Both the position numbers and the translations under genes were made by a program. DNA of 64,000 nucleotides from Candidatus Zixiibacteriota bacterium (GTDB lineage Bacteria > Zixibacteria > MSB-5A5 > WJJR01 > JAJRUJ01), in contig JAGVQM010000011.1 in the NCBI GenBank assembly GCA_020051695.1, positions 186,001-250,000 on the forward strand, in the 5' to 3' direction. The notes under the pieces are model-generated. The model had not been told where the DNA came from, made no database searches, and saw only the letters and a list, made by a program, of their open reading frames with translations. Numbering within the stretch: position 1 is the first letter of the stretch; each line of letters opens with the position of its first letter. Shown here one piece after another: positions 1-64,000 of the stretch.

Positions 1-2582
1 CCGGCCGGCCGGGTCAGCAAAAGTATATCGTCTGTAATGCCGATGAGGGCGACCCCGGCGCGTACATGGACCGCAGTCTGCTGGAGGGCAATCCGCATGC
101 GATTATCGAGGGGCTGCTGATTGCCGGCATCGGCATCGGGGCAACCCGCGGCATTATTTACGTTCGCAGCGAATACCCGCTGGCCATCAAGCATACGTTA
201 ATTGGGCTGCGCCAGGCGCGTGATGGGGGATTACTCGGGGAAAATATTCTCCGCACCGGGATTAATTTCGACATCGAAATCGTCCGGGGCGCCGGGGCCT
301 TTGTCTGCGGCGAGGAAACCGCCCTGATCAAATCGGTCGAGGGTTATATCGGCGAACCGCGGCAGCGGCCGCCCTATCCGATCGAGAAGGGGATCAGGGG
401 CAATCCCACCTGCATTAATAACGTCGAGACCCTGGCCAACATTCCCGTGATCATCAACCGCGGCGGCAAAGAATACGCCAAAGTCGGCGTGCCGGGAAAC
501 ACCGGGACGAAGATTTTCTCGCTGGTCGGCAAAATCCGCAATACCGGTCTGGTCGAAGTCCCGCTGGGGATCAGGATTCGGGACGTCGTGTACGATATCG
601 GCGGCGGCCCGTCCGGTGATGCAAAAATCAAGGCCGTACAGACCGGCGGGCCTTCGGGCGGCTGCATTCCCGCGCATATGTTTGACTTGCCCATCGACTA
701 TGACAGTCTGGTGAAGGCCGGCTCGATCATGGGTTCAGGCGGCATGATTGTGATGGACGAGCACACCTGCATGGTCGACGTGGCCAGATATTTCATGAAT
801 TTTCTGCAGGATGAATCATGCGGCAAGTGCTTTACCTGCCGCAAGGGCACGCAGCGGATGTACGAAATCCTCGATGATATCACCAGGGGCAAGGCGAAAA
901 TCGAGGACCTCGATTTGCTGGAGGAACTTGCCCTGGTGGTCAAGGACACGTCGATGTGCGGCCTGGGGCAATCGGCCGCCAACCCGGTGTTGAGCACGTT
1001 ACGGTATTTCCGCGCGGAATATGAGCGGCATATTATCGACCGCCGGTGTGATGCCCACGTGTGTAAGGACCTTGTAGGCGCCCCCTGTCAGGCCGCCTGC
1101 CCGCTGGGCACGGAGGCATGGCGGTATGTGGCGCATATTGCCCGTGGTGAATACGAACAGGCCTACTGCGTCATCCGCGAGGCCAACCCGCTGCCGTCTA
1201 TCTGTGGCCGCGTCTGCGACCATCCCTGCGAAATTCAGTGCCGGGCGGGAGCAAGCGGTGGAGATGCGGTGGCTATCCGCGCACTGAAGCGGTTTGTCAC
1301 CGATCGTGTCGACCCGAAGGTGTTTGTGCCGAAGCGGACGGCATGGTCTGACGGCAAGGCGCCGCGCGTGGCGATTATCGGCTCCGGCCCGGCCGGCCTG
1401 ACCGCGGCCCATTACCTGTCGCTGCAGGGGTGCAAGATTACCATTTACGAGGCAGAAAACCAATGTGGGGGAATGTTGTATTGCGCGATACCGTCCTACC
1501 GCCTGCCGCGCGAGGTGATCAGGCAGGAAATCGATGCCCTGCTCGATGACAATATCACTATCCAGTGCAACACGGCGCTTGGCCGGGATATCACGGTCGA
1601 CCAATTGATGGATGACGGCTACTCGGCGGTGTTGTTGGCGCTGGGCGCGCACAAGAGCAAACCGCTGCGCCTGGAAAATGAAGAAGTGGAAGGGGTGTAT
1701 CCCTCGATTGCCTTTTTGAAATCGTTCAATATCGGCGGACAGGCGACCGCGCGCGGGCGGGTGGGGATTATCGGTGGGGGCAATTCGGCGATTGACGCCG
1801 CGCGCACGGCCCTGCGGCAACAGGACGTCAGCAGTGTGACGATCCTGTACCGGCGGACCCGTGATGAAATGCCGGCGTTCGCCGAGGAGATCGAGGCCGC
1901 CGCTCAAGAAGGGATCAAAATCGAAACGCTGGTCACGCCGGTGCGCGTGGTGGCCGAGAACGGGCGCCTCGTGGGGATCGAATGTGTGCGCAATGAACTG
2001 GGTGACACCGATGCCGGCGGGCGCCGGCGGCCGGTGCCGATTCCGGGCACAGAATTCGTGACCGGGCTTGATACGTTAATTGTGGCCATCGGCGAAGACT
2101 CGGGCATCGATGCCGTGGCCCCGGCCCGTATGAGCCGGATTGAAACGACAAATCGCAATACGATTCGGGTCAATGCCGCCACGCTGCAGACCAACCGGCC
2201 GGGCGTCTTTGCTGCCGGCGATGTGGTGACCGGCCCGAATACCGTGGTCGAGGCGATCGCCGCCGGCAAGAAGGCCGCGGTGATGATCTCCCGTTACCTG
2301 CGGAATGAGGCCATGGTGCAGCCGGCCCAGTCGATCCTGCCGCGCATCTATGTCGAGCCGGTCCGCCCCGGGGAAGAGGCCGAACCGCTGCAGACCACGC
2401 GCATTGAAACCCCGCGCGCGCCGGCCGAATGGCGCCGGCGGAATTTTTCCGAGGTTGAGGTATCGTTGTCAATGGCTGAGGCGACCCATGAGTCCTGCCG
2501 CTGCCTCCGTTGCGATCTGGAATTCACCCGGCCGGAACTCGTGGAAGAACGGCAGGTGCACACGGAAGGGACAACTGCATGA
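1..2582 (+). CDS. NuoF-like NADH dehydrogenase subunit fused to GltD-like NAD(P)H oxidoreductase (5' partial)
   Basis: The reading frame is open from base 3 and enters with a NuoF motif (YIVCNADEGDPGA), so the true start lies before the window and the ATG at 66 is internal. The N-terminal part is a NuoF/HydB/HoxF flavoprotein: it has the FMN/NADH motif GAFVCGEETALIKS, an SLBB region and the N3-type 4Fe-4S ligands SCGKCFTC plus a distal MCGLG. About 340 codons in, it passes into a GltD-type module: a Cys-rich double-cluster domain (CPLG, CGRVCDHPCEIQC), an FAD Rossmann motif GSGPAGLTAAHYL, an NADPH Rossmann motif GGGNSAIDAA and the closing AAGDVVTGPN. A last Cys set (CRCLRC) ends the protein. 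NuoF normally oxidises NADH and GltD normally binds NADPH, so one chain should hold both sites. The next gene overlaps its stop by ATGA. Domain calls are firm; the reaction is inferred. Confidence 0.9.
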   Translation, partial: GRPGQQKYIVCNADEGDPGAYMDRSLLEGNPHAIIEGLLIAGIGIGATRGIIYVRSEYPLAIKHTLIGLRQARDGGLLGENILRTGINFDIEIVRGAGAFVCGEETALIKSVEGYIGEPRQRPPYPIEKGIRGNPTCINNVETLANIPVIINRGGKEYAKVGVPGNTGTKIFSLVGKIRNTGLVEVPLGIRIRDVVYDIGGGPSGDAKIKAVQTGGPSGGCIPAHMFDLPIDYDSLVKAGSIMGSGGMIVMDEHTCMVDVARYFMNFLQDESCGKCFTCRKGTQRMYEILDDITRGKAKIEDLDLLEELALVVKDTSMCGLGQSAANPVLSTLRYFRAEYERHIIDRRCDAHVCKDLVGAPCQAACPLGTEAWRYVAHIARGEYEQAYCVIREANPLPSICGRVCDHPCEIQCRAGASGGDAVAIRALKRFVTDRVDPKVFVPKRTAWSDGKAPRVAIIGSGPAGLTAAHYLSLQGCKITIYEAENQCGGMLYCAIPSYRLPREVIRQEIDALLDDNITIQCNTALGRDITVDQLMDDGYSAVLLALGAHKSKPLRLENEEVEGVYPSIAFLKSFNIGGQATARGRVGIIGGGNSAIDAARTALRQQDVSSVTILYRRTRDEMPAFAEEIEAAAQEGIKIETLVTPVRVVAENGRLVGIECVRNELGDTDAGGRRRPVPIPGTEFVTGLDTLIVAIGEDSGIDAVAPARMSRIETTNRNTIRVNAATLQTNRPGVFAAGDVVTGPNTVVEAIAAGKKAAVMISRYLRNEAMVQPAQSILPRIYVEPVRPGEEAEPLQTTRIETPRAPAEWRRRNFSEVEVSLSMAEATHESCRCLRCDLEFTRPELVEERQVHTEGTTA

Positions 2583-3256
2583 TCACGATAAACATCAACG
2601 GCCTGGACCTTCAGGTGGAAAAGGGAACGACACTGCTGGAAGCCGCCCGGTTTCTGGGCTTTCCCATTCCGACGTTGTGCCATATGGAGGGGCTTTCGCC
2701 CTATGGCGCCTGCCGTCTGTGCGTGGTGGAGATCGGGGAAAGTCCGCGCACCCGCCTGGTTTCGTCGTGTACCTACCCGGTCGAGGAAGGGCTCCGGGTG
2801 CGGACGGCGTCTTCGCGGGTGCTGAAAGCGCGCCGGATGATCCTGGAGCTGCTGCTGGCGTCATGCCCCCAGTCGAAAATCATTCAAGACCTGGCGTCAA
2901 AACATGAGATCCGGCAGCAGCGGTTCCGCCAGGAGCACGACGATTGTATCCTGTGCGGTCTGTGCGTGCGCATGTGTGAGGAACAAATGGCGGCCAAGGC
3001 CATCGGGTTCCGTGGGCGCGGCCGGACCAGGAGCATCGGCACGCCGTTTGACATAAAGTCCGAAGTGTGCCGGTTGTGCGGCGGGTGTATCTATGTCTGC
3101 CCGGCCTGCCAGCTGCGCTGCACCTACAGCGATCCCGAAAAGGCAATTTGCGGGGGTTGCGCCAACATCAGCCCGCCGTGCGTGAAAAAAGAGAAGTTTG
3201 ATGATATGATGTGTTACATGGACCCCTGTGTGGCTTGCGAAATCAAGCAGGATTGA
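2579..3256 (+). CDS. NuoG/HoxU-like iron-sulfur subunit (2Fe-2S plus 4Fe-4S ferredoxin domains)
   Basis: This 225-residue protein starts at the ATG overlapping the upstream stop (ATGA), which is translational coupling, so I prefer it to a longer frame-open start at 2510. It begins with a plant-type 2Fe-2S domain (CHMEGLSPYGACRLC, with a fourth Cys in SSCTYP). It lacks the HxxxCxxC cluster usual in NuoG. Two 4Fe-4S motifs follow (CILCGLCVRMC and CRLCGGCIYVC), and the tail has extra cysteines (CGGC, CYMDPCVAC). This is the layout of HoxU or the NuoG N-terminus, a relay between a NuoF flavin and a partner enzyme. Its partners here are the NuoF-GltD fusion and the FMN glutamate-synthase-like protein. 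Confidence 0.85.
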   Translation: MITININGLDLQVEKGTTLLEAARFLGFPIPTLCHMEGLSPYGACRLCVVEIGESPRTRLVSSCTYPVEEGLRVRTASSRVLKARRMILELLLASCPQSKIIQDLASKHEIRQQRFRQEHDDCILCGLCVRMCEEQMAAKAIGFRGRGRTRSIGTPFDIKSEVCRLCGGCIYVCPACQLRCTYSDPEKAICGGCANISPPCVKKEKFDDMMCYMDPCVACEIKQD

Positions 3257-3283
3257 CGGTCTGCCGGAGGAGGAAAAAACTCA

Positions 3284-4864
3284 ATGACGTTGTCGAGAGT
3301 AAATTCATCGGCTGCAACCTTGACGAAAAACCGGACCGAGGATTCGATTGTCCCGACTTCCGGGATGTGCGTCACGTGCGTGGATGGTTGCATCGGCATG
3401 TGTGAAATAGGGAAATCTGCATACCGCGGCCACGAGGTCATTTATCCGCAACCGTTCGGCGTTATCACCACCGCGGGAGAAAAGACATATCCGCTCGACT
3501 ATTCCCATCTGAACATCGTGGGTGGGATTGTTGGCGCCCACGGTATCGCGGCGGACAGCGATCAGGCGGTCTTCCCCAATGTAAACCTGGAAGTGGCCTT
3601 CGGCCGGGACAAAGGCATAAAGTTCAAGTACCCCTGGATCATCCCCGGGATCGGCTCGACCGACGTGGCCAAAAACAATTGGGAAGGTCTGGCCATCGGT
3701 TCGGCACTGGCCGGCACCGGGCTGACCATTGGTGAAAATGTGGTCGGCATGGACGTCAAGGCGGTCATTAAAGACGGCCGCGTCGTGGATACCGACGACC
3801 TGAAACGCCGCGTGAAACTGTACAAAGACTATCAGCGGGACGGCTACGGGGCGATTATTGTGCAGGCCAACGTTGAAGACACCCGGCTGGGCGTTCAGGA
3901 ATATGCCATCGATTCGCTCGGCGTCGAGTGGGTCGAACTGAAATGGGGCCAGGGCGCCAAAAATATCGGCGGCGAAGTAAAAATTCGCGATCTGGCCAAG
4001 GCGCAATTGCTCTACAAGCGCGGGTATGTTGTCCTGCCCAATCCGACCAATCCCGACGTGATCAAGGCCTATGAACGAGGAGCGTTTAAAGAATTCGAGC
4101 GTCATTCGCGGGTAGGAATGGTCACCGAGGAATCATTTGCCCAGCGGGTGGCGGAGTTGCGCAAGGCGGGGGCGAAGTATGTCTCGCTCAAGACCGGCGC
4201 ATACCGTCCGTTTGCCCTCGCCCAGGCGTTGAAATATGCCTCCAAGTACGGGATCGATGTGCTGACGGTGGACGGTGCGGGCGGCGGCACGGGCATGAGT
4301 CCGTGGCGCATGATGAACGAATGGGGGATCCCGCCGGTGGAATTGCATTCGCTGCTGTATCAATATGCCGGTCGCCTGGCTGCCAAAGGCGAGTATATTC
4401 CCACGCTGGTGGTCGCGGGCGGCTTCACGTTCGAAGACCAGATATTCAAAGGGTTGGCGATGGGTGCGCCGTTCGTTAAACTGGTCGGCATGGCCCGCGG
4501 TCCGATCGCCGCGGCGATGGTCGGCAAGACCATCGGTCGCACCATTCAGGAAAACCAGGTGCCGGTGTATGTCGAGCGGTTCGGCACGACCAAAGATGAA
4601 ATTTTCGTCACCGCGCACCACCTCCGCCACGAGTTGGGTGATGACGAGTTTGAACGGATTCCGACCGGCGCGCTGGGCTTGTACACCTACTATGAGCGCC
4701 TGGCCCAGGGCCTGCGCCAGTTGATGGCCGGCAGCCGGAAATTCGGCATCGAGCACATGTCCCGTGGGGACCTGGTGGCCCTGACCCCGCATGCGGCGGA
4801 AGTCACCGGCATCCAGTATGTCATGGATGCCGACCGGGCCGAAGTGGATGAGATACTGGGTTGA
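3284..4864 (+). CDS. FMN-binding glutamate synthase large-subunit-like protein
   Basis: A 526-residue protein of the glutamate synthase FMN-domain family (GltB central domain, archaeal-type stand-alone form). The FMN barrel shows the phosphate-loop region DGAGGGTGMSPWRM and AGGFTFEDQIFKGLAMGA. There is no N-terminal glutaminase domain and no C-terminal beta-helix domain. A Cys cluster near the N-terminus (MCVTCVDGCIGMC, residues about 28-40) could hold an Fe-S centre. GGAGGA precedes the ATG. It is last in an operon with an NADH-oxidising NuoF-GltD fusion and a ferredoxin-like relay. It may therefore make glutamate with electrons from that diaphorase, or be a repurposed flavin subunit of a transhydrogenase-like complex. 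The family is clear; the substrate is not. Confidence 0.85.
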   Translation: MTLSRVNSSAATLTKNRTEDSIVPTSGMCVTCVDGCIGMCEIGKSAYRGHEVIYPQPFGVITTAGEKTYPLDYSHLNIVGGIVGAHGIAADSDQAVFPNVNLEVAFGRDKGIKFKYPWIIPGIGSTDVAKNNWEGLAIGSALAGTGLTIGENVVGMDVKAVIKDGRVVDTDDLKRRVKLYKDYQRDGYGAIIVQANVEDTRLGVQEYAIDSLGVEWVELKWGQGAKNIGGEVKIRDLAKAQLLYKRGYVVLPNPTNPDVIKAYERGAFKEFERHSRVGMVTEESFAQRVAELRKAGAKYVSLKTGAYRPFALAQALKYASKYGIDVLTVDGAGGGTGMSPWRMMNEWGIPPVELHSLLYQYAGRLAAKGEYIPTLVVAGGFTFEDQIFKGLAMGAPFVKLVGMARGPIAAAMVGKTIGRTIQENQVPVYVERFGTTKDEIFVTAHHLRHELGDDEFERIPTGALGLYTYYERLAQGLRQLMAGSRKFGIEHMSRGDLVALTPHAAEVTGIQYVMDADRAEVDEILG

Positions 4865-5210
4865 GCGATGGATAAACGCTGGACCTGATCAGGCATGAGT
4901 GTGTGAGTACGGGGGCGGGTATCGCTTTTACGTCACGGTTTGGGTGATATTTACCGTCCCCGTACATCACCATTTTTCGAATTCGGCGGCTGCCTTTTTC
5001 CGCTCCGTTATTCTCTCTCCCGCAAGAAGATACTTCGATGCCCGACTAGTTTGTCGCCGTTTTTGTGCGCGAGATGGACCGCGGGTCTCTCATCGAGCAC
5101 GCGCCCGGCAGGCCGGGTTTTTTGCCCAGATTTTTCATAGTGTTCAAGCCCCCCACGTATGCCGATAACAGAAGTGTAGACGATTTGTCAGCGGCATTCA
5201 TTGGGGGTGG
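4865..5210. other. Intergenic region between redox operon and first histidine kinase
   Basis: This stretch of about 345 bases has no convincing gene. Short open frames (for example 4899-5168) have no ribosome site or recognisable protein. A hairpin with a T run at 5104-5123 is described separately. Confidence 0.5.
5104..5123 (+). terminator. Possible intrinsic terminator after the redox operon
   Basis: CCCGG-CAGG-CCGGG forms a 5-bp GC stem with a 4-base loop, followed directly by six T. The stem is short and it lies 240 bases after the last stop codon, so the call is tentative. Confidence 0.4.
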
Positions 5211-6932
5211 ATGATAAACCGCATCCGGCGATTCGCCGTGATGTCCATCTCCCAACGCAGAATCATCGTCTGTACGACAATCGGCAGTTTTCGGCGCCGG
5301 TCATCGTACGAGATCCGTGACCGGCCCGCCATGGATAATGGTCTGGGTCTGGAGGCGGCGGACAACTTCAAGGGGTTGAGGGAGAAAATGGTGATTGGTG
5401 CCGAAGTGCGACAGGGCGGCTGTACCACAGACGCCACGGCGGTCATCATCCGAACCGGACTTGACGGGATCATCCAGTCGGGTAATGTAGAAGCACAAAC
5501 GCTGTGCGGTGTATTGGAGAACCGCAGCATTTTCGATGTTTTTCCGGGGCTGAGCCGGGCGGCGCTTGCCGGCTTGGCCCATCTGCAATCATTGCAGGTG
5601 ACCGAGCCGTACGGCAGCCGCGACATTTCCCTGGTCATTCTCAAGGACACCGGATCGCAGTCGCTGTATTTCCTGGGACATACTTCCCCGGTACCGGGCA
5701 CGGCGGCACAGCGCAGTACCGTTCCGTCTCCGTTGACCGTTAACGATGATCCTTCGCTCGGCAAAAATACCGATGTGCGGGAATATGTCGCCCGGTTGCT
5801 GCAGCAGACCGCCGACCGCTATCTGGCCATGATCAATACCGTTCCTGCACTGATGTACCTCAAAGATTCGCAGAGCCGGTACGTTGAAATCAATGAGGCC
5901 TTCTGTCAGTTCGCCGGCAAGAGCAAAGGGCAAATAGTCGGCAGGACCGACTATGATATTTTCGCGCGTGACCTGGCCGAAAAATATATCGCGATCGACC
6001 GCCAGGTCCTCACCACGGGCCGCGAAATCATCAATCAGGAGGAAAAATATACTGCGTCCGACGGCACGCTGCGCTGGGTGTCGACCACCAAAGTCCCCCT
6101 GCGGGGCGCCAATGGCTGGATCGATGGTGTTGTCGGGCTGACCCAGGACGTCACGGAGCAGCACCGCCACCAGACGCAGTTGATGCAATCGGAGAAGCTG
6201 GCCGGTATCGGTACACTCGCCGCCGGGGTCGCCCATGAGATCAACAATCCCATCGGGTATATCAACTCCAATTTGAACACGATGAAACGTTACCTGGAAA
6301 AGGTGCACGCCTATTTACAAGGGCTGGCCCACCCGAACCTGCAACAGCAGGCGGCCATTGGGGAAATCATGGCCGATTTCGACGACGCGATCGACGAATC
6401 AATCGAGGGGACCGGACGGGTCAAGAGCATAGTGGTCGACCTGAAAAGTTTCTCGCGTGTCGACCGGGCCGAAAAAGAGTATGCCAACCTCAATGAAGGC
6501 ATTGAGAGTACGTTAAATGTCGTGTGGAACGAACTGAAATATAAGTGTAAAGTTAACAAGGAATTTGGGAAACTCCCCGAACTGTTTTGCATGCCCAACC
6601 AGCTGAATCAGGTTTTTATGAATATCCTGGTCAATGCCGGGCACGCTATCACCGGCGATTCCGGGATCATTCGGATTAACACCTGCGCCGATGAGCACAA
6701 CATCCACGTGTCGATCCGGGACAACGGCTGTGGGATCCCGGAGGAACACTTGAAGCGGATTTTTGAACCGTTTTTCACGACCAAGGACGTCGGTAAGGGT
6801 ACCGGCCTGGGATTGAGTCTGTCCCATGACATCATCAAAAAGCACAAAGGTACGCTGGAAGTGAAAAGCAAAGTTGGCGAGGGCACTGAATTCGTCATCA
6901 CGCTGCCGCTGGATGGGATGAAAGATGGATAA
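5211..6932 (+). CDS. PAS-domain sensor histidine kinase (soluble)
   Basis: A 573-residue kinase without membrane segments. Residues about 60-160 look like a diverged PAS fold. A clear PAS domain occupies about 203-320 (AMINTVPALMYLKD, ending VVGLTQDVTEQHR). The HisKA motif is AAGVAHEINNPIG with phospho-acceptor His342. The HATPase domain has an intact N box (QVFMNILVNAGHAI), G1 (DNGCGIP) and G2 (GKGTGLGLSLS). The kinase core closely resembles that of the kinase at 10884-13532, so the two are paralogues. The first ATG follows a G-rich stretch at very short spacing; ATGs at 5241 and 5331 are alternative starts. Its stop overlaps the next gene by 8 bases, pairing it with that receiver protein. 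Confidence 0.88.
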   Translation: MINRIRRFAVMSISQRRIIVCTTIGSFRRRSSYEIRDRPAMDNGLGLEAADNFKGLREKMVIGAEVRQGGCTTDATAVIIRTGLDGIIQSGNVEAQTLCGVLENRSIFDVFPGLSRAALAGLAHLQSLQVTEPYGSRDISLVILKDTGSQSLYFLGHTSPVPGTAAQRSTVPSPLTVNDDPSLGKNTDVREYVARLLQQTADRYLAMINTVPALMYLKDSQSRYVEINEAFCQFAGKSKGQIVGRTDYDIFARDLAEKYIAIDRQVLTTGREIINQEEKYTASDGTLRWVSTTKVPLRGANGWIDGVVGLTQDVTEQHRHQTQLMQSEKLAGIGTLAAGVAHEINNPIGYINSNLNTMKRYLEKVHAYLQGLAHPNLQQQAAIGEIMADFDDAIDESIEGTGRVKSIVVDLKSFSRVDRAEKEYANLNEGIESTLNVVWNELKYKCKVNKEFGKLPELFCMPNQLNQVFMNILVNAGHAITGDSGIIRINTCADEHNIHVSIRDNGCGIPEEHLKRIFEPFFTTKDVGKGTGLGLSLSHDIIKKHKGTLEVKSKVGEGTEFVITLPLDGMKDG

Positions 6933-7773
6933 ATTCACTATCTTGTTGGTGGACGACGAAGTAAATGTCCTCAAGGCGTTGAAACGGCTGCTACTCGACA
7001 CCGATTACCGGATCCTGTCTGCGGAGTCCGGGCAGGACGCCCTCCGGTTGTTTGAAGAGCAGGAGATTCACCTGGTTATTTCCGACTATCGTATGCCGGA
7101 AATGAGCGGCGTCGAGTTGCTCAACCAGATCAAGCAGAAGTACCCCGAAACAGTACGGATCGTGCTGAGTGGTTATGCCGACGCCGGCGCAGTGGTTGAG
7201 GCGATTAATGAAGGCCAGATCTATAAGTTTGTGCCCAAACCCTGGAACGACCAAGACTTGTTGACCACCATCACCAGTTCATTTGAGCAGTATCGGCTCC
7301 AAAAAGAAAACGCCCGGCTCTATGAGGAATTGAAAATCCGGTACCAGGAACTTGAGGTTCTTTCCAAATGCCTGGAGGACAAAGTAGCCGAACGCACGAA
7401 GAACCTCGAAATAAAAAACCGCGCCCTGAGCATCGCGCACAGTGTCATCGACAGTCTGCCGCTGGGAGTGGTCGGCATCGATTCTGACGGCATGATTGTG
7501 TACATGAATGATTCGTTGAAGAATTTCGTGGATGTTGACGGGGTCCGGCTGGGTGGTCTGGCTGCAGACAGTTTTGCTGCAGACATTTTATCGCTGATGG
7601 GCCGGGTCGCCGAAAGCCAGCGGCCGGCGGCCGAGATTATTGACGCGAAGAATAATATCGGCTTTGTCTGCGCGCCCCTCCAGCGGGGGAGTGGCACGAT
7701 CGGTGTGTTCAGTTACCTTGATCTCCACCGGTATACCGAGGCGCAAGCGGCCGGCTGGGCAATGAGTGTATAA
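6925..7773 (+). CDS. Response regulator: receiver, coiled coil and PAS-like domain
   Basis: A 282-residue protein. The receiver domain (residues 1-120) has the acidic pair DDE, phospho-acceptor Asp54 (VISDYRMPEMSG) and the KPW motif common in RpfG-type receivers. A charged coiled coil follows (about 125-170), then a PAS-like domain (SVIDSLPLGVVGIDSDG, about 175-265). There is no DNA-binding or enzymatic output, so it probably relays signal by protein contact. It overlaps the histidine kinase upstream, its likely phosphate donor. Confidence 0.85.
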   Translation: MDKFTILLVDDEVNVLKALKRLLLDTDYRILSAESGQDALRLFEEQEIHLVISDYRMPEMSGVELLNQIKQKYPETVRIVLSGYADAGAVVEAINEGQIYKFVPKPWNDQDLLTTITSSFEQYRLQKENARLYEELKIRYQELEVLSKCLEDKVAERTKNLEIKNRALSIAHSVIDSLPLGVVGIDSDGMIVYMNDSLKNFVDVDGVRLGGLAADSFAADILSLMGRVAESQRPAAEIIDAKNNIGFVCAPLQRGSGTIGVFSYLDLHRYTEAQAAGWAMSV

Positions 7774-7908
7774 GTTGCGGCGGCGCGTGCCGCGGGACAG
7801 TGTGCATAATGCGGGCCACGCACCAGAGCGGCCAACAGAGAATTGTGTCTGCCGTTCCGGCGACACAAAGATGGCAGGCGACAGTCACGAAAAGTCACGG
7901 AGGATATG

Positions 7909-9240
7909 ATGGCAGATGAATTGCGACACACCATTCTGGCTGTCGACGATGAGGACGGCATCCTTAAAGCGATGCGGCGGCTGCTCAGTCAACTTGACGT
8001 GACCCTGATCACCGCCAATAGCGGGGCGGAGGCGTTGCAGAAATTGCAGCAGCAACCGGTGTCCCTGATTATTTCCGACCAGTGTATGCCGGGAATGACC
8101 GGCATTGAATTTTTGCAACAGTCCCGGAAAATATCCCCTGCTACTATTCGTGTCCTACTGACCGGATATGCCGACCTCGAGGCGACGATTGCGGCAATCA
8201 ATTCCGGCGCCGTGCGCTATTATCTGACCAAGCCGTGGGACGACACGTTCCTCCTCAGCAGGATCAAGGAGTCGCTTAACCTGTATCAGATGATCGCCAG
8301 GAACCGGCAGTTGAATGAGAAAATAATCAAGCAGAACTCCGAGTTGACCGCGCTCAACAAGACCCTTGATCGGCGGGTCGATGAACAGGCCGGAAAAATC
8401 AAAGACCAGCATCAGGAGCTGGTCAACAGCTTCATGGAGACGATCAAGGCGTTCTCGACGATTATCGAACTCCGGCAAAAAGACGTCGGCAGCCATTCCC
8501 AGCGGGTCGCCTCGGTGGTCAAGGCCATGCTGCAGGGCGCCGACCTGACGCCCAAGCAATACCAAGATATTGTGATCGCGGCGTTTTTGCATGATGTCGG
8601 CAAAATCAGTTATCCCGATATTCTGTTGAGAAAGACGGTAGATGATTATTCGACAACTGATATGGAAACCGTCCGGCAACACCCGATCCTTGGCGAAAGC
8701 TGTGTACTGAGTATTACCGGTTTTGAGGAGGTCGGACAGATTATCCGGCACCACCATGAAAACTTCGACGGTACCGGTTATCCGGATAACCTGGTGGAAA
8801 AGCGAATCCCCTTTGGGGCGCGGGTGATCCGTATCGCCAACGAGTTCGACAACCGGACTTTTGCCCGGGGGTATCCCGATGCCGCGCGCGTACGCGATGT
8901 CGTCGCCGATTTATTCCGTGAATCGGGGGTAAAATTCGATCCGGAACTGGTCCGGCGTTTCATGGATATCGACTTCGATACCGATTACTGCAACCGGGAG
9001 CTGGCCGGCGTCGTCCAGCTGCAGCCGATCGACTTGGAGACGGACATGATCGTCGCGGAAGATATTCATACCAAAAACGGACTATTCATTCTGCCCAAGG
9101 GCGCGAAGTTGTCACAGGGGATGATCGGGCGGTTGCGGAAAATTCACCAGCATGATCCGCTGGTGAACGGTGTGCGGGTGTTCAAACAAAAAAAGGGTGT
9201 TCATGATGACCGACCCAAAGCTGGCAGTCTTGCTCGTTGA
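7909..9240 (+). CDS. Response regulator with HD-GYP domain, probable c-di-GMP phosphodiesterase
   Basis: I place the start at the second of two adjacent ATGs because GGAGG at 7899-7903 is then 5 bases away. The 443-residue protein has a receiver domain (Asp57 in IISDQCMPGMTG, then KPWDD), a coiled coil, and an HD-GYP domain. The metal and signature residues are present: HSQRV, FLHDVGK (His228-Asp229), HPILGE, and HHHENFDGTGYPD with GYP intact. HD-GYP proteins with these residues hydrolyse cyclic di-GMP, so this is the clearest enzymatic output of the cassette. The next receiver gene begins inside its 3' end. Confidence 0.92.
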   Translation: MADELRHTILAVDDEDGILKAMRRLLSQLDVTLITANSGAEALQKLQQQPVSLIISDQCMPGMTGIEFLQQSRKISPATIRVLLTGYADLEATIAAINSGAVRYYLTKPWDDTFLLSRIKESLNLYQMIARNRQLNEKIIKQNSELTALNKTLDRRVDEQAGKIKDQHQELVNSFMETIKAFSTIIELRQKDVGSHSQRVASVVKAMLQGADLTPKQYQDIVIAAFLHDVGKISYPDILLRKTVDDYSTTDMETVRQHPILGESCVLSITGFEEVGQIIRHHHENFDGTGYPDNLVEKRIPFGARVIRIANEFDNRTFARGYPDAARVRDVVADLFRESGVKFDPELVRRFMDIDFDTDYCNRELAGVVQLQPIDLETDMIVAEDIHTKNGLFILPKGAKLSQGMIGRLRKIHQHDPLVNGVRVFKQKKGVHDDRPKAGSLAR

Positions 9241-9718
9241 CGATGCGCCCCATGTCCTCAGGGCGTTGGAACGGCTGATCCCGGCGGATGAATTTATCGT
9301 GTTTACCGCCGGGTCGGCACAGCAGGCGCTGCGGACCCTGGAGACGGAATCAATCGACGTGATTATCACCGATGAAAAAATGCCGGGCGCCTCGGGTACC
9401 GACCTGTTGAAGACCGTGCGGACCCTCCTGCCGGAGGTCACACGCATCATGCTGACGGGGCTGACCGGCATCGAAGTCGCGCGCAAGGCGATCAACACGG
9501 GAGAAATATTCCGTTTTTTCAACAAACCCTGGGACGATTTTGAATTGCTGACAGCGCTGCGGCAGGTGGCGCAGATGAAACGTATCGAACGCGAAAATAA
9601 ACGGCTCCGGACCATGGTGGCACGCCAGGAAGACCTGCTGGCCGCTCTGGAACGGGAGCATCCCGGGATCACGATCACGAAAAAGGGCCGGGACGGCGCT
9701 TTGATCCTGGATATCTGA
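9203..9718 (+). CDS. Single-domain response regulator with coiled-coil tail
   Basis: About 171 residues from ATG 9203 (9206 is equally possible; GGGTG lies just upstream). The receiver domain carries Asp57 in VIITDEKMPG and a KPWDD motif. A short basic and acidic helix follows (RIERENKRLRTMVARQEDLLAALE) with no output domain. It overlaps the HD-GYP gene by 38 bases, so the two are translated together. It may act as a phosphate sink or as a shuttle between the two kinases of the cassette. Confidence 0.85.
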   Translation: MMTDPKLAVLLVDDAPHVLRALERLIPADEFIVFTAGSAQQALRTLETESIDVIITDEKMPGASGTDLLKTVRTLLPEVTRIMLTGLTGIEVARKAINTGEIFRFFNKPWDDFELLTALRQVAQMKRIERENKRLRTMVARQEDLLAALEREHPGITITKKGRDGALILDI

Positions 9719-9742
9719 GCGCCCGTCCGTCCGGTAAAACAG

Positions 9743-9928
9743 ATGAACAGACAAATCAGACGTCCCGTCGATGCAGGTCTGGAGGTGGAACTCGATCGCC
9801 ACCTCAACAAATGCCTCTCGATGGTCATCCATCATGAGGAAGTCGAGCAGATGGTGGAGGTTTTGAAGCGGGTTCTGCTGCACCAGAACGTCCCGGAACC
9901 GGCAACGGGGGTGAAACATGCTGAATAA
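9743..9928 (+). CDS. Small protein of unknown function in the signalling cassette
   Basis: A 61-residue frame fills the space between the receiver gene and the HDOD gene, and its stop overlaps the HDOD start by 11 bases. It is mostly helical by composition (VELDRHLNKCLSMVIHHEEVEQ), rich in His, Glu and Leu, with no signal or membrane segment. I do not recognise a family. Support comes from its fit in the operon and the coupled stop/start; against it, there is no clear ribosome site. It could be a small adaptor of the HDOD protein. Confidence 0.45.
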   Translation: MNRQIRRPVDAGLEVELDRHLNKCLSMVIHHEEVEQMVEVLKRVLLHQNVPEPATGVKHAE

Positions 9929-10769
9929 ATCGGCTCTGCTGGTCATCAACCCCGCCGACTTGCCGTCGCTCCCCGCGGCGATCCGGAAACTGCAGGACAT
10001 TGTCAGCGAAGACGCGCCGGATATCCAGGAAATCGCCGGGATCATCGAAACCGACCAGGCGTTCACCGCCAAGCTTTTGAAACTGGTGAACTCGCCGTTT
10101 TACGGTTACTCGCGCAAGATCGTTTCGGTGGAGGAGGCGCTGGCCATCCTGGGGTTCAATACCCTGCGCAGTCTGTTGATGGCGACCTCGTTAATCGGAT
10201 CGATCCGGACCGACAGCCGCATTCTGGATGCCGGAAGGTTTTGGCGCCATTCGTTCGGCGTGGGTGTAATCGCCAAACACCTGTTGTTTAAAGCGGGCAA
10301 GGAAGCGCGGGAAGAAGCGCTCGTCGGCGGTATCCTGCACGACATCGGGCGGCTGGTCATGGCCAAGATGGACCCGAAACTATTCGTGTGGTTTTATTTC
10401 GAACGCGCGGTGGTCACCAGTCTCGAAGAGGAGACGGAATATTTCGGTTTTGATCATCAGATGATCGGTGAGACCCTGGCGGTCAAATGGAAATTCCCGG
10501 CGGGGATTGTCGAGGCCATCGCCCGCCACCATACGCCGACGTCTGCCGTGGTGTCCCCGCAGCTTGTCGCCGCGGTGAATATTGCCGATATGCTGTGCCA
10601 CGCGCTGAATATCGGGGAGAGCGGTAATCATTATATCTCCTCGTTCCACCCGGAGGCCTGGGCGGTCCTGGGCCTAAACATGGGCGAATTGGAAACAGCG
10701 TTGCACGAGTCAGTGAATGAGATTAAAAGGTCCGAGGGAATATTCACGCAGGTCAGCCAGGCCAACTGA
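9918..10769 (+). CDS. HDOD domain protein
   Basis: A 283-residue HDOD protein, spanning residues about 10-210 (LPAAIRKLQDIVSED, AFTAKLLKLVNSPFYG, ILGFNTLRSLLM, ALVGGILHDIGRLVMA). HDOD domains are HD-like folds that usually lack phosphodiesterase activity and act as scaffolds in two-component and c-di-GMP pathways. It overlaps the small ORF upstream and lies between the HD-GYP regulator and the second histidine kinase, which suggests it links them. GGGGGTG precedes the ATG at suitable spacing. Confidence 0.9.
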   Translation: MLNKSALLVINPADLPSLPAAIRKLQDIVSEDAPDIQEIAGIIETDQAFTAKLLKLVNSPFYGYSRKIVSVEEALAILGFNTLRSLLMATSLIGSIRTDSRILDAGRFWRHSFGVGVIAKHLLFKAGKEAREEALVGGILHDIGRLVMAKMDPKLFVWFYFERAVVTSLEEETEYFGFDHQMIGETLAVKWKFPAGIVEAIARHHTPTSAVVSPQLVAAVNIADMLCHALNIGESGNHYISSFHPEAWAVLGLNMGELETALHESVNEIKRSEGIFTQVSQAN

Positions 10770-10883
10770 GGGGCCGGCGCCGCGTGAATGAAAAATTGCC
10801 TGAAGCAGGCCGGACTGTCGATACCGCGATACGTAAGATGTCAAGCAGGGGGGAATGCCGTGTTGTCGTGCAGGGGTACCAGC

Positions 10884-13532
10884 ATGAGCCATGATCGCAG
10901 GGGAACGGCCTGCGCGGCCGTGGCGATGGCCATCGGGTGTCTTTCAGTAGCGTTGGTCGTCATCTATGTGCTGTACGGGACGCATCTGCGTCAGACCCAG
11001 GCGCGGCTGGACTGGGCCGCACGAAACCAGGCGCACCTCATTGCGGCGCTCGCCCGGTCCCACACGGTCCATGCACCACTGATCCGTGATGAAATCCCGA
11101 CCTACGACCCGGACGAGGCGACGATCAGCGTGATGCTCAATGCGCATGCCGGCAATCGTGATCTGGGACAGACGGGCGAATTCGTTTTTGCGGAACTTCG
11201 GGACAGTGTCATCGTCTTTCGCTCATCACGGCAGCTGATTCTGGGGGAGGAGCGGACATCCATTCCCCTTGCCGCCCACCGGGCGGAACCGATGCGGCGG
11301 GCCTTGAGTGGTGAATCCGGGGTCATGGTCGGACCGGATTACCGCGGCGAAACAGTGCTGGCGGCGTACGAACCGCTCCCCGACATTCAGATGGGGCTTG
11401 TGGCGAAAATCGATCTGGCGGAGGTCCGCGCCCCGTTTATCAGCGCCGGCATAATCGCTTTCATCATGGCGGCAGTTATCGCGGCGATTGGCGTCGTGGT
11501 CGTCAGACACATCGGCAACCCACTCATCGGTCCGCCGGATCCCCAGACCGCCCGCCTTGCGGATGACGCGGACGAGCGGCGGAATGAGGAATTATCATTG
11601 CGAGAAAGTGGGGACACCGGCCGGACCCTGCTGAACGCGGCCACCGATATCATTGCCCTTCTGGACGCCCGGGGGACTATCCTCGACGCCAACGAGGAGC
11701 TGGGCCGCCGGCTGGGCCGGCCATCAGGCGCGTTGGTCGGCCGGTGTCTGTGGGATGTGCTCCCTCCGGAGGAGCTGGCCGTAGCGCGCCGGCGGCGTGT
11801 GGAACTGGCTTTCCAGACCGGCAAAACGGTCACTTTTGAGGACACCTACGGGGGCCGCTGGAACATTGTTACCGTGTATCCCATTCGGGATGGTCACGGC
11901 ACGGTTGCGCGCGTCGCGGTGATCATCGGCGAGTGTACCCAGCGCAAACAGGCGGAACTGTCGACGGCCATCGCGCTTGATGAACTAAACCAGGTTTTCG
12001 ACAATGCCCCGGATGCCATGAGAATTATTGATAAAGAATTGACGGTCATCCGGGTCAACGCCGCCTTCCTGGCCCTGAGCGGTTTGACTAAAGATGAAGT
12101 TGTAGGCCGCAAATGCCATGAGACGTTGGGCGGTCCTTATTGCCTCACGGCGGATTGCCCGCTGCGGCAGATCGTGGACGGCGCCGAGCAGGTCATTATG
12201 GAGACTACAAAGACGCGGACGGACGCCACGAGTTTTCCCTGTCTGCTGTCATTGGCCCGGTTTCGGGATCGATTCGGCAATATCGTCGGAGCCATCGAGA
12301 ACTGCCGGGACATTACCGACCGCAAACGCACCGAGGAACAACGGGCGCGCCTGTCGGCGATTGTGGAGGAGACCAGTGACCTGGTCTTTTCGGCGGATGC
12401 CTCGGGCCGGATCATCTATTTAAACCGGGCCGGGCGGAACATGGTTGGATTGGGGCAGCAGGACGATGTGACCAGCCTGCAGATTACCGAATTGCATCCG
12501 CAATGGGCTGCCGACATCATTTTGAGTGTGGGCATACCGGCGGCAAAGCGGGACGGCACGTGGCAGGGGCAGACGGCCATCTACGGACCGGACAGACAGG
12601 AAATTCCTGTCTCGGAGCTGATTATCGTGCACCAGTCTGATTCCGGAGACGTAGTCTTTATGTCCGCCATCATGCGTGATATATCGGCGCGGGAAGCCGC
12701 CGAACTCGAACGGCAAAAATTGACCGCCCAATTGTACCAGACCGACAAAATGGCGACAATCGGCCAACTGGCCGCCGGCGTGGCGCATGAAATCAATAAT
12801 CCGGTCGGTTTCGTCAGTTCCAATCTGAATGCCATGGATAAATATTTGAAAAAAATCGCTGCATTCCTTGGACAAGACGGTTCCGTGGACCAGGCCGGAC
12901 CGGCCGGGTTGGAGGGGGTCATTGCTGATTTCGGCGATGCCATTGCGGAATCATTGGAGGGCACCACTCGCATTCGCGAGATTGTCGCCGATCTCAAGGG
13001 TTTCTCGCGGGCCGACGATCATATTATGCAACCGGCCGATATCAACGCCGGACTGGAAAGCACCCTGAATATCGTGCGGAACCAGTTGAAGTACCATTGT
13101 AAAATCGAAACGGACCTGGGCGAGCTGCCGCCTGTTCGCTGTCTGATCAATCAGGTGAACCAGGTGTTCATGAATTTGCTGGTTAACGCCGGCCAGGCCA
13201 TCAAAAGCGACAATGGCCTCATTCGCATCCGGTCATGGGCTGATGGGTGTGCGGTGTATGTCTCGGTCAGGGATAACGGCGAAGGCATTCCCCGCGACAA
13301 CCTGAAGCGGATTTTCGAGCCGTTTTATACCACCAAGGAAGCGGGTACCGGGACGGGATTGGGCCTGAGTCTCTCCCTGGACATCATTAAAAAACATGGT
13401 GGTCAAATTGAAGTCTCGAGCACGGTCGGTGAAGGCACGGAGTTCGTGGCCATGCTCCCTTATGACAACGGGCAAGCGGAAGCTCCGGAGGGAGAACGAA
13501 TCTCCGCCGCCTGCGTGGCAGCCGACCGGTAA
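10884..13532 (+). CDS. Membrane PAS sensor histidine kinase with extracytoplasmic sensor domain
   Basis: About 882 residues from ATG 10884, which follows GGGG and directly precedes the first membrane helix; an upstream ATG at 10788 would add 32 residues. Two membrane segments (about 10-30 and 190-215) bracket a Cache-like periplasmic region. Three PAS domains follow. The second holds a Cys set (GRKCHETLGGPYCLTADC) seen in some redox or metal-sensing PAS domains. The HisKA motif is AAGVAHEINNPVG with His635, and the HATPase domain is intact (DNGEGIP, GTGTGLGLSLS). The core is paralogous to the kinase at 5211. It ends 44 bases before a receiver gene, its likely partner. Confidence 0.9.
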   Translation: MSHDRRGTACAAVAMAIGCLSVALVVIYVLYGTHLRQTQARLDWAARNQAHLIAALARSHTVHAPLIRDEIPTYDPDEATISVMLNAHAGNRDLGQTGEFVFAELRDSVIVFRSSRQLILGEERTSIPLAAHRAEPMRRALSGESGVMVGPDYRGETVLAAYEPLPDIQMGLVAKIDLAEVRAPFISAGIIAFIMAAVIAAIGVVVVRHIGNPLIGPPDPQTARLADDADERRNEELSLRESGDTGRTLLNAATDIIALLDARGTILDANEELGRRLGRPSGALVGRCLWDVLPPEELAVARRRRVELAFQTGKTVTFEDTYGGRWNIVTVYPIRDGHGTVARVAVIIGECTQRKQAELSTAIALDELNQVFDNAPDAMRIIDKELTVIRVNAAFLALSGLTKDEVVGRKCHETLGGPYCLTADCPLRQIVDGAEQVIMETTKTRTDATSFPCLLSLARFRDRFGNIVGAIENCRDITDRKRTEEQRARLSAIVEETSDLVFSADASGRIIYLNRAGRNMVGLGQQDDVTSLQITELHPQWAADIILSVGIPAAKRDGTWQGQTAIYGPDRQEIPVSELIIVHQSDSGDVVFMSAIMRDISAREAAELERQKLTAQLYQTDKMATIGQLAAGVAHEINNPVGFVSSNLNAMDKYLKKIAAFLGQDGSVDQAGPAGLEGVIADFGDAIAESLEGTTRIREIVADLKGFSRADDHIMQPADINAGLESTLNIVRNQLKYHCKIETDLGELPPVRCLINQVNQVFMNLLVNAGQAIKSDNGLIRIRSWADGCAVYVSVRDNGEGIPRDNLKRIFEPFYTTKEAGTGTGLGLSLSLDIIKKHGGQIEVSSTVGEGTEFVAMLPYDNGQAEAPEGERISAACVAADR

Positions 13533-13576
13533 ACCACTGGGATACATTGAATGTTCCGGGTGATGGGAGATTATGG

Positions 13577-14194
13577 ATGAAAATTCTGATAGCCGAAGAC
13601 GATGCGATGTCCCGCATGTTGCTTGAACGCGTGCTGGCAAAATGGGGGCATGAAGTCGTGGCGGTTGCTGACGGCAGCGCGGCGTGGGAAATTCTCCGGC
13701 AGCCGCAAGCCCCGCCTCTGGCCATTCTTGACTGGATGATGCCGGGACTGGACGGTCCGGAAGTGTGCCGGCGCCTGCAGGGGCGCGAGGGCCATGATCC
13801 GACTTATGTAATCCTGGTCACCGCGCGCGCCGAAAAAGAGGATATCATTGCCGGATTGGACGCCGGCGCCAACGACTATATCAAAAAGCCCTATGACAAT
13901 AATGAGTTGCGGGCGCGAATCAATGCCGGATGCCGGGTCGTGGAATTACAGATGGCCCTGACTGCCCGCGCGCGCGAATTACAGGACGCGCTCGATCACG
14001 TCAAGACCCTGCAGGGCATCCTGCCGATCTGTATGCATTGCCACAAAATACGCAACGATGAGGAGTCATGGGAAAGACTGGATAAATATCTCATCAATAA
14101 CAGCGACGTGCAATTGAGCCACAGTTTATGTCCGGAGTGTCTGGAAAAATACTATCCGGAGAACAAGCCCAAAAAAACAGCGGCGGCCGGCTGA
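13577..14194 (+). CDS. Response regulator with C-terminal Cys motif domain
   Basis: I choose ATG 13577, which follows GGGAGA at 6 bases; the protein is 205 residues. The receiver domain has Asp52 in AILDWMMPGLDG and Lys in IKKPYDN. After a coiled coil (ARARELQDALDHVKTLQ) comes a compact domain with two Cys pairs, LPICMHCHKIR and SLCPECLEKYYPE. This pattern is widespread at the C-termini of PAS and receiver proteins and is thought to bind metal. No DNA-binding domain is present. It follows the membrane kinase, which probably phosphorylates it. Confidence 0.88.
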   Translation: MKILIAEDDAMSRMLLERVLAKWGHEVVAVADGSAAWEILRQPQAPPLAILDWMMPGLDGPEVCRRLQGREGHDPTYVILVTARAEKEDIIAGLDAGANDYIKKPYDNNELRARINAGCRVVELQMALTARARELQDALDHVKTLQGILPICMHCHKIRNDEESWERLDKYLINNSDVQLSHSLCPECLEKYYPENKPKKTAAAG

Positions 14195-14237
14195 CCGGAT
14201 CTGCGGGTGCAGGTGACAGCGATCCCGGCCGGCGGAC

Positions 14238-14891
14238 TCAGAGCTGGTGCCGCACAATTTCCCCCTCGATCATATAAATGACATCCTCGGCAATATTGGT
14301 CGCATGGTCGGCGATGCGCTCCAGATAGGTCGAAACACTCAGCAGACTGACGAAATACTCCGTAAGTTCCGGATGTGATTTGATTTTATCCTTCACGATC
14401 CGAAACGCGTCTTCGTGCCGGCTGTCGATGGCGTCATCGGAGAGGCAGACATGATGGGCCTTTTTCTGATCGGACGAGACCAGCGCGTCCACGCTCTCGC
14501 GCACCATTTTCATCACCAGTTCCAGCATCTCATCGAGGTCGAAGGGAAAGGGAATATCGTGGTGGCCGGCCAGGATCTCGGCGCGTTCGGCGATATTGAC
14601 CGCCAGGTCGGCGATCCGTTCCAAGTCGCTGTTGATCTTCAATACGGCGATAATATAGCGCAAATCGGCGGCGACCGGCTGGTGCAGAGCCAGGATCTTC
14701 AAACACTCCTCTTCCACCTCGATTTCCCAGGTGTCGATCACAGGATCAGCATCGATGACTCGTTTGGCGAGGTCCCGGTCACTGTCGGTGACCGAGGTGA
14801 CCGCCATTTGCAGCCCTTCCTCGACCATTGCGGCCAGATGCAGGATCTTCTTTTTCAGGCGCAGGATTTCATTTTGGAAATGTCTGGTCAT
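14238..14891 (-). CDS. phoU: Phosphate signalling regulator PhoU
   Basis: A 217-residue PhoU protein with two three-helix repeats carrying the acidic metal-binding pattern (DLAKRVIDADPVID, DLERIADLAVNIAERAE; second half YLERIADHATNIAEDVIYM). PhoU couples Pst transporter state to PhoR and lowers Pho regulon activity when phosphate is plentiful. It is the last gene of the minus-strand pst operon, 15 bases after pstB, and converges with the response regulator gene at 13577-14194. Confidence 0.96.
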   Translation of the reverse strand: MTRHFQNEILRLKKKILHLAAMVEEGLQMAVTSVTDSDRDLAKRVIDADPVIDTWEIEVEEECLKILALHQPVAADLRYIIAVLKINSDLERIADLAVNIAERAEILAGHHDIPFPFDLDEMLELVMKMVRESVDALVSSDQKKAHHVCLSDDAIDSRHEDAFRIVKDKIKSHPELTEYFVSLLSVSTYLERIADHATNIAEDVIYMIEGEIVRHQL

Positions 14892-14906
14892 TGTCCCCTC
14901 GGTAGC

Positions 14907-15731
14907 TCAGCCGAAGCGTCCCGTGATGTAATCTTCGGTCTTTTTCTTCTTGGGCCGGGTAAAAATTTCCCTGGTCAAGCCTTCCTCGATCAGCCGGCCC
15001 TCAAAGAAAAACGCAGTCCGGTCGGATACGCGGGCGGCCTGTTGCATGTTATGGGTCACGATCACGATGGTATAGTTCTGTTTAAGGACGCCGATCAAAT
15101 CTTCGATCTTGGTGGTCGAGAGCGGGTCCAGCGCGGAAGCCGGCTCGTCCATTAAAATCACTTCGGGTCTGATCGCCAGCGCCCGGGCGATGCACAAACG
15201 CTGCTGCTGGCCTCCGGAAAGCGCCATGGCGCTGTGGTCGAGTTTATCCTTCACTTCGTCCCACAGGGCGGCGCGGACCAGGGACTCCTCCACGACCTGG
15301 GCGATCAGGTCTTTATCTTTGATCCCATTGACCCGCAAACCGTACGCCACGTTGTCGAAAATCGATTTGGGAAAGGGGTTGGATTTTTGAAAGACCATGC
15401 CGACCTGGGTCCGCACCTGCGCGGGGTCGTCGAAATCCTGATAAATATCACGGCCGTCCAGCAGCACCCGGCCTTTCATGCGGGTGGCCGGGATGGTCTC
15501 GTTCAGCCGGTTCAGGGTGCGCAGAAATGTCGATTTGCCGCAGCCGGACGGCCCAATTAACGCCATCACCTGATGCAGGGGGATGTTGAGACTGATATCG
15601 AACAGCGCCTGGTTGGCCCCATAGAAAAAATCCAGGTGTTCGACGATCATTTTATTCGGTGCGTCATCTTCCGGCACAACCGCCAGACTGCTATCGCCCG
15701 GGTTGTTCACATGCATAAAGTTTTCACGCAT
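14907..15731 (-). CDS. pstB: Phosphate ABC transporter ATP-binding protein PstB
   Basis: A 274-residue ABC ATPase with Walker [11 protein letters not shown] loop [12 protein letters not shown], signature LSGGQQQRL, Walker [13 protein letters not shown] and H loop IVTHNMQQA. The [11 protein letters not shown] stretch is typical of PstB. It overlaps the pstA stop by 8 bases; an ATG six codons in (15716) is a possible alternative start. It powers high-affinity phosphate import with PstS, PstC and PstA. Confidence 0.97.
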
Positions 15732-16674
15732 GGACCCGGCCCTTTCTCATTCGCGAACGGATGATGATGGCTACTGAATTCAAAGCCAACGTCAGGATAA
15801 TCAACACTAGTACTGTCCCGAACAGGATTGGTTTGGTGGCTTCCACGTCCGGCGACTGGGTGGCCATGACATAAATATGGTATCCCAATTCCATGAACTG
15901 GTCGGTGAGTTTGCCCGGGAGGTAGGGCAAATAATAAGCCGCCCCGGTAAACATGATCGGAGCCACTTCCCCGGCCCCGCGGGAGATGGCCAGAATCGAT
16001 CCGGTCAGGATTCCCGGCATGGCCTGGGGGATGATGATCCGCCAGATGGTTTGCAGTTTCGTGCCGCCCAGCGCCAGCGAGGCATCCTTGATTTCTCGGG
16101 GAATCGTGCGCAGTGCTTCCTCCGTTGAGACAATGACCACGGGCAGCGTGAGTAACGCCAGGGTCAGGGCGGCCCAGATGATGGCTGGCTGGCCCCACAC
16201 CGGGCCGTCCTCCGGGAAAAACACTGAATCGATCCCGCCGCCGACGAACGCGATGAAAAAACCCAGGCCGAACAACCCGAAGACAATGGAGGGCACGCCC
16301 GCCAGGTTGTTGATCGCCACGCGGATCAGCCGGGTGGACGGCGAATCGGGCCGGGTATATTCCTGCAGATAGATCGCCACCAAAACACCAACCGGCACGA
16401 CGGCGATGACCATCAACAATACCAGCGCAACCGTGCCGAATATTGCCGGGAAGATGCCGCCGGCTTCCATCCCTTGTTCGGGTGGTTGAGAGATGAATTC
16501 CCAACTGACGGTCCCAATACCACCCAGCACGATGCTGCCCAGGAGTACCGCCAGGATGGCGAGGATCAGGACGACCGCCACCAGGGTAAGCGTGCGGGGA
16601 ATGGCGCCGGTCGTCTTTCGGGCAAACTGCAGCGAGGCAGTTGCCGAGGAGGATCTAGGTTCGCCGATCGTCAT
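15724..16674 (-). CDS. pstA: Phosphate ABC transporter permease PstA
   Basis: A 316-residue membrane permease with about six transmembrane helices and the BPD_transp_1 EAA-loop region ([28 protein letters not shown]). The [15 protein letters not shown] segment is characteristic of PstA. Its start overlaps the pstC stop by ATGA. It forms the membrane channel with PstC. Confidence 0.96.
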
Positions 16675-17633
16675 GATGGTTTTCCCTGCAGCCGCGTTTT
16701 CAGCCGGGCCAACACGATGTCACCGGCAAGGTTGATCAGAAATGTGAAAACGAAAAGCAGTGAACCGATGAAAAACAGTACCGTATAATGCGTGCCGCCA
16801 AAGACAACTTCGGCCAGTTCGGCAGCGATTGTTGCCGAAAAGGTCCGTACCGAATCGAGGAAACTGGCGGAGATGATCGCGGCATTGCCGGAAGCCATCA
16901 GGACGATCATGGTTTCCCCGACGGCCCGCCCAAACCCCAGGACGACACCGGCCGAAATTCCCGGCACCGCCGCCGGCAGCACCATCGTCAGTGAAATTTG
17001 CCAGGGATTGGCGCCCAGAGCGATCGCCGCGTTGCGGAGCGACTGGGGAACGGAAGTCATGGCATCTTCCGCGACGGTGAACACGACCGGGATAACCGCC
17101 AACCCCAGCGCGATACCGGCATTAAGCGCGTTGAGGCGAAATGTCAAGCCGAGTACGTTTTGCAAAAATGTCGCCAGCACCATCAGGGCAAAGAACCCCA
17201 AGACCACCGAAGGTATCGCCGCAAGCAGTTCGATGGCCGGTTTAATGATTTCGCGCATGCGTTTCGGCGCAAACTCCGAGGAATACACGGCGGCGCCGAC
17301 ACCGAGGGGGATTGCGAAAAGCATGGCGACCAATGCGGCTTTTATCGTCCCGATGACCAGGGGATACAGCGAGAACTTGGGTACTTCGGAGTTGGGCTGC
17401 CACGACCATTTTGCCTCGCGCCCCTCATAGTACTCCTGTTTGTTGATCAGTTTGTCCAGACTGGCCTCCTCCTGAACGGAGGCATCGGTGAAGATCGGCA
17501 CAGCTTCCTTGAAAATAAAAACAAAAATCAACAGGATGGCGATCAGGGCGGCGTACGCGTTGAGCGCGATGAGTTTCTCGCCCAGGAATTCGCGGACCTT
17601 CGATTTTGGTTTGAATTCCAGTTGTTTCATCAT
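16671..17633 (-). CDS. pstC: Phosphate ABC transporter permease PstC
   Basis: About 320 residues from the ATG pair at 17633/17630, which follows GGGCGG; the frame is open further to 17666, but those residues look like leader sequence. It has an N-terminal membrane helix (LNAYAALIAILLIFVFIF), an inserted hydrophilic loop (residues about 50-95) and a BPD_transp_1 core with AIALGANPWQISLTMVLPAA. GRAVGETMIVLMASGN is a PstC hallmark. It pairs with PstA. Confidence 0.95.
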   Translation of the reverse strand: MMKQLEFKPKSKVREFLGEKLIALNAYAALIAILLIFVFIFKEAVPIFTDASVQEEASLDKLINKQEYYEGREAKWSWQPNSEVPKFSLYPLVIGTIKAALVAMLFAIPLGVGAAVYSSEFAPKRMREIIKPAIELLAAIPSVVLGFFALMVLATFLQNVLGLTFRLNALNAGIALGLAVIPVVFTVAEDAMTSVPQSLRNAAIALGANPWQISLTMVLPAAVPGISAGVVLGFGRAVGETMIVLMASGNAAIISASFLDSVRTFSATIAAELAEVVFGGTHYTVLFFIGSLLFVFTFLINLAGDIVLARLKTRLQGKPS

Positions 17634-17716
17634 TCCGCCCAAGATAGAAAGCAGCGCGACCGTCACGTTGCTTTCTGCCTATAGTACGACCGGGGCCGTC
17701 CCCGGCGCAATCTGAT

Positions 17717-18568
17717 TTATTTGATCATGCCGGCCTGGGCTTGTTCCGCGGGCAGCGGCACATAGTCCACGCTTTCGGCCACTTTCTGACCTTCCGGCGA
17801 GAGCGCCCAATTGACCAGCTTTCTCAATTCCCCTTCGGGTTTGCCGTTAAAGAACCAGTACAGGTCCCGCGATATCGGGTACGTGCCGGCGGAAACCGCC
17901 TTCACTGAAGGCAGGATAGCCGTATCTTTTTCACCTTTACGGATGGCGGCGTACTTTACGCCGGTGGCCCAGGCAATTCCGCCATAGCCGATACCGTTGG
18001 GATCTTTGGAGACAGCATTGACAACTGCTGCAGTGCCAGGCAGAGTCTGCGTGTATTCGTCATAGTCTTCTTCGTTGAGGACTTCCTCCTTGAAGAATGC
18101 ATATGTACCAGAGTTGTTCTCCCGGCCATAGAGTATGATCCGTGCGTCATTGCCACCGACCTCTTTCCAGTTGGTAATTGCTCCGGTGTAGATGCCCTTC
18201 AATTGCGCGAAATTCAGTTCGGCAACCGGGTTTTTCTCGTGCAGGAAAACGGCAATCCCGTCGAGGGCCACCGACACCCGGAAGGGCTTGATGCCTTTTT
18301 CTTCAGCGAGTTTGTATTCCTTTTCTTTCATGTCGCGTGATGCTTCACAGATGTCGGTCGAACCATTCAACAGCGCCGCAATGCCGGTGCCCGAACCGCC
18401 GCCCGACACCTGGATGACCACGCCCTTGTTTACTTTCATGTACTCTTCGGCCCACCGCTGGCCCAGGCGGATGAGCGTGTCTGAGCCTTTGATGGTGATG
18501 TTGGAGCCGGCCAGGACCATGCTTGCCGCGGCGAACACCAGCAGGGTGGTGATTAGGACCTTTTTCAT
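17717..18568 (-). CDS. pstS: Phosphate-binding protein PstS
   Basis: A 283-residue periplasmic binding protein. ATG 18568 follows AGGAGG at 6 bases and opens a classic signal peptide (MKKVLITTLLVFAAASMVLAG); there is no lipobox Cys at the cleavage site, so it is probably soluble in the periplasm. The mature protein has the phosphate-binding signatures ITIKGSDTLIRLGQRW and VSGGGSGTGIAALLNGSTDI. It lies between the porin gene and pstC and supplies phosphate to PstCAB. Confidence 0.95.
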   Translation of the reverse strand: MKKVLITTLLVFAAASMVLAGSNITIKGSDTLIRLGQRWAEEYMKVNKGVVIQVSGGGSGTGIAALLNGSTDICEASRDMKEKEYKLAEEKGIKPFRVSVALDGIAVFLHEKNPVAELNFAQLKGIYTGAITNWKEVGGNDARIILYGRENNSGTYAFFKEEVLNEEDYDEYTQTLPGTAAVVNAVSKDPNGIGYGGIAWATGVKYAAIRKGEKDTAILPSVKAVSAGTYPISRDLYWFFNGKPEGELRKLVNWALSPEGQKVAESVDYVPLPAEQAQAGMIK

Positions 18569-18632
18569 GCTGAACCTCCTGTTTTCTGTTTCCGTGTTTC
18601 CGGTTGACTGTTTTCCGCTACGCACCCAGGAT

Positions 18633-19769
18633 TTAGAATTTCAACTGCAAATCGATCTGCAATCGCGTGAACCGGGCTTTATCTTCCCGCTGCAGGCCGA
18701 TGTCGTTGACGAAGTAGGTCACGTTGAAGGCGGTGTTTTGTGCCAATTGGACCGCGCCGCCGAGTTCATGCCCGCAGGCGTCGGTGCCGCCGCCGCGGAA
18801 ATCGGAATCGGTGAAAATCCCGATGACCGCGTCTTTTTCCACGCGGCGATAGATATACCGGCCTTCCCAGCTGCCGGTTTTTTTCGCCTTGCCGATCCGC
18901 AGCCCGACCAGCCAGCCGGTCTCCAGACTGTCCGCGGCCGTGTTGATCACCAGGTCGCCCATGAGCGTTACCGGGAAGATCTCGAATTTATGAGTGGCCT
19001 CGCCAAAAAACTCGACGATCTCGAAATCGGCAGCATAATGGTAGCCGGTCTCGCCTTCCCCCGGCGTAACGGCAGAATTACCCTTCGGGTCCTCCGGATC
19101 GTAAAACACTTCGAAACCCCTGGTGTTGACATAATTGAAAAAGCCGGCGCCAACCGCGACCGCCGATTTTTCCTCATCGAGTTTGATGCTCGCCACGCCC
19201 TGCCCGGCAATCATATATGAATCATCATCCGAGGAGCGCTCGTCGATCCACAGCCCTGCGCCGATCATGTTCAGCGAGATCCGATTGTTGAGGTCCTGCG
19301 CAAACGTCAGAGCGCCGCCCTCGGGATTCCAATCCGAATCCCAGAGCAGTTCAGAGTGGCCCGCGGTGAAAAACGGATTGGCGAATTTCCCCCCGGTCAG
19401 GGTCAATCCCGGCACTTTCTCATGGCTGGCCTCGAAATATGCCAGGTCCACGCCGATGGATTTGGTGGTGAAGGCATCGTCCAGCGATTGGTTGGTCGAT
19501 ACCGGATCATCAGAACCGGTCGCCAATTGAATTCCAACCTTAGTATAGGGTGAGGCCTCGCCGAAAATACCCACACGAGCGCGGATGCGGTGCCGATGGC
19601 GGGCATCTTTCCCTTCCGTGTCAATCATTTCGTGCCGATAGCGCAAGTCGCCTTTCAGGTTAGTGGTTTCCCACCATGACCCTGCATGTGATTCTGCCGC
19701 AAACCCGGAAATCGCCGCCACCAACGCCACCAGCGGAACGGTCAATCTCCTCAATCCTTTCTGTTGCAT
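18633..19769 (-). CDS. Outer-membrane porin, probably phosphate-starvation inducible
   Basis: A 378-residue protein with a signal peptide (VPLVALVAAISGFAAESHAG) and alternating beta strands ending in a C-terminal Phe (LQIDLQLKF), the usual signature for outer-membrane insertion. Start and composition (LKGDLRYRHEMIDTEGKD, RHRIRARVGI) match the putative-porin family. It is the first gene of the porin-pstSCAB-phoU run and sits behind the candidate Pho box, so a role in phosphate uptake across the outer membrane is likely. Substrate choice is inferred from position only. Confidence 0.88.
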   Translation of the reverse strand: MQQKGLRRLTVPLVALVAAISGFAAESHAGSWWETTNLKGDLRYRHEMIDTEGKDARHRHRIRARVGIFGEASPYTKVGIQLATGSDDPVSTNQSLDDAFTTKSIGVDLAYFEASHEKVPGLTLTGGKFANPFFTAGHSELLWDSDWNPEGGALTFAQDLNNRISLNMIGAGLWIDERSSDDDSYMIAGQGVASIKLDEEKSAVAVGAGFFNYVNTRGFEVFYDPEDPKGNSAVTPGEGETGYHYAADFEIVEFFGEATHKFEIFPVTLMGDLVINTAADSLETGWLVGLRIGKAKKTGSWEGRYIYRRVEKDAVIGIFTDSDFRGGGTDACGHELGGAVQLAQNTAFNVTYFVNDIGLQREDKARFTRLQIDLQLKF

Positions 19770-19825
19770 AATCCCTCCGTGACAAAACTGCTTTCAGCAT
19801 TCCCGTTGGCGATTGAACGTCTTAA

Positions 19826-19844
19826 TTGTTAAGATTTTGTTAAG
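19826..19844 (-). promoter_or_regulatory. Candidate Pho box upstream of porin-pst operon
   Basis: On the minus strand, CTTAACAA occurs twice with a period of exactly 11 bp (19844-19837 and 19833-19826). Eleven-bp-spaced direct repeats containing TTAACA are the known binding pattern of PhoB/PhoP regulators in several phyla. The site is about 57 bases before the porin ATG, and phoB lies just upstream on the same strand. Confidence 0.7.
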
Positions 19845-19923
19845 CTAAAATTCATTTTTGGTTTATTTAGGGTGTTCGGACGCATCTGCTTGTGCAGCAA
19901 TGAGAAGCGTTTGGTAATGACAA

Positions 19924-21699
19924 TTAAACGAGGCGGGGAAGATAAATGGAGAACGTGCTGCCGCTGCCGAGTGTGCTTTTAACCTCGACACGTCCGTTGT
20001 GGGCCTGGACGACATGTTTAACGATGGCCAGGCCCAGTCCGGTACCACCCTGATGACGGCTGCGGGCCGCATCGACGCGATAGAACCGCTCAAAAAGCCG
20101 GGGCAGATGCACGGACTTGATACCGCAGCCGTGATCCTGCACGGAAACGATAATCTCGTTATCACTTGCAGTTGCCGCCATATAGATGGTTGATCCCGGG
20201 GCGCTGTATTTCGTGGCATTATCGATCAGATTGATAAGCGCATGTTCCAGTTGAACGGGATTAATCTGCGCCATCAGGTTTTTATCGGCAGCGACTTCAA
20301 TGATAACCTCGCGGGTCTGGGCTATTTGCCGGCAGGTGAGGACTGAGGATTCCACAACTGCAGCGACATCCCCGCTCGACAACCGGGTTTTGCCGCCCTC
20401 GGTTTCGTTTTCCAACCGGGCGAGGGACATCAGGTCCTCGACCAGACTGTTAAGGCGCGCAGTGTGCCGGATAATCATCTCCAGAAACTTGCGGTTGTCG
20501 TCCGGCTTTTCCCCGCCGCCGTCGAGAAGTGTCTCGGCAGCGCCGGCGATCGCCGTAATCGGGGTTTTCAGCTCATGCGACACATTGGCCACAAAATCCC
20601 GCCGGACATTTTCCAGCCGTTTCAGACGGGTAATATCATTGATAACGACCACGACCCCCACGCGCCGGCCTTCGGCATCAAGCAGACCGGAGCCATGCGC
20701 ATGCAAGTATCGATTGGGTTCACCGGTCAGCACGATTTCCTGTTCTACCGGCCGGTCGCCGGCCAACGCCCGGCCGATGAAATCGTGCAGCGTGGCGAAG
20801 CGGGCAACTTCGTGAATGGGATGGCCCTGTGCTCCTGTGGGGTCGATTTCCAGCAAAGTTGCTGCGGTCTGGTTCAGCGTGACGACGTTCTCATTGGCAT
20901 CCAATGCGATGACGCCTTCGGACATGCTGGCCAGAATCGCTTCAAGTTCATTGCGTTGCTGTTCGATGAGATGGATGCGGGAGGCGAGATTGCCGGCCAT
21001 CAGGTTCAACGATTCCGCCAGAACGGCGATTTCCTCAATATTGGTGACCGCGAGCCGGGAGGCCAGGCGGCCATCGGCGAAGGCCGTCGCCCCCTGTTGG
21101 AGCTGCGCCAGTGGCCGGGTAATTCGCCGGAACAGGAAAAGACTGAGCAGTGTCGCCACTACCGTAATAATTAAACCGTTCAGCAGCAACTTGCGATACA
21201 ATGCGGCCAGGGCCGATTCTGCGGCGGTGAAAGGGTTCGCTGTTCGGACAGCGCCGATAATTGCGCCGTCTGTGTCGGCAGGAACAGCTACATATATCAT
21301 GGTCGTTTGCAGGGTATTGCTGAACCGGATTTCCGTTCCGACTGTTCCGGCCAGCGCCTGCATGATTTCCGGCCGTTGGGCATGATTTTCCATTACCGCG
21401 GGGTCCTGATCGGAATCACCGAGAATTCGGCCCTCACGGTCGACAACTGTGATTCTGGTCTGCGACAGCTGCCCGAGTTCTTTGCACAGGGAGTCAATTG
21501 TCGCGCCGTCACCGGCGGCCAGCGGGTCGGCCACCCGCCGCAGGATCAGTCTGGCGCGGATTTCCAGCGCGTCGGTAATTTCATCAAAATAGAGCCGGCG
21601 AATTTCGGATGATGCATAAAGGGCCGCAAGGACCAGCGCCAGGATGATGATTGCCAGGTAGTACGGGAAGACGTTCCAAACCAGTTTGCGACGTTTCAT
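19924..21699 (-). CDS. phoR: Phosphate regulon sensor histidine kinase PhoR
   Basis: A 591-residue membrane kinase. It has membrane helices at residues about 10-30 and 170-190 around a periplasmic region, then HAMP (RRITRPLAQLQQG), PAS (about 250-355, ILASMSEGVIALDANE), HisKA with His375 (ANVSHELKTPITAI) and HATPase (LINLIDNATKYS, GTGLGLAIVKHVV). This is the standard PhoR layout in non-enteric bacteria. Its ATG overlaps the phoB stop (ATGA). It should phosphorylate PhoB under phosphate limitation, under control of the PstSCAB-PhoU complex encoded just downstream. Confidence 0.93.
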   Translation of the reverse strand: MKRRKLVWNVFPYYLAIIILALVLAALYASSEIRRLYFDEITDALEIRARLILRRVADPLAAGDGATIDSLCKELGQLSQTRITVVDREGRILGDSDQDPAVMENHAQRPEIMQALAGTVGTEIRFSNTLQTTMIYVAVPADTDGAIIGAVRTANPFTAAESALAALYRKLLLNGLIITVVATLLSLFLFRRITRPLAQLQQGATAFADGRLASRLAVTNIEEIAVLAESLNLMAGNLASRIHLIEQQRNELEAILASMSEGVIALDANENVVTLNQTAATLLEIDPTGAQGHPIHEVARFATLHDFIGRALAGDRPVEQEIVLTGEPNRYLHAHGSGLLDAEGRRVGVVVVINDITRLKRLENVRRDFVANVSHELKTPITAIAGAAETLLDGGGEKPDDNRKFLEMIIRHTARLNSLVEDLMSLARLENETEGGKTRLSSGDVAAVVESSVLTCRQIAQTREVIIEVAADKNLMAQINPVQLEHALINLIDNATKYSAPGSTIYMAATASDNEIIVSVQDHGCGIKSVHLPRLFERFYRVDAARSRHQGGTGLGLAIVKHVVQAHNGRVEVKSTLGSGSTFSIYLPRLV

Positions 21700-22388
21700 G
21701 AGGTTTCCCGCAATCGGTACCCGACGCCCCTGATTGTTTCGATGTGATCGCCGTGTTGGCCGATTTTTTTGCGCAGGTTGGCCACCTGGACATCGATGGC
21801 GCGGTCAGTGATGACATGCTGGCCATCTCGCAGTTCATCAATCAGCTGCGACCTGCTGAAGACCCATCCGGGGCGCCGGGCCAGTGTGGACAGCAGCATA
21901 AACTCCGTATGGGTCAGGTCCACCAATGTACCGCCGACGGTCACCTGGTGCCGCCCCGGTTCGATCGTAATTTCCCCAACCGTGACGGTCCCCTTCGTCG
22001 TGCTCTGATTGTCCGGTTCCCGGCGCAAAATTCTTCGCACCCGCGCCAGTAGTACCCTGGGGCTGAACGGTTTGGTGACATAATCAGCCGCGCCCAGTTC
22101 CAGGCCGGTCACGATGTCAACATCCTCGTCGCGCGCAGTCAGCATAATCACCGGGATCCGGCGCGTATTTTCCTCCGCTTTCAGGCGGCGGCAGACCTCC
22201 AGTCCGTCGATGCCCGGCAGCATCAAATCCAAAAGGACCAGATCCGGAGCATCGGCCCGGGCCCGGGCCAATCCGGTTTCTCCCGAGGAGGCGGCCAGCA
22301 CCGTGAACCCCTCGCGTTCGAGGTTGTGTGAAACCAGTTCAATGATATCCTGCTCGTCCTCAATGATTAGAATTTTCTTTCCGGTCAC
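21696..22388 (-). CDS. phoB: Phosphate regulon response regulator PhoB (OmpR family)
   Basis: I place the start at GTG 22388, which follows GGGAGG at 4 bases; the frame runs open upstream to 22604, but those codons do not resemble the family. The 230-residue protein has a receiver domain (Asp54 in VLLDLMLPGIDG, KPFSPRVLLARVRRILRR) and an OmpR/PhoB winged helix (LTHTEFMLLSTLARRPGWVFSRSQL, VDVQVANLRKKIG). It is cotranscribed with phoR and should bind the Pho box near 19835. A TATATT-like -10 is visible upstream near 22415. Confidence 0.93.
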   Translation of the reverse strand: MTGKKILIIEDEQDIIELVSHNLEREGFTVLAASSGETGLARARADAPDLVLLDLMLPGIDGLEVCRRLKAEENTRRIPVIMLTARDEDVDIVTGLELGAADYVTKPFSPRVLLARVRRILRREPDNQSTTKGTVTVGEITIEPGRHQVTVGGTLVDLTHTEFMLLSTLARRPGWVFSRSQLIDELRDGQHVITDRAIDVQVANLRKKIGQHGDHIETIRGVGYRLRETS

Positions 22389-23068
22389 AAGGCCTCCCTT
22401 GTTGATCCTGCGGACAATATAGGAATTGCCGTCCGGAAAAACAGTAGTTTCTCCCGGGATGGACTTCCGTGATGTGAGCGCCGGACCCCGCAAGGTTGAT
22501 TGTTTTGTCGGGACTTTTGTGCCGTTGGGCAGACTGAGCCAGATTGCGGTGGGGTAAAAAGCTTGTGGCAGCCGGCGGCCAGGCCGCTTTGTATTCAAGA
22601 CCACGGGTCGGCGTAGGCCCGGAGCAGCGCAGAATACCCGGCCCGCAGCACTCGGGCGGGAATTGGGGTGGCGGCCGCGATTCCTCGTTGCAGAATCAGA
22701 CCAGAGATATTATATTTCCAGCAGGACATCATGGCGGGCACGAGGCGGATATGGCTCGGCGGTGAGCGTATTCGCAGACAGGGAACAACATGACATGGGA
22801 CATACCTGACAGGCGTTGTCCAGTTGTACAGCAGCGATCCTGCGGCAGGTGATCATGTGCGGATGCCGGACGATATCAGCGTGGATTATCCTGCCTGTTT
22901 ACGGCACGATGTGACCTTACTGTTCAATGACCGGGCCGGAAAGTCGGCACACAATGATCGTCGGACGCAAATCGTATTCGGGTGCTCATTTCGCCCAGAG
23001 ATCGTTTCCTGCCGCCCCCGGTTCGTTTTTCAGGATTGTCTAAGTACCTGTTTGAGTGAGAGTTGGTC
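22389..23068. other. Divergent intergenic region between phoB and the large kinase regulator
   Basis: About 680 bases separate two divergently read genes. Open frames within it (for example 22544-22765 and 22824-23072) show no family resemblance or ribosome site. It presumably holds both promoters. I could not identify a confident operator, sigma-54 site or RNA element here. Confidence 0.5.
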
Positions 23069-26000
23069 ATGAGCTTGCATATTCGATCGCAGCGCTTCGA
23101 TTCCTTGAAAAAAATATCGGCGTCCGACTTCAGTTCGGTGTTTCGCGCCGTCGACACTGTCGGCCGGCATGAAGTGGCTTTGAAGGTTGCCGCCGGTACC
23201 TCCGGTCCCCATCGGGACGCGCTGTTAAAGGAATTCAGTTTCCTTTCGCGCTGCAATCATCCCAACATTATCGAAGTCCATGACTTGAGTGATGCCCGCA
23301 CCGCCACGCCGTTTTTTACGATGAAATGGATCGAGGGGTGCACCCTTTCCTCCGCAGGACAAATGTACGGTGCGGGCGCGATCGTGGAAGCCATACCCTC
23401 TTTATGCCATGCGCTGGCCGAAGTCCACGATATGGGGTATGTCTATGGCGACTTGCACCCTTCGAATGTCCTGCTGGGCAAGTGTAACGGCGGTATTGCC
23501 ACCACGCTGATCGACTTCGGGTTGGTTTCCCGGATCGGCGCCATGAATCCCCGCGAATTATGGGGCATGCCGGAATATATGCCCCCCGAGGTCCGGCGGG
23601 GAGACCCGGTCAGGCCGGCCAGTGACGTATATTCATTCGGCATCCTGTTGCAGAAACTGCTCTGGGGTGATGCACAGCTCATGCCGCCGGCGGCCTCCAG
23701 TCCGTTGAATTCGAAGATGCTCCGGGAGCTTATCGATCGGTGTGTTGAATATTACCCGGAGTACCGCCCGCAGGATTTTCATGAGGTTGGCCGAATGTGG
23801 TCGCGGCAGGTCATCACTCCGCAGGGTAAAACCGGCCGGCAGGTCATGGTCGGCAAAAGTCAGCGCTGGGCTATCGGGCAGCATATTCACCTGGCGCAGA
23901 TGGAGGAACTGGCGGGGGATCTGTTTGCCCATGGCGGCGGTGTGCTGAGCGTCAGCGGTTTCGGCGGCGCGGGCAAAACGACGCTGGTCGACCGCTATCG
24001 CCGGAAATTGCAAAACCAGGGTTACCGCACGATCCGTATTGTTTGTGACAACCTGCACCAGGACAGTGCGCGCATTTTTGAAGCAGTGCGGGAGGCCGCC
24101 GGTTCCCGTGCGGCCGGGCAGGATCATGGATTGGATTCCGCCGAACTGTATTTTTTCCTGACCGTTCACGATGGAATCGATCTGCAAAGTGTTGATTTCG
24201 ATTTGCTTCTTTCGGCCGTGCGCAGTCTGCACATAGTTTGTATCATCGAAAGCCCGTCAGCGGCGGATATGCAGCCGGTGGCCGGGATCAGGTCGGTGCA
24301 GGTCAATCCGCTGACGCGTGATGATTTCGACCGCCTGTGTGAGGCCCTCTTCAAACACACGCCGGCCATTTCCGCGACGACGGGATTTTTGTACTCCGCC
24401 TCCGGTGGGTTGCCGGGCGTGCTCACTCAGAAGTATCGCGAATATTCGGCGTATCTTCAGCAGTGCAACGAGAGTGATGAGTTCAACTGGCGCAGGATGC
24501 CGCAGGAAGCTGCGGAGGAATGGATGCGGGTACTGAGCGATCTGCCGGCGGAAGGCCGGCGGGTGGCGCAGGCCGTTGCCGTCCTGCTCCCCCCCTTTAC
24601 GGCAAAGCATATCGCCGCAATGGCCGGCATGGGGGAGGAGACGGCCCGGACGTGGATGGCGGAATTCATTAACATCGGGTTCATCAGAGCAGCCGGGAAC
24701 CAGGACCAGCCCGCGTATGATACCTTCTCGATCTGGGTCGATGACGCAATCCGGACATTTGCGGCGGCGACCGGCGCCTCGCAGGGCGCGATCCCGGCAG
24801 ATGGCGATGACCGTTCATCCCGGGGTCCCCTGCCGCTGCGTCAGGCGCTGCTGGACCCGGCCGGCCTGTTGGGAATGGACCGGCTGCCCGCCACACACCA
24901 TGATCTTCGCTGCCTGCCGTATATGGCGAGGATTTGCCGCCAACTGATCCACGGGGGCTTGCCGTGGGGCGGTGTTACGGCGCATCTTCGCCGTACGATC
25001 TTTAAATCTGTCATTGCCAATTATGAGTCCGTGGCGGCGCACAAGCAGGCCAATTGCTGGGCGCGGCGGCTGGCCACGCTGGAATTGCATTCGACGTCCC
25101 CGGACCGTCCCCCGCTGCCGGCCGATATTTCCGAGGCCCTGCAACTGTTGAACCGTCATTGCACGGCCCGGGAGACCGTGGCGTGGCTCGACAATTTATG
25201 TCAACGATGCCCGCAGTTGGTCCATGATGTCCAGGCGCTGTTGCTTAGTGAACGAGGGGTCGTCGAATTGCGGCATAACCATCTCGACCGTGCGCTGCAA
25301 TATTTCTTCGAAGCCGAAGCCGTGTATAACCAGGACGACTATCGCGACCATCGGCGGGCGCGAAACCTGAGCCGCATCGGCGTCATCTTCCATAACCGGA
25401 AAAACTATCCCGTGGCGCTCAAATACTACGAGGCGGCGAAGGACATGCTCCGCGAACATCCGGACGTGGACGTCGCGGCGGCCGTGGAGATGAATATTGG
25501 TATCCTGTTGACTGCCGTGGGCCAGGCGCGGAAGGGATTTTCATATTTCAAATCGGCTTTGGCGTATGCAAAACGCACTCATGACCTGCGCATGCTGGGT
25601 TTTGTGGCGCGAAACATGGTCGTCGTGATCGGCGATCTGGAACCGGCGCCCGAGGCGGTCCGTGTTGCCGAAGAAGCGCTGTCGACGTTGCATAATACGG
25701 TTGAGCGCGCCGACGATGCGATCGTTTATTTCAATCTGGGCTGGGCGCATTTGCGCGCCGGAAACGGCCGCACCGCCTACGCCAACATCATGCGCGGCAT
25801 CAATCTGTCGCGCAGGACCAGCAACAGCCGGTGGCTGGGCGTCAACTATCTCAATCTGGCACGGCTATTTTCCCTTCAGGGGGATCTGCGCAAGGCGATT
25901 TCTTTTGCCTTGAAATCCCTCGTGGAAGCTCGTCGGCAACACTCGCGTGATGCCGCGGCGGAGGCCTGCCGGGTCATTGCCCTGCTGCTGACACAAGCCG

Positions 26001-27958
26001 GCGATCACGTCCGCGCCGGCAGGTACTTGTCCCATGCGTTGCAGCGCCGCACACCCGGCGAGAACCAGCGTAGTGATTTTTTTACGGACATGACTGAGGC
26101 GGAAATCCTGCTGCATCACGGCAAGCTGCCCGAAGTGCAGGCGCTATTGGACAGGTGGTCGAATAGTGCGGTGGATGTACTCCCGGGGTGGGTTTGTCTT
26201 CTCCACCGGTTGTACGGGCTGTTGCACCTGGCGGCGGGCCGGCAGGGGGAAGGTATCAATGAACTCCGCGATGCCGGGTGCCGGGCGCGCCTTTTGGGAC
26301 GGTACGACCTGTTGATCCCCATATACCAGGATATTTTGCGCGCATACGCGAAATCAGCAAATTCCCGGGCCGCGTTGCCCTATGCCCATGAGCTTCGTCG
26401 AATCTATCGAAAGGTGGGTCGGATGGCCAACGACGAGATGCTGAAAACTGTAATCAGGGAATTGACGGAAAAATCCGATGACCGGCGGTTTGCGGAAATG
26501 GTGCTCCGGCTGTCCGAATCGCTGACCAAATTTTCGGACAAACATAAATTGCTCGATTTCCTGCTGCAGGCGGCGGTAGATTATTTCGGCGCCGACCGGG
26601 GGGCGCTGATCTCCAGACACCCGTCCTCCAAGGGGCTGTTCATCGAGGCGCAATGCGGGCTCCAGTCCGGGATCGACGAAGACGACACCCTGGAAATCAG
26701 CCGTAGCGTGATCCGGCGCGTTTCCCGCACGTCGCAGTTTATCAAAATCGATAATGCGCCCGAGGACCCGCTAACCCGGACGAAGAAAAGCATCCTGCAA
26801 CATAATATCCTGGCGGTGATGTGCGTCCCGATTTTTCACAACAATGAAATCTGGGGTGTGCTGTACCTGGATAACCGGTCCGTCCCCGAGGCCTTCAAAG
26901 GTTCGGACAGCAAAATGCTGCAGGCGCTGGCCAATTTTATGACCCTGGCCATTGAACAAAGTGATGAGATCAGCCGGCTGCGGCTGCGGGAATCCGAAAC
27001 CATTACGATGCGGGACGGCATCCTGAAATTCGTCGCCGATTCACCAAAAATGGTCGAGGTCCTGGACACTGCCGATCGTATCGCCGATAGCGATGTCCCG
27101 GTGTTGATTCTGGGGGAAAACGGGACCGGAAAAGATGTCCTGGCGGCGTATATTCACCGAAAAAGCAGCCGCAGTCCGCAGCCATTCATTTCCATGAACT
27201 GCGCCGGACTGGTTCCGACACTTGCCGACACGGAATTGTTCGGCATCGAGGATAAAGTGGCCAGCGGAGTCGAATTTCGTGAAGGAAAATTCAAACTGGC
27301 TGACGGAGGGACGCTTTTCCTGAATGAAATCGGCGACCTGGCCCTTCCCGTTCAGGCAAAACTGTTGACGGCCCTGACCGATGGGATGATCGAACGAGTC
27401 GGCGGCCGGCCGATGGGTGTCGATGTCCGGTTTATCACCGCCACCAACAAAGACCTCGAAAAAATGGTCGAAGCCGAAAGTTTCCGCCTTGATTTGTACT
27501 TCCGCATCAATACCATTAAAATCACCATCCCGCCGTTGCGGGAACGAGTCGAGGACATCCCGCGTTTGGCGCGCATATTCCTCGAACATTTCTGCGTCAA
27601 ATACGGCCGCGCGCGCCTGAAAATGAGTGACGCGGTGCTGGAGGAATTGTGCTTATATTCCTGGCCCGGTAATATTCGTGAGTTAAAAGGAATGATTCAG
27701 CGCGGGGTTCTGCTGGCCCAGACCGATCGCTTTCCTGAGGGGATTACCACGCCTTCCTCTACCACGCAAAAGGCGCTGGTTTTGAAAAAACGCAATTTGC
27801 ATCAAGTCCTCGAAGAAAAAGAGCGGCAAATGGTTATCGAGGCGCTGGAATCGGAGGCGTACAATCAATCGAAGGCCGCGGACCGATTGGGAATTGTCGA
27901 ATCCACGCTCCGCACAAAAATGTCAAAGCTGGGAATTAAAAAACCGCGCCGATTATAG
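23069..27958 (+). CDS. Ser/Thr kinase-STAND ATPase-TPR-GAF-AAA+ (sigma-54 activator type)-Fis regulator
   Basis: A 1629-residue protein; ATG 23069 follows GTGAG at 8 bases (a TTG at 23063 is possible). Domains in order: a protein kinase, residues about 8-265, with Lys39, an atypical catalytic loop YGDLHPSN (126-133, no HRD) and DFG at 149-151; an NB-ARC/STAND-like ATPase with P-loop GFGGAGKTT (297-305); TPR-like helical repeats, about 700-1110; GAF, about 1150-1310; an AAA+ domain of the sigma-54 activator type with Walker A GENGTGKD (1349-1356) and arginine region FRLDLYFRIN; and a Fis-type HTH (AADRLGIVESTLRTKMSKLG). Two key sites are altered: the GAFTGA loop reads KVASGV (1396-1401), and Walker B reads FLNEIG, with Asn1419 for the usual Asp. 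It is probably a cytoplasmic signal integrator that controls the exported-peptide gene downstream. Domain calls are strong; targets are inferred. Confidence 0.9.
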   Translation: MSLHIRSQRFDSLKKISASDFSSVFRAVDTVGRHEVALKVAAGTSGPHRDALLKEFSFLSRCNHPNIIEVHDLSDARTATPFFTMKWIEGCTLSSAGQMYGAGAIVEAIPSLCHALAEVHDMGYVYGDLHPSNVLLGKCNGGIATTLIDFGLVSRIGAMNPRELWGMPEYMPPEVRRGDPVRPASDVYSFGILLQKLLWGDAQLMPPAASSPLNSKMLRELIDRCVEYYPEYRPQDFHEVGRMWSRQVITPQGKTGRQVMVGKSQRWAIGQHIHLAQMEELAGDLFAHGGGVLSVSGFGGAGKTTLVDRYRRKLQNQGYRTIRIVCDNLHQDSARIFEAVREAAGSRAAGQDHGLDSAELYFFLTVHDGIDLQSVDFDLLLSAVRSLHIVCIIESPSAADMQPVAGIRSVQVNPLTRDDFDRLCEALFKHTPAISATTGFLYSASGGLPGVLTQKYREYSAYLQQCNESDEFNWRRMPQEAAEEWMRVLSDLPAEGRRVAQAVAVLLPPFTAKHIAAMAGMGEETARTWMAEFINIGFIRAAGNQDQPAYDTFSIWVDDAIRTFAAATGASQGAIPADGDDRSSRGPLPLRQALLDPAGLLGMDRLPATHHDLRCLPYMARICRQLIHGGLPWGGVTAHLRRTIFKSVIANYESVAAHKQANCWARRLATLELHSTSPDRPPLPADISEALQLLNRHCTARETVAWLDNLCQRCPQLVHDVQALLLSERGVVELRHNHLDRALQYFFEAEAVYNQDDYRDHRRARNLSRIGVIFHNRKNYPVALKYYEAAKDMLREHPDVDVAAAVEMNIGILLTAVGQARKGFSYFKSALAYAKRTHDLRMLGFVARNMVVVIGDLEPAPEAVRVAEEALSTLHNTVERADDAIVYFNLGWAHLRAGNGRTAYANIMRGINLSRRTSNSRWLGVNYLNLARLFSLQGDLRKAISFALKSLVEARRQHSRDAAAEACRVIALLLTQAGDHVRAGRYLSHALQRRTPGENQRSDFFTDMTEAEILLHHGKLPEVQALLDRWSNSAVDVLPGWVCLLHRLYGLLHLAAGRQGEGINELRDAGCRARLLGRYDLLIPIYQDILRAYAKSANSRAALPYAHELRRIYRKVGRMANDEMLKTVIRELTEKSDDRRFAEMVLRLSESLTKFSDKHKLLDFLLQAAVDYFGADRGALISRHPSSKGLFIEAQCGLQSGIDEDDTLEISRSVIRRVSRTSQFIKIDNAPEDPLTRTKKSILQHNILAVMCVPIFHNNEIWGVLYLDNRSVPEAFKGSDSKMLQALANFMTLAIEQSDEISRLRLRESETITMRDGILKFVADSPKMVEVLDTADRIADSDVPVLILGENGTGKDVLAAYIHRKSSRSPQPFISMNCAGLVPTLADTELFGIEDKVASGVEFREGKFKLADGGTLFLNEIGDLALPVQAKLLTALTDGMIERVGGRPMGVDVRFITATNKDLEKMVEAESFRLDLYFRINTIKITIPPLRERVEDIPRLARIFLEHFCVKYGRARLKMSDAVLEELCLYSWPGNIRELKGMIQRGVLLAQTDRFPEGITTPSSTTQKALVLKKRNLHQVLEEKERQMVIEALESEAYNQSKAADRLGIVESTLRTKMSKLGIKKPRRL

Positions 27959-28072
27959 ATCTTGGTCTTGCTGCAATGACACAGGCGAACCAGGCAAAAA
28001 ACTTACTGAAATTCGCGATTCTGTTAGTTTGTAATTAGAATAGCCGCGTCTTTGTGCGGAATATCTTATTGT

Positions 28073-28101
28073 TATGCAAATGGTTGTGTTTTGTATGCAA
28101 A
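28073..28101 (+). promoter_or_regulatory. Direct repeat TATGCAAA, candidate activator sites
   Basis: TATGCAAA occurs at 28073-28080 and again at 28094-28101, with starts exactly 21 bp apart (two helical turns). This phasing upstream of a -24/-12 promoter is what is expected of enhancer-like sites for a Fis-type activator. Binding is inferred. Confidence 0.45.
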
Positions 28102-28104
28102 ATA

Positions 28105-28122
28105 TTCGCGGAAAAACGCGAA
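28105..28122. promoter_or_regulatory. Inverted repeat TTCGCG-N6-CGCGAA, candidate operator
   Basis: A perfect 6-bp inverted repeat with a 6-base spacer lies directly upstream of the -24 element. The ATTCGCG half occurs once more at 28011-28017. It could be the site of the HTH protein encoded at 28634 or of the AAA+ regulator. Confidence 0.4.
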
Positions 28123-28126
28123 ATTT

Positions 28127-28142
28127 GGGCATGAATTATGCC
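28127..28142 (+). promoter_or_regulatory. Candidate sigma-54 (-24/-12) promoter
   Basis: The invariant GG (28128-28129) and GC (28140-28141) are separated by exactly 10 bases, and the bases between (CATGAATTAT) keep the C, A, G and R positions of the consensus TGGCACGRNNNTTGCW. Transcription would begin near 28153, upstream of the exported peptide gene. The neighbouring gene encodes a sigma-54-activator-type AAA+ protein, which raises the likelihood. Confidence 0.6.
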
Positions 28143-28291
28143 TGTGGAAGACTGCGCTCAATAATCACCGATAAATGTTGATTTTATTTTGTTGCCCTGC
28201 ATGTAGTTAACGTTCTGTCGGTCACTCCGCTCAATTTTCGGCCCATCTTTTTGTGTGTGCTTCCTGAGGAGCAAAATTCAGGAGGTACAAC

Positions 28292-28531
28292 ATGAAGCGA
28301 TTCAGATGCGGTTTTCGATCCATCCCGGCCGTGTTTTTTGTTGCGGTTCTGTTTTGCGCGGCGTTTTGCGGAACGGTGCCCAACTCGGCGCTGGCTGAGG
28401 GTGGCAGTGATTTGCCGGTCACCGGCGATACGGCGGTGGCGGCCACATTGGTGCCCGGCGATCAAGGCGCCGAGCCGGGTGAGGTAAGCATCTTTGCGAC
28501 CGCGCTTATTGTCTTCGGCAATGTGCTTTAG
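28292..28531 (+). CDS. Small exported peptide of unknown function
   Basis: A 79-residue protein whose ATG follows AGGAGG at 6 bases, a strong ribosome site. Residues 1-35 form a Sec signal peptide: a basic start (MKRFRCGFR), a hydrophobic core (AVFFVAVLFCAAFCG) and a probable cleavage at ALA-EGG. The predicted mature part is about 44 residues, acidic (EGGSDLPVTGDTAV, PGDQGAEPGEVS), with a hydrophobic C-terminus (IFATALIVFGNVL). I recognise no family. It sits behind the candidate sigma-54 promoter next to the multidomain kinase regulator, as expected of a secreted signal or surface peptide made on command. Confidence 0.75.
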   Translation: MKRFRCGFRSIPAVFFVAVLFCAAFCGTVPNSALAEGGSDLPVTGDTAVAATLVPGDQGAEPGEVSIFATALIVFGNVL

Positions 28532-28534
28532 AGG

Positions 28535-28555
28535 TGGGGTCAGGTTTCGTTGACC
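28535..28555. repeat. TGGGGTCA...TGACC element, copy 1
   Basis: TGGGGTCAGGTTTCGTTGACC lies 4 bases after the exported peptide stop. A related element, TGGGGTCA-N7-TGACC, occurs at 34601-34620, also just after a gene. Such TGGGGTCA sequences often flank REP-associated Y1 transposases, but no transposase is present here. Confidence 0.35.
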
Positions 28556-28633
28556 GCAAAACAGGGCAGGGTCGGTTCTTTAGCCGGCCTCCCGCCCTCG
28601 ATTATGAGGTATCACGGACAGGGCAGGAAAACA

Positions 28634-28993
28634 ATGAATAAACAGACACGTCTGATCTATCTCTTGAATATTCTCTCCAGGCCGGAGGGGACGGCTGCGG
28701 CGGAGTTGGCTGAACGATGCAAGGTTTGCGAGCGAACGATTTATCGGGACATTGGTGATATTGCCCTTGCCGGATTTCCCGTAATGCACGATCACGGGTA
28801 TCGAATCCTCAATGTTGCAGCGGCCCCTCCGGGCAATTTCACGTTTGGTGAGCTGGAAATTCTGGGGCAGATTGTCGGAAGCGCACTGCCGACGTCGGAT
28901 CAGGCGAACGAGATGGCCCTGCTCGGCATCCAGGCCAAAGTTGAACGTGCGATATTCCAATTCCCCTCCCGCGTTTGCCTGAAAGGGGCATAA
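28634..28993 (+). CDS. HTH (YafY/DeoR-like) regulator lacking the WYL domain
   Basis: ATG 28634 follows AGGA at 6 bases, giving 119 residues; the frame is open from 28550, but the earlier codons are not conserved-looking. Residues 3-60 form an HTH_11 winged helix (LIYLLNILSRPEGTAAAELAERC, CERTIYRDIGDIALAGFPV). Residues 70-115 resemble the linker of YafY-type regulators (FTFGELEILGQIVGSAL). It stops where a WYL ligand domain of about 170 residues would begin, and I see no WYL remnant downstream. It may be a genuinely short repressor. It is probably coexpressed with the exported peptide. Confidence 0.75.
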   Translation: MNKQTRLIYLLNILSRPEGTAAAELAERCKVCERTIYRDIGDIALAGFPVMHDHGYRILNVAAAPPGNFTFGELEILGQIVGSALPTSDQANEMALLGIQAKVERAIFQFPSRVCLKGA

Positions 28994-29748
28994 GTCCCGC
29001 GGGGTACGAGCGGAACGGTCAGATTAGCGCGTTCGGCACAGGATACTGAATGAGCGGCGGTTGTTTGCTGAGTTCGTGGGTTTAGCACTCGGCACGACCC
29101 CTGGTGCGGGTCGTGTCTCCATCCTGTCGCGGGGTGATCAGCGGCGTTTACCAAGACCAGACTTTTGCCGAATGCTTCGCTACGGAATCAATCATGTGAA
29201 AAAAATTGCACATTTCATGTGTGTGACTTCATTCCGCTGCAAACAAAGACGTTTTTCTCTTGACAAAAACGACAATCGCTGCTAATTAGCTACTGTAGTG
29301 TTGTGGTTAAAGTTACCGGCGTTTTTTTATATCGTGGATTACGGGAGACATTACGGGAAGGGATTGGCGAAACAGTCCATGAGAGAAACTCAAGAATGCC
29401 GGCCGTATGTGACATCTATTCTCCGGAACACTAGTGCTTTGCCATGCATGGTGATAGCTATGCGGAGATCCATGTTTTTTTCTCCACATTACCTCCGGGC
29501 GCACGTGGGGAGCATGATCCGCGCCAGAGTATGAGTATTCGGCTCGGCAATTGCATTAGTGAAACGCTGGAGTTTTTGTGTATTGGTGCAAAATGGATCA
29601 TACAAGGTTATTGCGCCCGATGAATTCAGGTATTCCCAATTTTCCGGAAAGGGCGGCTTTCCGCAAAATGCCGGGATCGCTTCATCAATGTTTATGTACG
29701 ACAGCGAAGAGACAAACAAATAACCATTCAAATCTGGGAGGTGCAGGT
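28994..29748. other. Long leader/intergenic region before the giant secreted protein
   Basis: About 755 bases without a convincing gene. It contains an 8-bp inverted repeat CACGACCC/GGGTCGTG (29093-29115) without a T run, a TTGACA hexamer at 29260 and a small CTAC-T-GTAG palindrome at 29290-29298. The giant gene's frame stays open upstream to 29578, but the real start is at 29749. Confidence 0.5.
29260..29288 (+). promoter_or_regulatory. Possible sigma-70 promoter
   Basis: A perfect TTGACA (29260-29265) is followed at 15-17 bases by weak -10 candidates (GCTAAT or TAATTA near 29281-29288). It would give a leader of about 450 bases for the giant secreted protein. The -10 is poor. Confidence 0.25.
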
Positions 29749-32700
29749 ATGCGCCAACGCATCATTGTACTTCTGATGCTCGTACCCCTCGTGTTGTGTA
29801 CCACGACCGCCTTCGCCAGTTGGGGCGTGGAATTCCAATCGAAAACGGTCAATGCCGGCGATGTCGGTGTGACCGTGGGCGTCAAGGGCTACTGGAATCT
29901 GGCGATTTCCTCGATCAGTATCCCGGTGGTGGCCCGCAGCGTTTCCGGTGGAGCATTCTGGACGGGACCTTTGCCCTATGATACCGGTGGCAACGGGTAC
30001 TGGCACCCCTACGCGCAGGGCGTAACCTGGAGCTGGTTGTTCCCCTGGGCGGCGCTGCTGGAAGAATTCAATACGAAGAAACCGGTTGCTCCGTGCCCCA
30101 CGGAAGGTGATGTGGCTTACGATGCGATTTCGCCGGACCATTTTCTGATCGCCTCAGTTGGTTCCGGAGCGGCTCCGCCGGCTGAACCGGCCGGGCGGAC
30201 GTTTTGTACGTTCAGCTTCACGGCGGGAGCGACCGGAGGGACATTCGAATTCGACACGGCGTGTTTCACGCCGACCTTAACCACGCTGTCGATAATCGAC
30301 AACGCGTTCCCGCCGGTAGAACACGGGCCGTTGGGGACGAATGAGGCGTTCTTCAACAAAGGGATCATCACCATATCCGGCGGATCGCCCACGCCACCGG
30401 TGATTACCTGTCCGGCTGATCCGACGGTTGAAATCGGCCAGTTGGTGGATTTGGCGGTCACGGCGACTGATGATGGCTTGCCGATTGCACCGTTGACGAT
30501 GACCGCGGAGGATGTTCCCGGATTCCTTGGTTTCACCGACAACGGTGATAATTCCGGCAGCTTGACCGGGACGCCGGGGTGTGGCGATCCGGGGCAGTAT
30601 ACAATCCGGCTGATTGCCAATGACGGTGAGCTGGCGGATACCTGTTTTGTGATCGTGACGGTTAATGCGGATACCCAAGACCCGGTGTTGACCTGCGGTG
30701 GTGATGTGACGGTCGGCAATACGCCGGGTTTGTGTGAGGCGGTTGTCAATCTGACCGGCCACTCCACGGCCACCGATAATTGTCCCGGCGTGGTAGTCAG
30801 TTATGCTCCGGTTTCGGGTTCTACTTTCCCGAAGGGCACGACGCTGGTGACAGCGACGGCGACCGATGCTGCGGGCAATACAGCGACCTGCACGTTCAAC
30901 GTGGTTGTGCAGGACACCGAAGACCCGATACTGACCTGCGGCAATGACGTGACGGTCGGCAATACGCCGGGTTCGTGTGAGGCGATTGTCAATCTGACTG
31001 GCCACTCCACGGCTACCGATAATTGTCCCGGTGTGGTGGTCAGTTACAATCCGGCTTCCGGCTCCACCTTCCCGGTGGGCACGACGCTGGTGACGGCGAC
31101 GGCGACCGACGCCGCGGGCAATACCGCGACCTGCACGTTCAACGTGATTGTAGAAGACACCGAGGACCCAGCACCCAATTTCCCGGCTGAACTCGTTGTT
31201 GATGCCGATCCGGGCCAATGTTATGCCACGGTTGTATTCGACTTTACCGCCGCGGATAATTGCCCCGGAGAGATAACCATTGCCTATAATCCGTCCTCGG
31301 GTTCGACCTTCGATGAAGGTACGACGACGACCGTGGAGATGACGACGACGGATGCCGCGGGCAACTCGGTGACGAGCTTTTTCGACGTGACCGTGAACGA
31401 GGTCCCTCCCGAATTTGTTGCCGATCAGGCGTCGTTGACATTCAACTATATCGTCGGTGAGGCCGTGCCGCCGGCGCAGAATGTGAACATCACGAATGCC
31501 GGCTGCGGATCTTCCGATTTCTTTGTGGTTGACAATTTGCCGGCGTGGTTGTCGGTTACGCCGATGGTTGCCACTGCTCCGGCGGCGCTGGCGTTTACGG
31601 TCCAGGACCTTGGTTCATTGGCGCCGGGCACGTACACTTTTGATGTCGAAGTACATGAAAGTGTGCCGATTGCGTTGCTCGGCAAGCAGGCGCCGCTTTA
31701 CGTCGCAGTTACACTGAATGTTATCGGGCAGGAGAATATCGCGCCGATCATCGCCTGTCCGCACGATACCACATTGTATGCGGATCAATCGGTGGTGCTC
31801 AATGTATCGGCGACCGACCTGAACGGCGATGCCATCACCCTGGCCGTTGAGGATGCCGGCGGCGGGGCTTTGCCTGTGCAAGCCGCATTTGTCGACAACG
31901 GGGACGGCACAGGGACTTTTTCATTCATTGTCTGGTGCGCTGACCTGGGAAGCCGCACGCTCCGGTTCATCGCCAACGACGGCGAACTGGCCGACACCTG
32001 CTATACCGTGCTGACCATCGAGGATAACACGCCGCCGGAGGTCTATTGTCCATCAGACGAAAGTCAGTTACATTACACCGCTCCGGGCGTGTGTTATGCC
32101 ACCGCCGAATACGACGCATATGTCACGGATAACTGCACCGAAGAAGGCAATATTATCGTCACATTCGATCCACCTTCCGGTTCGCAGTTTGACGTGGGTA
32201 TCACTCAAGTAACCGCAACTGCCACGGATGAAAGCGGCAACAGCAGCACCTGCACATTCAACGTGACGGTGGAAGATCATCAAACACCGGAAGTTACGTG
32301 CCCCGGTGATATTACCATAGATGATGGTGGTAGCGGCACGGGTGCAGTCGTTAATTTCGACATCATTGTATCCGACAATTGCCCTGATCCCGAGGTCACA
32401 ATCAATTATCCTTCAGGTTCGTTCTTCCCGACCGGCACCACTGAGGTTACCGTTGATGTTTCCGACGCCCAGGGCAATGCGACCGGGTGCAGTTTCTTGG
32501 TTACGGTCAACCCGCCGGCTACACCGGTGATTATACTGGTGGATCCGAATCAGGCCGCGCAGGGTGATGACCTGACAGTCCATATTACCGGGTTAAACAC
32601 CTGTTTCGGCGAGGGCAGTTTCACGATTGTCGAGCTGACTCAGGGCAGTGCGACGATTACCGGGACCAATGTGGTGGTTTCCAGCCCAACCGAACTGGAT

Positions 32701-34542
32701 GTTGATTTTTCGATCCCCGGCGATGCGGCACTTGGCCTGTATGAAGTCGCCGTCGGCGAATCCGGCGGTTGCGGCGTCGTGGCCCTGCCGGACGGCTTTA
32801 CCGTCCTGGCGGGCGGCCCGACTGAAATCTGCGGCCAGGTGATCAACGTGGCCGGCGGCGGCCTGCCCGCACATGTGTCCCTCTGGGGGGCGCTGGGCGG
32901 TCTGATGGGTTCGGCCGACGCTGATGAGTTCGGCTACTTCTGCATCCCGGTGGACGCGGGCAATTACGATGTCCGTGTGACGCTGGCGGGTTATTGCACC
33001 GAGATCGTCCTGGGTATCCCGGCTCCGACAGAAGAGTTGCAGGTAGTTCTCGAGACAATCCCCAGCCCGGTCGTTACGCCGTATGTTGCCGATTACTGGA
33101 GTATCAATGCCACGCTCTACGGTGGTCTGTTGATGGTCGGTGATGTGATTACCGCATACGATCCGGATGGTGTCCTCTGCGGTGTGGCGTATGTCAGCGC
33201 GCCCGGCGAATACCTGATCCACGTGTACGGTGACGAGCCGGCGACGAGTCCGGGGATGGATGAAGGCGCCGAAGACGGCGATGTTATTACCTTCATGCTC
33301 AATTGCGAGTGCCCGCTGGAGGGCGCCAACCTCTGGATGAACCATCATTCCTACAATGAGGACCTGGCTTTCGAATGTGAGCGGATACAGGAAATCCCGC
33401 TCTGCGGCGATTGGACGCTGATTTCCTATAATGTCGTTCTGGCAGACCAGACACTGGAGAATGTCCTGTCTTCGATCGACGGCCAGTACGAACGGGTCAT
33501 CAGTTCACTGTGTGACGTCGGCGCCGTAACCTGGGCGGCCGGCCGGCCGGCGGAGTTGAACGACCTGACTGAGATGGACAACGAACACGGCTACTGGCTG
33601 TATGCGCCGGGAGTCGATGTCCTGACGATCACCGGGCCGCCGATTGCCGCGGATAGTCCGATTGCTTTGTGTGACGGCTGGAACGTGATCTCGTATCTGC
33701 CGAACATGCTGGACGATCTGACACATGCCCTGGGCTCGATCGCCGGAGATTATGAATACGTCATCGGCTTCGATTGCGAATACGGCGTGCAGACTTATGA
33801 TCCGGCGCGTCCCGAGTTCCTGAACGACCTGGTTTGTCTCCACCAGGGAGCAGGGTACTGGATTAAGATGGTCAATCCCGCGACGTTAACCTATCCGATT
33901 TCGGGTTATGCGTGTATCGGGACCACGACGATTCTGCCGCGGCCGGTCAACCTGACCCGCCATGTCACACCGACACCGTGGTCCTGCGATTTCTGGTCGG
34001 TCGGCAACCCCGGGGGCGCGGAAGCCGGAGCGATCATTACCGTCCGCGATGAGGACGGCACGGTCTGCGGCCAGAGTGTGGCCCTGGCTGATGGTGCGTT
34101 CCTGGTCCACGTGTACGGCGACGATCCGGCGACTCCCGCCGATGAAGGTGCGACCATGGGTTCGATGCTCAGCTTCGATATCGACGGTGTGACCGCCGAA
34201 ATCAGCGGCAGCGACCAGTGGGTCGAACGCGGTTCGCAGGAAGTGACCCTGCACCGTCCGGATTCAGCGGCGCAAACGCCGAAGACCTGGGTGCTGAACC
34301 AGAACTATCCGAACCCGTTTAACGCCGAGACAGTCATCAGCTTTGCGCTGCCGACGTCCTCGGATTGGAGCATCCGCATCTACGACATCACCGGCCGCCT
34401 TATCGATCAGCTGAATGGCCGGGCGGAAGCCGGACTGGTTTCGGTGAACTGGCAGGCGGTCAATGTACCGTCCGGTATTTACTTCTACCGGCTGAGCGCG
34501 GGTGAATTCACTGAAGCGCGCAAGATGACGCTGATGAAGTAA
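29749..34542 (+). CDS. Giant secreted multidomain protein: HYR/Ig repeats and T9SS-type sorting domain
   Basis: ATG 29749 follows GGGAGGTG at 5 bases and opens a signal peptide (VLLMLVPLVLCTTTAFAS), so the protein is about 1597 residues. Order of domains: cohesin-like N-terminal region (to about 220); Ig/cadherin-like domain (CPADPTVEIGQLVDL); three HYR repeats of 81 residues (about 311-553, each with DNCPG and FxxGTTxVTATATDAAGN); a BACON-like segment; a second Ig-like domain (CPHDTTLYADQSVVL); two more HYR repeats; an IPT-like domain; a carboxypeptidase-regulatory-like domain (EICGQVINVAGG); two related Cys domains (LCDGWNVISYLP); and a C-terminal sorting domain (NQNYPNPFN, IYDITGRLID, PSGIYFYRL). 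It should cross the outer membrane by the T9SS and act at the surface in adhesion or polymer binding. A strong terminator follows. Confidence 0.9.
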   Translation: MRQRIIVLLMLVPLVLCTTTAFASWGVEFQSKTVNAGDVGVTVGVKGYWNLAISSISIPVVARSVSGGAFWTGPLPYDTGGNGYWHPYAQGVTWSWLFPWAALLEEFNTKKPVAPCPTEGDVAYDAISPDHFLIASVGSGAAPPAEPAGRTFCTFSFTAGATGGTFEFDTACFTPTLTTLSIIDNAFPPVEHGPLGTNEAFFNKGIITISGGSPTPPVITCPADPTVEIGQLVDLAVTATDDGLPIAPLTMTAEDVPGFLGFTDNGDNSGSLTGTPGCGDPGQYTIRLIANDGELADTCFVIVTVNADTQDPVLTCGGDVTVGNTPGLCEAVVNLTGHSTATDNCPGVVVSYAPVSGSTFPKGTTLVTATATDAAGNTATCTFNVVVQDTEDPILTCGNDVTVGNTPGSCEAIVNLTGHSTATDNCPGVVVSYNPASGSTFPVGTTLVTATATDAAGNTATCTFNVIVEDTEDPAPNFPAELVVDADPGQCYATVVFDFTAADNCPGEITIAYNPSSGSTFDEGTTTTVEMTTTDAAGNSVTSFFDVTVNEVPPEFVADQASLTFNYIVGEAVPPAQNVNITNAGCGSSDFFVVDNLPAWLSVTPMVATAPAALAFTVQDLGSLAPGTYTFDVEVHESVPIALLGKQAPLYVAVTLNVIGQENIAPIIACPHDTTLYADQSVVLNVSATDLNGDAITLAVEDAGGGALPVQAAFVDNGDGTGTFSFIVWCADLGSRTLRFIANDGELADTCYTVLTIEDNTPPEVYCPSDESQLHYTAPGVCYATAEYDAYVTDNCTEEGNIIVTFDPPSGSQFDVGITQVTATATDESGNSSTCTFNVTVEDHQTPEVTCPGDITIDDGGSGTGAVVNFDIIVSDNCPDPEVTINYPSGSFFPTGTTEVTVDVSDAQGNATGCSFLVTVNPPATPVIILVDPNQAAQGDDLTVHITGLNTCFGEGSFTIVELTQGSATITGTNVVVSSPTELDVDFSIPGDAALGLYEVAVGESGGCGVVALPDGFTVLAGGPTEICGQVINVAGGGLPAHVSLWGALGGLMGSADADEFGYFCIPVDAGNYDVRVTLAGYCTEIVLGIPAPTEELQVVLETIPSPVVTPYVADYWSINATLYGGLLMVGDVITAYDPDGVLCGVAYVSAPGEYLIHVYGDEPATSPGMDEGAEDGDVITFMLNCECPLEGANLWMNHHSYNEDLAFECERIQEIPLCGDWTLISYNVVLADQTLENVLSSIDGQYERVISSLCDVGAVTWAAGRPAELNDLTEMDNEHGYWLYAPGVDVLTITGPPIAADSPIALCDGWNVISYLPNMLDDLTHALGSIAGDYEYVIGFDCEYGVQTYDPARPEFLNDLVCLHQGAGYWIKMVNPATLTYPISGYACIGTTTILPRPVNLTRHVTPTPWSCDFWSVGNPGGAEAGAIITVRDEDGTVCGQSVALADGAFLVHVYGDDPATPADEGATMGSMLSFDIDGVTAEISGSDQWVERGSQEVTLHRPDSAAQTPKTWVLNQNYPNPFNAETVISFALPTSSDWSIRIYDITGRLIDQLNGRAEAGLVSVNWQAVNVPSGIYFYRLSAGEFTEARKMTLMK
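30679..31164 (+). repeat. Tandem 243-bp coding repeat (HYR units)
   Basis: Two adjacent 243-bp (81-codon) units start at 30679 and 30922 and are nearly identical in DNA as well as protein, including GTGACGGTCGGCAATACGCC in each. A third unit starting at 31165 is diverged. The similarity suggests recent duplication or gene conversion within the surface protein. Confidence 0.85.
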
Positions 34543-34568
34543 TTTTCCGCACCTGCTGAAATCTCAAT

Positions 34569-34598
34569 CCCGGGAGGTCCGACCTCCCGGGATTTTTT
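34569..34598 (+). terminator. Intrinsic terminator after the giant secreted protein
   Basis: CCCGGGAGGTC and GACCTCCCGGG are perfect complements around a tiny loop (34569-34591), followed by ATTTTTT. It lies 27 bases after the stop codon. Confidence 0.92.
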
Positions 34599-34600
34599 AT

Positions 34601-34620
34601 TGGGGTCAAGGAATCTGACC
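34601..34620. repeat. TGGGGTCA...TGACC element, copy 2
   Basis: TGGGGTCA-N7-TGACC directly after the terminator; related to the element at 28535-28555. Possibly a REP-like or transposase-flank relic. Confidence 0.3.
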
Positions 34621-34721
34621 TTGTCTTAAGTAAAAAAACCGCCACCTTCCATTTTTATAACTTATTGTACAAGAAATAAATGCCGGAATTCTGATCTTTA
34701 AGAATCATGAAAAATGCGAAA

Positions 34722-34737
34722 AACTAAATAATTAGTT
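34722..34737. promoter_or_regulatory. Inverted repeat AACTAA-ATAA-TTAGTT, candidate BlaI-type operator
   Basis: A perfect 6-bp inverted repeat with a 4-base spacer that overlaps the -35 hexamer of the next promoter. A second, weaker one (CTTAA-TTCT-TTAAG, 34777-34790) lies past the -10. BlaI/MecI repressors bind such dyads at their own promoters. The regulator is inferred. Confidence 0.5.
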
Positions 34738-34764
34738 GAACTTTTTATTAGAATCACGTATATA
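34736..34764 (+). promoter_or_regulatory. Sigma-70-type promoter of the blaI-M56 operon
   Basis: TTGAAC (34736-34741), a 17-base spacer, then TATATA (34759-34764), in an AT-rich stretch before the BlaI-type gene. Confidence 0.55.
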
Positions 34765-34791
34765 TAAAGAAATGTTCTTAATTCTTTAAGA

Positions 34792-34807
34792 GTTACCGGA
34801 GGGTAAC
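34792..34807 (+). promoter_or_regulatory. Hairpin holding the ribosome site of the BlaI-type gene
   Basis: GTTACC-GGAG-GGTAAC is a perfect 6-bp hairpin whose loop is the GGAG ribosome site, 12 bases before ATG 34814. It could present or hide the site. Confidence 0.4.
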
Positions 34808-34813
34808 CCGAGG

Positions 34814-35191
34814 ATGGCCAGAAAAAAGACCCCCACACTGACGGAAGCCGAGTCGCGGTTGATGGAGGTTGTCTGGGAGATGGGCGAAGCGACAGTGAAC
34901 GAAGTTGTCGCCGCGCTCCCGGAGGGCAATCGCCCGGCGTATAACACCGTTTTGACCTTGCTGCGCATTTTGGAGCAGAAGGGCTATTTGCGCCATATTA
35001 AGGAAGGCCGGGCGCACGTCTATCGGCCGCATATTTCGCGCAATCAGGCGCGGCGGCAAGTGGTGCGTCACATGGTGCGGAGCTTTTTTAACGACTCACC
35101 CGAACTGCTGCTATTGAGCGTCCTGGAAAACGAAAAATTGACCGCCGCGGAGATGGAGCGGCTGAAGAAGATGATACAAACCAGTAAATAG
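34814..35191 (+). CDS. BlaI/MecI/CopY-family transcriptional repressor
   Basis: A 125-residue winged-helix repressor (LTEAESRLMEVVWEMGEATVNEVV, PAYNTVLTLLRILEQKGYLRH, GRAHVYRPHISRNQARR) with the dimerisation helix at the C-terminus (LLLLSVLENEKLTAAEMERLKKMI). Length is normal for the family. In known systems the repressor is removed when a membrane M56 peptidase (BlaR1/MecR1) senses a signal, and an M56 gene follows after 8 bases. No beta-lactamase is nearby, so the target is different here. Dyads upstream suggest autoregulation. Confidence 0.93.
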   Translation: MARKKTPTLTEAESRLMEVVWEMGEATVNEVVAALPEGNRPAYNTVLTLLRILEQKGYLRHIKEGRAHVYRPHISRNQARRQVVRHMVRSFFNDSPELLLLSVLENEKLTAAEMERLKKMIQTSK

Positions 35192-35199
35192 AGGATGTC

Positions 35200-38100
35200 A
35201 TGGAAACCCTGTTCAACTTCCTCAGCGAACTTTCCCACGGGAGCATGGGTCTGGCCCTGAACGGGATGTGGTTGGGCATGGCGTTAACGGGCCTGTCGTG
35301 GTTGGGCTGGCGCCTGTACAAGAAGTCCAACGCGGCCACGGGATATGTTGTCTGGTGGTCGGTATTGGCGGCAGTGATCGCTGTGCCGTTTTTGATTACC
35401 GGGCCTGCCGTCGAGCGGCTCAGATTCCAGACAGAAGAACAGGTCTCCGCGGCAACAGGATTTGTCGACCGGCTCGAACCGACGAGTCTGGTTCCGCGCA
35501 GCAGATTGTTCGGCCCTGAGCCGGGCAATCGCGGAGTCCATGTGGGGACTGCCGAGATCAACCGCATCATATTGCCGGCGGCGAACGAAAGTATTCCGCG
35601 CCAATACGCCGCACTGGACGGCGGTTTTGTCATTCCCCGGGAAAATGAATCGGTCCCCTCAATGCTGCTGCGGTTGCTACCGGTGTCGTTGTTCGGCATC
35701 TGGATCTGCATTTCGCTGATTTTGATTTTGCGGCTGATCGTGGCCTATCGCCGGATGGTGGCGATCAAGCAAGGCAGCACACCTTATGATATCAAGGATC
35801 TCGACCGCATCACCGAGTTCGTCCACCGGTCCCCCGGCAGGACAGCGGCGGTGCATCTTTCCTCCCGTATTGATGTCCCCATGGCGGCGGGCCTGGGCCG
35901 GCCGATAATTCTGCTCCCGCGCAAATTGGTGGGCCGCCTCAACCAGGGCGAACTGGAGGCGTTGATCATTCATGAATTTTCACACATTTTTCGCTGGGAC
36001 GACTGGACCAAACTCGGCCAAAGGATCATCGAGGCGCTGATGTTTTTCAATCCTGCCGTACGCTGGATTGGGCGCCGGCTCGATCTGGAACGGGAAATCG
36101 CCTGTGACGACCGGGTCGTCGAACATCTCGGCAACCCCGGCGAGTACGCCCAATGCTTGACCCGCCTGACCCAGCTGTCGGTCATGCCTGCCGGGGCGTC
36201 GTTGATCCCCGGTGTTCTGACCTCGCATAAGCAGATATTTCAGCGCTTCGAGCGGCTACTTGGCGGCCGGCATGATCGCAGCACCCGGTTCTCTCGTCGG
36301 GGTTTCCTGGGAGCGTCGGTGGTGATCGTGGCAGCCCTGGCCGTGACGGTCCGAGTGGCACCGGTTGTGGCTATCCCCGTTCAAGCGGTGACCTTTGACG
36401 AATTATCCGCGGAATTCCGAACGTTCGGCGAACACGTGCTTTCAACTGTACTCACCGAAGACCTGCCGGGTGCCGAAACACCTGTCGTCCGGCAATCTGA
36501 TTTGGCCGTTGACGATGAGGGGCTTGACCCCGCGGGGGGGACGAATCCCGGGGCGCGTGAAGAATTACTTGCAGAACCGCCCCCCGGCATCCCGGTAAGC
36601 GCACTACCTCCGGTATCCACCACCGAATGGCCAGTCGTGGAATACGCCATGACGAGCGCTGCCGGAGAATCCGGCGCGGCGAAGGCCCGTGCCGAAGCCA
36701 CGGGTCGTGATGGTCGCACCGCCGGGCGCGTTGTTGATTGGAACGACGAAATTTTCAAACTGCCGATCTCGGGCACAATCCACGGTTACGGCGATAATAA
36801 CGAAGCCATCCATGTCTGGATCGATGAGAAACGAGAAGTCCGCGCGGCAGCGCAGGGCCGCATTCGGCTCACGCCGGACGGCAGCCAGATAAGAAGTGTT
36901 TCTGTCGGCGGGTATCTGGCGATCAAAGAACAACATGGTTCGATCTGGCGGGAATTGGACATTACACCGGTTAATGGCAGCCAATTGGCCTATGTGTACT
37001 ATGTAGACGGCGCACCGCACGAATACGACGCGGCGGCCAGTGCCTGGCTGACCCGGGTCTTGCGCATGATGTATCCAGATATGGCCGTACTGCATGGTGG
37101 GGTAATTGCCGATTACCCGGCTCCGGATATTGTTCATCCTGTTCCTGCTCCGCTCGACAGTCCGGATGTAGCGGACCTCCCCGACATCGATGCGCCGGGC
37201 GCACCTCCGGCCCGGCATTTTGAGACCCAGGGGCTGCTGAGCACGATTTTTGACTGGGCGATGGATCCATTTGACGGTTTTGGCGAAGGCCTGATGATCT
37301 CGCATGAAGATGATGACGATCAGATGGACATTTGCTGGTCGGACGGCCGCGACAAAATCCGGATCAAGATGGACGGTAAGATCGAATTTACCGACGACGA
37401 CCGGGCAATTAAAAAGATTTCCCCGGATGGGTATTTCGCCATCTGGGAAAAGCACGACGGCCGGCGCCGTGAGTACGACGCCGAGGCAGGACCGGACGGC
37501 CGTCTTGTGGCGGCTTATTATGTCGACGGCGAAGCGCGGGAAATCGATGACGACGCCCGTGCATGGCTGGGTGAGGCCCTGTTGAAAATGTTCCGGGAAG
37601 CCGGAATCAATGCCGAGGCCCGGGCCAGGCGCATCTACAAACAAGACGGCATCGCCGGGGTTTTGCAGGAGATCTCGCTCATCGACAGCGATTATGCCAA
37701 ACGACAATATTTCGATGCCCTGCTCGATTCAGACGAATTGAGTGACGCCGACTACTCGACAATGCTGAGACAGATCGAACGTGAGTTGGAGTCCGACTAT
37801 GAAAAGGCAGAACTACTAATGGACATGGCAGACCGGGTCAGCCGGAATACACCACTGATCCGCGATTATATTGCCGTTGTCCAAACGATCGAATCCGATT
37901 ATGAAACGCGCCGTGTGCTTTCGGCCATGAGTATGGGGGAGGATGTCGACGATGATATACTTCTGGCCGTGCTGGAGATCGCCGCGGGAATGGACTCCGA
38001 CTATGAAAAAGCCGAACTACTGATCGACATGGCCCCCTATTGTCGGGGCCGCGGGGATTTCCAGGCGGCATATGTCGCTGCGGTTATCAATCTCGGCTCT

Positions 38101-38841
38101 GATTATGAGACCCGGCGTGTGCTTTCCGCGTTGAGTCTGGATCAAGACACCGACCCGGCAATCCTGCTGGCGGTATTGAAGATTGCGGCGCAGATCGGCT
38201 CGGATTATGAACGGGCGGAGTTGTTGATCGAACTGGCGCCCCATTGCCGCGACAATGCCCAGTTGCAGGCCGAGTATGTGAACGCCATCATCGACCTTGA
38301 ATCGGATTATGAAACCCGCCGCGTGCTCAGCGCGCTGAGTATGGACGGAGATGTAGACCCCGAAGTGTTTATTGCAGTACTGGATATCGTCGGCGGATTG
38401 GAATCGGACTATGAAAAGGCCGAACTGCTGGTCGAGATCGCCCGGCGCAGCAGCGCGTACGATAAGGCCCGGGAAACCTACCTCGCAGCGGACAACGAGG
38501 GAAGCGATCTCGACTATGAGCGCGCGCGGCAAGCGTATGTGGCGGCGGTGACGAACATCGATTCGGATTACGAAACCAAACGCGTCCTGACTGAATTGAT
38601 CACCAACAGCGAGCTGAATGACCGGCTGGTGGTGGATATCCTGGGTGTGACCGCGGGCATTTCCTCCGATTACGAAAAAAGTGAAGTGTTGAAATCACTG
38701 GTAAAATACTGCCGCGGCAACGACCGGCTGGAAGAGGCCTTCTTTGAAGTTGTCGATGGAATGTCCTCTGATTACGAGATCAAGGAGCTTTACGCCCTGA
38801 TGTATCGTGACTCGCGGCGTTCCGGCGACCGATACAAATAG
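35200..38841 (+). CDS. M56 (BlaR1-type) membrane metallopeptidase with C-terminal S-D-Y repeats
   Basis: A 1213-residue protein. Membrane helices lie at about 20-40, 47-65 and 165-190, with another near 370-390 after the protease. The zinc motif is HEFSH (His258, Glu259, His262), with EREIACDDRV downstream as in BlaR1. The usual penicillin-binding sensor is missing. After a Pro/Asp-rich linker come two copies of a beta-type domain (about 525-630 and 705-800; each has a V/I-W/K-D...G-Y-(L/F)-A-I-x-E core and YYVDG). Then, from about residue 829, there are eleven S-D-Y-(E/A) helical units of about 35-37 residues, alternating SDYEKAELL and SDYETRRVL. These look like HEAT-type repeats, probably a ligand- or protein-binding surface. 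It is paired with the BlaI-type repressor upstream and ends at a strong terminator. Confidence 0.88.
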   Translation: METLFNFLSELSHGSMGLALNGMWLGMALTGLSWLGWRLYKKSNAATGYVVWWSVLAAVIAVPFLITGPAVERLRFQTEEQVSAATGFVDRLEPTSLVPRSRLFGPEPGNRGVHVGTAEINRIILPAANESIPRQYAALDGGFVIPRENESVPSMLLRLLPVSLFGIWICISLILILRLIVAYRRMVAIKQGSTPYDIKDLDRITEFVHRSPGRTAAVHLSSRIDVPMAAGLGRPIILLPRKLVGRLNQGELEALIIHEFSHIFRWDDWTKLGQRIIEALMFFNPAVRWIGRRLDLEREIACDDRVVEHLGNPGEYAQCLTRLTQLSVMPAGASLIPGVLTSHKQIFQRFERLLGGRHDRSTRFSRRGFLGASVVIVAALAVTVRVAPVVAIPVQAVTFDELSAEFRTFGEHVLSTVLTEDLPGAETPVVRQSDLAVDDEGLDPAGGTNPGAREELLAEPPPGIPVSALPPVSTTEWPVVEYAMTSAAGESGAAKARAEATGRDGRTAGRVVDWNDEIFKLPISGTIHGYGDNNEAIHVWIDEKREVRAAAQGRIRLTPDGSQIRSVSVGGYLAIKEQHGSIWRELDITPVNGSQLAYVYYVDGAPHEYDAAASAWLTRVLRMMYPDMAVLHGGVIADYPAPDIVHPVPAPLDSPDVADLPDIDAPGAPPARHFETQGLLSTIFDWAMDPFDGFGEGLMISHEDDDDQMDICWSDGRDKIRIKMDGKIEFTDDDRAIKKISPDGYFAIWEKHDGRRREYDAEAGPDGRLVAAYYVDGEAREIDDDARAWLGEALLKMFREAGINAEARARRIYKQDGIAGVLQEISLIDSDYAKRQYFDALLDSDELSDADYSTMLRQIERELESDYEKAELLMDMADRVSRNTPLIRDYIAVVQTIESDYETRRVLSAMSMGEDVDDDILLAVLEIAAGMDSDYEKAELLIDMAPYCRGRGDFQAAYVAAVINLGSDYETRRVLSALSLDQDTDPAILLAVLKIAAQIGSDYERAELLIELAPHCRDNAQLQAEYVNAIIDLESDYETRRVLSALSMDGDVDPEVFIAVLDIVGGLESDYEKAELLVEIARRSSAYDKARETYLAADNEGSDLDYERARQAYVAAVTNIDSDYETKRVLTELITNSELNDRLVVDILGVTAGISSDYEKSEVLKSLVKYCRGNDRLEEAFFEVVDGMSSDYEIKELYALMYRDSRRSGDRYK

Positions 38842-38878
38842 GCCCGGAAGCGGATTTTCCCCGACCGATTATCTGTGA

Positions 38879-38909
38879 ACAGGGCCGGTCAACCACCGGC
38901 CCTGTTTTT
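38879..38909 (+). terminator. Intrinsic terminator after the M56-repeat gene
   Basis: ACAGGGCCGGT-CAACC-ACCGGCCCTGT is a perfect 11-bp stem with a 5-base loop, followed by a T run. Confidence 0.93.
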
Positions 38910-39152
38910 ATCTCCTGCGTTTGGGTCGGATTTCGCACTGATCACTCCGGGCAAAACACCATCGAAGACATCACGAAATCGCGTAGCCAGTGGCGGGGTA
39001 ATTCATCAGGAAAAAACGATATGCTCCAATATAACACACTATTAGTCAATAAGATGCGTGGCAGGGAAGATGGCCGGATGCCCATGTGTTTACGGAAATG
39101 GTTTTATGCCGATCTAGACTAAAAAAAGACACTTTCGGCAGAGGAGCATACA
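38910..39152. other. Intergenic region before the SPFH gene
   Basis: About 240 bases with no gene. A short AT-rich stretch with TATAAC (39030-39040) may be a -10 region, but I cannot assign a -35. Confidence 0.4.
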
Positions 39153-40274
39153 ATGGGTGTATTCATGGAAGTTATCGAATGGATGGACCTTACGTCGGAG
39201 GACATGATCCACCGCATCCCCGAACAGGGTTCCCTGGATATAAAATTGGGCGCACAGCTTATCGTCCGCGAAAGTCAGTCGGCGGTGTTTTTTTCCAATG
39301 GGAAGGCCTGCGACGTTCTCGGACCGGGCCGGCATACGTTGACGACCTTGAATATCCCGGTACTGACCAAGCTCCTTTCGATCCCGTGGGGTTTCAAATC
39401 CCCTTTTCGCGCCGAAGTATATTTCATCAATCACAAAGTCTTTACCAACTTGAAATGGGGCACCCGTGACCCGGTGGCCTTCCGCGACAGTGAACTGGGG
39501 CTGATCCGGTTGCGCGGCCATGGCGCCTATACTTGCCGGATCAATGAACCGCTGGTCTTTTTAAACCGGCTGGTGGGACGGCAGGCCTTGTATTCGACGG
39601 CCGATATCGAGGATTATCTGCGGGATGTCATCGTCGCGCGGGTCAACGATATGTTCGGCGAAAACCTTTCGACGATCCTCGATTTGCCCCGGCAATATAC
39701 CGAATTGGCTGAAGAAATTAAACAACTCATCGACAGTGAGTTCACCAAGTACGGCATGGAGCTGGTCGATTTCTACATCACGGCGATTACGCCGCCCGAT
39801 GAGGTCCAGCGGATGATCGACGAGAAATCGAGTATGACCGCGGTCGGCGACCTGGACCAGTTCCTGAAATTCGGCATGGCCAAAGCATTCAGTTCCTCCG
39901 GCAGCAGCGGACTGCCCAGCGCGGGCGCCGGTCTGGGCATGGGCGCTGGCGTGGGTTTGATGGCCCCGCTGATGATGTCCAGGGCGCTGGCCCCGGGACA
40001 AACCGATTTCAAGAATATTGCCCTGCCGACGATCACCTGCACCCGGTGCGGGGTGGACACGCCGGAGGAATCCCGTTTTTGTTACAAGTGCGGTCATCCG
40101 CTGATCAGCATCAACCGTTGCGGCAAGTGCTCGGCGGAATTGCCGGCCGATGCGATATTCTGCCTGCAATGCGGGCAGAAGCTGGCCGAGGTTTTAACTT
40201 GTCCGGAATGCAATCAGAAGCTGCCCGACGGGACAAAATTCTGCACACGCTGCGGGACCAAGCTTGAGCCATGA
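39153..40274 (+). CDS. SPFH-domain protein with three C-terminal zinc ribbons
   Basis: A 373-residue protein; ATG 39153 follows GAGGAG. Residues about 20-240 match the bacterial SPFH family annotated as virion-core-like (GSLDIKLGAQLIVRESQSAVFFSNGKACDVLGPGRHTL, FTKYGMELVDFYITAITPP). A Gly/Ser-rich flexible stretch (about 250-275) leads to three zinc ribbons, each CxxC-x10-12-CxxC (CTRCG/CYKCG, CGKCS/CLQCG, CPECN/CTRCG). SPFH proteins form membrane-associated or cytoplasmic rings; the ribbons are probably protein-binding. The next gene overlaps it (ATGA), so the two form a pair. Confidence 0.85.
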   Translation: MGVFMEVIEWMDLTSEDMIHRIPEQGSLDIKLGAQLIVRESQSAVFFSNGKACDVLGPGRHTLTTLNIPVLTKLLSIPWGFKSPFRAEVYFINHKVFTNLKWGTRDPVAFRDSELGLIRLRGHGAYTCRINEPLVFLNRLVGRQALYSTADIEDYLRDVIVARVNDMFGENLSTILDLPRQYTELAEEIKQLIDSEFTKYGMELVDFYITAITPPDEVQRMIDEKSSMTAVGDLDQFLKFGMAKAFSSSGSSGLPSAGAGLGMGAGVGLMAPLMMSRALAPGQTDFKNIALPTITCTRCGVDTPEESRFCYKCGHPLISINRCGKCSAELPADAIFCLQCGQKLAEVLTCPECNQKLPDGTKFCTRCGTKLEP

Positions 40275-41671
40275 GGACCACGGGCGGCTATCGGCTGGAC
40301 ATTACCTGCTGCTTTTGCGGGGGCAAGCTGGATGTTGATGAAGCGGGCCACACGATTGACTGCCCGCATTGCGCGTCGATTTTAAAAATCACGCGCACGT
40401 CGGGGACCCGCAAGTATGTTATCCCCGACGGGTTGCTCCCGCGCGAAGTCAAGTTTCATATCGAGCGGCACATAAAAAAGGAAGGGTTGCCGCTGCCGTC
40501 TCACTGGCAGGAGTTGAAACGGGTCTATGTGCCTTTCTGGCGGGTGACGGGGACGGTTTTCGCCATGGCCACAGCGCCGGACAATTGCCGTAAAGAATTG
40601 TTTGATACGGATACAGGCGAAACGGAGGAAAGCCCCGCCCCCGGCGTGACGATTACCAACCGCGATGTCTCGTTTTGTGCGGACGAAACGTTCAACTGGG
40701 GTGTCGAATCGTTGGGCGTGCGTACGCAGACTTTGCACCTGGCGCCGCTCGAAAAAGAATTTTACGAAAACAACCAGCTGCTGCCCCCGGTATTGTCCCT
40801 GGAACAGGCCAAAGACCGCTTCGACCGGGCTACGACGATGGCCGCGATCACGACTGCAGATGTCGGCGCCGACGTGCAGATTACCTCGGTGGGGTTGGAC
40901 GGCACGTTGATTTACTTCCCGGTCTGGGCGGCAAATTTCATCAACGCCGAGGGCCGGCGGACGGTGCGGTTCGATCCGCTGGCCAAACGAGTCGTTACCC
41001 TGGATTACGGTGACGCAGAGGTCCCCGGAGGCAGGGCGACATTTACCCAGGACACAGCGGCGATACGAATCATCCCGCACCGCTGCCCCAACTGTGGTAC
41101 CGACCTGCCCAATGCCCGGTGGTCGGCGACTTACTATTGCGCCAACTGCCGCCGGTTATATATGGAGGCCGCCAACGGCTACCAACAGTTGACCGTGCAT
41201 GTTCCGGAGAACCGCAATGTCAAAGATATGCTGTTCCCGTTTTGGGTCTTCAATCTGCAGTCCGCTGACTGGCCGGGGAAAGATGAATTCCTGCGCGCCC
41301 TGCAGCTGACCCGGTACCGGAATGATGCGTTTTATGTCCCGGCATTCGGCGTGGCCAATCCCGAACGGTTGATGCGCCTGGTCGGGCATTATAACCGCCG
41401 GATGCACCAGTTTACCTTCAAGGAAATCCCGGACGAAAAATACACCTTTGCGGATGTTACGGTTTCGCCTGAACAGGCCGCCTGTCTGATCATTCCCCTG
41501 ACTGCGGCGGCGGTGGCGCAGGCCGGGTATCCCCCGCCCGAGGCGCTCCATGGTGCGGTGCTGGACATTGCGGACCCGGATTTAATCTGGCTGCCGTATG
41601 CCCCCGACCGTTATTTCTGGCGCGAACAGATCACCGGCGCGACAATTGAAAAGGCGGCGGTGCGCTGCTGA
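40271..41671 (+). CDS. Zinc-ribbon protein of unknown function, paired with SPFH protein
   Basis: A 466-residue protein whose ATG overlaps the SPFH stop. It opens with a zinc ribbon (CCFCGGKLDVDEAGHTIDCPHC, Cys pairs at about 13-16 and 32-35) and has another mid-protein (CPNCGT, YYCANC, about 275-297). Between and after are mixed alpha/beta segments with repeated YxPFWR/FPFWVF-like aromatic motifs (YVPFWRVTGTVF, MLFPFWVFNL) found in zinc-ribbon proteins with DUF-type annotation. No catalytic motif, signal or membrane segment is evident. Its coupling to the SPFH gene suggests a physical partner. Confidence 0.75.
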   Translation: MRTTGGYRLDITCCFCGGKLDVDEAGHTIDCPHCASILKITRTSGTRKYVIPDGLLPREVKFHIERHIKKEGLPLPSHWQELKRVYVPFWRVTGTVFAMATAPDNCRKELFDTDTGETEESPAPGVTITNRDVSFCADETFNWGVESLGVRTQTLHLAPLEKEFYENNQLLPPVLSLEQAKDRFDRATTMAAITTADVGADVQITSVGLDGTLIYFPVWAANFINAEGRRTVRFDPLAKRVVTLDYGDAEVPGGRATFTQDTAAIRIIPHRCPNCGTDLPNARWSATYYCANCRRLYMEAANGYQQLTVHVPENRNVKDMLFPFWVFNLQSADWPGKDEFLRALQLTRYRNDAFYVPAFGVANPERLMRLVGHYNRRMHQFTFKEIPDEKYTFADVTVSPEQAACLIIPLTAAAVAQAGYPPPEALHGAVLDIADPDLIWLPYAPDRYFWREQITGATIEKAAVRC

Positions 41672-41909
41672 GCGAAAAATTTCGCACAGTGTATTTTCGA
41701 CGGTCTTGCTTGAATTGCCTATCGATCATTCTGCCCCCGGTATCACCAGAGATCACCGCTGCCGGATTGTACTATTTGATCGTATGTACTAGTGAAGAGT
41801 AAAATATGGCCCGGCATTGTCGCTGCCTGTTGACCAGTGCACAGTATGCGGCCGAGGGCGGCAATTTCCCCCTGGCAGCGGCTGTTCGGGAGAGCGATGG
41901 AGGTGTACC

Positions 41910-42614
41910 ATGGCGTCTGTTGAGGAACTGGTCGACCGGCAAATGAAACGGCGGGCGCTGGCCGAACGCATGGCCCAGAGTCCGGTTGCCGCCGCCGTAC
42001 AACAACCCCGGCTGTTGAGAGTCATTACGATCTCCCGTCAGGCGGGTTCGCGGGGCCGGACTTTGGCGGCGTTGATCGCGGAAAAGCTCAGATTTGAATT
42101 TGTCGACCGTCAAATCCTGGAATTGCTGGTCAAAAATACCGGCGCCCGTAAGCGCTTGATCGATTCGCTGGATGAACGTACCCGCTCGGCCATCGATTTG
42201 TGGGTCGAGGGGATTTTGACCAAACGCTATATCGACAAAACAGAGTATACGCATCTGCTGGCGGAAGCAATTACTGTGCTGGCCGAGGACGGCGATTCGG
42301 TCATCCTGGGGCGGGGAGCGAATATTATCCTGGGCCGGCGGGGTGGGCTGCATGTACGAATTGTCGCCTCCCGGCAAACGCGGATCGACAATTTGTGCCG
42401 TTATGAATCGTTGCCGCCGGAGGACGCCCGGGACCGCGTGGACCGGCTTGATGATGAACGCCGGCGGTTCTACCGAGATAATTTCGCCGCCGATATCGAC
42501 AATCCCCTAGATTACCATTTGATCATCAATTTTGACCGTGTCGCGTTCGGCACGGCGCAGGAGATCATTCTGCGGGCGTGGCAGCAGTATCTTGCGGCGG
42601 TACCGCAACATTGA
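41910..42614 (+). CDS. Cytidylate-kinase-like family protein
   Basis: ATG 41910 follows GGAGGTG at 5 bases, giving 234 residues; the longer open frame from 41817 has no ribosome site. It matches the cytidylate-kinase-like family: a P-loop-like start (RVITISRQAGSRGRTLAALIAEKL), FVDRQILELLV, SVILGRGANIIL and the R-rich lid (RVDRLDDERRRFYRDNF). The P-loop reads SRQAGSRGR rather than GxxGxGKS/T, as is usual in this subfamily. The substrate is unknown. It stands alone between the zinc-ribbon and GNAT genes. Confidence 0.82.
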   Translation: MASVEELVDRQMKRRALAERMAQSPVAAAVQQPRLLRVITISRQAGSRGRTLAALIAEKLRFEFVDRQILELLVKNTGARKRLIDSLDERTRSAIDLWVEGILTKRYIDKTEYTHLLAEAITVLAEDGDSVILGRGANIILGRRGGLHVRIVASRQTRIDNLCRYESLPPEDARDRVDRLDDERRRFYRDNFAADIDNPLDYHLIINFDRVAFGTAQEIILRAWQQYLAAVPQH

Positions 42615-42712
42615 ATAGTATGCCGGTTGTCGAGGACGGAAAAACGGGCGCCCGGTTGCGTGTCGGGCTGGAGTGTTGTATGTTGGCCGCGGACAGATGA
42701 CCGGAGTACCAT

Positions 42713-43507
42713 ATGGCACAACCGCACGACACCGTGATTACTGCCGATAAACGCGAGGATTTCCTCGACCGGGCGAACGAACTGGTTCCTCAGTGCTGGC
42801 CGGAAATCATGCGGCATGATCCGCTGGCCGGCAAGCACTGGCTGCAATTGTATGAGCGGTTTGCCACCTACCAGTTCGCATTGCTCGACAGCAGGACCGA
42901 AGAATTTATGGCGGTGGGCAACTGCCTGCCATTGGTCTGGGACAAACCGGCATTAGACCTGCCCGCCGAGGGTTGGGATTGGGCGCTGGTGCAAGGTGTG
43001 GCCGATGCCGAGCAGGGCCGGGCGCCGACGACGCTGAGCGCGATACAGATTATGGTTGCTCCGGGGTACCGCAACCGGGGATTAAGTGCGCGGATGGTCC
43101 AATTGATGAAAGCGATCGGCAAGGCGCACGGCTTGACCTCGATGATTGCCCCGGTCCGGCCTACCTTGAAACACCGCTATCCGCTGGCGACCATGGAGCA
43201 ATATTTGCGCTGGCGTAATGATGACCGCCTGCCGTTTGATCCGTGGCTGCGCGTGCATGTGAAATCGGGTGCGCACATGATCAAGGTCTGCCCGCAGTCG
43301 ATGCGGATCACCGGGACAGTCAGGGAATTTGAACAATGGACCGGGATGCGTTTCCCCGAAAGCGGGATGTTTGTCGTGCCCGGCGCCCTGGTCCCGGTAG
43401 AGATCGATCGGGAGACCGATCGCGGCACATATATTGAGCCGAATGTGTGGGTGCATTATCCCGGGTTGGCAGAAGCCGTGCCGGTCAATGAAGGACAGGT
43501 GGGTTGA
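42713..43507 (+). CDS. GNAT-like N-acyltransferase family protein
   Basis: A 264-residue protein; ATG 42713 follows GGAG. The acetyl-CoA-binding motif A is present (IQIMVAPGYRNRGLSARMVQLMK, about residues 111-133, with the R-x-x-G-x-S/A turn). The N-terminal half (LVPQCWPEIMRHDPLAGKHWLQLYERF) and the C-terminal part (FDPWLRVHVKSGAHMIKV) extend well beyond a minimal GNAT, so substrate specificity probably differs from common members. I cannot name the substrate. Confidence 0.75.
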   Translation: MAQPHDTVITADKREDFLDRANELVPQCWPEIMRHDPLAGKHWLQLYERFATYQFALLDSRTEEFMAVGNCLPLVWDKPALDLPAEGWDWALVQGVADAEQGRAPTTLSAIQIMVAPGYRNRGLSARMVQLMKAIGKAHGLTSMIAPVRPTLKHRYPLATMEQYLRWRNDDRLPFDPWLRVHVKSGAHMIKVCPQSMRITGTVREFEQWTGMRFPESGMFVVPGALVPVEIDRETDRGTYIEPNVWVHYPGLAEAVPVNEGQVG

Positions 43508-43640
43508 CCCGGGACGTGGCGGGGTGGGGCGCTGGCTCTCCGTCGATTTGTTTTTCGACGGGCTTATCCTGAAAAGTCCTGCCTCGCGCAAAACTGAATT
43601 GCCGCTGCCGGTTTCTTTGGTTTTTAATCGCGCGCAGGAT

Positions 43641-43934
43641 CTAGATGACGGCCGGGCTGATTAATGCCGCGGCCAGCATCGGGAACAGATAGCCGAACAG
43701 GTGCGCAGGGCACATCGACCAGAATAATTGCACAAGGACCAGCGCCGTTCCGCCGAAACCGATCAGTTTGAAATATGCCCGGTATCGGCTGTGGCCGTAC
43801 TGACCCAGCGAGTACAGGACCACGCAGGCGATGCCCGCCACCAGCAGACCTGTCGGCGAATTGATTATGCCCATAACGGTGTTTCCGGTTATTGCTCGGA
43901 CTGGTCTAGTAATCGGCTGTTTCGATGGCGGCAT
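43641..43934 (-). CDS. Small membrane protein of unknown function
   Basis: A 97-residue frame on the minus strand; its ATG at 43934 follows AGGGA at 5 bases. A basic N-terminal tail (about 20 residues) precedes two or three hydrophobic segments (LLVAGIACVVLYSLG, LIGFGGTALVLVQLFW, FGYLFPMLAAALI). It converges with the GNAT gene and is divergent from the DDAH-like gene. No family recognised. Confidence 0.55.
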   Translation of the reverse strand: MPPSKQPITRPVRAITGNTVMGIINSPTGLLVAGIACVVLYSLGQYGHSRYRAYFKLIGFGGTALVLVQLFWSMCPAHLFGYLFPMLAAALISPAVI

Positions 43935-44002
43935 TAATTCCCTATGTTAACGCTGGGAAATCGGTGCTGGCGGCCGCGGCCATGATGCGGCGAAAGTGAA
44001 CG

Positions 44003-44917
44003 ATGATGACAACCAATTGCCACAGCGAAGTGAACCGGATAAAAACGCTGCTATTGAAACGGCCCGAGGCGGCCTGGCGTGACCAGGGCAGCGTCGACCG
44101 CCAGTGGCAAAAACTGAATTATACCGGGCGCCCGGATTATAACGCCGCGTGCCGGGAGTATGAAGCGTTCCTCGGGCTGTTGAGAAATATCGTCCCTGAA
44201 ATTCACTTTATGCCGGATACTGCCGGGACCGGGCTGGATTCGGTGTATGTCCGGGATGCATCGGTAGTAACCGACCGGGGTGCGATTTTGTGCAACATGG
44301 GTAAACAGCAGCGCCGGGGAGAGCCGGCCGCGGTCGGTGAATTTTATGCCTCGCTGGGTGTCCCCATCCTGAGCCAAATCACCGGCGAGGGACGGCTCGA
44401 GGGCGGCGATGTTATCTGGCTGGACGATAAGACGCTGGCGGTCGGCGAGGGGTACCGCACCAATGCCGAGGGTATCCGCCAGTTACAGAAAGTCACACGG
44501 GGGATTGTCGATGAATGTGTGGTGGTCCCACTGCCGCACTGGGACGGCCCCCATGACGTGCTGCATTTGATGTCGATGATCAGCCCCATCGACCGCGATT
44601 TGGCCGTAGTGTATTCGCGGATGATGCCCGTGCCGTTCCGCAATTCGTTGCAGGCCCGTGGAATCACATTGATCGAGGTCCCCGATTCCGAGTACGGTTC
44701 GATGGCCTGCAATATTCTAGCGGTTGCCCCGAGGCAATGTATCATGTTGGTGGGGAATCCCGTGACCAGACAACAACTGGTGGATGAGGGCGTCCGCGTG
44801 TGGGAGTTTTCCGGCGAGGAAATTTCGAAAAAGGGTGCAGGCGGGCCGACGTGTCTGACCCGGCCGCTGGTGCGCGGTGAATGGACTTTGCCGGCGGGCA
44901 AAACGGCCGCAAGTTAA
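44003..44917 (+). CDS. Dimethylarginine dimethylaminohydrolase-like amidinohydrolase
   Basis: A 304-residue member of the DDAH/arginine deiminase (pentein) superfamily. The catalytic set is visible: Asp85 in YVRDAS, EGGD at 133-136, His188 in DVLHLMS and nucleophile Cys284 in GGPTCLTRPL. These enzymes hydrolyse methylated arginines to citrulline, or transfer or hydrolyse related guanidines. The exact substrate cannot be told from the sequence. It is followed after 4 bases by a flavoprotein gene. Start ATG 44003 or 44006. Confidence 0.88.
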   Translation: MMTTNCHSEVNRIKTLLLKRPEAAWRDQGSVDRQWQKLNYTGRPDYNAACREYEAFLGLLRNIVPEIHFMPDTAGTGLDSVYVRDASVVTDRGAILCNMGKQQRRGEPAAVGEFYASLGVPILSQITGEGRLEGGDVIWLDDKTLAVGEGYRTNAEGIRQLQKVTRGIVDECVVVPLPHWDGPHDVLHLMSMISPIDRDLAVVYSRMMPVPFRNSLQARGITLIEVPDSEYGSMACNILAVAPRQCIMLVGNPVTRQQLVDEGVRVWEFSGEEISKKGAGGPTCLTRPLVRGEWTLPAGKTAAS

Positions 44918-44921
44918 CTAT

Positions 44922-46166
44922 ATGGCACAACGTCGCGTGATTGTTGTTGGCGGGGGAGTGGCGGGCCTAATGGCCGCCGGGCAGGCGGCGGCCTGCGGGG
45001 CTGAGGTCCTCCTGCTGGAAAAAATGAACCGCCCCGGCCGTAAACTCGGCTTGACCGGCAAAGGCCGCTGCAATCTGACCAACACTGCCGAGTTGTCGGA
45101 TTTTATCGAGCGCTTCGGCGTCAACGGGCGTTTTCTGCGGCAGGCCTTTGCCCGGTTTTTCTCGCATGATTTGATCGCGTTCCTTGGGGAACTTGGTGTC
45201 GGCACGGAAGTCGAGCGTAGCGGGAGGGTCTTTCCCACGGGTAATGATGCGCAGGAGGTCGTGCGCGCTTTGGTGCAATGGGTTTTCAACCAGGGCGTGC
45301 GGCTGTTCCCGGTCTCGTCCGTACAGCAGCTGCTTGCCGCCGAGGGCAAGATTGCCGGGGTTGCGCTGAATTCCGGAATCGAATACCACGGCGACGCGGT
45401 GATCATTGCCACGGGAGGAGCGTCATACCCGGCCACCGGTTCCACCGGTGACGGGTATCGTCTGGCCGAAGCGGTCGGGCATACTATTGTGCCGATACGT
45501 CCCGCGTTAGTGCCGCTGGAAACCGCCGGTGATACCGCGCGGCGGCTGCAGGGATTGAGTCTGCGCAACGCCGGGGTCCGGGTACTCCTCGACGGCAAAA
45601 AACAGGCGGGAGCTTTCGGCGAGATGTTGTTTACCCATTACGGTGTCTCGGGGCCGATTATTCTCACGCTCAGCCGTTTGGTGGTCGATGCGTTGCGGGA
45701 GCGCAAGCCGGTAGTCCTGTCCCTGGATCTTAAACCGGCGCTCGACGACGCCAAACTCGATGCGCGGTTGTTGCGGGATGTGGACGCGCACGGCAAACGC
45801 AGTTACCGCACGTTTCTCAAAGAGCTGCTGCCGCACAAGCTGATTGCCGTGTGTATCGATTTGACCGGCATCGATGCCGAAACCCAATGCCACCAGATTA
45901 CCTCTGCCCAGCGGAAGCATTTGCGAACCTGGCTGAAGGATTTTCGGCTGGAGGTCACCGGTTATCGGTCGTTTGCCGAGGCGATCGTCACCGCCGGCGG
46001 CGTTGCCACAAGCGAAGTTGACCCGCGGACGATGGAATCGCGATCAATCAGGGGGTTGTATTTTGCCGGGGAAGTCCTGGATATCGACGGCGATACCGGA
46101 GGATATAATCTGCAGGCCGCGTTTTCCACCGGCTGGCTGGCGGGACGGTCGGCGGCGGAACCATGA
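44922..46166 (+). CDS. BaiN/HI0933-family FAD-dependent oxidoreductase
   Basis: ATG 44922 begins 4 bases after the DDAH-like stop; the 414-residue protein opens directly with the FAD Rossmann motif (VIVVGGGVAGLMAAGQAA). The family signatures are present: RPGRKLGLTGKGRCNLTN, GGASYPATGSTGDGY, THYGVSGPIILTLS and the closing FAGEVLDIDGDTGGYNLQAAFSTGW. HI0933/YhiN/BaiN proteins are flavoproteins of mostly undefined substrate. It shares its operon with the DDAH-like enzyme and the nitroreductase. Confidence 0.93.
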   Translation: MAQRRVIVVGGGVAGLMAAGQAAACGAEVLLLEKMNRPGRKLGLTGKGRCNLTNTAELSDFIERFGVNGRFLRQAFARFFSHDLIAFLGELGVGTEVERSGRVFPTGNDAQEVVRALVQWVFNQGVRLFPVSSVQQLLAAEGKIAGVALNSGIEYHGDAVIIATGGASYPATGSTGDGYRLAEAVGHTIVPIRPALVPLETAGDTARRLQGLSLRNAGVRVLLDGKKQAGAFGEMLFTHYGVSGPIILTLSRLVVDALRERKPVVLSLDLKPALDDAKLDARLLRDVDAHGKRSYRTFLKELLPHKLIAVCIDLTGIDAETQCHQITSAQRKHLRTWLKDFRLEVTGYRSFAEAIVTAGGVATSEVDPRTMESRSIRGLYFAGEVLDIDGDTGGYNLQAAFSTGWLAGRSAAEP

Positions 46167-46178
46167 ATGAGGTGACCC

Positions 46179-46958
46179 ATGATCAACAATCCGATCATTG
46201 ACACGATGCTGCGGCGCAAATCGATTCGGCAGTACACCGCTGAAATGCCCACAGATGAAGTCATCGAGACCATTGCCCGTGCCGCACAACAGGCGCCGTT
46301 TGCCGGGCAGTTCGGCAGTCTGCTGTTTTCGCGCGATCGGGAGCACAATCCATTTCATGCGCCGTTGTCATTTATTGTCTGTGTCGACAGCCACAAGTTT
46401 GAAACGATTATGGCCAGACGAAACTGGCGGATCGCGACAAATGACATCTCTCTGTTGTTATTTGGGCTGCAGGACGCGGTGTTGATGGCCGAAAATCTGG
46501 TGCTGGCGGCAGAAAGTGTCGGCATGGGCAGTTGTTTTATCGGCAATACACCGTATCGGGCGGATAAAATCATCGAAAAATTCAAGTTGCCCCAAAGAGT
46601 ATTCCCGCTGGTCGAACTGGCGGTCGGCTATCCCGCCGAGGACCCGCCGCCCCGGCCCCGCTATCCGCTGGATTATTTCCTGTTCGAAAATGAATATCCG
46701 CAATTTTCGGACGAGCAAATCGATCGCGCCATGCGGGTTATGGATGAGGGGTATATGACCCAGAATTATTATCGCCGCGCACAATATATCGTGCCGCTCG
46801 AGGGTGATAAAAAAGAAACGTTTACTTACGACAATTATAGCTGGACGGAGCATATCTCCCGCAAATGGGGCCAGTGGCATCCCTCAGCGCAGGAGATCCT
46901 CGAACAACTGGCGGCGTGCGGGTTTCACGTACCGGACAGTCCTGCCTCACCAAAATAA
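46179..46958 (+). CDS. Nitroreductase-family flavoprotein
   Basis: A 259-residue protein; ATG 46179 follows GAGGTG. The N-terminal FMN-binding motif is RRKSIRQYT, and the family features AAQQAPFAGQFGSL, AAESVGMGSCFIGN and VFPLVELAVGYPAE follow. It reads from the flavoprotein gene with a 12-base gap. These enzymes reduce nitro-aromatics, quinones or flavins with NAD(P)H. The C-terminal extension (about residues 170-259, with YDNYSWTEHISRKWGQW) is longer than in minimal members. Confidence 0.9.
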   Translation: MINNPIIDTMLRRKSIRQYTAEMPTDEVIETIARAAQQAPFAGQFGSLLFSRDREHNPFHAPLSFIVCVDSHKFETIMARRNWRIATNDISLLLFGLQDAVLMAENLVLAAESVGMGSCFIGNTPYRADKIIEKFKLPQRVFPLVELAVGYPAEDPPPRPRYPLDYFLFENEYPQFSDEQIDRAMRVMDEGYMTQNYYRRAQYIVPLEGDKKETFTYDNYSWTEHISRKWGQWHPSAQEILEQLAACGFHVPDSPASPK

Positions 46959-46987
46959 ATGGTGCGCGTATGCCTTCGCTGCGGGTC

Positions 46988-47518
46988 TTAAACCTGCAAT
47001 TCCGGCTGGACCGCGCCCTCCAGCTCCAGCAGACGTTTTTTGCGCCATAAGCCGCCACCATAACCATGCAGCTTTCCATCGCCGTCGATCACCCGGTGGC
47101 AGGGGATAATAATTGCCGCATAATTGGCGCCGTTGGCCCGGCCGACGGCGCGCGAGGCGCCCGGTTTGCCGAGAGCCGCAGCGACCTGCCCGTACGAGCG
47201 GGTTTCCCCATAGGGGATGGCCAGCAGTTGTCGCCACACTGCCTGCTCGAAGGCCGTGCCGGAAACTGCCAGGGGCGTGGTGAAATTCTTCAATTTACCG
47301 GCAAAGTACTTCGTCAGTTCTTTTTCCAGCAGGTCGAGATGTTTATTCCTGCCCGGGGACACCGGCAGTTTATAACGTTTCTCGACGCGTGTGGCGATCC
47401 GGTTCACGCCGCCGCGGTCATGCCATTCCAGAAAACACAGACCGTCGGCAGTCGCGCCCGCGATCATGTCGCCCAGCGGACTGGGGAAATCACAAGAGAT
47501 GATTTTTTGTTCGAGCAT
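46988..47518 (-). CDS. Methylated-DNA--protein-cysteine methyltransferase (Ogt/AdaB)
   Basis: A 176-residue repair protein; the start is ATG 47518, inside the 3' end of the upstream gene. The active site is IIPCHRV with acceptor Cys140, preceded by GTAFEQAVWRQLLAIPYGETRSYGQVA and followed by GKLHGYGGGLWRK. It removes O6-alkyl groups from guanine. It is cotranscribed with the AdaA-type regulator, with 29 bases of overlap, as in the split ada operons of Gram-positive bacteria. Confidence 0.95.
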   Translation of the reverse strand: MLEQKIISCDFPSPLGDMIAGATADGLCFLEWHDRGGVNRIATRVEKRYKLPVSPGRNKHLDLLEKELTKYFAGKLKNFTTPLAVSGTAFEQAVWRQLLAIPYGETRSYGQVAAALGKPGASRAVGRANGANYAAIIIPCHRVIDGDGKLHGYGGGLWRKKRLLELEGAVQPELQV

Positions 47519-48050
47519 GACAGCTCCCCGGTGTTTCGCCAAACTGGCGGATGAAAGCGTCGCGAAACCCGCTGGCCGATTCATACCCGCAGGCAAAGGC
47601 AACACTGAGGTAATTCCCACCGGCCTCCAGTAATTGCCGGGCATATTGCAGCCGGATTCGGCGATGAAAAGCCAGCGGCGTCACGCCGATGTGCGTTTTA
47701 AAATAGCGACGGACCGTGGAAATCTCGACTCCCGTCATCTGCATTAATTGTCGTTCATCCAGTTTTTCGTCGCGGTGCTTGCGCATATAAGCCAGCACAT
47801 CACCCAGCCACCGGGGGAGTACATCGGGGAACTGCTGCGATTTGCAGCGCCGGCAGCCGCGCAACCCCGCGGCGATGGCTTCCTCGCGCGTCCGGTAAAA
47901 GACCACGTTTTTCAACAGCGGGAGCCGGGCCTTGCACGACGGCAGGCAATAAATGCCTGTGGAGTGGACCCCGACGTAGAATCTGCCGTCATATGCGTCG
48001 TCGTTGGCCTGCATGGCCCGCACCATTTGTTGATAGTCCAGCGCTGTCAT
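47490..48050 (-). CDS. AdaA-type methylphosphotriester sensor and AraC-type activator
   Basis: A 186-residue protein. The zinc domain carries four cysteines (C35, C39, C66, C69: STGIYCLPSCKAR and GLRGCRRCK); in Ada, the first accepts a methyl group from DNA phosphotriesters and switches on DNA binding. An AraC-type HTH follows (LMQMTGVEISTVRRYFKTHIGVTPLAFHRRIR, VAFACGYESASGFRDAF). The methyltransferase half of Ada is absent because it is the separate, overlapping downstream gene. It probably activates its own operon on alkylation damage. Confidence 0.93.
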   Translation of the reverse strand: MTALDYQQMVRAMQANDDAYDGRFYVGVHSTGIYCLPSCKARLPLLKNVVFYRTREEAIAAGLRGCRRCKSQQFPDVLPRWLGDVLAYMRKHRDEKLDERQLMQMTGVEISTVRRYFKTHIGVTPLAFHRRIRLQYARQLLEAGGNYLSVAFACGYESASGFRDAFIRQFGETPGSCHARTKNHLL

Positions 48051-48200
48051 GCGGGAAACTTATTGTCGGGGTTTTGACCTGTCTACCGATTTTCCGGCAG
48101 GGAAGTGAGAAAATCGCAGCGACGGCCGCCATGCCGCGCCGGGGACGGCCCCCCAGCCATCCCCGGTACGGGTGGACATGGACATTCCCAGCCCCGTGCG

Positions 48201-48398
48201 TCAGGTCTTTTTCTCGGGGCCCGGCGGACAGCATTGCTCGGGCGTGCAGTAATCGGCCGTTTTGTCGCCGCAGTGGACCATGACCGGCACGCAGCAGCAG
48301 CGCGACAGCATCTGGCCCAGTGTCTTGCCCTTGACCTCAACGCGGAAACCGTCCTCGGTCTCCACGATCTTTATTTCACCGAATTGTCCGGTCGACAT
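48201..48398 (-). CDS. Small Cys-rich protein near an ArsR regulator
   Basis: A 65-residue protein; ATG 48398 follows GGAGG at 6 bases. The N-terminal half looks like beta structure (EIKIVETEDGFRVEVKGKTL). The C-terminal half has seven cysteines (RCCCVPVMVHCGDKT, YCTPEQCCPPG), suggesting metal binding. I know no family for it. It lies downstream of the ArsR-type gene on the same strand, behind a candidate ArsR operator. Confidence 0.7.
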   Translation of the reverse strand: MSTGQFGEIKIVETEDGFRVEVKGKTLGQMLSRCCCVPVMVHCGDKTADYCTPEQCCPPGPEKKT

Positions 48399-48439
48399 CT
48401 GTACCTCCAGTGGTTAATGTCTATTGTTTCTCATATGCA

Positions 48440-48452
48440 CATATACGAATAT
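48440..48452 (-). promoter_or_regulatory. Candidate ArsR-type operator, site 1
   Basis: ATATTCGTATATG on the minus strand, between the ArsR gene and the Cys-rich gene. A near match (ATATTTGTATACG) lies upstream of the ArsR gene and the TauE-type gene at 48863-48875. ArsR/SmtB proteins bind imperfect AT-rich dyads of this type. Confidence 0.5.
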
Positions 48453-48475
48453 ATAAATATAATGTTGCAAAAAAA

Positions 48476-48835
48476 TTACCTGTCGTCTGTTTTTTTTCTT
48501 TTTTTTCTGCCGCCGGCCTGCTCCTCCACGCCGAGGCACCCGCAAAAGCCGGAACAACAAAGCCGGATCGCGTTGCGGTCGAGGCCGTAGTACACTTTTT
48601 GGCCGTCCCGCCGGTCGGTGACGGCCCCCGCTTCTTTAAGGACAGCGAGGTGGCGGCTGGTCGTGGGCTGGGCCAAACCTACGGCGTCGGCAATATCCTG
48701 TACGGTCTTTTCGCCGGAGGAGAGCAGAACCAGGATTTTTTGCCGTGAGGGGTCGCCAAATGCCTTGAAATACTTGCTGTAGCTTTTGACGTCCAGGCCG
48801 CACGCCGCGAGCATTTTTGCCAGTTCAGCCATCAT
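48476..48835 (-). CDS. ArsR-family transcriptional regulator
   Basis: A 119-residue winged-helix regulator; the ATG pair at 48835/48832 follows GGGGTG. The HTH is clear (YFKAFGDPSRQKILVLLSSGEKTV, LAQPTTSRHLAVLKEAGAVTDRRDGQKVYYGL). Several cysteines (ACGL, LCCSGFCGCLG) could form the effector site. It does not have the ELCVCDL site of classic ArsR. It is divergent from the TauE-type exporter and precedes the Cys-rich gene, so it probably represses both in response to a metal, metalloid or sulfur species. Confidence 0.92.
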   Translation of the reverse strand: MMAELAKMLAACGLDVKSYSKYFKAFGDPSRQKILVLLSSGEKTVQDIADAVGLAQPTTSRHLAVLKEAGAVTDRRDGQKVYYGLDRNAIRLCCSGFCGCLGVEEQAGGRKKRKKTDDR

Positions 48836-48862
48836 TGTTCACCCCTGCATTCATTTATCACC

Positions 48863-48875
48863 ATATTTGTATACG
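48863..48875 (+). promoter_or_regulatory. Candidate ArsR-type operator, site 2
   Basis: ATATTTGTATACG in the divergent space between the ArsR gene and the TauE-type gene. It matches site 1 (48440-48452, opposite strand) at 11 of 13 positions. Confidence 0.5.
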
Positions 48876-48985
48876 TGAATTTCCCCGGCGGGGCAACGAT
48901 TTTCACTGCCGTGATTTTGTCTTCCGACGTCCGACAATGGCCGTATATTATCGATCAGGGCCGGATGTCCGGGGGAGGAAAACAC

Positions 48986-49759
48986 GTGGAGTGGTACATC
49001 TATCTTGCGGTAGTCGTTGCCGGTTTTTTATCGGGATTTGTCAATACCCTGGCCGGGAGCGGGTCACTGATCACGCTCCCGTTATTGATGTTCCTTGGTT
49101 TGCCCGCCAATGTGGCCAACGGTACCAACCGCGTGGGCATTTTACTCCAAAACGTGGTCGGGGTCGGCAGCTTCAAAAAACAGAAGATCCTCGATTTGCG
49201 GGGCGGGTTGCTGCTGGCTCTTCCCGCGGTCGTCGGCGGGGTCATCGGCGCGCGGATTGCAGTGGACTTGGATGAAGAAATCATGCGCAAAACCATCGGG
49301 GTGCTGATGGTCGTTTTTTTGTTCCTCCTCATTTTGCGACCCAAGCGGTGGTTGGAAGGCCGGCCGGAGGTGGAGGGACGGCGGCCTAATCTCCTGCAAT
49401 ATTTCATTTTTTTCGCCATCGGGGTCTATGGGGGATTTATCCAGGTGGGGGTCGGCATCTTTCTGCTGGCCGGTCTGGTCCTGGGCGCCGGGTACGATCT
49501 GGTGCAGGCCAATGCCGTGAAAGTGTTGATTATTCTTTGCTTCACGCCACTGGCGCTGGTAGTTTTCCTGCTGGAAGGTCAGGTGGAATGGGTCGCGGGG
49601 CTGACTCTGGCGATCGGGAGCATGCTGGGCGCCTGGGTGGCGGCCCGGATGGCCGTCAAACGGGGAGCGCGTTTTGTGCGCTGGTTGCTGATCGGTGTTG
49701 TTGTTGTTTCGGCGGCATCTCTCCTGGGCGTTGCCGACCTGATTGGGCGTATGTTTTAG
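48986..49759 (+). CDS. TauE/SafE-family membrane transporter
   Basis: I choose GTG 48986, which follows GGAGG at 7 bases and directly precedes the first helix; the frame is open from 48875. The 257-residue protein has about eight membrane segments and the duplicated family motif (GFVNTLAGSGSLITLPLLM and GVYGGFIQVGVGIFLLAGL). TauE/SafE proteins export sulfite, organosulfonates or other small anions. The divergent ArsR regulator and shared operator point to inducible efflux. Confidence 0.88.
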   Translation: MEWYIYLAVVVAGFLSGFVNTLAGSGSLITLPLLMFLGLPANVANGTNRVGILLQNVVGVGSFKKQKILDLRGGLLLALPAVVGGVIGARIAVDLDEEIMRKTIGVLMVVFLFLLILRPKRWLEGRPEVEGRRPNLLQYFIFFAIGVYGGFIQVGVGIFLLAGLVLGAGYDLVQANAVKVLIILCFTPLALVVFLLEGQVEWVAGLTLAIGSMLGAWVAARMAVKRGARFVRWLLIGVVVVSAASLLGVADLIGRMF

Positions 49760-49822
49760 ATGCCGCGATGGGGAATATCCGCCCATAGAATTAGACGCGG
49801 CGAATGACGCGAGTAAAAATAG

Positions 49823-50131
49823 ATGGCGGAACATGTATTAGTCGGTCTGGCCAGTATTATTATTCTGGGGATCACCGCGCAGTGGCTGGCCTGGGAATTT
49901 CATTTGCCGGCCATCCTGCTGCTATTAGTCTTTGTTATCAGGCCGGAGCCGTGATTAATGAACGCCGTTGACCCCCACGTTTGACTTCGCCGCGTTTAAA
50001 GACCATTACCGGACGCGAGCGCTGCCGTTGTTTGTCATCGCCAAGACCGGTAGTCTCAGCATCTGCACGGTGAATCGCGCCCCCGCGCCCGACCGGGCCA
50101 GACTTTGATTAGTCTGGTCGATCCGGACTGA
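49823..50131 (+). pseudogene. Remnant of a Na+/H+ antiporter gene (CPA1/NhaP type)
   Basis: Two decayed pieces remain. At 49823-49954, a 43-codon frame begins like a CPA1 antiporter (MAEHVLVGLASIIILGITAQWL, HLPAILLLL), then hits TGA. At about 49961-50112, another frame resembles the cytoplasmic tail of the same family (FDFAAFKDHYRT, ALPLFVIAKTGSL), and after a +1 shift it ends QTLISLVDPD with TGA at 50129. The core of some 500 residues is gone. This is a gene lost by large internal deletion plus frameshift. Confidence 0.75.
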
Positions 50132-50376
50132 GTGCGCACGGCACAAGCAGGCCAAGAAAACAACCGGAAAATCACGGACGAATGGGAAGAAAAAATGTCT
50201 TGCGGAGGCAGGCCGTTTGGCTGACTGTTTACACCAGGCCGGCCATGTGCAGTAAGAAAGCCGCGCAAAATGCCCGACCCGGACGGGAGTGTTTCTGCAT
50301 GGAAGCAACGAACGGTATCCGCCAATTGCAGAAGGGCGATTGAATATTCAAGAAGTATGAATAAAGGACAAGACAC
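50132..50376. other. Intergenic region after the antiporter remnant
   Basis: About 245 bases with no recognisable gene or RNA. It precedes the SDR gene, whose GTG start follows AAGGA. Confidence 0.4.
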
Positions 50377-51381
50377 GTGCCGGGAGATTCCAGAATCAAG
50401 GTTTTTCTTACCGGGGCTACCGGGTTCATCGGAACACACGTGGTGCGGCGGTTGTCCGCCACCGCGCATCAGGTAGTCTGTTTTGTGCGGAAAAACAGCG
50501 ACATCGGCGCGTTGAAGCAACTGGACGTCCGGCTGGCCGTCGGTGATTTGATGGACAGGAATTCATTAGGCGAGGGCATGAAGGACTGTGATTGGGTGAT
50601 CGATCTGGCCAACGTCTATTCGTTCTGGGTCCCGGACATGCGGGTCTACACGGCGGTAAATATCGAGGGTACGCGAAATGTGCTCGAATGTGCCCTGCAG
50701 GCGGGAGTAGCCAAGGTCATCCATGTGAGCACTTGCGGCATTTATGGCAAACCCGCGGAATGTCCGTTCACCGAAAATTCGCAGCCCGGCCCGGTCCGAT
50801 TCGGCGAGTATTTTCGCACCAAATTCGAAGGCGATCGTATCGCGTGGGATCTTTATCAGAACAAGCACCTGCCCCTGGTCATGGTGCACCCCTGCGCGGT
50901 ACTCGGCCCGGGAGACCCGAAAGCATCAGGCCGGTACGTGCAGGATTTACTGTACCGACGGATGCCGGCCACGGTATTTAATGATTCAATCCTGACCTGG
51001 GTCCACGTGAAAGATGTTGCCGAAAGCATTGTCCGGGCTGCGGAAAAGGAAGGCAATATTGGTGAGAAGTACCTGATCGGCAAATACCGGATGTCCCTTG
51101 CTGAATTCAATACATTGGTCAGTGACATCGCCGATGTTCCCTTGCCCCGGCTGCGCCTGCCCGATTTTTTGGTTGCGATAAATGCGCGGATTTTGACGAC
51201 TTTGGCCAATCTGAGCGGAATACCGCCGAAATGGGGGATGTCTGTCGATCAGATGCGGGTGCTGAAGGAAGGTTTTCAGGTCGACGGCAGCAAAGCGGAA
51301 CGGGAATTGGGCATCGACTATACGTCGATCCGTGTGGCACTGGAGGAAGCGATTGCCTCCTATCGCAGCAGTGCACCTTGA
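50377..51381 (+). CDS. NAD-dependent epimerase/dehydratase (extended SDR)
   Basis: A 334-residue protein with a GTG start preceded by AAGGA at 8 bases. The cofactor motif is TGATGFIGTHVVRRL, followed by DLANVYSFW and a catalytic Ser-Tyr-x-x-x-Lys set (HVSTCGIYG, EYFRTK). It resembles dihydroflavonol-reductase-like or sterol-dehydrogenase-like SDRs. The substrate may be lipid-related, given the phospholipid genes downstream, but position is the only evidence. Confidence 0.88.
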   Translation: MPGDSRIKVFLTGATGFIGTHVVRRLSATAHQVVCFVRKNSDIGALKQLDVRLAVGDLMDRNSLGEGMKDCDWVIDLANVYSFWVPDMRVYTAVNIEGTRNVLECALQAGVAKVIHVSTCGIYGKPAECPFTENSQPGPVRFGEYFRTKFEGDRIAWDLYQNKHLPLVMVHPCAVLGPGDPKASGRYVQDLLYRRMPATVFNDSILTWVHVKDVAESIVRAAEKEGNIGEKYLIGKYRMSLAEFNTLVSDIADVPLPRLRLPDFLVAINARILTTLANLSGIPPKWGMSVDQMRVLKEGFQVDGSKAERELGIDYTSIRVALEEAIASYRSSAP

Positions 51382-51411
51382 CCATATTGGAAAAACCGTC
51401 GGAAAACTGGC

Positions 51412-53781
51412 GTGACTACCAAAGAGTTTGAAAACGACGATACCCAGCCTTTTGCCGTGCCGGCCGTCGGGACCATGGTTTCCCATTACCGGATTATCCG
51501 GAAGATCGGCGCGGGAGGGATGGGGGATGTGTATCTGGCCGAGGACACCATGCTTGATCGGCAGGTGGCGTTAAAGTTCCTGCCGCCGCACCTGTCCCGG
51601 GACGAAGATTGCCGGGCGAGGTTCATCCGGGAGGCGCAGGCGGCGGCCAAGCTGGACCATCCGAATATCATTCAAATCTTCGAAGTGGCCGAATACCGGG
51701 AGCGTCCGTTTTTCGCCATGCAGTTGGTCGAGGGGCAATCATTACGGGAACTGATTAAAAACAGGGGACTGGAACCGGCGGAGGCCATCGAACTGGCGCT
51801 CCAAATCGGAGAGGGACTGAACAAGGCCCACCAGATGGGTATCATCCATCGGGACGTGAAACCGGCCAATATTGTCGTTGATCGGGACGGGCGTGCGCGG
51901 CTGCTCGATTTCGGCCTGGCGGAGATCCGGAGTCTGGAGCGGCTTACGCCGACCGGTTCGACTCTGGGCACGATGGGATACATGTCGCCGGAGCAAATCG
52001 AGGTCAAAGGGACCGACCATCGCTCGGATTTGTTTTCTCTTGGCGTCGTCTTGTACGAAATGATCACCGGTCGGCCGCCGTTCAAGGGGGAGACCGAGGC
52101 GGCGGTTATGCATTCGGTGTTGCAGGATACTCCCGAGCCGCTTTCCCGCTACAAAAGCGGTGTGTCGGAAGATGTGCAGCGCATTGTCTCCAAGCTTCTG
52201 GAAAAAGACCCTCAGCTCAGATACCAGAGTGCCGCGGATGTGATCAGTGATTTAAAGCGACTTGATCGGCGTCATGCAGGTCCGGCCGTTACCCGTCGCA
52301 CAAAACGAAGACTGGTTTTGCCGATTGCAGCGGTGATCATCGCCGTGCTGATTATCGGTTTTTATGCCATACCGTTCCGGCGCCCTGTGAAGGAGGAGAT
52401 CCCGACCATTGCCGTGCTGCCGTTTAAGGACCTGAGCGCGCAACAGGACCAGGCCTATTTTTGTGACGGTATTGCCGAAGATTTGATCGGTGCGTTAACC
52501 CGGCTGGAGAACCTTCGGGTTCTGGCCCGGACGTCATCTTTTTCCCTTGGTGAAGAGGGCGAAGACCAGCTACGGACCAGCCGCAAGCTGGGGGTCAAGG
52601 CGCTTCTCACCGGCAGCGTCCGCCGGGCGGACGATCGCCTGCGGATTACTGCACAGCTGGTCAATGTGGCGGATGGTTATCAGGTCTGGTCCGGCCGTTA
52701 TGATCGGACCGCGGTGGACGTCTTTGCCATCCAGGATGAAATATCGCGGGCGATCGTCGCCGCTTTGGAAGTCCAGCTTACCGGGCCGCGGGGAGCTCCG
52801 CTGGTCGGTCTCCGCACCGCCAGCCCCGAGGCGTATAATACCTACCTGACGGGACGGTATCATCTGGCCCAGCGGACTCCCGAGGGTTTTGCCAGAGCAT
52901 TGCAGAATTTCAATAAGGCAATTGGCGAAGACCCGCACTTCGCCCTGGCGTATGTGGGCGTGGCGGACTGCTATAACCTTCTCGGCTTTTATGATGTCCT
53001 GCCGGCAGAAAAGACTTTTCCCGCAGCCAAGACTGCCGCCCGGCAGGCACTTGAGATTGATCCGACCCTCGGCGAGGCGTATACGTCTCTGGCCCATGCC
53101 ATTGAATTTTACGATTGGCAGTGGGGACTCGCGGAAAGCACGTTTGTCCGCGCGTTGCAGCTTAACCCCGGCTATGCGTCGGCCCACCAGTGTTATGCCG
53201 AATTTCTCTCGGCCATGGGCCGGACCGAGGAATCCCGGGCCGAATATGAAATCGCCCGCCGGCTTGATCCCCTTTCTGCGGCGATTGGGTCCAACATCGC
53301 CGGGTCGTTGTTTATGGCGCGGGAGTACGATCGTGCTCTGGAAGAATACCGGGCTGCCCTCCAACTGGATCAGAATTTCGCACCGACTCATTTTTTTCTG
53401 GGATATGTCAAGGCGTTTTTAGGGGAATATGATGACGCGTTGGCCGAACTTGGACAAGCCGCCCACCTGACGGGAGATACGACCTCAACGATTGCCGGGG
53501 CTTTCGGCTATGTATACGCGTTGGCGGGCCGGACGGATGAAGCGGTTCGGCTGCTTGGTGAGCTGGAAAAACGTGCGGTCTCGGAACATATTTCGCCTTG
53601 TGGGATGTCCCTGTTGTGTACGGCGCTGGGACGAACGGACCAGGCCTTTGCCTGGCTGGAGCAGGCCTACGATGCGCGCGATCCATGGATGGTTACGCTC
53701 AATGTAAATCCGCTGTTTGATAATCTGCGCCCCGATCCGCGATTTGCCGAATTGTTGAAGAAAATGAACCTGGTTGAATGA
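51412..53781 (+). CDS. Membrane Ser/Thr protein kinase with TolB-like and TPR domains
   Basis: A 789-residue protein with a GTG start. The cytoplasmic kinase (residues about 26-285) has an intact GAGGMGDVY loop, Lys in QVALKFL, HRDVKPANI and DFG, with the activation segment GTMGYMSPEQ. A membrane helix follows (about 300-322, LPIAAVIIAVLIIGFYAI). Outside it lies a TolB-like N-terminal fold (IAVLPFKDLSAQQDQAYFCDGIAEDL, VRRADDRLRITAQLVNV), then about seven TPR-like repeats. This kinase-TolB-TPR layout is common in Acidobacteria and FCB bacteria. It is the first regulator in an operon with phospholipid enzymes and an FHA-phosphatase. Confidence 0.93.
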   Translation: MTTKEFENDDTQPFAVPAVGTMVSHYRIIRKIGAGGMGDVYLAEDTMLDRQVALKFLPPHLSRDEDCRARFIREAQAAAKLDHPNIIQIFEVAEYRERPFFAMQLVEGQSLRELIKNRGLEPAEAIELALQIGEGLNKAHQMGIIHRDVKPANIVVDRDGRARLLDFGLAEIRSLERLTPTGSTLGTMGYMSPEQIEVKGTDHRSDLFSLGVVLYEMITGRPPFKGETEAAVMHSVLQDTPEPLSRYKSGVSEDVQRIVSKLLEKDPQLRYQSAADVISDLKRLDRRHAGPAVTRRTKRRLVLPIAAVIIAVLIIGFYAIPFRRPVKEEIPTIAVLPFKDLSAQQDQAYFCDGIAEDLIGALTRLENLRVLARTSSFSLGEEGEDQLRTSRKLGVKALLTGSVRRADDRLRITAQLVNVADGYQVWSGRYDRTAVDVFAIQDEISRAIVAALEVQLTGPRGAPLVGLRTASPEAYNTYLTGRYHLAQRTPEGFARALQNFNKAIGEDPHFALAYVGVADCYNLLGFYDVLPAEKTFPAAKTAARQALEIDPTLGEAYTSLAHAIEFYDWQWGLAESTFVRALQLNPGYASAHQCYAEFLSAMGRTEESRAEYEIARRLDPLSAAIGSNIAGSLFMAREYDRALEEYRAALQLDQNFAPTHFFLGYVKAFLGEYDDALAELGQAAHLTGDTTSTIAGAFGYVYALAGRTDEAVRLLGELEKRAVSEHISPCGMSLLCTALGRTDQAFAWLEQAYDARDPWMVTLNVNPLFDNLRPDPRFAELLKKMNLVE

Positions 53782-53797
53782 AGAGCTGGTGGCTTAC

Positions 53798-54658
53798 ATG
53801 CTCGAATCGGCACACATTTTCGTCCTGCTTGGCGCATTTGGCGGTCTCTCCTTGATTGTCTGTGCCCGAATGGTCTTTCCCCGCCGATTGTTTTTTGCTT
53901 CCTATCTCAACTTCACTTTGTTGTTTTTTGCGAGCATTGTGGTTTCCGCCTTTGCCTCTTTAGCGTACGGTTTGTGGATTCTGGCCGTGGTGTCGTTTCT
54001 GGCGATGCGGGAATATTTATCGTTAATCGACATTCGATTGCAGGATCGGCTGGGCGTCTTTGGCGCGTACCTGTCTATCCCGTTCATGTACTATTTCATT
54101 CATATCGATTGGTACGGGATGTTTATCATTTCCATTCCGGTCTATGCGTTTCTGGCGGTTCCGCTGTTGGTGACCCTGGGCGGACGCGAGTCCGCCGGAA
54201 CGGTTTTCTCTATTGGCGCGATCGATTTTGGTTTGTTTCTGTTCGTCTACTGCCTGGGGCACATTGGGTATTTACTTTCGTATTCGATTTGGATGCCGAT
54301 GCTATTGATCCTCAGCGTCGCGATCTGCGATCTTATCGCCGAACTCGTGGTCAAACGTTTGTCGTCGGTTTCGACAAGTTTCCTGGGGCGGTTGTTTCTC
54401 CCGCTTCCGCTGACCATCGGTTTGTCCTGGTTGTTGTCGGATTGGGCGGGAATCCCATTAATTCATGCGTTGATTCTGGGTACACTGATTCCACCCCTGG
54501 CAATGATGGGACAACGTACGGGCAACTATATCAAGGCGGATTTGGGCGTTTCCGGCGATGCATTATTCCCCGGCCGGGGACAAATTCTGGATAACCTGAA
54601 ATCATTCTTTTTCGCCGCGCCCGTGGTGTTTCACTATATCCGGTACTTTCTGAAATGA
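53798..54658 (+). CDS. Phosphatidate cytidylyltransferase-like membrane protein (CdsA family)
   Basis: ATG 53798 follows GGTGG at 6 bases, giving 286 residues; a TTG at 53774, overlapping the kinase stop, is an alternative. About eight membrane segments. The C-terminal motif DLGVSGDALFPGRGQILDNLKSFFF matches the CDP-diglyceride synthetase signature region but is modified: the usual S-x-x-K-R-x-x-K-D-x-x...D pattern is here less strict (KRLSSVSTSFLG, IKADLGVSG). It would make CDP-diacylglycerol from CTP and phosphatidate. The next gene overlaps it by ATGA. Confidence 0.82.
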   Translation: MLESAHIFVLLGAFGGLSLIVCARMVFPRRLFFASYLNFTLLFFASIVVSAFASLAYGLWILAVVSFLAMREYLSLIDIRLQDRLGVFGAYLSIPFMYYFIHIDWYGMFIISIPVYAFLAVPLLVTLGGRESAGTVFSIGAIDFGLFLFVYCLGHIGYLLSYSIWMPMLLILSVAICDLIAELVVKRLSSVSTSFLGRLFLPLPLTIGLSWLLSDWAGIPLIHALILGTLIPPLAMMGQRTGNYIKADLGVSGDALFPGRGQILDNLKSFFFAAPVVFHYIRYFLK

Positions 54659-56109
54659 ACGCTTCGGTAGTCAGCTCCATGTTGCGGAAAGTTGTGCATC
54701 TGTTCCTGTTGCGTCCCGTGTTGAAACTCGTTTTTGGCGTCAATATTGTCGGCCGGGAACATCTTGACGCACTTGATCAGTGTATTATCATTGCTAATCA
54801 CAACAGCCACCTGGACATGCTGTTATTATTTCATCTTTTGCGGTCGTCAAAAATCACGATGACCCATCCGGTTGCAGAACAGGTATATTTTTCCCGCTCC
54901 CGAATAATTTATGCGGTGGTCGATTTCTTGTTCCGTCCGATCTGGATTGTGCGCGGCCATCCGGAAACCGGCGACCCCTTTGGCGGGATTAAAAATGTCC
55001 TCGACCAGGGTCATACGATTATCGTATTCCCCGAAGGCACGCGGGGCAAGCCGGGCCGCCTGGAGCATTTCAAAAGCGGCATTGGCCGGCTGGTCAGCCA
55101 ATACCCGGCGCTCCCGATCGTTCCGATTTTTCTTTCGGGGCCCGAACGGTCTTTGCCCAAAACGAGTTTTTTGCTTTTGCCGTTTTGGAACCATGTCATC
55201 ATCGGGCCACCGCAAACATATCAGGGCAGCCATCGGGATATCACCAGATTTCTGGAAGGTATCTTAATCGGCCTGTCATGCTCCGAGTCGGCGCGACGGC
55301 ACAAGCGGCGGAAGAAAAAACACCACGCGACTGCCAGCATCGCTTTTCTGGGGATCGATGGTTCGGGCAAAAGTACCGTGTCCCGTGCGATCGCCGAAAA
55401 GGCCTCGGAAGACGATTCGGTGTGCCTGATTAGCGATCGGCTGGTTTTTTATGATCGGGGTCATCCCCGCCCGATGCAACCGCTGGTTTCCGACAGACTG
55501 CGAATCTTAATCGGCGACCGCGCCAAAAAAGCCGACTCACTCAAGTCGTATAAAATCCCCAAATTGGCGGAACTGTTATTGCGCGACCATTTGTACCATG
55601 AGGTACGACGCTGGTATGACCCCGGCCTGATTGTGATGGACGGTTCTCCGTTATTGAACATGGCGGCCTGGGTGGCGTTGTTTGAAAACAAATCACCGGG
55701 CAGAAGTTCGCTGGCCAAAGCAATCGGGATAATGGCTGGGCAGCAACGGGATATTACTCCAACTGATCCGGTGTTCAAAGAATTTCCGGAGTTAATCCAA
55801 TTTCGACGTCTGCGCCTGGATAAATTGGTGATGCCGGAGTTGATTGTCTTAATTGATGTAAATCCGGCTGTCGCCTGCCGGCGGATCGAATGTCGCGGTG
55901 CGTTTCGACAAGTGCATGAGACGGAAGACAAACTGGCCCGGCTGCGCGAAGCCTATCGCCTGGTCTGCGCGGTGGTGGGTGAGCATTTGCATGTACCGGT
56001 CTCGATAATTGACGGGGAACAAGCGTTGGATGATGTTGCAGCCAGGGCGCTTGATTTCATTCATGGTGTTTTTCCGGTGAACGGGGGAGATGATGCCTCG
56101 ACGCATTGA
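54655..56109 (+). CDS. Fusion: 1-acyl-glycerol-3-phosphate acyltransferase and nucleotide-kinase-like domain
   Basis: A 484-residue fusion. The N-terminal half (about 1-215) is a PlsC-type acyltransferase with the HX4D motif (NHNSHLD, His49, Asp54), FPEGTR and PIVPIFLSGPE. A basic linker (RRHKRRKKKHH) leads to a P-loop kinase domain (about 230-480) with GIDGSGKST, a later GLIVMDGSP and the lid-like RRIECRGAF, most like thymidylate kinase or other NMP-kinase folds. PlsC makes phosphatidic acid, the substrate of the CdsA-type enzyme upstream. The kinase target is unknown. The next gene starts within its last codons. Confidence 0.88.
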   Translation: MNASVVSSMLRKVVHLFLLRPVLKLVFGVNIVGREHLDALDQCIIIANHNSHLDMLLLFHLLRSSKITMTHPVAEQVYFSRSRIIYAVVDFLFRPIWIVRGHPETGDPFGGIKNVLDQGHTIIVFPEGTRGKPGRLEHFKSGIGRLVSQYPALPIVPIFLSGPERSLPKTSFLLLPFWNHVIIGPPQTYQGSHRDITRFLEGILIGLSCSESARRHKRRKKKHHATASIAFLGIDGSGKSTVSRAIAEKASEDDSVCLISDRLVFYDRGHPRPMQPLVSDRLRILIGDRAKKADSLKSYKIPKLAELLLRDHLYHEVRRWYDPGLIVMDGSPLLNMAAWVALFENKSPGRSSLAKAIGIMAGQQRDITPTDPVFKEFPELIQFRRLRLDKLVMPELIVLIDVNPAVACRRIECRGAFRQVHETEDKLARLREAYRLVCAVVGEHLHVPVSIIDGEQALDDVAARALDFIHGVFPVNGGDDASTH

Positions 56110-57103
56110 TGTGATTGCCACGACGATCTCCGGGTCGGTGCGTGATTGGGGAAAAGTGAAACAAATCGTTCCCCTGTTTGCCGGGCGCGGGGAAAATGAC
56201 GTGCACCTGGTTGCAGTCGATTCCCATCAGGAAGCCCGGCGCACAACCTGCGAGCTGGTGCGATCCGGCAGCAGGATCATCATCTCCGCCGGTGGTTCGG
56301 GGACATTCAACAGCGTCCTGGAAGGATGTTATGATGCGCAGGTGGATTTGGCAGAGGTCCGCCTGGGATTTCTTCGCAAGGGCTCGGCCGACCTGATTGG
56401 GAAAGTTCTGCAGATGCCCGACCAGATCGAGCCGGCGATTGAGGTGTTTGTCAACTCGATCAGGAAGAATCTGGTCGTTCCCTGTGATGTCATTTTAGCG
56501 CAATCCGCGGCGAACGATTCTCCGCCGCGGCGGTTCGTAGGTTATGGCGGGGCTGAAATTTTCGGCGAGATCCCGTACTTCACCGAAAACCGCTTTATCA
56601 AGTATTACAAAGGTATCCTAAGCCAGTTGTTCGGCGATCTGGGCCCCTTTTTCGTGGGCACCAGTCTGGCGCTCGGCCGCCGGATTTTTCGGCGGCCCGG
56701 ACGAAAAAGATCGTGGATGATAACGGTTGATGGAAAAGCCGTCACCGCGGGCCGTTTTCAGACCATGATCATCGTCAATGGCGATTTGGGCCCCAATCTT
56801 CCTTTTGCACGGGGTGTGCCGCTGGGCTCCGGCGACTTTTGGCTTTTCACGATCAGGGACCTCGGTTTGTCCAAGATCTTCCGGCAATTGAAACATGCCT
56901 GGGATGCCTCGATTCTGGAGCATCCGGACCTCTGGGGTTTTGAGTCGTTCTGCGTCAAAAAGAGCCTGAAATTGCAGGTGGAAGATCGAGGCGCTTTTCC
57001 GATTAATACCGACGGTTCGACAATGCAGTGCAGGGACTCCGTCACTTTTCAGATAATTGGTCAGATTCGCTTGCTGGCCAAAGAAGTGATTCCCGGAAAT
57101 TAG
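56090..57103 (+). CDS. Diacylglycerol-kinase-family lipid kinase-like protein
   Basis: A 337-residue protein overlapping the fusion gene by 20 bases. The DAGK catalytic motif appears as AGGSGTFNSVLEG (68-72 GGSGT), where the usual form is GGDGT; the Asp-to-Ser change affects the nucleotide-binding loop. LGFLRKGSADLIGKVL corresponds to the lgiiPlGTgNdfar region and is also altered. The C-terminal half keeps the beta-sandwich pattern (ITVDGKAV, TMIIVNGDLGP, DFWLFTIRDL). It probably acts on, or binds, diacylglycerol or a related lipid, but the changed motif leaves activity open. Confidence 0.82.
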   Translation: MMPRRIDVIATTISGSVRDWGKVKQIVPLFAGRGENDVHLVAVDSHQEARRTTCELVRSGSRIIISAGGSGTFNSVLEGCYDAQVDLAEVRLGFLRKGSADLIGKVLQMPDQIEPAIEVFVNSIRKNLVVPCDVILAQSAANDSPPRRFVGYGGAEIFGEIPYFTENRFIKYYKGILSQLFGDLGPFFVGTSLALGRRIFRRPGRKRSWMITVDGKAVTAGRFQTMIIVNGDLGPNLPFARGVPLGSGDFWLFTIRDLGLSKIFRQLKHAWDASILEHPDLWGFESFCVKKSLKLQVEDRGAFPINTDGSTMQCRDSVTFQIIGQIRLLAKEVIPGN

Positions 57104-57226
57104 TGCTGGCGCAGAAACCGCTGGACGAAAGGCATGTGAAATGGCGATATTCCCGCAAGTTGCTGGCGGGATAGAAATCCCGTGAAGACGTGCCGAAAGT
57201 CGGTGGACCGATCATAGAGGAATTGC

Positions 57227-58876
57227 ATGCCGCATTTGGTGGGAAGTGACGGTGAACGGTACTTTTCCTGGGAGTTGACGCCCGGCACGCATGTTGTTGG
57301 ACGAAAACAGGATGTCGACTTTTGTATTCCGAATTCCACGGTTTCGCGGCGCCACGCGTCAATTGAAGTCTCCCCCGATGACGGGACGATTCGGATCACG
57401 GATCTGGGCAGTCATAACGGCACGTTAATCAATTCGGTCCGGATTGAAAAGGCAGCCACGGCCCATGTCGGTGATGCGCTGGTTTTCGGTCAAGTTGAAT
57501 TCAGAATCCTCGATGAGCAGGAACCCCCGCTGCCCGAGTCCGTCCGAACACTTTCCGATCAGGCGGGCGCCGGTCTTGAAAAATCTGTCGTACTCTCCAT
57601 TGCCGAGGCGCTCAAACCACTCCCGGCGAAAGTTTCAGATATCCCTGAGGTCATGACTTCCCTTTCGGAAATGGCGCGGATGCTGGTGCTGCCTGAACCC
57701 AGAGAAATTATGCTCAAGCGCTCGCTCGAACTGGTGGAAAAAGTGATTCCGGCAGAGCGCCTGGCCATTTTATTTACCGCCGATGACGGGGAAAGCGTCA
57801 GCTGTGCCGCCTCGGTCGAGCGGGGCGGGCGGGACCACGGCGATTTCAGTCTCTCGCGGACACTGATCAACGATATCCTGACCAACAAAAACGCGATACT
57901 CATTGAAGATTCCCAGCGCGATTCCCGCTATGCCCGGCAGGAATCAGTCATCATTTCGGGGATGAAATCGGCGATGGCGGTACCGCTGTTCGACGAGGGC
58001 AAGGTGCTGGGGATTTTGTACGCCGATACCACCAATCCCCTGCATCGCTACACCGATGAATACCTGCGGCTGGCGGCGACGTTTGGCAATATTATCGCTT
58101 CCCGTCTGCTGAACTACGAGCTGTGGAACGAGCGGGAAGAGCGCAAGATTATCCAGGCCGAATTGAAGCGGGCCGCACAGATTCAGGAAAACCTGCTGGT
58201 CAAAACAATGCCTGTGGTGTCCGGTTACCAGATACATGCCTTTCAGCAGCAATCACGCGAGGTCGGCGGTGACCTGTACGATCTCCATGTGCTGTCGGAC
58301 GGACGGCTGGTGTTTATGGTCGCTGATGTCAGCGGCAAGGGCATGGGCGCGGCGCTTTTGATGTCCAATATCCTGGCCTCATTCAGGATTATGTACGACA
58401 GCGGCGATTTCAGGTTGCTGCGCGCGGTGGAACTGGTCTCGCGGCAGCTCTGTGCCCATAGCGGTTCGCTGGATTTTGCGACGTTGTTTATCGGTATACT
58501 CGACCCGGCGGCGCACTCGATCACCTATGTCAACGCGGGACATCCGTCCCCCATGGTCGTCGACCGGGCCGGCGGCATAACCGAACTGGAGTCCTCCGGG
58601 ATGATGATCGGGGCGTTTGCTCAATGCGAGTGGCAGGAACAGACGATTGCCCTGGAACCCGGATCATTGTTATTTGTTTTCAGCGACGGGGTCACGGAGG
58701 CCCAGTGCGGCGAGGAGTTGTATGATGAACGGCGGATGGCGCCGCAGGTCGTTACCTGCAGCACGTTTCCACCGGAGGAGATGGTTTCGCGGTTGATGCG
58801 GGATATTGCCGATTTTGCCGACGATGTCGCCGGCGCCGATGATATCACGATGCTGGTCATCAAACGCGCGAGTTGA
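57227..58876 (+). CDS. FHA-GAF-SpoIIE (PP2C-type) phosphatase
   Basis: A 549-residue soluble protein; GAGGAA precedes ATG 57227. FHA domain, residues 1-100, with the phosphothreonine-binding set GRKQDVD, VSRRHAS and GSHNGT. GAF domain, about 150-310 (VEKVIPAERLAILFT, SAMAVPLFDEGKVLGILYADT). SpoIIE/PP2C phosphatase, about 320-549, with the metal aspartates in place (EVGGDLYD, VADVSGKGMGAALLM, NAGHPSPM, FVFSDGVTEA, DDITMLV). FHA domains read phosphothreonine written by Ser/Thr kinases, so it is a natural partner of the kinase at 51412. Confidence 0.93.
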   Translation: MPHLVGSDGERYFSWELTPGTHVVGRKQDVDFCIPNSTVSRRHASIEVSPDDGTIRITDLGSHNGTLINSVRIEKAATAHVGDALVFGQVEFRILDEQEPPLPESVRTLSDQAGAGLEKSVVLSIAEALKPLPAKVSDIPEVMTSLSEMARMLVLPEPREIMLKRSLELVEKVIPAERLAILFTADDGESVSCAASVERGGRDHGDFSLSRTLINDILTNKNAILIEDSQRDSRYARQESVIISGMKSAMAVPLFDEGKVLGILYADTTNPLHRYTDEYLRLAATFGNIIASRLLNYELWNEREERKIIQAELKRAAQIQENLLVKTMPVVSGYQIHAFQQQSREVGGDLYDLHVLSDGRLVFMVADVSGKGMGAALLMSNILASFRIMYDSGDFRLLRAVELVSRQLCAHSGSLDFATLFIGILDPAAHSITYVNAGHPSPMVVDRAGGITELESSGMMIGAFAQCEWQEQTIALEPGSLLFVFSDGVTEAQCGEELYDERRMAPQVVTCSTFPPEEMVSRLMRDIADFADDVAGADDITMLVIKRAS

Positions 58877-58948
58877 CCGGTGCGGGGCGACCACTGCAGA
58901 TGAGCAGGAGGGGTTATCGGCAGGGGAAGGCCTGCCGGCGGGAGAGGG

Positions 58949-58976
58949 TTGACAATCGCCCCGCCGCATGTATTTT
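58949..58976 (+). promoter_or_regulatory. Sigma-70-type promoter of the lipoprotein-pyrE unit
   Basis: TTGACA (58949-58954), a 16-base spacer and TATTTT (58971-58976), about 40 bases before the lipoprotein ATG. An inverted repeat CGGCAGG/CCTGCCG (58918-58937) lies upstream. Confidence 0.6.
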
Positions 58977-59020
58977 AAACCGGTTGAAAGAAACTCTTTA
59001 AAGACCGACGGAGGTCATAA

Positions 59021-59635
59021 ATGAAACACCTTGTTTGCATGATCGTGGCCCTGGGGATGCTCTGGGGCTGCCAGAAACAAGCGGAACAGGAACCTGCAGC
59101 TCAGAGTGAAACGGCGGCCCCGCAAACCCGCGAGGAGAAAATCGCCGAGGCCATGGAGCAGGCCAGGCGGGAAATGCCCCCGACGCCGCAACACCGCTAT
59201 TCGGAAACCAGCAAAATCTGGCTGAGCTCTGCAGAAGGCAAAGCCGGCGAACAAGTAAAGATCGATATTCGCTATCACATTGATGAACCGTCGAAGACGA
59301 TTGCCGTTCCCCTGACCTATCTGGGCAACGCGGTTATCGATTCGTTTTCCTGGGTGGGGTCCGACCTGTTGCATATCGCCACTCGGCCGGTGAACATCAA
59401 AAACGATCTGCGCATTTTTTCGGCCGCGGTGGTCCCGATGACCGAACCCGATATCCCGGCCGGTTCCGGTTTTATGGGTTCGATTTATTTCACCATTGAA
59501 AAGGACGCGCAGCCCCAGACGGTGGCGATCGAAAGCACGTTTGTCTATCCGGGCATCACCTTGATGTACGTCGATACGCTCATCGGCGCGGTCACGCCGC
59601 AATGGGAGCCCGGGTTCATCACGGTGGTCAAATAG
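59021..59635 (+). CDS. Lipoprotein with cohesin-like domain
   Basis: A 204-residue protein; GGAGGTC precedes ATG 59021. The signal ends in a lipobox (LGMLWGC, Cys17), followed by an Ala/Gln/Glu linker (about 18-55). The body (about 65-200) has cohesin-like beta strands (GEQVKIDIRYHIDEPSKTIAVPLTYLGNAVIDS, GSIYFTIEKDAQPQTV), similar in style to the N-terminal region of the giant secreted protein. Probably anchored in a membrane facing the periplasm or surface. Function unknown. Confidence 0.8.
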   Translation: MKHLVCMIVALGMLWGCQKQAEQEPAAQSETAAPQTREEKIAEAMEQARREMPPTPQHRYSETSKIWLSSAEGKAGEQVKIDIRYHIDEPSKTIAVPLTYLGNAVIDSFSWVGSDLLHIATRPVNIKNDLRIFSAAVVPMTEPDIPAGSGFMGSIYFTIEKDAQPQTVAIESTFVYPGITLMYVDTLIGAVTPQWEPGFITVVK

Positions 59636-59649
59636 ACGCGAGGCAGAAC

Positions 59650-60219
59650 TTGACAACGACGACCACGCCCGAGCAACTGGCCGCTGATCGCGAAAAACTG
59701 CGTCAGGCCCTGATTACCTATGCCGTCCGTCGGGGCCGGGTAATCCTGGCTTCCGGCAAAGAGAGCGATTTTTACGTCAACACCAAGTATATCTCCCTCC
59801 ACGGGGAGCGCCTGCTGTGGGCTACCCGGCTGCTCTGGGAGAAAATAGCTCCGTGCGGGTGTGACGCTGTCGGGGGGTTGACGCTTGGCGCCGATCCATT
59901 GATCGGCGCGGTGTGCCTGCATTCGGCCCAGGTTGGGCAGCCGAAAATCGGTCTGATCGTGCGCAAAGAACCCAAAGGCCATGGGATCCAAAGCCAGATT
60001 GAAGGCCCGTTCACCGCAGGCCTGAAAGTGGCTCTCATCGAAGATGTCACGACTACCGGCGGGTCTGCCATAAAAGCCGGCAAAGTGATCGAGGCGGCCG
60101 GGGGTAAAATTGTGCTGGCGGTCTCGATCCTCAATCGCCGTGAAGGCGCCGACGAGGCCTTTGCCGAAATGGGGTGGAAATTTGCGCCGTTATTCATCCG
60201 CGCCGACGTGGATGAGTAA
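59650..60219 (+). CDS. pyrE: Orotate phosphoribosyltransferase PyrE
   Basis: About 189 residues from TTG 59650, which follows GAGG and starts 14 bases after the lipoprotein stop; an in-frame ATG at 59602 lies inside the lipoprotein gene and has no ribosome site. Family features: LASGKESDFYVNTKYISL, AVGGLTLGADPLIGAV, VRKEPKGHG and the PRPP-binding motif VALIEDVTTTGGSAIKAG. It converts orotate and PRPP to OMP in pyrimidine synthesis. No other pyr gene is nearby. Confidence 0.93.
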   Translation: MTTTTTPEQLAADREKLRQALITYAVRRGRVILASGKESDFYVNTKYISLHGERLLWATRLLWEKIAPCGCDAVGGLTLGADPLIGAVCLHSAQVGQPKIGLIVRKEPKGHGIQSQIEGPFTAGLKVALIEDVTTTGGSAIKAGKVIEAAGGKIVLAVSILNRREGADEAFAEMGWKFAPLFIRADVDE

Positions 60220-60578
60220 ATTTATCGTGCGCAGCCGGATAAGTAGTTGTGTCCGAAATGCTTTCATACTGCGGGACCGCCGGAGATTAGGCGGTCCCGT
60301 TATCATTTGGTTATCGCGTCCCAAACAATAATATGCAACCCCGACTTATTCCGGGTGTACAAGGGCAATGACCAGGGAGTGGATGACGAAACCCCGAATG
60401 GTCGATTTGTCCGACCTGGCGGGTGCGAATGTTTCCGACGTTTCAGTTTACTCACTCTCAAGATGTGCTCGGTTGAATCATAATGGGTTGCCGGACGCCG
60501 GATAATTTATTACTTTATACTTTTGATCGGCCGCCCGAGGCGAAAAATCGGCCGATTTTAGGGGGCGAACGGACTCTC
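60220..60578. other. Intergenic region between pyrE and murB
   Basis: About 360 bases without a supported gene. The murB frame is open from 60483, but the upstream codons do not resemble the family. A strong hairpin at 60272-60299 is listed separately. Confidence 0.5.
60272..60299 (+). terminator. GC hairpin after pyrE, possible terminator
   Basis: CGGGACCGCC-GGAGATTA-GGCGGTCCCG is a perfect 10-bp stem with an 8-base loop, followed by TTATCATTT. The T run is weak. Confidence 0.5.
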
Positions 60579-61511
60579 ATGAACACCGTGGAGCGCTTGG
60601 CCGATCAGTATTGTCGGATCATACGGCAGAATGTCTCTTTGGCGGATTATACGACTTTTGGGATTGGCGGCCCTGCCGAGTTACTGGCGGAGGCCGATTC
60701 GGCAGATGTCCTTACCGCAATTGTCCGCGATTGCCGGTCCGCTGGATTGCCGGTCACGGTCATGGGCGAGGGTAGCAATGTCCTGTGCAGTGACCAGGGG
60801 ATCGACGGCTTGGTCGTGATCAACCGTTGTCGGCGTCTGTGGAGCGACGGGTGCAAGATCATTGCCGAGGCAGGAGTAGGGTTGGGCGATCTGATTGATT
60901 TCGCAATTTGTAACGGTCTGGCCGGACTGGAGCAGATGGCGGGGATTCCGGGGACCGTCGGGGGGGCGGTTATCGGAAATGCCGGGGCTTATGGGCAATC
61001 AGTGGCGGAGAAGCTGGCGCAGGTGATTTTGCTGGACGAATCCGGAGCGGTATTTCAGCAGGGGCCGGGGGAATTGGGTTTTGGCTACCGGACAAGCAGA
61101 TTGAAATCATCACCTGATATCGTGCTGCGTGCTGATTTTTTGCTTGTACCCGGCGTCCCGGAGCACTTGCGGCGGTGTGCGGACGAAATCATTGCGTTGC
61201 GAGAGGCGAAATTGCCCGTTAACGAAAAGTGCGCGGGGAGTTATTTTAAGAATATCGAAGACCCGACCGCCCCGTATGGAAAGGTTGCCGCCGGGAAGTT
61301 GCTGGAAGAGGCCGGGGCCAAATCATTTTGTGTCGGGCAGGCCGCGGTGAGCGAAAAGCACGCGAACGTGATTATTAATCGCGGCGGGGCCCGGGCCACC
61401 GATGTCCTTTTGCTGGCGGATAATATGAAAACCGCAGTCCGGGCGAAATTTGGTGTTGAATTGGAAGAAGAAGTGCGTTTCTTGGGTACACCGATGGGCC
61501 GGGAAACCTGA
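60579..61511 (+). CDS. murB: UDP-N-acetylenolpyruvoylglucosamine reductase MurB
   Basis: About 310 residues from ATG 60579; an upstream in-frame ATG at 60483 would add 32 atypical residues. Family motifs: YTTFGIGGPAELL, VMGEGSNVLCSDQGIDGLVV, GIPGTVGGAVIGNAGAYG, LGFGYRTSRLK and CAGSYFKN with catalytic Ser221, and HANVIINRG. It reduces UDP-GlcNAc-enolpyruvate to UDP-MurNAc with NADPH for peptidoglycan. It is a solitary gene here, away from any division cluster. Confidence 0.95.
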   Translation: MNTVERLADQYCRIIRQNVSLADYTTFGIGGPAELLAEADSADVLTAIVRDCRSAGLPVTVMGEGSNVLCSDQGIDGLVVINRCRRLWSDGCKIIAEAGVGLGDLIDFAICNGLAGLEQMAGIPGTVGGAVIGNAGAYGQSVAEKLAQVILLDESGAVFQQGPGELGFGYRTSRLKSSPDIVLRADFLLVPGVPEHLRRCADEIIALREAKLPVNEKCAGSYFKNIEDPTAPYGKVAAGKLLEEAGAKSFCVGQAAVSEKHANVIINRGGARATDVLLLADNMKTAVRAKFGVELEEEVRFLGTPMGRET

Positions 61512-61673
61512 TGGGGCGGGTACGGTTGAGAAAGGCGAATTGAGTGGTCGACAAATTGAACATACGGGTTTTTGTTTGTAAGATAACTTATTGCCGTTTT
61601 GTGGTTTAGAGAAAGGGGTTGCCTATCGATAATATTTAAAGAATGAATTAACCCCGTTGTGGGGAGTAACGCG

Positions 61674-64000
61674 TTGGTTTTTGCGTCGACGTTGAAAAAT
61701 CTGACACGAGTCCGCCACCTGCTTTGGTGGGCCGTGGTTCTGTTTGTCGCTCTGGCGCCATCGACTGCCCAGTCGGTCGGCGTGATGATTGTCCTAGATC
61801 AGCCCGCACGCACTACCGAACAGTTTCGTCCAGTGACCAGGGAAATCGGGTTATCTCTCACACATTCCGAAATCCCGCTGTTAAAAGCCCCCACTCGGGG
61901 ATTGCAGACCGAGACTGAAATCAACTATCGCACCGGATATGTGCAACTGCGCACATATTACCAGGAACATCATATTACCGCTCCGCTGGCCCTTGAGATC
62001 AGGACGTTCAATACGCTGCGCAACGACGCGCGGGTCGTGGAATACTGGCGGCAGAATCTGCGCTTGTCGCTGCGCCGGGAGCAATTTCAAAAACAAGGCG
62101 CGGGGCTGGCCTGGACTTTTGCCAGCGTGCCGAAATCGGTGCGCGCGATCCTGGGCGAGGGGGGCATCGGCCTGAAGGTAAACGGCTACCGCAAGATAAC
62201 TTTCTCGGGGACATCGCGTTGGCAGGGAGGGTTCGAAAACACCGGCAGTTATCGCCAGAGCAAGTTCCCCTCGCTGGACATGAAACAGCAGTCGCAATTT
62301 ACGATTAAGGGCAATGTCGGTTCAAAAATCTATGTCACTGTCGACCAGGACTCCCAGCGGGAATCCGATTTATCCAACCAGATTCAAATCCGCTACAAAG
62401 GTGATGAAGACGACATTCTGCAGACCGTGGAACTCGGCAATACGAATTTAAGTCTGCCCAACACGAAATTTGTCGGCTATTCCCAGCGGATCCAGGGTCT
62501 GTTCGGGGTCAAGGCCACGGCCAAGCTGGGCAATCTCGATTTGACAATGATCACCTCGCAGGAGAAAGGCAATACCGAGAAAACCCGTTTCACCGCAGGC
62601 AGCACAGAAAACATCACCTATCTCCGTGATTATCAATACCATGCGCGCGTCTTTTTCGACGTCGGCCGTTTTGGCCGGGAGGACCAGTCCGGTTTCTGGC
62701 AATTTCAGCTCGGCCGGGATTCCATTGTTGATTTTAAACTGTACGTCCAGGGCGCCAGCCAGTCATCCACCGACCCATACGCCAATATGTACATCGATCC
62801 GTCCCACCCGAATGAACCGTCGTTCATCAATGATATCGTGAAGACGAACGTTCGGGAGCTGAAAGCCAACGAAGATTATTTTCTGGAGCCGAACGAATTC
62901 TGGATCCAACTCGAGGACCAGTTGCGGCAAACCGAGTTTCTCGCCTGCTGGATGACGGTGCGTACTCCCGACTCCCTGGTGCAGATGGGTTCGCTGGTGT
63001 CCGGCGGCGACGTTGATACGCTGACATTGAAACTGCTGAAACGGAGAGATTGGAGTTCCGGGTCCAGTACCTGGGACTATGAATGGAAAAATGTTTATTA
63101 CCTCGGGGCGAAGAATCTGCAAATATCAGATTTTGAATTCGATATCTATAAGGGTGCGCCCGGCAACGAGGAAGACAATGCCAATTTGAACCATCAGGAC
63201 GGCAGTCAGTACCTGCAGATTTTGGGCCTGGACCGGGTTGATGATAACGGTAATGTCGGCAGTCCGGATAAGAAACTGGACAACTCGGCAGCTATCCTTG
63301 ATCTTGATCGCGGGTTGGTCGTCTTTCCCGATCGCACGCCGTTTAATCCCGCACAACATATCGAATATCTTCCGGGCGTTCCGGACCTGGCCGAAAAAGT
63401 CCCGACGGTCTATACCGAGTCCAACCCGGCGACCTTGCGGGACAACTCCGTATACTATCTGCGGATTGCCATGTACAGCAAGCGTACGGCCACTTACTCG
63501 TTAAAAAGGATCAATATTCTGGAAGGTTCGGAGACCGTGACGCTCGACCAACGGAGATTGACCCGTGGTGTTGATTATACCATCGACTACGAGATCGGTC
63601 AAATCACCTTTTTGAACGAGCAGGCGCTGGACCCTAATGCTGATTTGACCATCGATTTCGAATATGCGCCGTTTATTTCCGCCGAGAAGAAGTCCCTGTT
63701 CGGCATGCGCGCCGAATATAATACCGGGCCGGATTTCAGCATCGGTTCTTCCTTTTTGTACAAAGGGCAGAAATCCACCGACCGCAAGCCCAAGCTGGGC
63801 CAGGAGCAATCCAAGGATATGATCGGTGAGGTGGATTTTTCCTACACCGCGCGGCCGACCTGGATGACTTCGCTGGCCGATGCCGTGCCGTTTGTCGAGA
63901 CCTCCGTCAATTCGACACTGCGGATCTCCGGCGAAATTGCCCGTTCGATGCCCAACCCCAATTCCGAAGGGCAGGTCATCATCGACGATTTTGAGGGTGC
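61674..64000 (+). CDS. sprA: SprA-type T9SS outer-membrane translocon, N-terminal part (3' partial)
   Basis: The frame runs from TTG 61674 to the window edge without a stop; GGGGAG lies 7 bases before the TTG, and a signal peptide follows (LLWWAVVLFVALAPSTAQS). About 775 residues are visible. SprA hallmarks include FPSLDMKQQSQFTIKGNVG, IQIRYKGDEDDILQTVELGNTNLSLPNT, YSQRIQGLFGVKA and, at the edge, VIIDDFEG. SprA (Sov) is the very large barrel through which type IX substrates leave the cell, including proteins with sorting domains like that of the giant protein at 29749. Full length is usually above 2000 residues, so most lies outside the window. Confidence 0.93.
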   Translation, partial: MVFASTLKNLTRVRHLLWWAVVLFVALAPSTAQSVGVMIVLDQPARTTEQFRPVTREIGLSLTHSEIPLLKAPTRGLQTETEINYRTGYVQLRTYYQEHHITAPLALEIRTFNTLRNDARVVEYWRQNLRLSLRREQFQKQGAGLAWTFASVPKSVRAILGEGGIGLKVNGYRKITFSGTSRWQGGFENTGSYRQSKFPSLDMKQQSQFTIKGNVGSKIYVTVDQDSQRESDLSNQIQIRYKGDEDDILQTVELGNTNLSLPNTKFVGYSQRIQGLFGVKATAKLGNLDLTMITSQEKGNTEKTRFTAGSTENITYLRDYQYHARVFFDVGRFGREDQSGFWQFQLGRDSIVDFKLYVQGASQSSTDPYANMYIDPSHPNEPSFINDIVKTNVRELKANEDYFLEPNEFWIQLEDQLRQTEFLACWMTVRTPDSLVQMGSLVSGGDVDTLTLKLLKRRDWSSGSSTWDYEWKNVYYLGAKNLQISDFEFDIYKGAPGNEEDNANLNHQDGSQYLQILGLDRVDDNGNVGSPDKKLDNSAAILDLDRGLVVFPDRTPFNPAQHIEYLPGVPDLAEKVPTVYTESNPATLRDNSVYYLRIAMYSKRTATYSLKRINILEGSETVTLDQRRLTRGVDYTIDYEIGQITFLNEQALDPNADLTIDFEYAPFISAEKKSLFGMRAEYNTGPDFSIGSSFLYKGQKSTDRKPKLGQEQSKDMIGEVDFSYTARPTWMTSLADAVPFVETSVNSTLRISGEIARSMPNPNSEGQVIIDDFEG

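Follow-up and report, generated by a model that had tools for sequence, protein, structure and literature searches.

A giant kinase/TPR regulator with a Phe-less contact loop, probable sigma-54 activator of a secreted-peptide cassette in Zixibacteria

The enhancer-binding proteins of the NtrC, NifA and NorR type associate an AAA+ fold, equipped with Walker A, arginine finger and sensor II motifs, with a GAF input domain, a Fis HTH domain and a linked -24/-12 promoter. In PspF, the Phe residue of the GAFTGA loop contacts region I of sigma-54, a loop enters the DNA downstream of position -12, and changes of the Phe residue yield defective activators (PMC9770992). Genome surveys use GAFTGA as the test of a true sigma-54 activator and drop the proteins which lack it (PMC3162934, PMC12316311). 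Among the proteins with a defective GAFTGA, TyrR, DhaR, HupR and VpsR are either sigma-70 dependent or of doubtful dependence. The GVATGV loop of DVUA0100, an activator from Desulfovibrio vulgaris linked to type III secretion genes, was noted earlier by authors who predicted a sigma-54 dependent action; the protein was presented there as an isolated oddity whose long N-terminal region was of undescribed type, and no peptide cassette was reported beside it (PMC4641369). With respect to input, the RRNPP regulators (Rap, NprR, PlcR, and Rgg with SHP) and the STAND-TPR proteins MalT and AfsR offer examples of cytoplasmic TPR regulators next to a gene for a short secreted peptide.

The regulator considered here, R, is encoded at 23069-27958 (+ strand) of the window, i.e., the whole stretch of 64,000 nucleotides analysed, located on contig 25 of a Zixibacteria genome that is 98.9% complete. 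The open reading frame starts with the ATG at 23069, a second in-frame start being possible at the TTG at 23063, and encodes 1629 residues. The Pfam matches comprise a Pkinase domain (residues 13-205), a STAND-type P-loop matching AAA_16/AAA_22 (about 274-356), four TPR_12 stretches with the top one at 884-951, a GAF domain (1159-1295), the Sigma54_activat domain PF00158 (1322-1485, E 3.8e-52), AAA_lid_14 (1491-1553) and HTH_8 (1581-1621), so that the single chain with these domains, as described in the original prediction, is borne out. The kinase reads Y-G-D-L-H-P-S-N where HRDLKPEN is expected, again as first described; since VAIK keeps its Lys and both the catalytic Asp/Asn and DFG are present, the missing HRD does not amount to an inactive kinase, and the domain, judged by these residues, may be active. 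Within the AAA+ domain, Walker A (GENGTGKD), the arginine finger (FRLDLYFR) and sensor II (WPGNIRE) are intact, the predicted fold matches NtrC1, FleQ and PspF (TM about 0.9 on target), and the arginine finger, sensors and Walker A are retained across 25 full-length relatives. In the genomes G005-G007 (loci L028-L030 and L046-L048), R is a shorter protein, about 514 residues long, which comprises GAF, AAA+ and HTH in a frame without the kinase and TPR part. A gene pair, probably for a histidine kinase and a PhoB-like response regulator, adjoins R in divergent orientation (19924-22604, - strand).

Compared with the NtrC/NifA/NorR-type proteins, R thus shares the AAA+ fold, Walker A, arginine finger, sensor II, GAF input, Fis HTH and a linked -24/-12 element, but differs by its kinase, STAND and TPR input, by a Phe-less [VA]A[TS]GV loop and by an order-specific Walker B Asn. 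Two of the usual attributes of sigma-54 enhancer-binding proteins are accordingly lacking, the GAFTGA loop with its Phe/Tyr and the Walker B Asp-Glu pair, while a PF00158 domain with Walker A, arginine finger and sensors is present. At residues 1396-1401 (27254-27271, + strand), where GAFTGA is expected, R reads KVASGV in the context E-L-F-G-I-E-D-K-V-A-S-G-V; phmmer aligns KVASGV to the GAFTGA region of NtrC1, NifA and ZraR, and this alignment together with the activators of the same genome confirms the substitution noticed previously. Since the 17 other activators of the genome all exhibit GAFTGA-like loops and LDE, the deviation of R is real.

Loops of this kind, typically [VA]-A-[TS]-G-V and devoid of Phe, occur in about 45 homologues from Zixibacteria and extend to many other phyla, including Acidobacteriota, Gemmatimonadota, Thermodesulfobacteriota, Eisenbacteria, Myxococcota and Planctomycetota, and form the so-called VATGV class, to which DVUA0100 also belongs. 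The homologues in relatives follow ELFG[IV]xxx[VA]A[TS]GVxxREGKF with minor variations, and the strict loop pattern is found in 26 of the 132 genomes of the phylum, such counts over related genomes not being independent. The canonical GAFTGA is absent from every homologue associated with the cassette described below, the Phe residue from all except one, and the 12 extra loci recovered through the peptide profile alone all carry loops without Phe. The exception, L050 from genome G047, possesses an NAFTGV loop, and its promoter reads TTGC. In a tree of 84 AAA+ domains, built with the loop columns kept in and with canonical activators sampled from one genome, a single branch (support 98/96) divides 16 own-genome canonical activators from all the Phe-less ones. 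As judged from these comparisons, the loop of R is a member of a conserved class and not a degenerate copy, which supports the proposal of a diverged subfamily whose loop has a chemistry of its own. TyrR, DhaR, HupR and VpsR have likewise lost a functional GAFTGA, but in the family of R the altered loop runs uniformly through the whole class and accompanies a -24/-12 element.

The Walker B motif of R reads GGTLFLNE, with Asn1419 (codon 27323-27325, + strand) in place of the Asp residue, in agreement with the original prediction. LNE is confined to the order of the window (G000 and G005-G008), LDE being found in nearly all other relatives, including the nearest homologue of R, that of the same-family genome G001. 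On this distribution, the Walker B Asn appears as a trait separate from the loop variant and limited to that order, and it could impair ATP hydrolysis in the window copy. The supposition that KVASGV and LNE might be conserved together consequently holds for the loop class but not for LNE, which is order-restricted and not family-wide. Similarly, the idea that close homologues would turn out canonical, leaving this copy simply degenerate, fails for the loop and is partly borne out for Walker B by the Asp of G001.

The cassette itself, which the earlier picture of the locus had missed, follows in the phylum the order R, leader, P and usually H; in about 41 loci from Zixibacteria, 228-368 nt separate the stop of R from P. 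In the window, the leader covers 27959-28291, P (28292-28531, + strand) encodes a 79-residue predicted secreted peptide, with a signal peptide running to ALA/EGG and a hydrophobic C-terminus (SIFATALIVFGNVL), and H (28634-28993, + strand) encodes a 119-residue HTH_11 regulator. The members of the P family measure 68-90 residues and comprise a predicted signal peptide usually ending in AxA before D/E-G, a middle part rich in Pro, Thr and Asp, and a hydrophobic C-terminus, secretion being judged from the sequence. Of 41 peptides, 39 have at least 7 hydrophobic residues in their final 12 positions, compared to 10% of shuffled mature parts, and between the related genomes G011 and G037 the C-terminus is nearly identical and the middle divergent. 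No Pfam match was obtained for P. The top matches of a P profile adjoin R genes already known; among 20 further loci retrieved with it, 12 contain R with a Phe-less loop together with P, and in the remaining 8 no R was recognised, several of these being weak peptide matches or contig ends. The rules for peptide and promoter were set after the first loci had been seen, and only the 12-locus test set is independent. The same peptide test applied behind 18 canonical activators gave 3 matches, none of them resembling P, and a peptide sought behind VATGV genes of other phyla was not found; the cassette looks specific to Zixibacteria and, like the P family, appears undescribed in the open-access literature.

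Some variations occur among the loci. One R is followed by two near-identical tandem peptide genes in L055 (genome G055), an extra degenerate AAA+ ORF of about 258 residues, Sigma54_activat-like, lies directly 3' of P in L044 and L045, and no peptide was detected behind R in L049, L058, L054 and L140, L054 being situated at a contig end and L049 and L058 having H directly.

The leader between R and P contains a family promoter element, [TC]GGCA[CT]-N5-TTG (of the GGCA-N8-TTG type), located 57-78 nt 5' of the P start, in most cases 186-224 nt beyond the stop codon of R. The promoter score is passed by 20 of the 29 first-set loci, against 1.3% of shuffled leaders, and, under the rule fixed beforehand, by 10 of the 12 independent loci. 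Sigma-54 promoters normally carry GC at positions -13/-12; in the 30 passing loci this pair is GA in 13, GT in 11 and GC in 6, i.e., A or T occupies -12 in 24. Upstream of the -24 position by about 36-40 nt, an IHF-like CAANNNNTTR site stands in register, with 10 exact occurrences in 33 leaders compared to 0.39 in shuffles, and two HU/IHF genes are present in the genome. Inverted repeats, candidate R binding sites (UAS), score 6.26 on average for the leaders taken as a set, compared to 5.36 for shuffled ones.

In the window, the positional counterpart of the -24/-12 element, CGGCCCATCTTTTTGTG (28239-28255, + strand), is weak, with a score of 5.4 of 7.2 and a spacing of 13 instead of 12; the equivalent from G001 is no better (5.4, no TTG), and a 13-spaced element also occurs in L046-L048, from the same order. 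The IHF-like site CATGTAGTTA (28200-28209, + strand) retains 5 of the 6 positions of CAANNNNTTR in the register of the homologues. The inverted repeat TTCGCGGAAAAACGCGAA (28105-28122) is a candidate binding site which, for the window alone, does not rise above shuffles. The promoter placed at 28127 in the original prediction (GGGCATGAATTATGC) is indeed present, but its score is that of the background, about 2.2 such matches falling in every 1500 bp of window, and it is out of register with the homologues; it was discarded. A linked -24/-12 promoter in a host possessing sigma-54 is thereby found at the level of the family, and weakly in the window.

One might suppose from these features that the family is alive elsewhere and the cassette dead in the window, where R combines Asn1419, in a position occupied by Asp in its nearest homologue, with a 13-spaced promoter of the weakest class. 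Such a decay is improbable, however: the reading frame of R runs uninterrupted over 1629 codons, P and H show no damage, and LNE is common to four other genomes of the order (G005-G008), which is unexpected under decay.

The Phe-less loop and the altered -12 base may be connected, a suggestive idea because the Phe of PspF contacts region I and a loop of that protein enters the DNA near -12 (PMC9770992). A strict co-variation of loop and -12 base was rejected: L044, L045, L222 and L224, outside the main clade, pair VATGV-type loops with the canonical TTGC, so that the loop change does not require a promoter change. Genome-wide counts of TGGCAY-N5-TTGC versus TTG[AT] were dropped, being swamped by coding sequence. 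In a small, hand-judged sample from G011, the P promoter of which is of the variant type, a clear promoter position was recognised for about 7 of 20 TTGC sites and at most 3 of 20 TTG[AT] sites, and this genome accordingly also carries ordinary TTGC promoters. Other intergenic TGGCAC-N5-TTG[AT] sites occur in G011 and G037 (e.g., L184, L185 and L187), some of them common to both genomes, and are possible further targets of the variant class.

Taken with the single sigma-54 of the genome, ordinary in its region I and RpoN box, and with the occurrence of sigma-54 in 54 of 58 relatives, nearly always in single copy, these data fit R as a working enhancer-binding activator which, with an altered contact loop, probably drives P-H through sigma-54. 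What was observed is that R and P form a conserved cassette, H being usually included, that the loop belongs to a conserved class, that the promoter element and the IHF-like site keep a constant register, and that the genome has one ordinary sigma-54. As a functional member of the Phe-less class, R would integrate signals via its kinase, STAND/TPR and GAF domains and bind leader sites directly behind its own gene; an IHF/HU-type bend would bring it to the -24/-12 promoter, where it would spend ATP to open the promoter for the downstream P-H genes, so that the secreted peptide and the HTH regulator, both small, are produced. We infer that R binds the leader, that the element is a promoter for sigma-54 RNA polymerase and that P and H share a transcript. 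Against this assignment stand the loss of the GAFTGA Phe contact, given the defective PspF mutants (PMC9770992), and, in the window, the weak promoter and the Walker B Asn.

Alternatively, R could act independently of sigma-54, in the manner of TyrR, HupR and the NtrC from R. capsulatus, by binding the leader and recruiting or blocking the sigma-70 polymerase after the loss of the Phe residue. The known sigma-70-dependent relatives have broken GAFTGA loops (PMC3162934), and in some loci TTGAC-like leader sequences are readable as -35 hexamers. Yet no -10 hexamer is enriched after the TTG (mean 3.03 versus 2.85 of 6), and the reading of TTG[AT][AC] as a -35 hexamer was given up on that ground; moreover, GGCA at -24, a spacing of 12 bases and an IHF-like site are all characteristic of sigma-54, and the 25 full-length relatives retain the arginine finger, sensors and Walker A, all of which renders this alternative rather unlikely. 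The former suggestion that R works without the usual remodelling is similarly disfavoured by an AAA+ site otherwise intact, a single ordinary sigma-54 and a -24/-12 element with an IHF-like site at constant distance. It might also be imagined that one of the 17 canonical activators of the genome serves the P promoter, as activators often work at a distance, and that R controls other genes; the linkage of R and promoter in about 41 loci across the phylum, at a near-fixed distance and with the leader directly behind R, makes this a slim prospect.

Granting that R activates P-H through sigma-54, it may be asked whether P, or its hydrophobic C-terminal segment, is in turn a signal read by the TPR superhelix of R, thus closing a loop. 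The analogy lies with the RRNPP systems: a TPR regulator is present and adjoins the gene for a propeptide, the secretion of which is judged from its sequence. The putative R-P pair differs from RRNPP and MalT/AfsR by its AAA+ sigma-54 output, an unrelated peptide sequence and its occurrence in another phylum. The TPR superhelix, predicted well (pLDDT 83), resembles peptide-binding TPRs in general, its profile gives weak matches to NprR, Rap and AfsR, and the fold matches MalT domain III among generic TPRs. The generic character of these folds and the single weak partial match to an oligopeptide-binding protein (PF00496) in the genome, which makes a return route for P into the cell uncertain, speak against P as a signal, which remains a rather doubtful proposition. 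P could also be purely an output, surface-located, antimicrobial or envelope-active, with R sensing something else and no feedback via P. This stands at even chances and, being compatible with the activation of P-H by R, competes only with the signalling role: the GAF and kinase domains can take other inputs, the genome offers one weak OppA-type match, and a possibly fast variation of P would be accounted for by an action outside the cell, whereas one dedicated regulator per peptide and a conserved hydrophobic C-terminus beside a TPR protein recall, by analogy, autoregulated pheromone genes. The most complete scheme, a Zixibacteria signalling circuit in which a hydrophobic peptide, once secreted, governs a giant sigma-54 activator of the kinase/TPR type, the Phe-less loop being adapted to promoters with a non-C base at -12 and a single ordinary sigma-54 serving both kinds of promoters, is unlikely to hold in full.

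A Phe-less loop that is class-wide over several phyla, and linked in one of them to -24/-12 elements, suggests that surveys relying on GAFTGA overlook genuine activators. At position -12, where published structures show the loop and sigma-54 region I in contact with the DNA (PMC9770992), the promoters have a matching change that offers a natural system for the study of loop function, and the peptide family with its cassette would be a starting point for work on signalling between cells in this uncultured phylum. Elsewhere in the window, ARAGORN calls a tRNA-Ala at 34228-34308 (- strand), probably a false one, antisense within the ORF at 29578-34542. This ORF, the start of which is uncertain, an ATG with a signal peptide lying further in, encodes a secreted protein of 1654 residues and several domains, which carries HYR-like repeats and, at its C-terminus, an NQNYPNPFN tail of the sorting type.

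Follow-up and report, generated by a model that had tools for sequence, protein, structure and literature searches.

BlaR1 and MecR1, described with their repressors BlaI and MecI in Staphylococcus and Bacillus, are to our knowledge known almost exclusively as penicillin sensors. Their sensor is a class-D-like penicillin-binding domain, their protease lies between the third and fourth membrane helices (TM3 and TM4) with HExxH and ExxxD motifs 41 residues apart, and a BlaI-family repressor is encoded in the same operon, with dyads at the promoter. For Staphylococcus aureus BlaR1, the excerpted text of PMC9834060 gives the motifs as H201EXXH and E242XXXD and places the protease in the cytosol and the sensor outside. 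A further point of comparison is BlaI_1845 of Clostridium thermocellum, which, according to the excerpts of PMC8457756, controls only its own operon through two inverted-repeat pairs, as proposed here for another BlaI; unlike the locus described below, its operon comprises further genes and its half-site is GACTAT.

We analysed a locus in 64,000 nucleotides of DNA (the window) from a genome of Candidatus Zixiibacteriota. It has in common with BlaR1/BlaI and MecR1/MecI the motif spacing, the position of the protease, the repressor encoded in the same operon and the promoter dyads. It differs from them in that a beta domain and an alpha-solenoid take the place of the penicillin-binding domain, no beta-lactamase or penicillin-binding protein gene belongs to the unit, and the repressor gene comes first. 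Judged by the sequence features that we tested, the chassis is that of an M56/BlaI system, and the feature that defines a beta-lactam sensor is absent. We propose that two genes at this locus probably make up a signalling unit that belongs to the BlaI/BlaR1 type, regulates its own expression and uses a new envelope sensor. Within open PMC papers, where we found none on SDYE repeats or on a solenoid attached to M56 peptidases, a sensor composed of a beta domain and a solenoid on a BlaR1-type receptor is so far undescribed.

Features of the blaI-M56 locus, with positions in the window (aa, residue of the receptor protein)
Feature	Position	Strand	Evidence
Dyad O1 (AACTAAATAATTAGTT), putative BlaI operator, overlaps -35 box	34722-34737		Kept in front of blaI at 11 loci of the alignment
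Putative sigma70-like promoter: TTGAAC (34736-34741), 17 nt, TATATA (34759-34764)	34736-34764	+	CGTATA invariant, 11/11
Dyad O2 (CTTAATTCTTTAAG), putative second BlaI operator, 3' of -10 box	34777-34790		TAAnTCnTTAA invariant, 11/11
BlaI/MecI-family repressor, 125 aa	34814-35191	+	Pfam PF03965 (Penicillinase_R), 1.8e-34
BlaR1-type membrane metallopeptidase of family M56, C-terminal beta domains and alpha-solenoid	35200-38841	+	Pfam PF05569, 6.1e-26
Predicted TM2 (aa 50-68) to TM3 (aa 164-182), intervening loop weakly conserved	35347-35745	+	Hydropathy, alignment
Gluzincin site, HEFSH (aa 258-262) and ExxxD (aa 299-303)	35971-36108	+	Spacing 41
Predicted TM4 (aa 374-392)	36319-36375	+	Hydropathy
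First beta domain copy (aa 502-625), without directly attached solenoid	36703-37074	+	Profile match, 2.9e-20
Second beta domain (aa 692-829), nine strands and two helices, immediately before the repeats	37273-37686	+	AlphaFold2 pLDDT 87.0
Alpha-solenoid of helical hairpins, eleven SDY and one LDY (aa 830-1213)	37687-38838	+	AlphaFold2 pLDDT 88.1, pTM 0.79

The receptor protein

The open reading frame occupies exactly 35200-38841 on the plus strand and encodes 1213 residues. Its match to Peptidase_M56 spans aa 163-349 (91.7 bits against a Pfam cut-off of 31), no other Pfam domain in the protein scores above cut-off, and it is the one M56 gene that a profile search found in the window's genome (G000). 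An earlier note on this DNA had read an intact membrane peptidase from the motif HEFSH, and so it proved: HEFSH at aa 258-262 is followed by ExxxD at aa 299-303. All 20 proteins examined, this one among them, place the second motif at exactly +41. Predicted TM3 and TM4 flank HExxH, and the proposed sensing module comes after TM4. Since both the motif spacing and the membrane order match those of S. aureus BlaR1, the protein has the BlaR1 layout with a long C-terminal part replacing the sensor, and the residues beyond predicted TM4 should be extracytoplasmic. TM1 was read by eye as a weaker helix near aa 18-40; a helix is detected there in most relatives.

Could the module bind penicillins, as in BlaR1? 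The pairing of an M56 peptidase with BlaI would fit a disguised beta-lactam sensor, a reading that we consider very improbable given a predicted fold of beta domain plus solenoid, and that we set aside because a Pfam scan at E up to 1 returned neither a transpeptidase nor a beta-lactamase domain. The NCBIfam BlaR1 model aligned with aa 150-389 only, at 73 bits against a cut-off of 400. Nor is there a beta-lactamase nearby, as had been remarked before: a Pfam scan of 25 proteins encoded in the window found none.

Architecture of the proposed sensing module

Two copies of a YYVDG domain had been reported, and the motif is indeed present at aa 600 and aa 773, within two beta domains. The beta domain modelled alone showed no clear relative among solved structures: Foldseek gave a best E of 4.1e-3 and 0 matches at E up to 0.001; with VIA-align the best Z was 6.5, and only weak p32-like and polo-box-like arrangements emerged. 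Neither the beta domain nor the solenoid is named in Pfam or NCBIfam, and a sequence search of the PDB reached a best E of 0.085.

The second beta domain is followed by an array of eleven SDY units and one LDY unit, of whose eleven successive intervals eight measure 34 residues and the others 35, 35 and 18. Ten SDY fall within aa 836-1213, whereas 10,000 shuffles of the same stretch yielded a maximum of 3. The earlier note had described eleven units alternating between two forms; its count stands, and midway along the array xKAELL and TRRVL types do alternate, but SDYAKRQYF at the start and SDYEIKELY at the end conform to neither. Tandem Repeats Finder reported no DNA array at the SDY repeats, whose codons vary between copies. 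Because no repeat is reported at the DNA level, the array is old and maintained at the level of the protein; that finding, together with the same architecture in many genomes, rules out a recent tandem duplication or an assembly artefact.

The structure prediction that the earlier note had suggested gave a confident alpha-solenoid (AlphaFold2 model of aa 692-1213, run with eight relatives; mean pLDDT 88.1, pTM 0.79). Compared with solved structures, the solenoid matched many helical-repeat chains at VIA-align Z of 10-14, with no standout. HEAT/ARM solenoids such as importin alpha and the PP2A scaffold, which also consist of stacked helical hairpins, scored about 10-12, values that are common among helical repeats generally. 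Unlike theirs, the repeats of the window's protein are 34-residue hairpins opening with SDYE, and Pfam, searched at E up to 1, gave no HEAT, ARM or TPR match to the receptor. In 130 of 158 typed pairs of adjacent hairpins, from 22 proteins, the type alternates, a count for which units were chosen by motif pattern, so that S-D-Y frequencies are biased upward, and chains were split at irregular intervals. The alternation is found mostly in the window's phylum and is largely lost elsewhere.

What is the relevance of the SDY motif? Serine, aspartate and tyrosine recur at the equivalent hairpin position across phyla, and it is conceivable that they form a ligand-binding ladder along the solenoid, similar to the asparagine ladder of armadillo repeats. 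We regard this as unlikely. When motif positions are set against the helix starts of the AlphaFold2 model, every one of the 11 serines directly precedes a predicted helix. A helix-capping box of the form S-x-x-E is well known, and on these two grounds the stability of the fold would suffice to account for SDYE. One relative (L090) has a DVY variant, moreover, and another (L091) lacks an SDY series. On the predicted model, the motif is therefore best taken for a helix N-cap, not for an established binding site, and SDYE may be purely structural.

At a further locus (L092) the beta domain is present and the repeats are absent. The solenoid is thus dispensable in some members, which weighs against the proposed unit. 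Of the module's two parts, the beta domain is the one kept more constantly.

Distribution of the module

In Candidatus Zixiibacteriota, the phylum of the window, 18 of 132 genomes encode the module; so do 6 of 398 Pseudomonadota genomes, including that of L014 (titled Alphaproteobacteria), and 6 of 246 Planctomycetota genomes, including that of L012, with G547 and G712 marginal. Thirteen of the 18 Zixiibacteriota genomes encode BlaI, M56 and the module together, the contig of G077 ending within the array. In G097, M56 and module are present and the contig stops inside M56, G004 carries the module as a free secreted form, and G013, G044 and G066 are cut or broken, the first and last of these on the N-terminal side, and were left unclassed. 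Five of the six Pseudomonadota have the BlaI-M56-module arrangement and G510 a free form; in G461 a stop interrupts the gene inside the array. Among the Planctomycetota, G666, G689 and G589 are of the BlaI-M56 type, G589 with the beta domain only, and G133 and its near-identical relative G134 encode a lipoprotein-like free form. From this genome-by-genome classing, the module rides with BlaI-M56 at 21 loci and has free forms in the three phyla. A search of plasmids gave no match.

Inspected by eye, the free modules begin with a signal peptide (L046), a lipobox-like LPSC (L013 and the near-identical L012) or an N-terminal hydrophobic stretch (L084). These apparently secreted or lipoprotein forms independently support an extracytoplasmic location of the module. 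They also count against the proposed signalling unit, since the module can evidently exist without the protease. The earlier note had read an M56 receptor with something other than a penicillin sensor, to be refuted if linkage to BlaI failed in relatives; this linkage is kept at the 21 loci, and the extracytoplasmic part of the receptor is not a penicillin-binding domain. Finding the module attached to BlaI-linked M56 peptidases in three phyla, and elsewhere as a free secreted protein, suggests that the protease-repressor relay may serve as a general chassis whose envelope sensors can be exchanged.

Operon and promoter

G000 has one Penicillinase_R gene, located directly upstream of the M56 gene with a gap of 8 nt. 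It lies outside 35200-38841, the stretch covered by the earlier note. All 21 complete BlaI-M56 loci that have a beta domain, from three phyla, show the same order, with blaI directly preceding M56; the gap ranges from -200 to 9 nt, the large overlaps being an artefact of choosing the longest open reading frame. With open reading frames chosen mechanically, the downstream neighbour is convergent at 14 of 20 loci, which makes the unit usually one of two genes; at the other 6 it lies on the same strand after 108-311 nt, the window's locus having 311 nt. Flanking genes are shared by close relatives only.

Upstream of blaI, 11 Zixiibacteriota loci, the window's included, align in the order AACTAAnnAATTAGTT, TTGAAC, CGTATA and TAATTCTTTAAGAG, with 35 invariant columns; in the window this block of dyad, promoter and dyad covers 34722-34790. 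The alignment thus shows conserved dyads at the unit's own promoter, the putative operators O1 and O2, which BlaI may bind as BlaI/MecI repressors bind theirs. Two of the 13 Zixiibacteriota BlaI-M56 loci (G098 and G099) are without the shared dyads, which counts against the proposed unit. In Pseudomonadota, CTACANNTGTAG, the classical BlaI dyad, stands at the same place at 5 of 5 BlaI-M56 loci, at three of them twice, and two of the three Planctomycetota loci were scanned and showed no TACA-type dyad. Two BlaIs of C. thermocellum likewise have two dyads per promoter in the excerpts of PMC8457756, and, as reported for that species, the paired dyads would be consistent with BlaI binding as two dimers.

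A model for signalling and its targets

From the observed gene order, catalytic motifs, hydropathy layout, predicted module architecture and conserved dyads we infer ligand binding, activation, BlaI cleavage and operator use as follows. BlaI would occupy the two dyads around its own promoter and hold expression of the blaI-M56 operon low. Four membrane helices would anchor the M56 protein, with the zinc protease facing the cytosol and the last ~820 residues, comprising two beta domains and a HEAT/ARM-like solenoid, facing the cell envelope. The ligand that the module may bind there is probably a protein, a peptide or a polymer able to lie along the solenoid. Ligand binding would activate the protease, BlaI would be cut, and the operon would be expressed. 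With operators and a single repressor that can be named, the ligand, the cleavage and the regulon are directly testable.

Which genes does this BlaI control? The search for genes bearing its dyad, proposed in the earlier note, recovered the promoter dyads themselves, each with one exact copy in G000, at this locus. The genome is 98.9% complete. Exact AACTAANNNNTTAGTT, the 16-base O1 dyad, is found at one place; with one mismatch allowed there are 4 places against 12 for the control. O2, searched as 18 bases with up to 3 mismatches, matches at one place (controls 1 and 2). A 20-base O1 scan added one match at 3 mismatches (control 0), an intergenic site upstream of a gene for a secreted FG-GAP protein, which is the sole candidate for a second target in this genome. 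In G132, likewise with one BlaI and one M56, CTACANNTGTAG occurs twice, both times at the unit's own promoter; the control pattern also occurs 2 times, so the result is that nothing lies elsewhere rather than an enrichment.

It is tempting to read these counts, with one BlaI, one M56 and the O1 and O2 matches all at one locus, and the usual two-gene extent of the unit, as a circuit in which BlaI targets nothing beyond its own operon. The regulated product would then be the receptor, and the signal would set the amount of an envelope solenoid, a scaffold or binder sensing its own occupancy. We hold this reading to be rather unlikely. BlaI sites can be degenerate and our scans counted close matches only, a weak O1-like site stands before the FG-GAP protein gene, and in the window the next gene lies on the same strand. 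The precedent of a one-operon BlaI regulon has additional genes in the operon, in the excerpts of PMC8457756. Outside G000 and G132 the picture is limited further by genomes with two BlaI genes beside one M56 (G040) or with four BlaI genes each (G050, G437 and G531). The wider proposition, that this receptor class of three phyla includes at least two genomes in which the repressor governs the receptor operon only, as a closed homeostatic loop, is doubtful; if true, the receptor would be both the sensor and the sole output, in a loop setting the dose of an envelope-facing solenoid.

BlaI may instead also control distant genes through diverged operators, within an ordinary envelope-stress regulon that pattern scans miss. 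This is quite possible, if somewhat short of an even chance. Classical systems have a separate effector gene, as stated in the excerpt of PMC3305447, and in G437 a perfect extended dyad stands just upstream of a gene for a PF00144 serine hydrolase. That site is ambiguous, since with four BlaI genes in the genome it may belong to another of them, and the scans of G000 found no second strong site.

Some other matches were dropped as BlaI targets. Sites resembling AACTAANNNNTTAGTT in G042, G077, G086, G087 and G088 precede a TetR-like and then a TolC-like gene (named by eye) and look like a TetR operator. The exact site in G081 looks like a terminator hairpin, and the extra site in G531 adjoins another BlaI gene.

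Free forms of the receptor module, composed of its beta domain and solenoid only, occur in three other genomes as secreted or lipoprotein-like proteins, with neither a protease nor a repressor found in their vicinity. They may serve the receptor form as ligands, decoys or partners. In a Planctomycetota locus, the M56 protein carries a very long, acidic and tryptophan-rich TM2–TM3 loop, and its repeats read DVY in place of SDY.

A perfect TACTACATATGTAGTA dyad lies a short way upstream of a gene for a PF00144 serine hydrolase. BlaI may target this gene, whose genome has four genes for BlaI. Tandem AACTAACnnGTTAGTT-like dyads precede TetR-like and TolC-like genes, so named by eye, in several genomes of the window's phylum, and look like a clean TetR operator family.

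In the window, the gene immediately upstream of blaI encodes a large protein that combines five HYR-domain stretches with a Por_Secre_tail sorting domain; a 243-bp DNA tandem repeat lies within this gene. On the receptor's strand, 311 nt downstream of its gene, lies a gene for an SPFH/Band_7 protein with zinc ribbons, overlapped by one encoding a 466-aa protein with zinc-ribbon-like stretches; the position of this pair is not conserved in relatives.

Coordinates of features (L, loci extracted from other genomes, numbered within each)
Feature	Locus	Position
HYR-domain protein gene	window	29578-34542
SPFH/Band_7 gene, then overlapping gene	window	39153-41671
M56 protein gene	L090	5190-9701
Free module protein	L046	2731-4233
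Free module protein	L013	5740-7050
Free module protein	L084	5831-7096
Serine hydrolase gene	L115	1535-2929
AACTAACnnGTTAGTT-like tandem dyads	L107, L100, L102, L103, L104	around 1501
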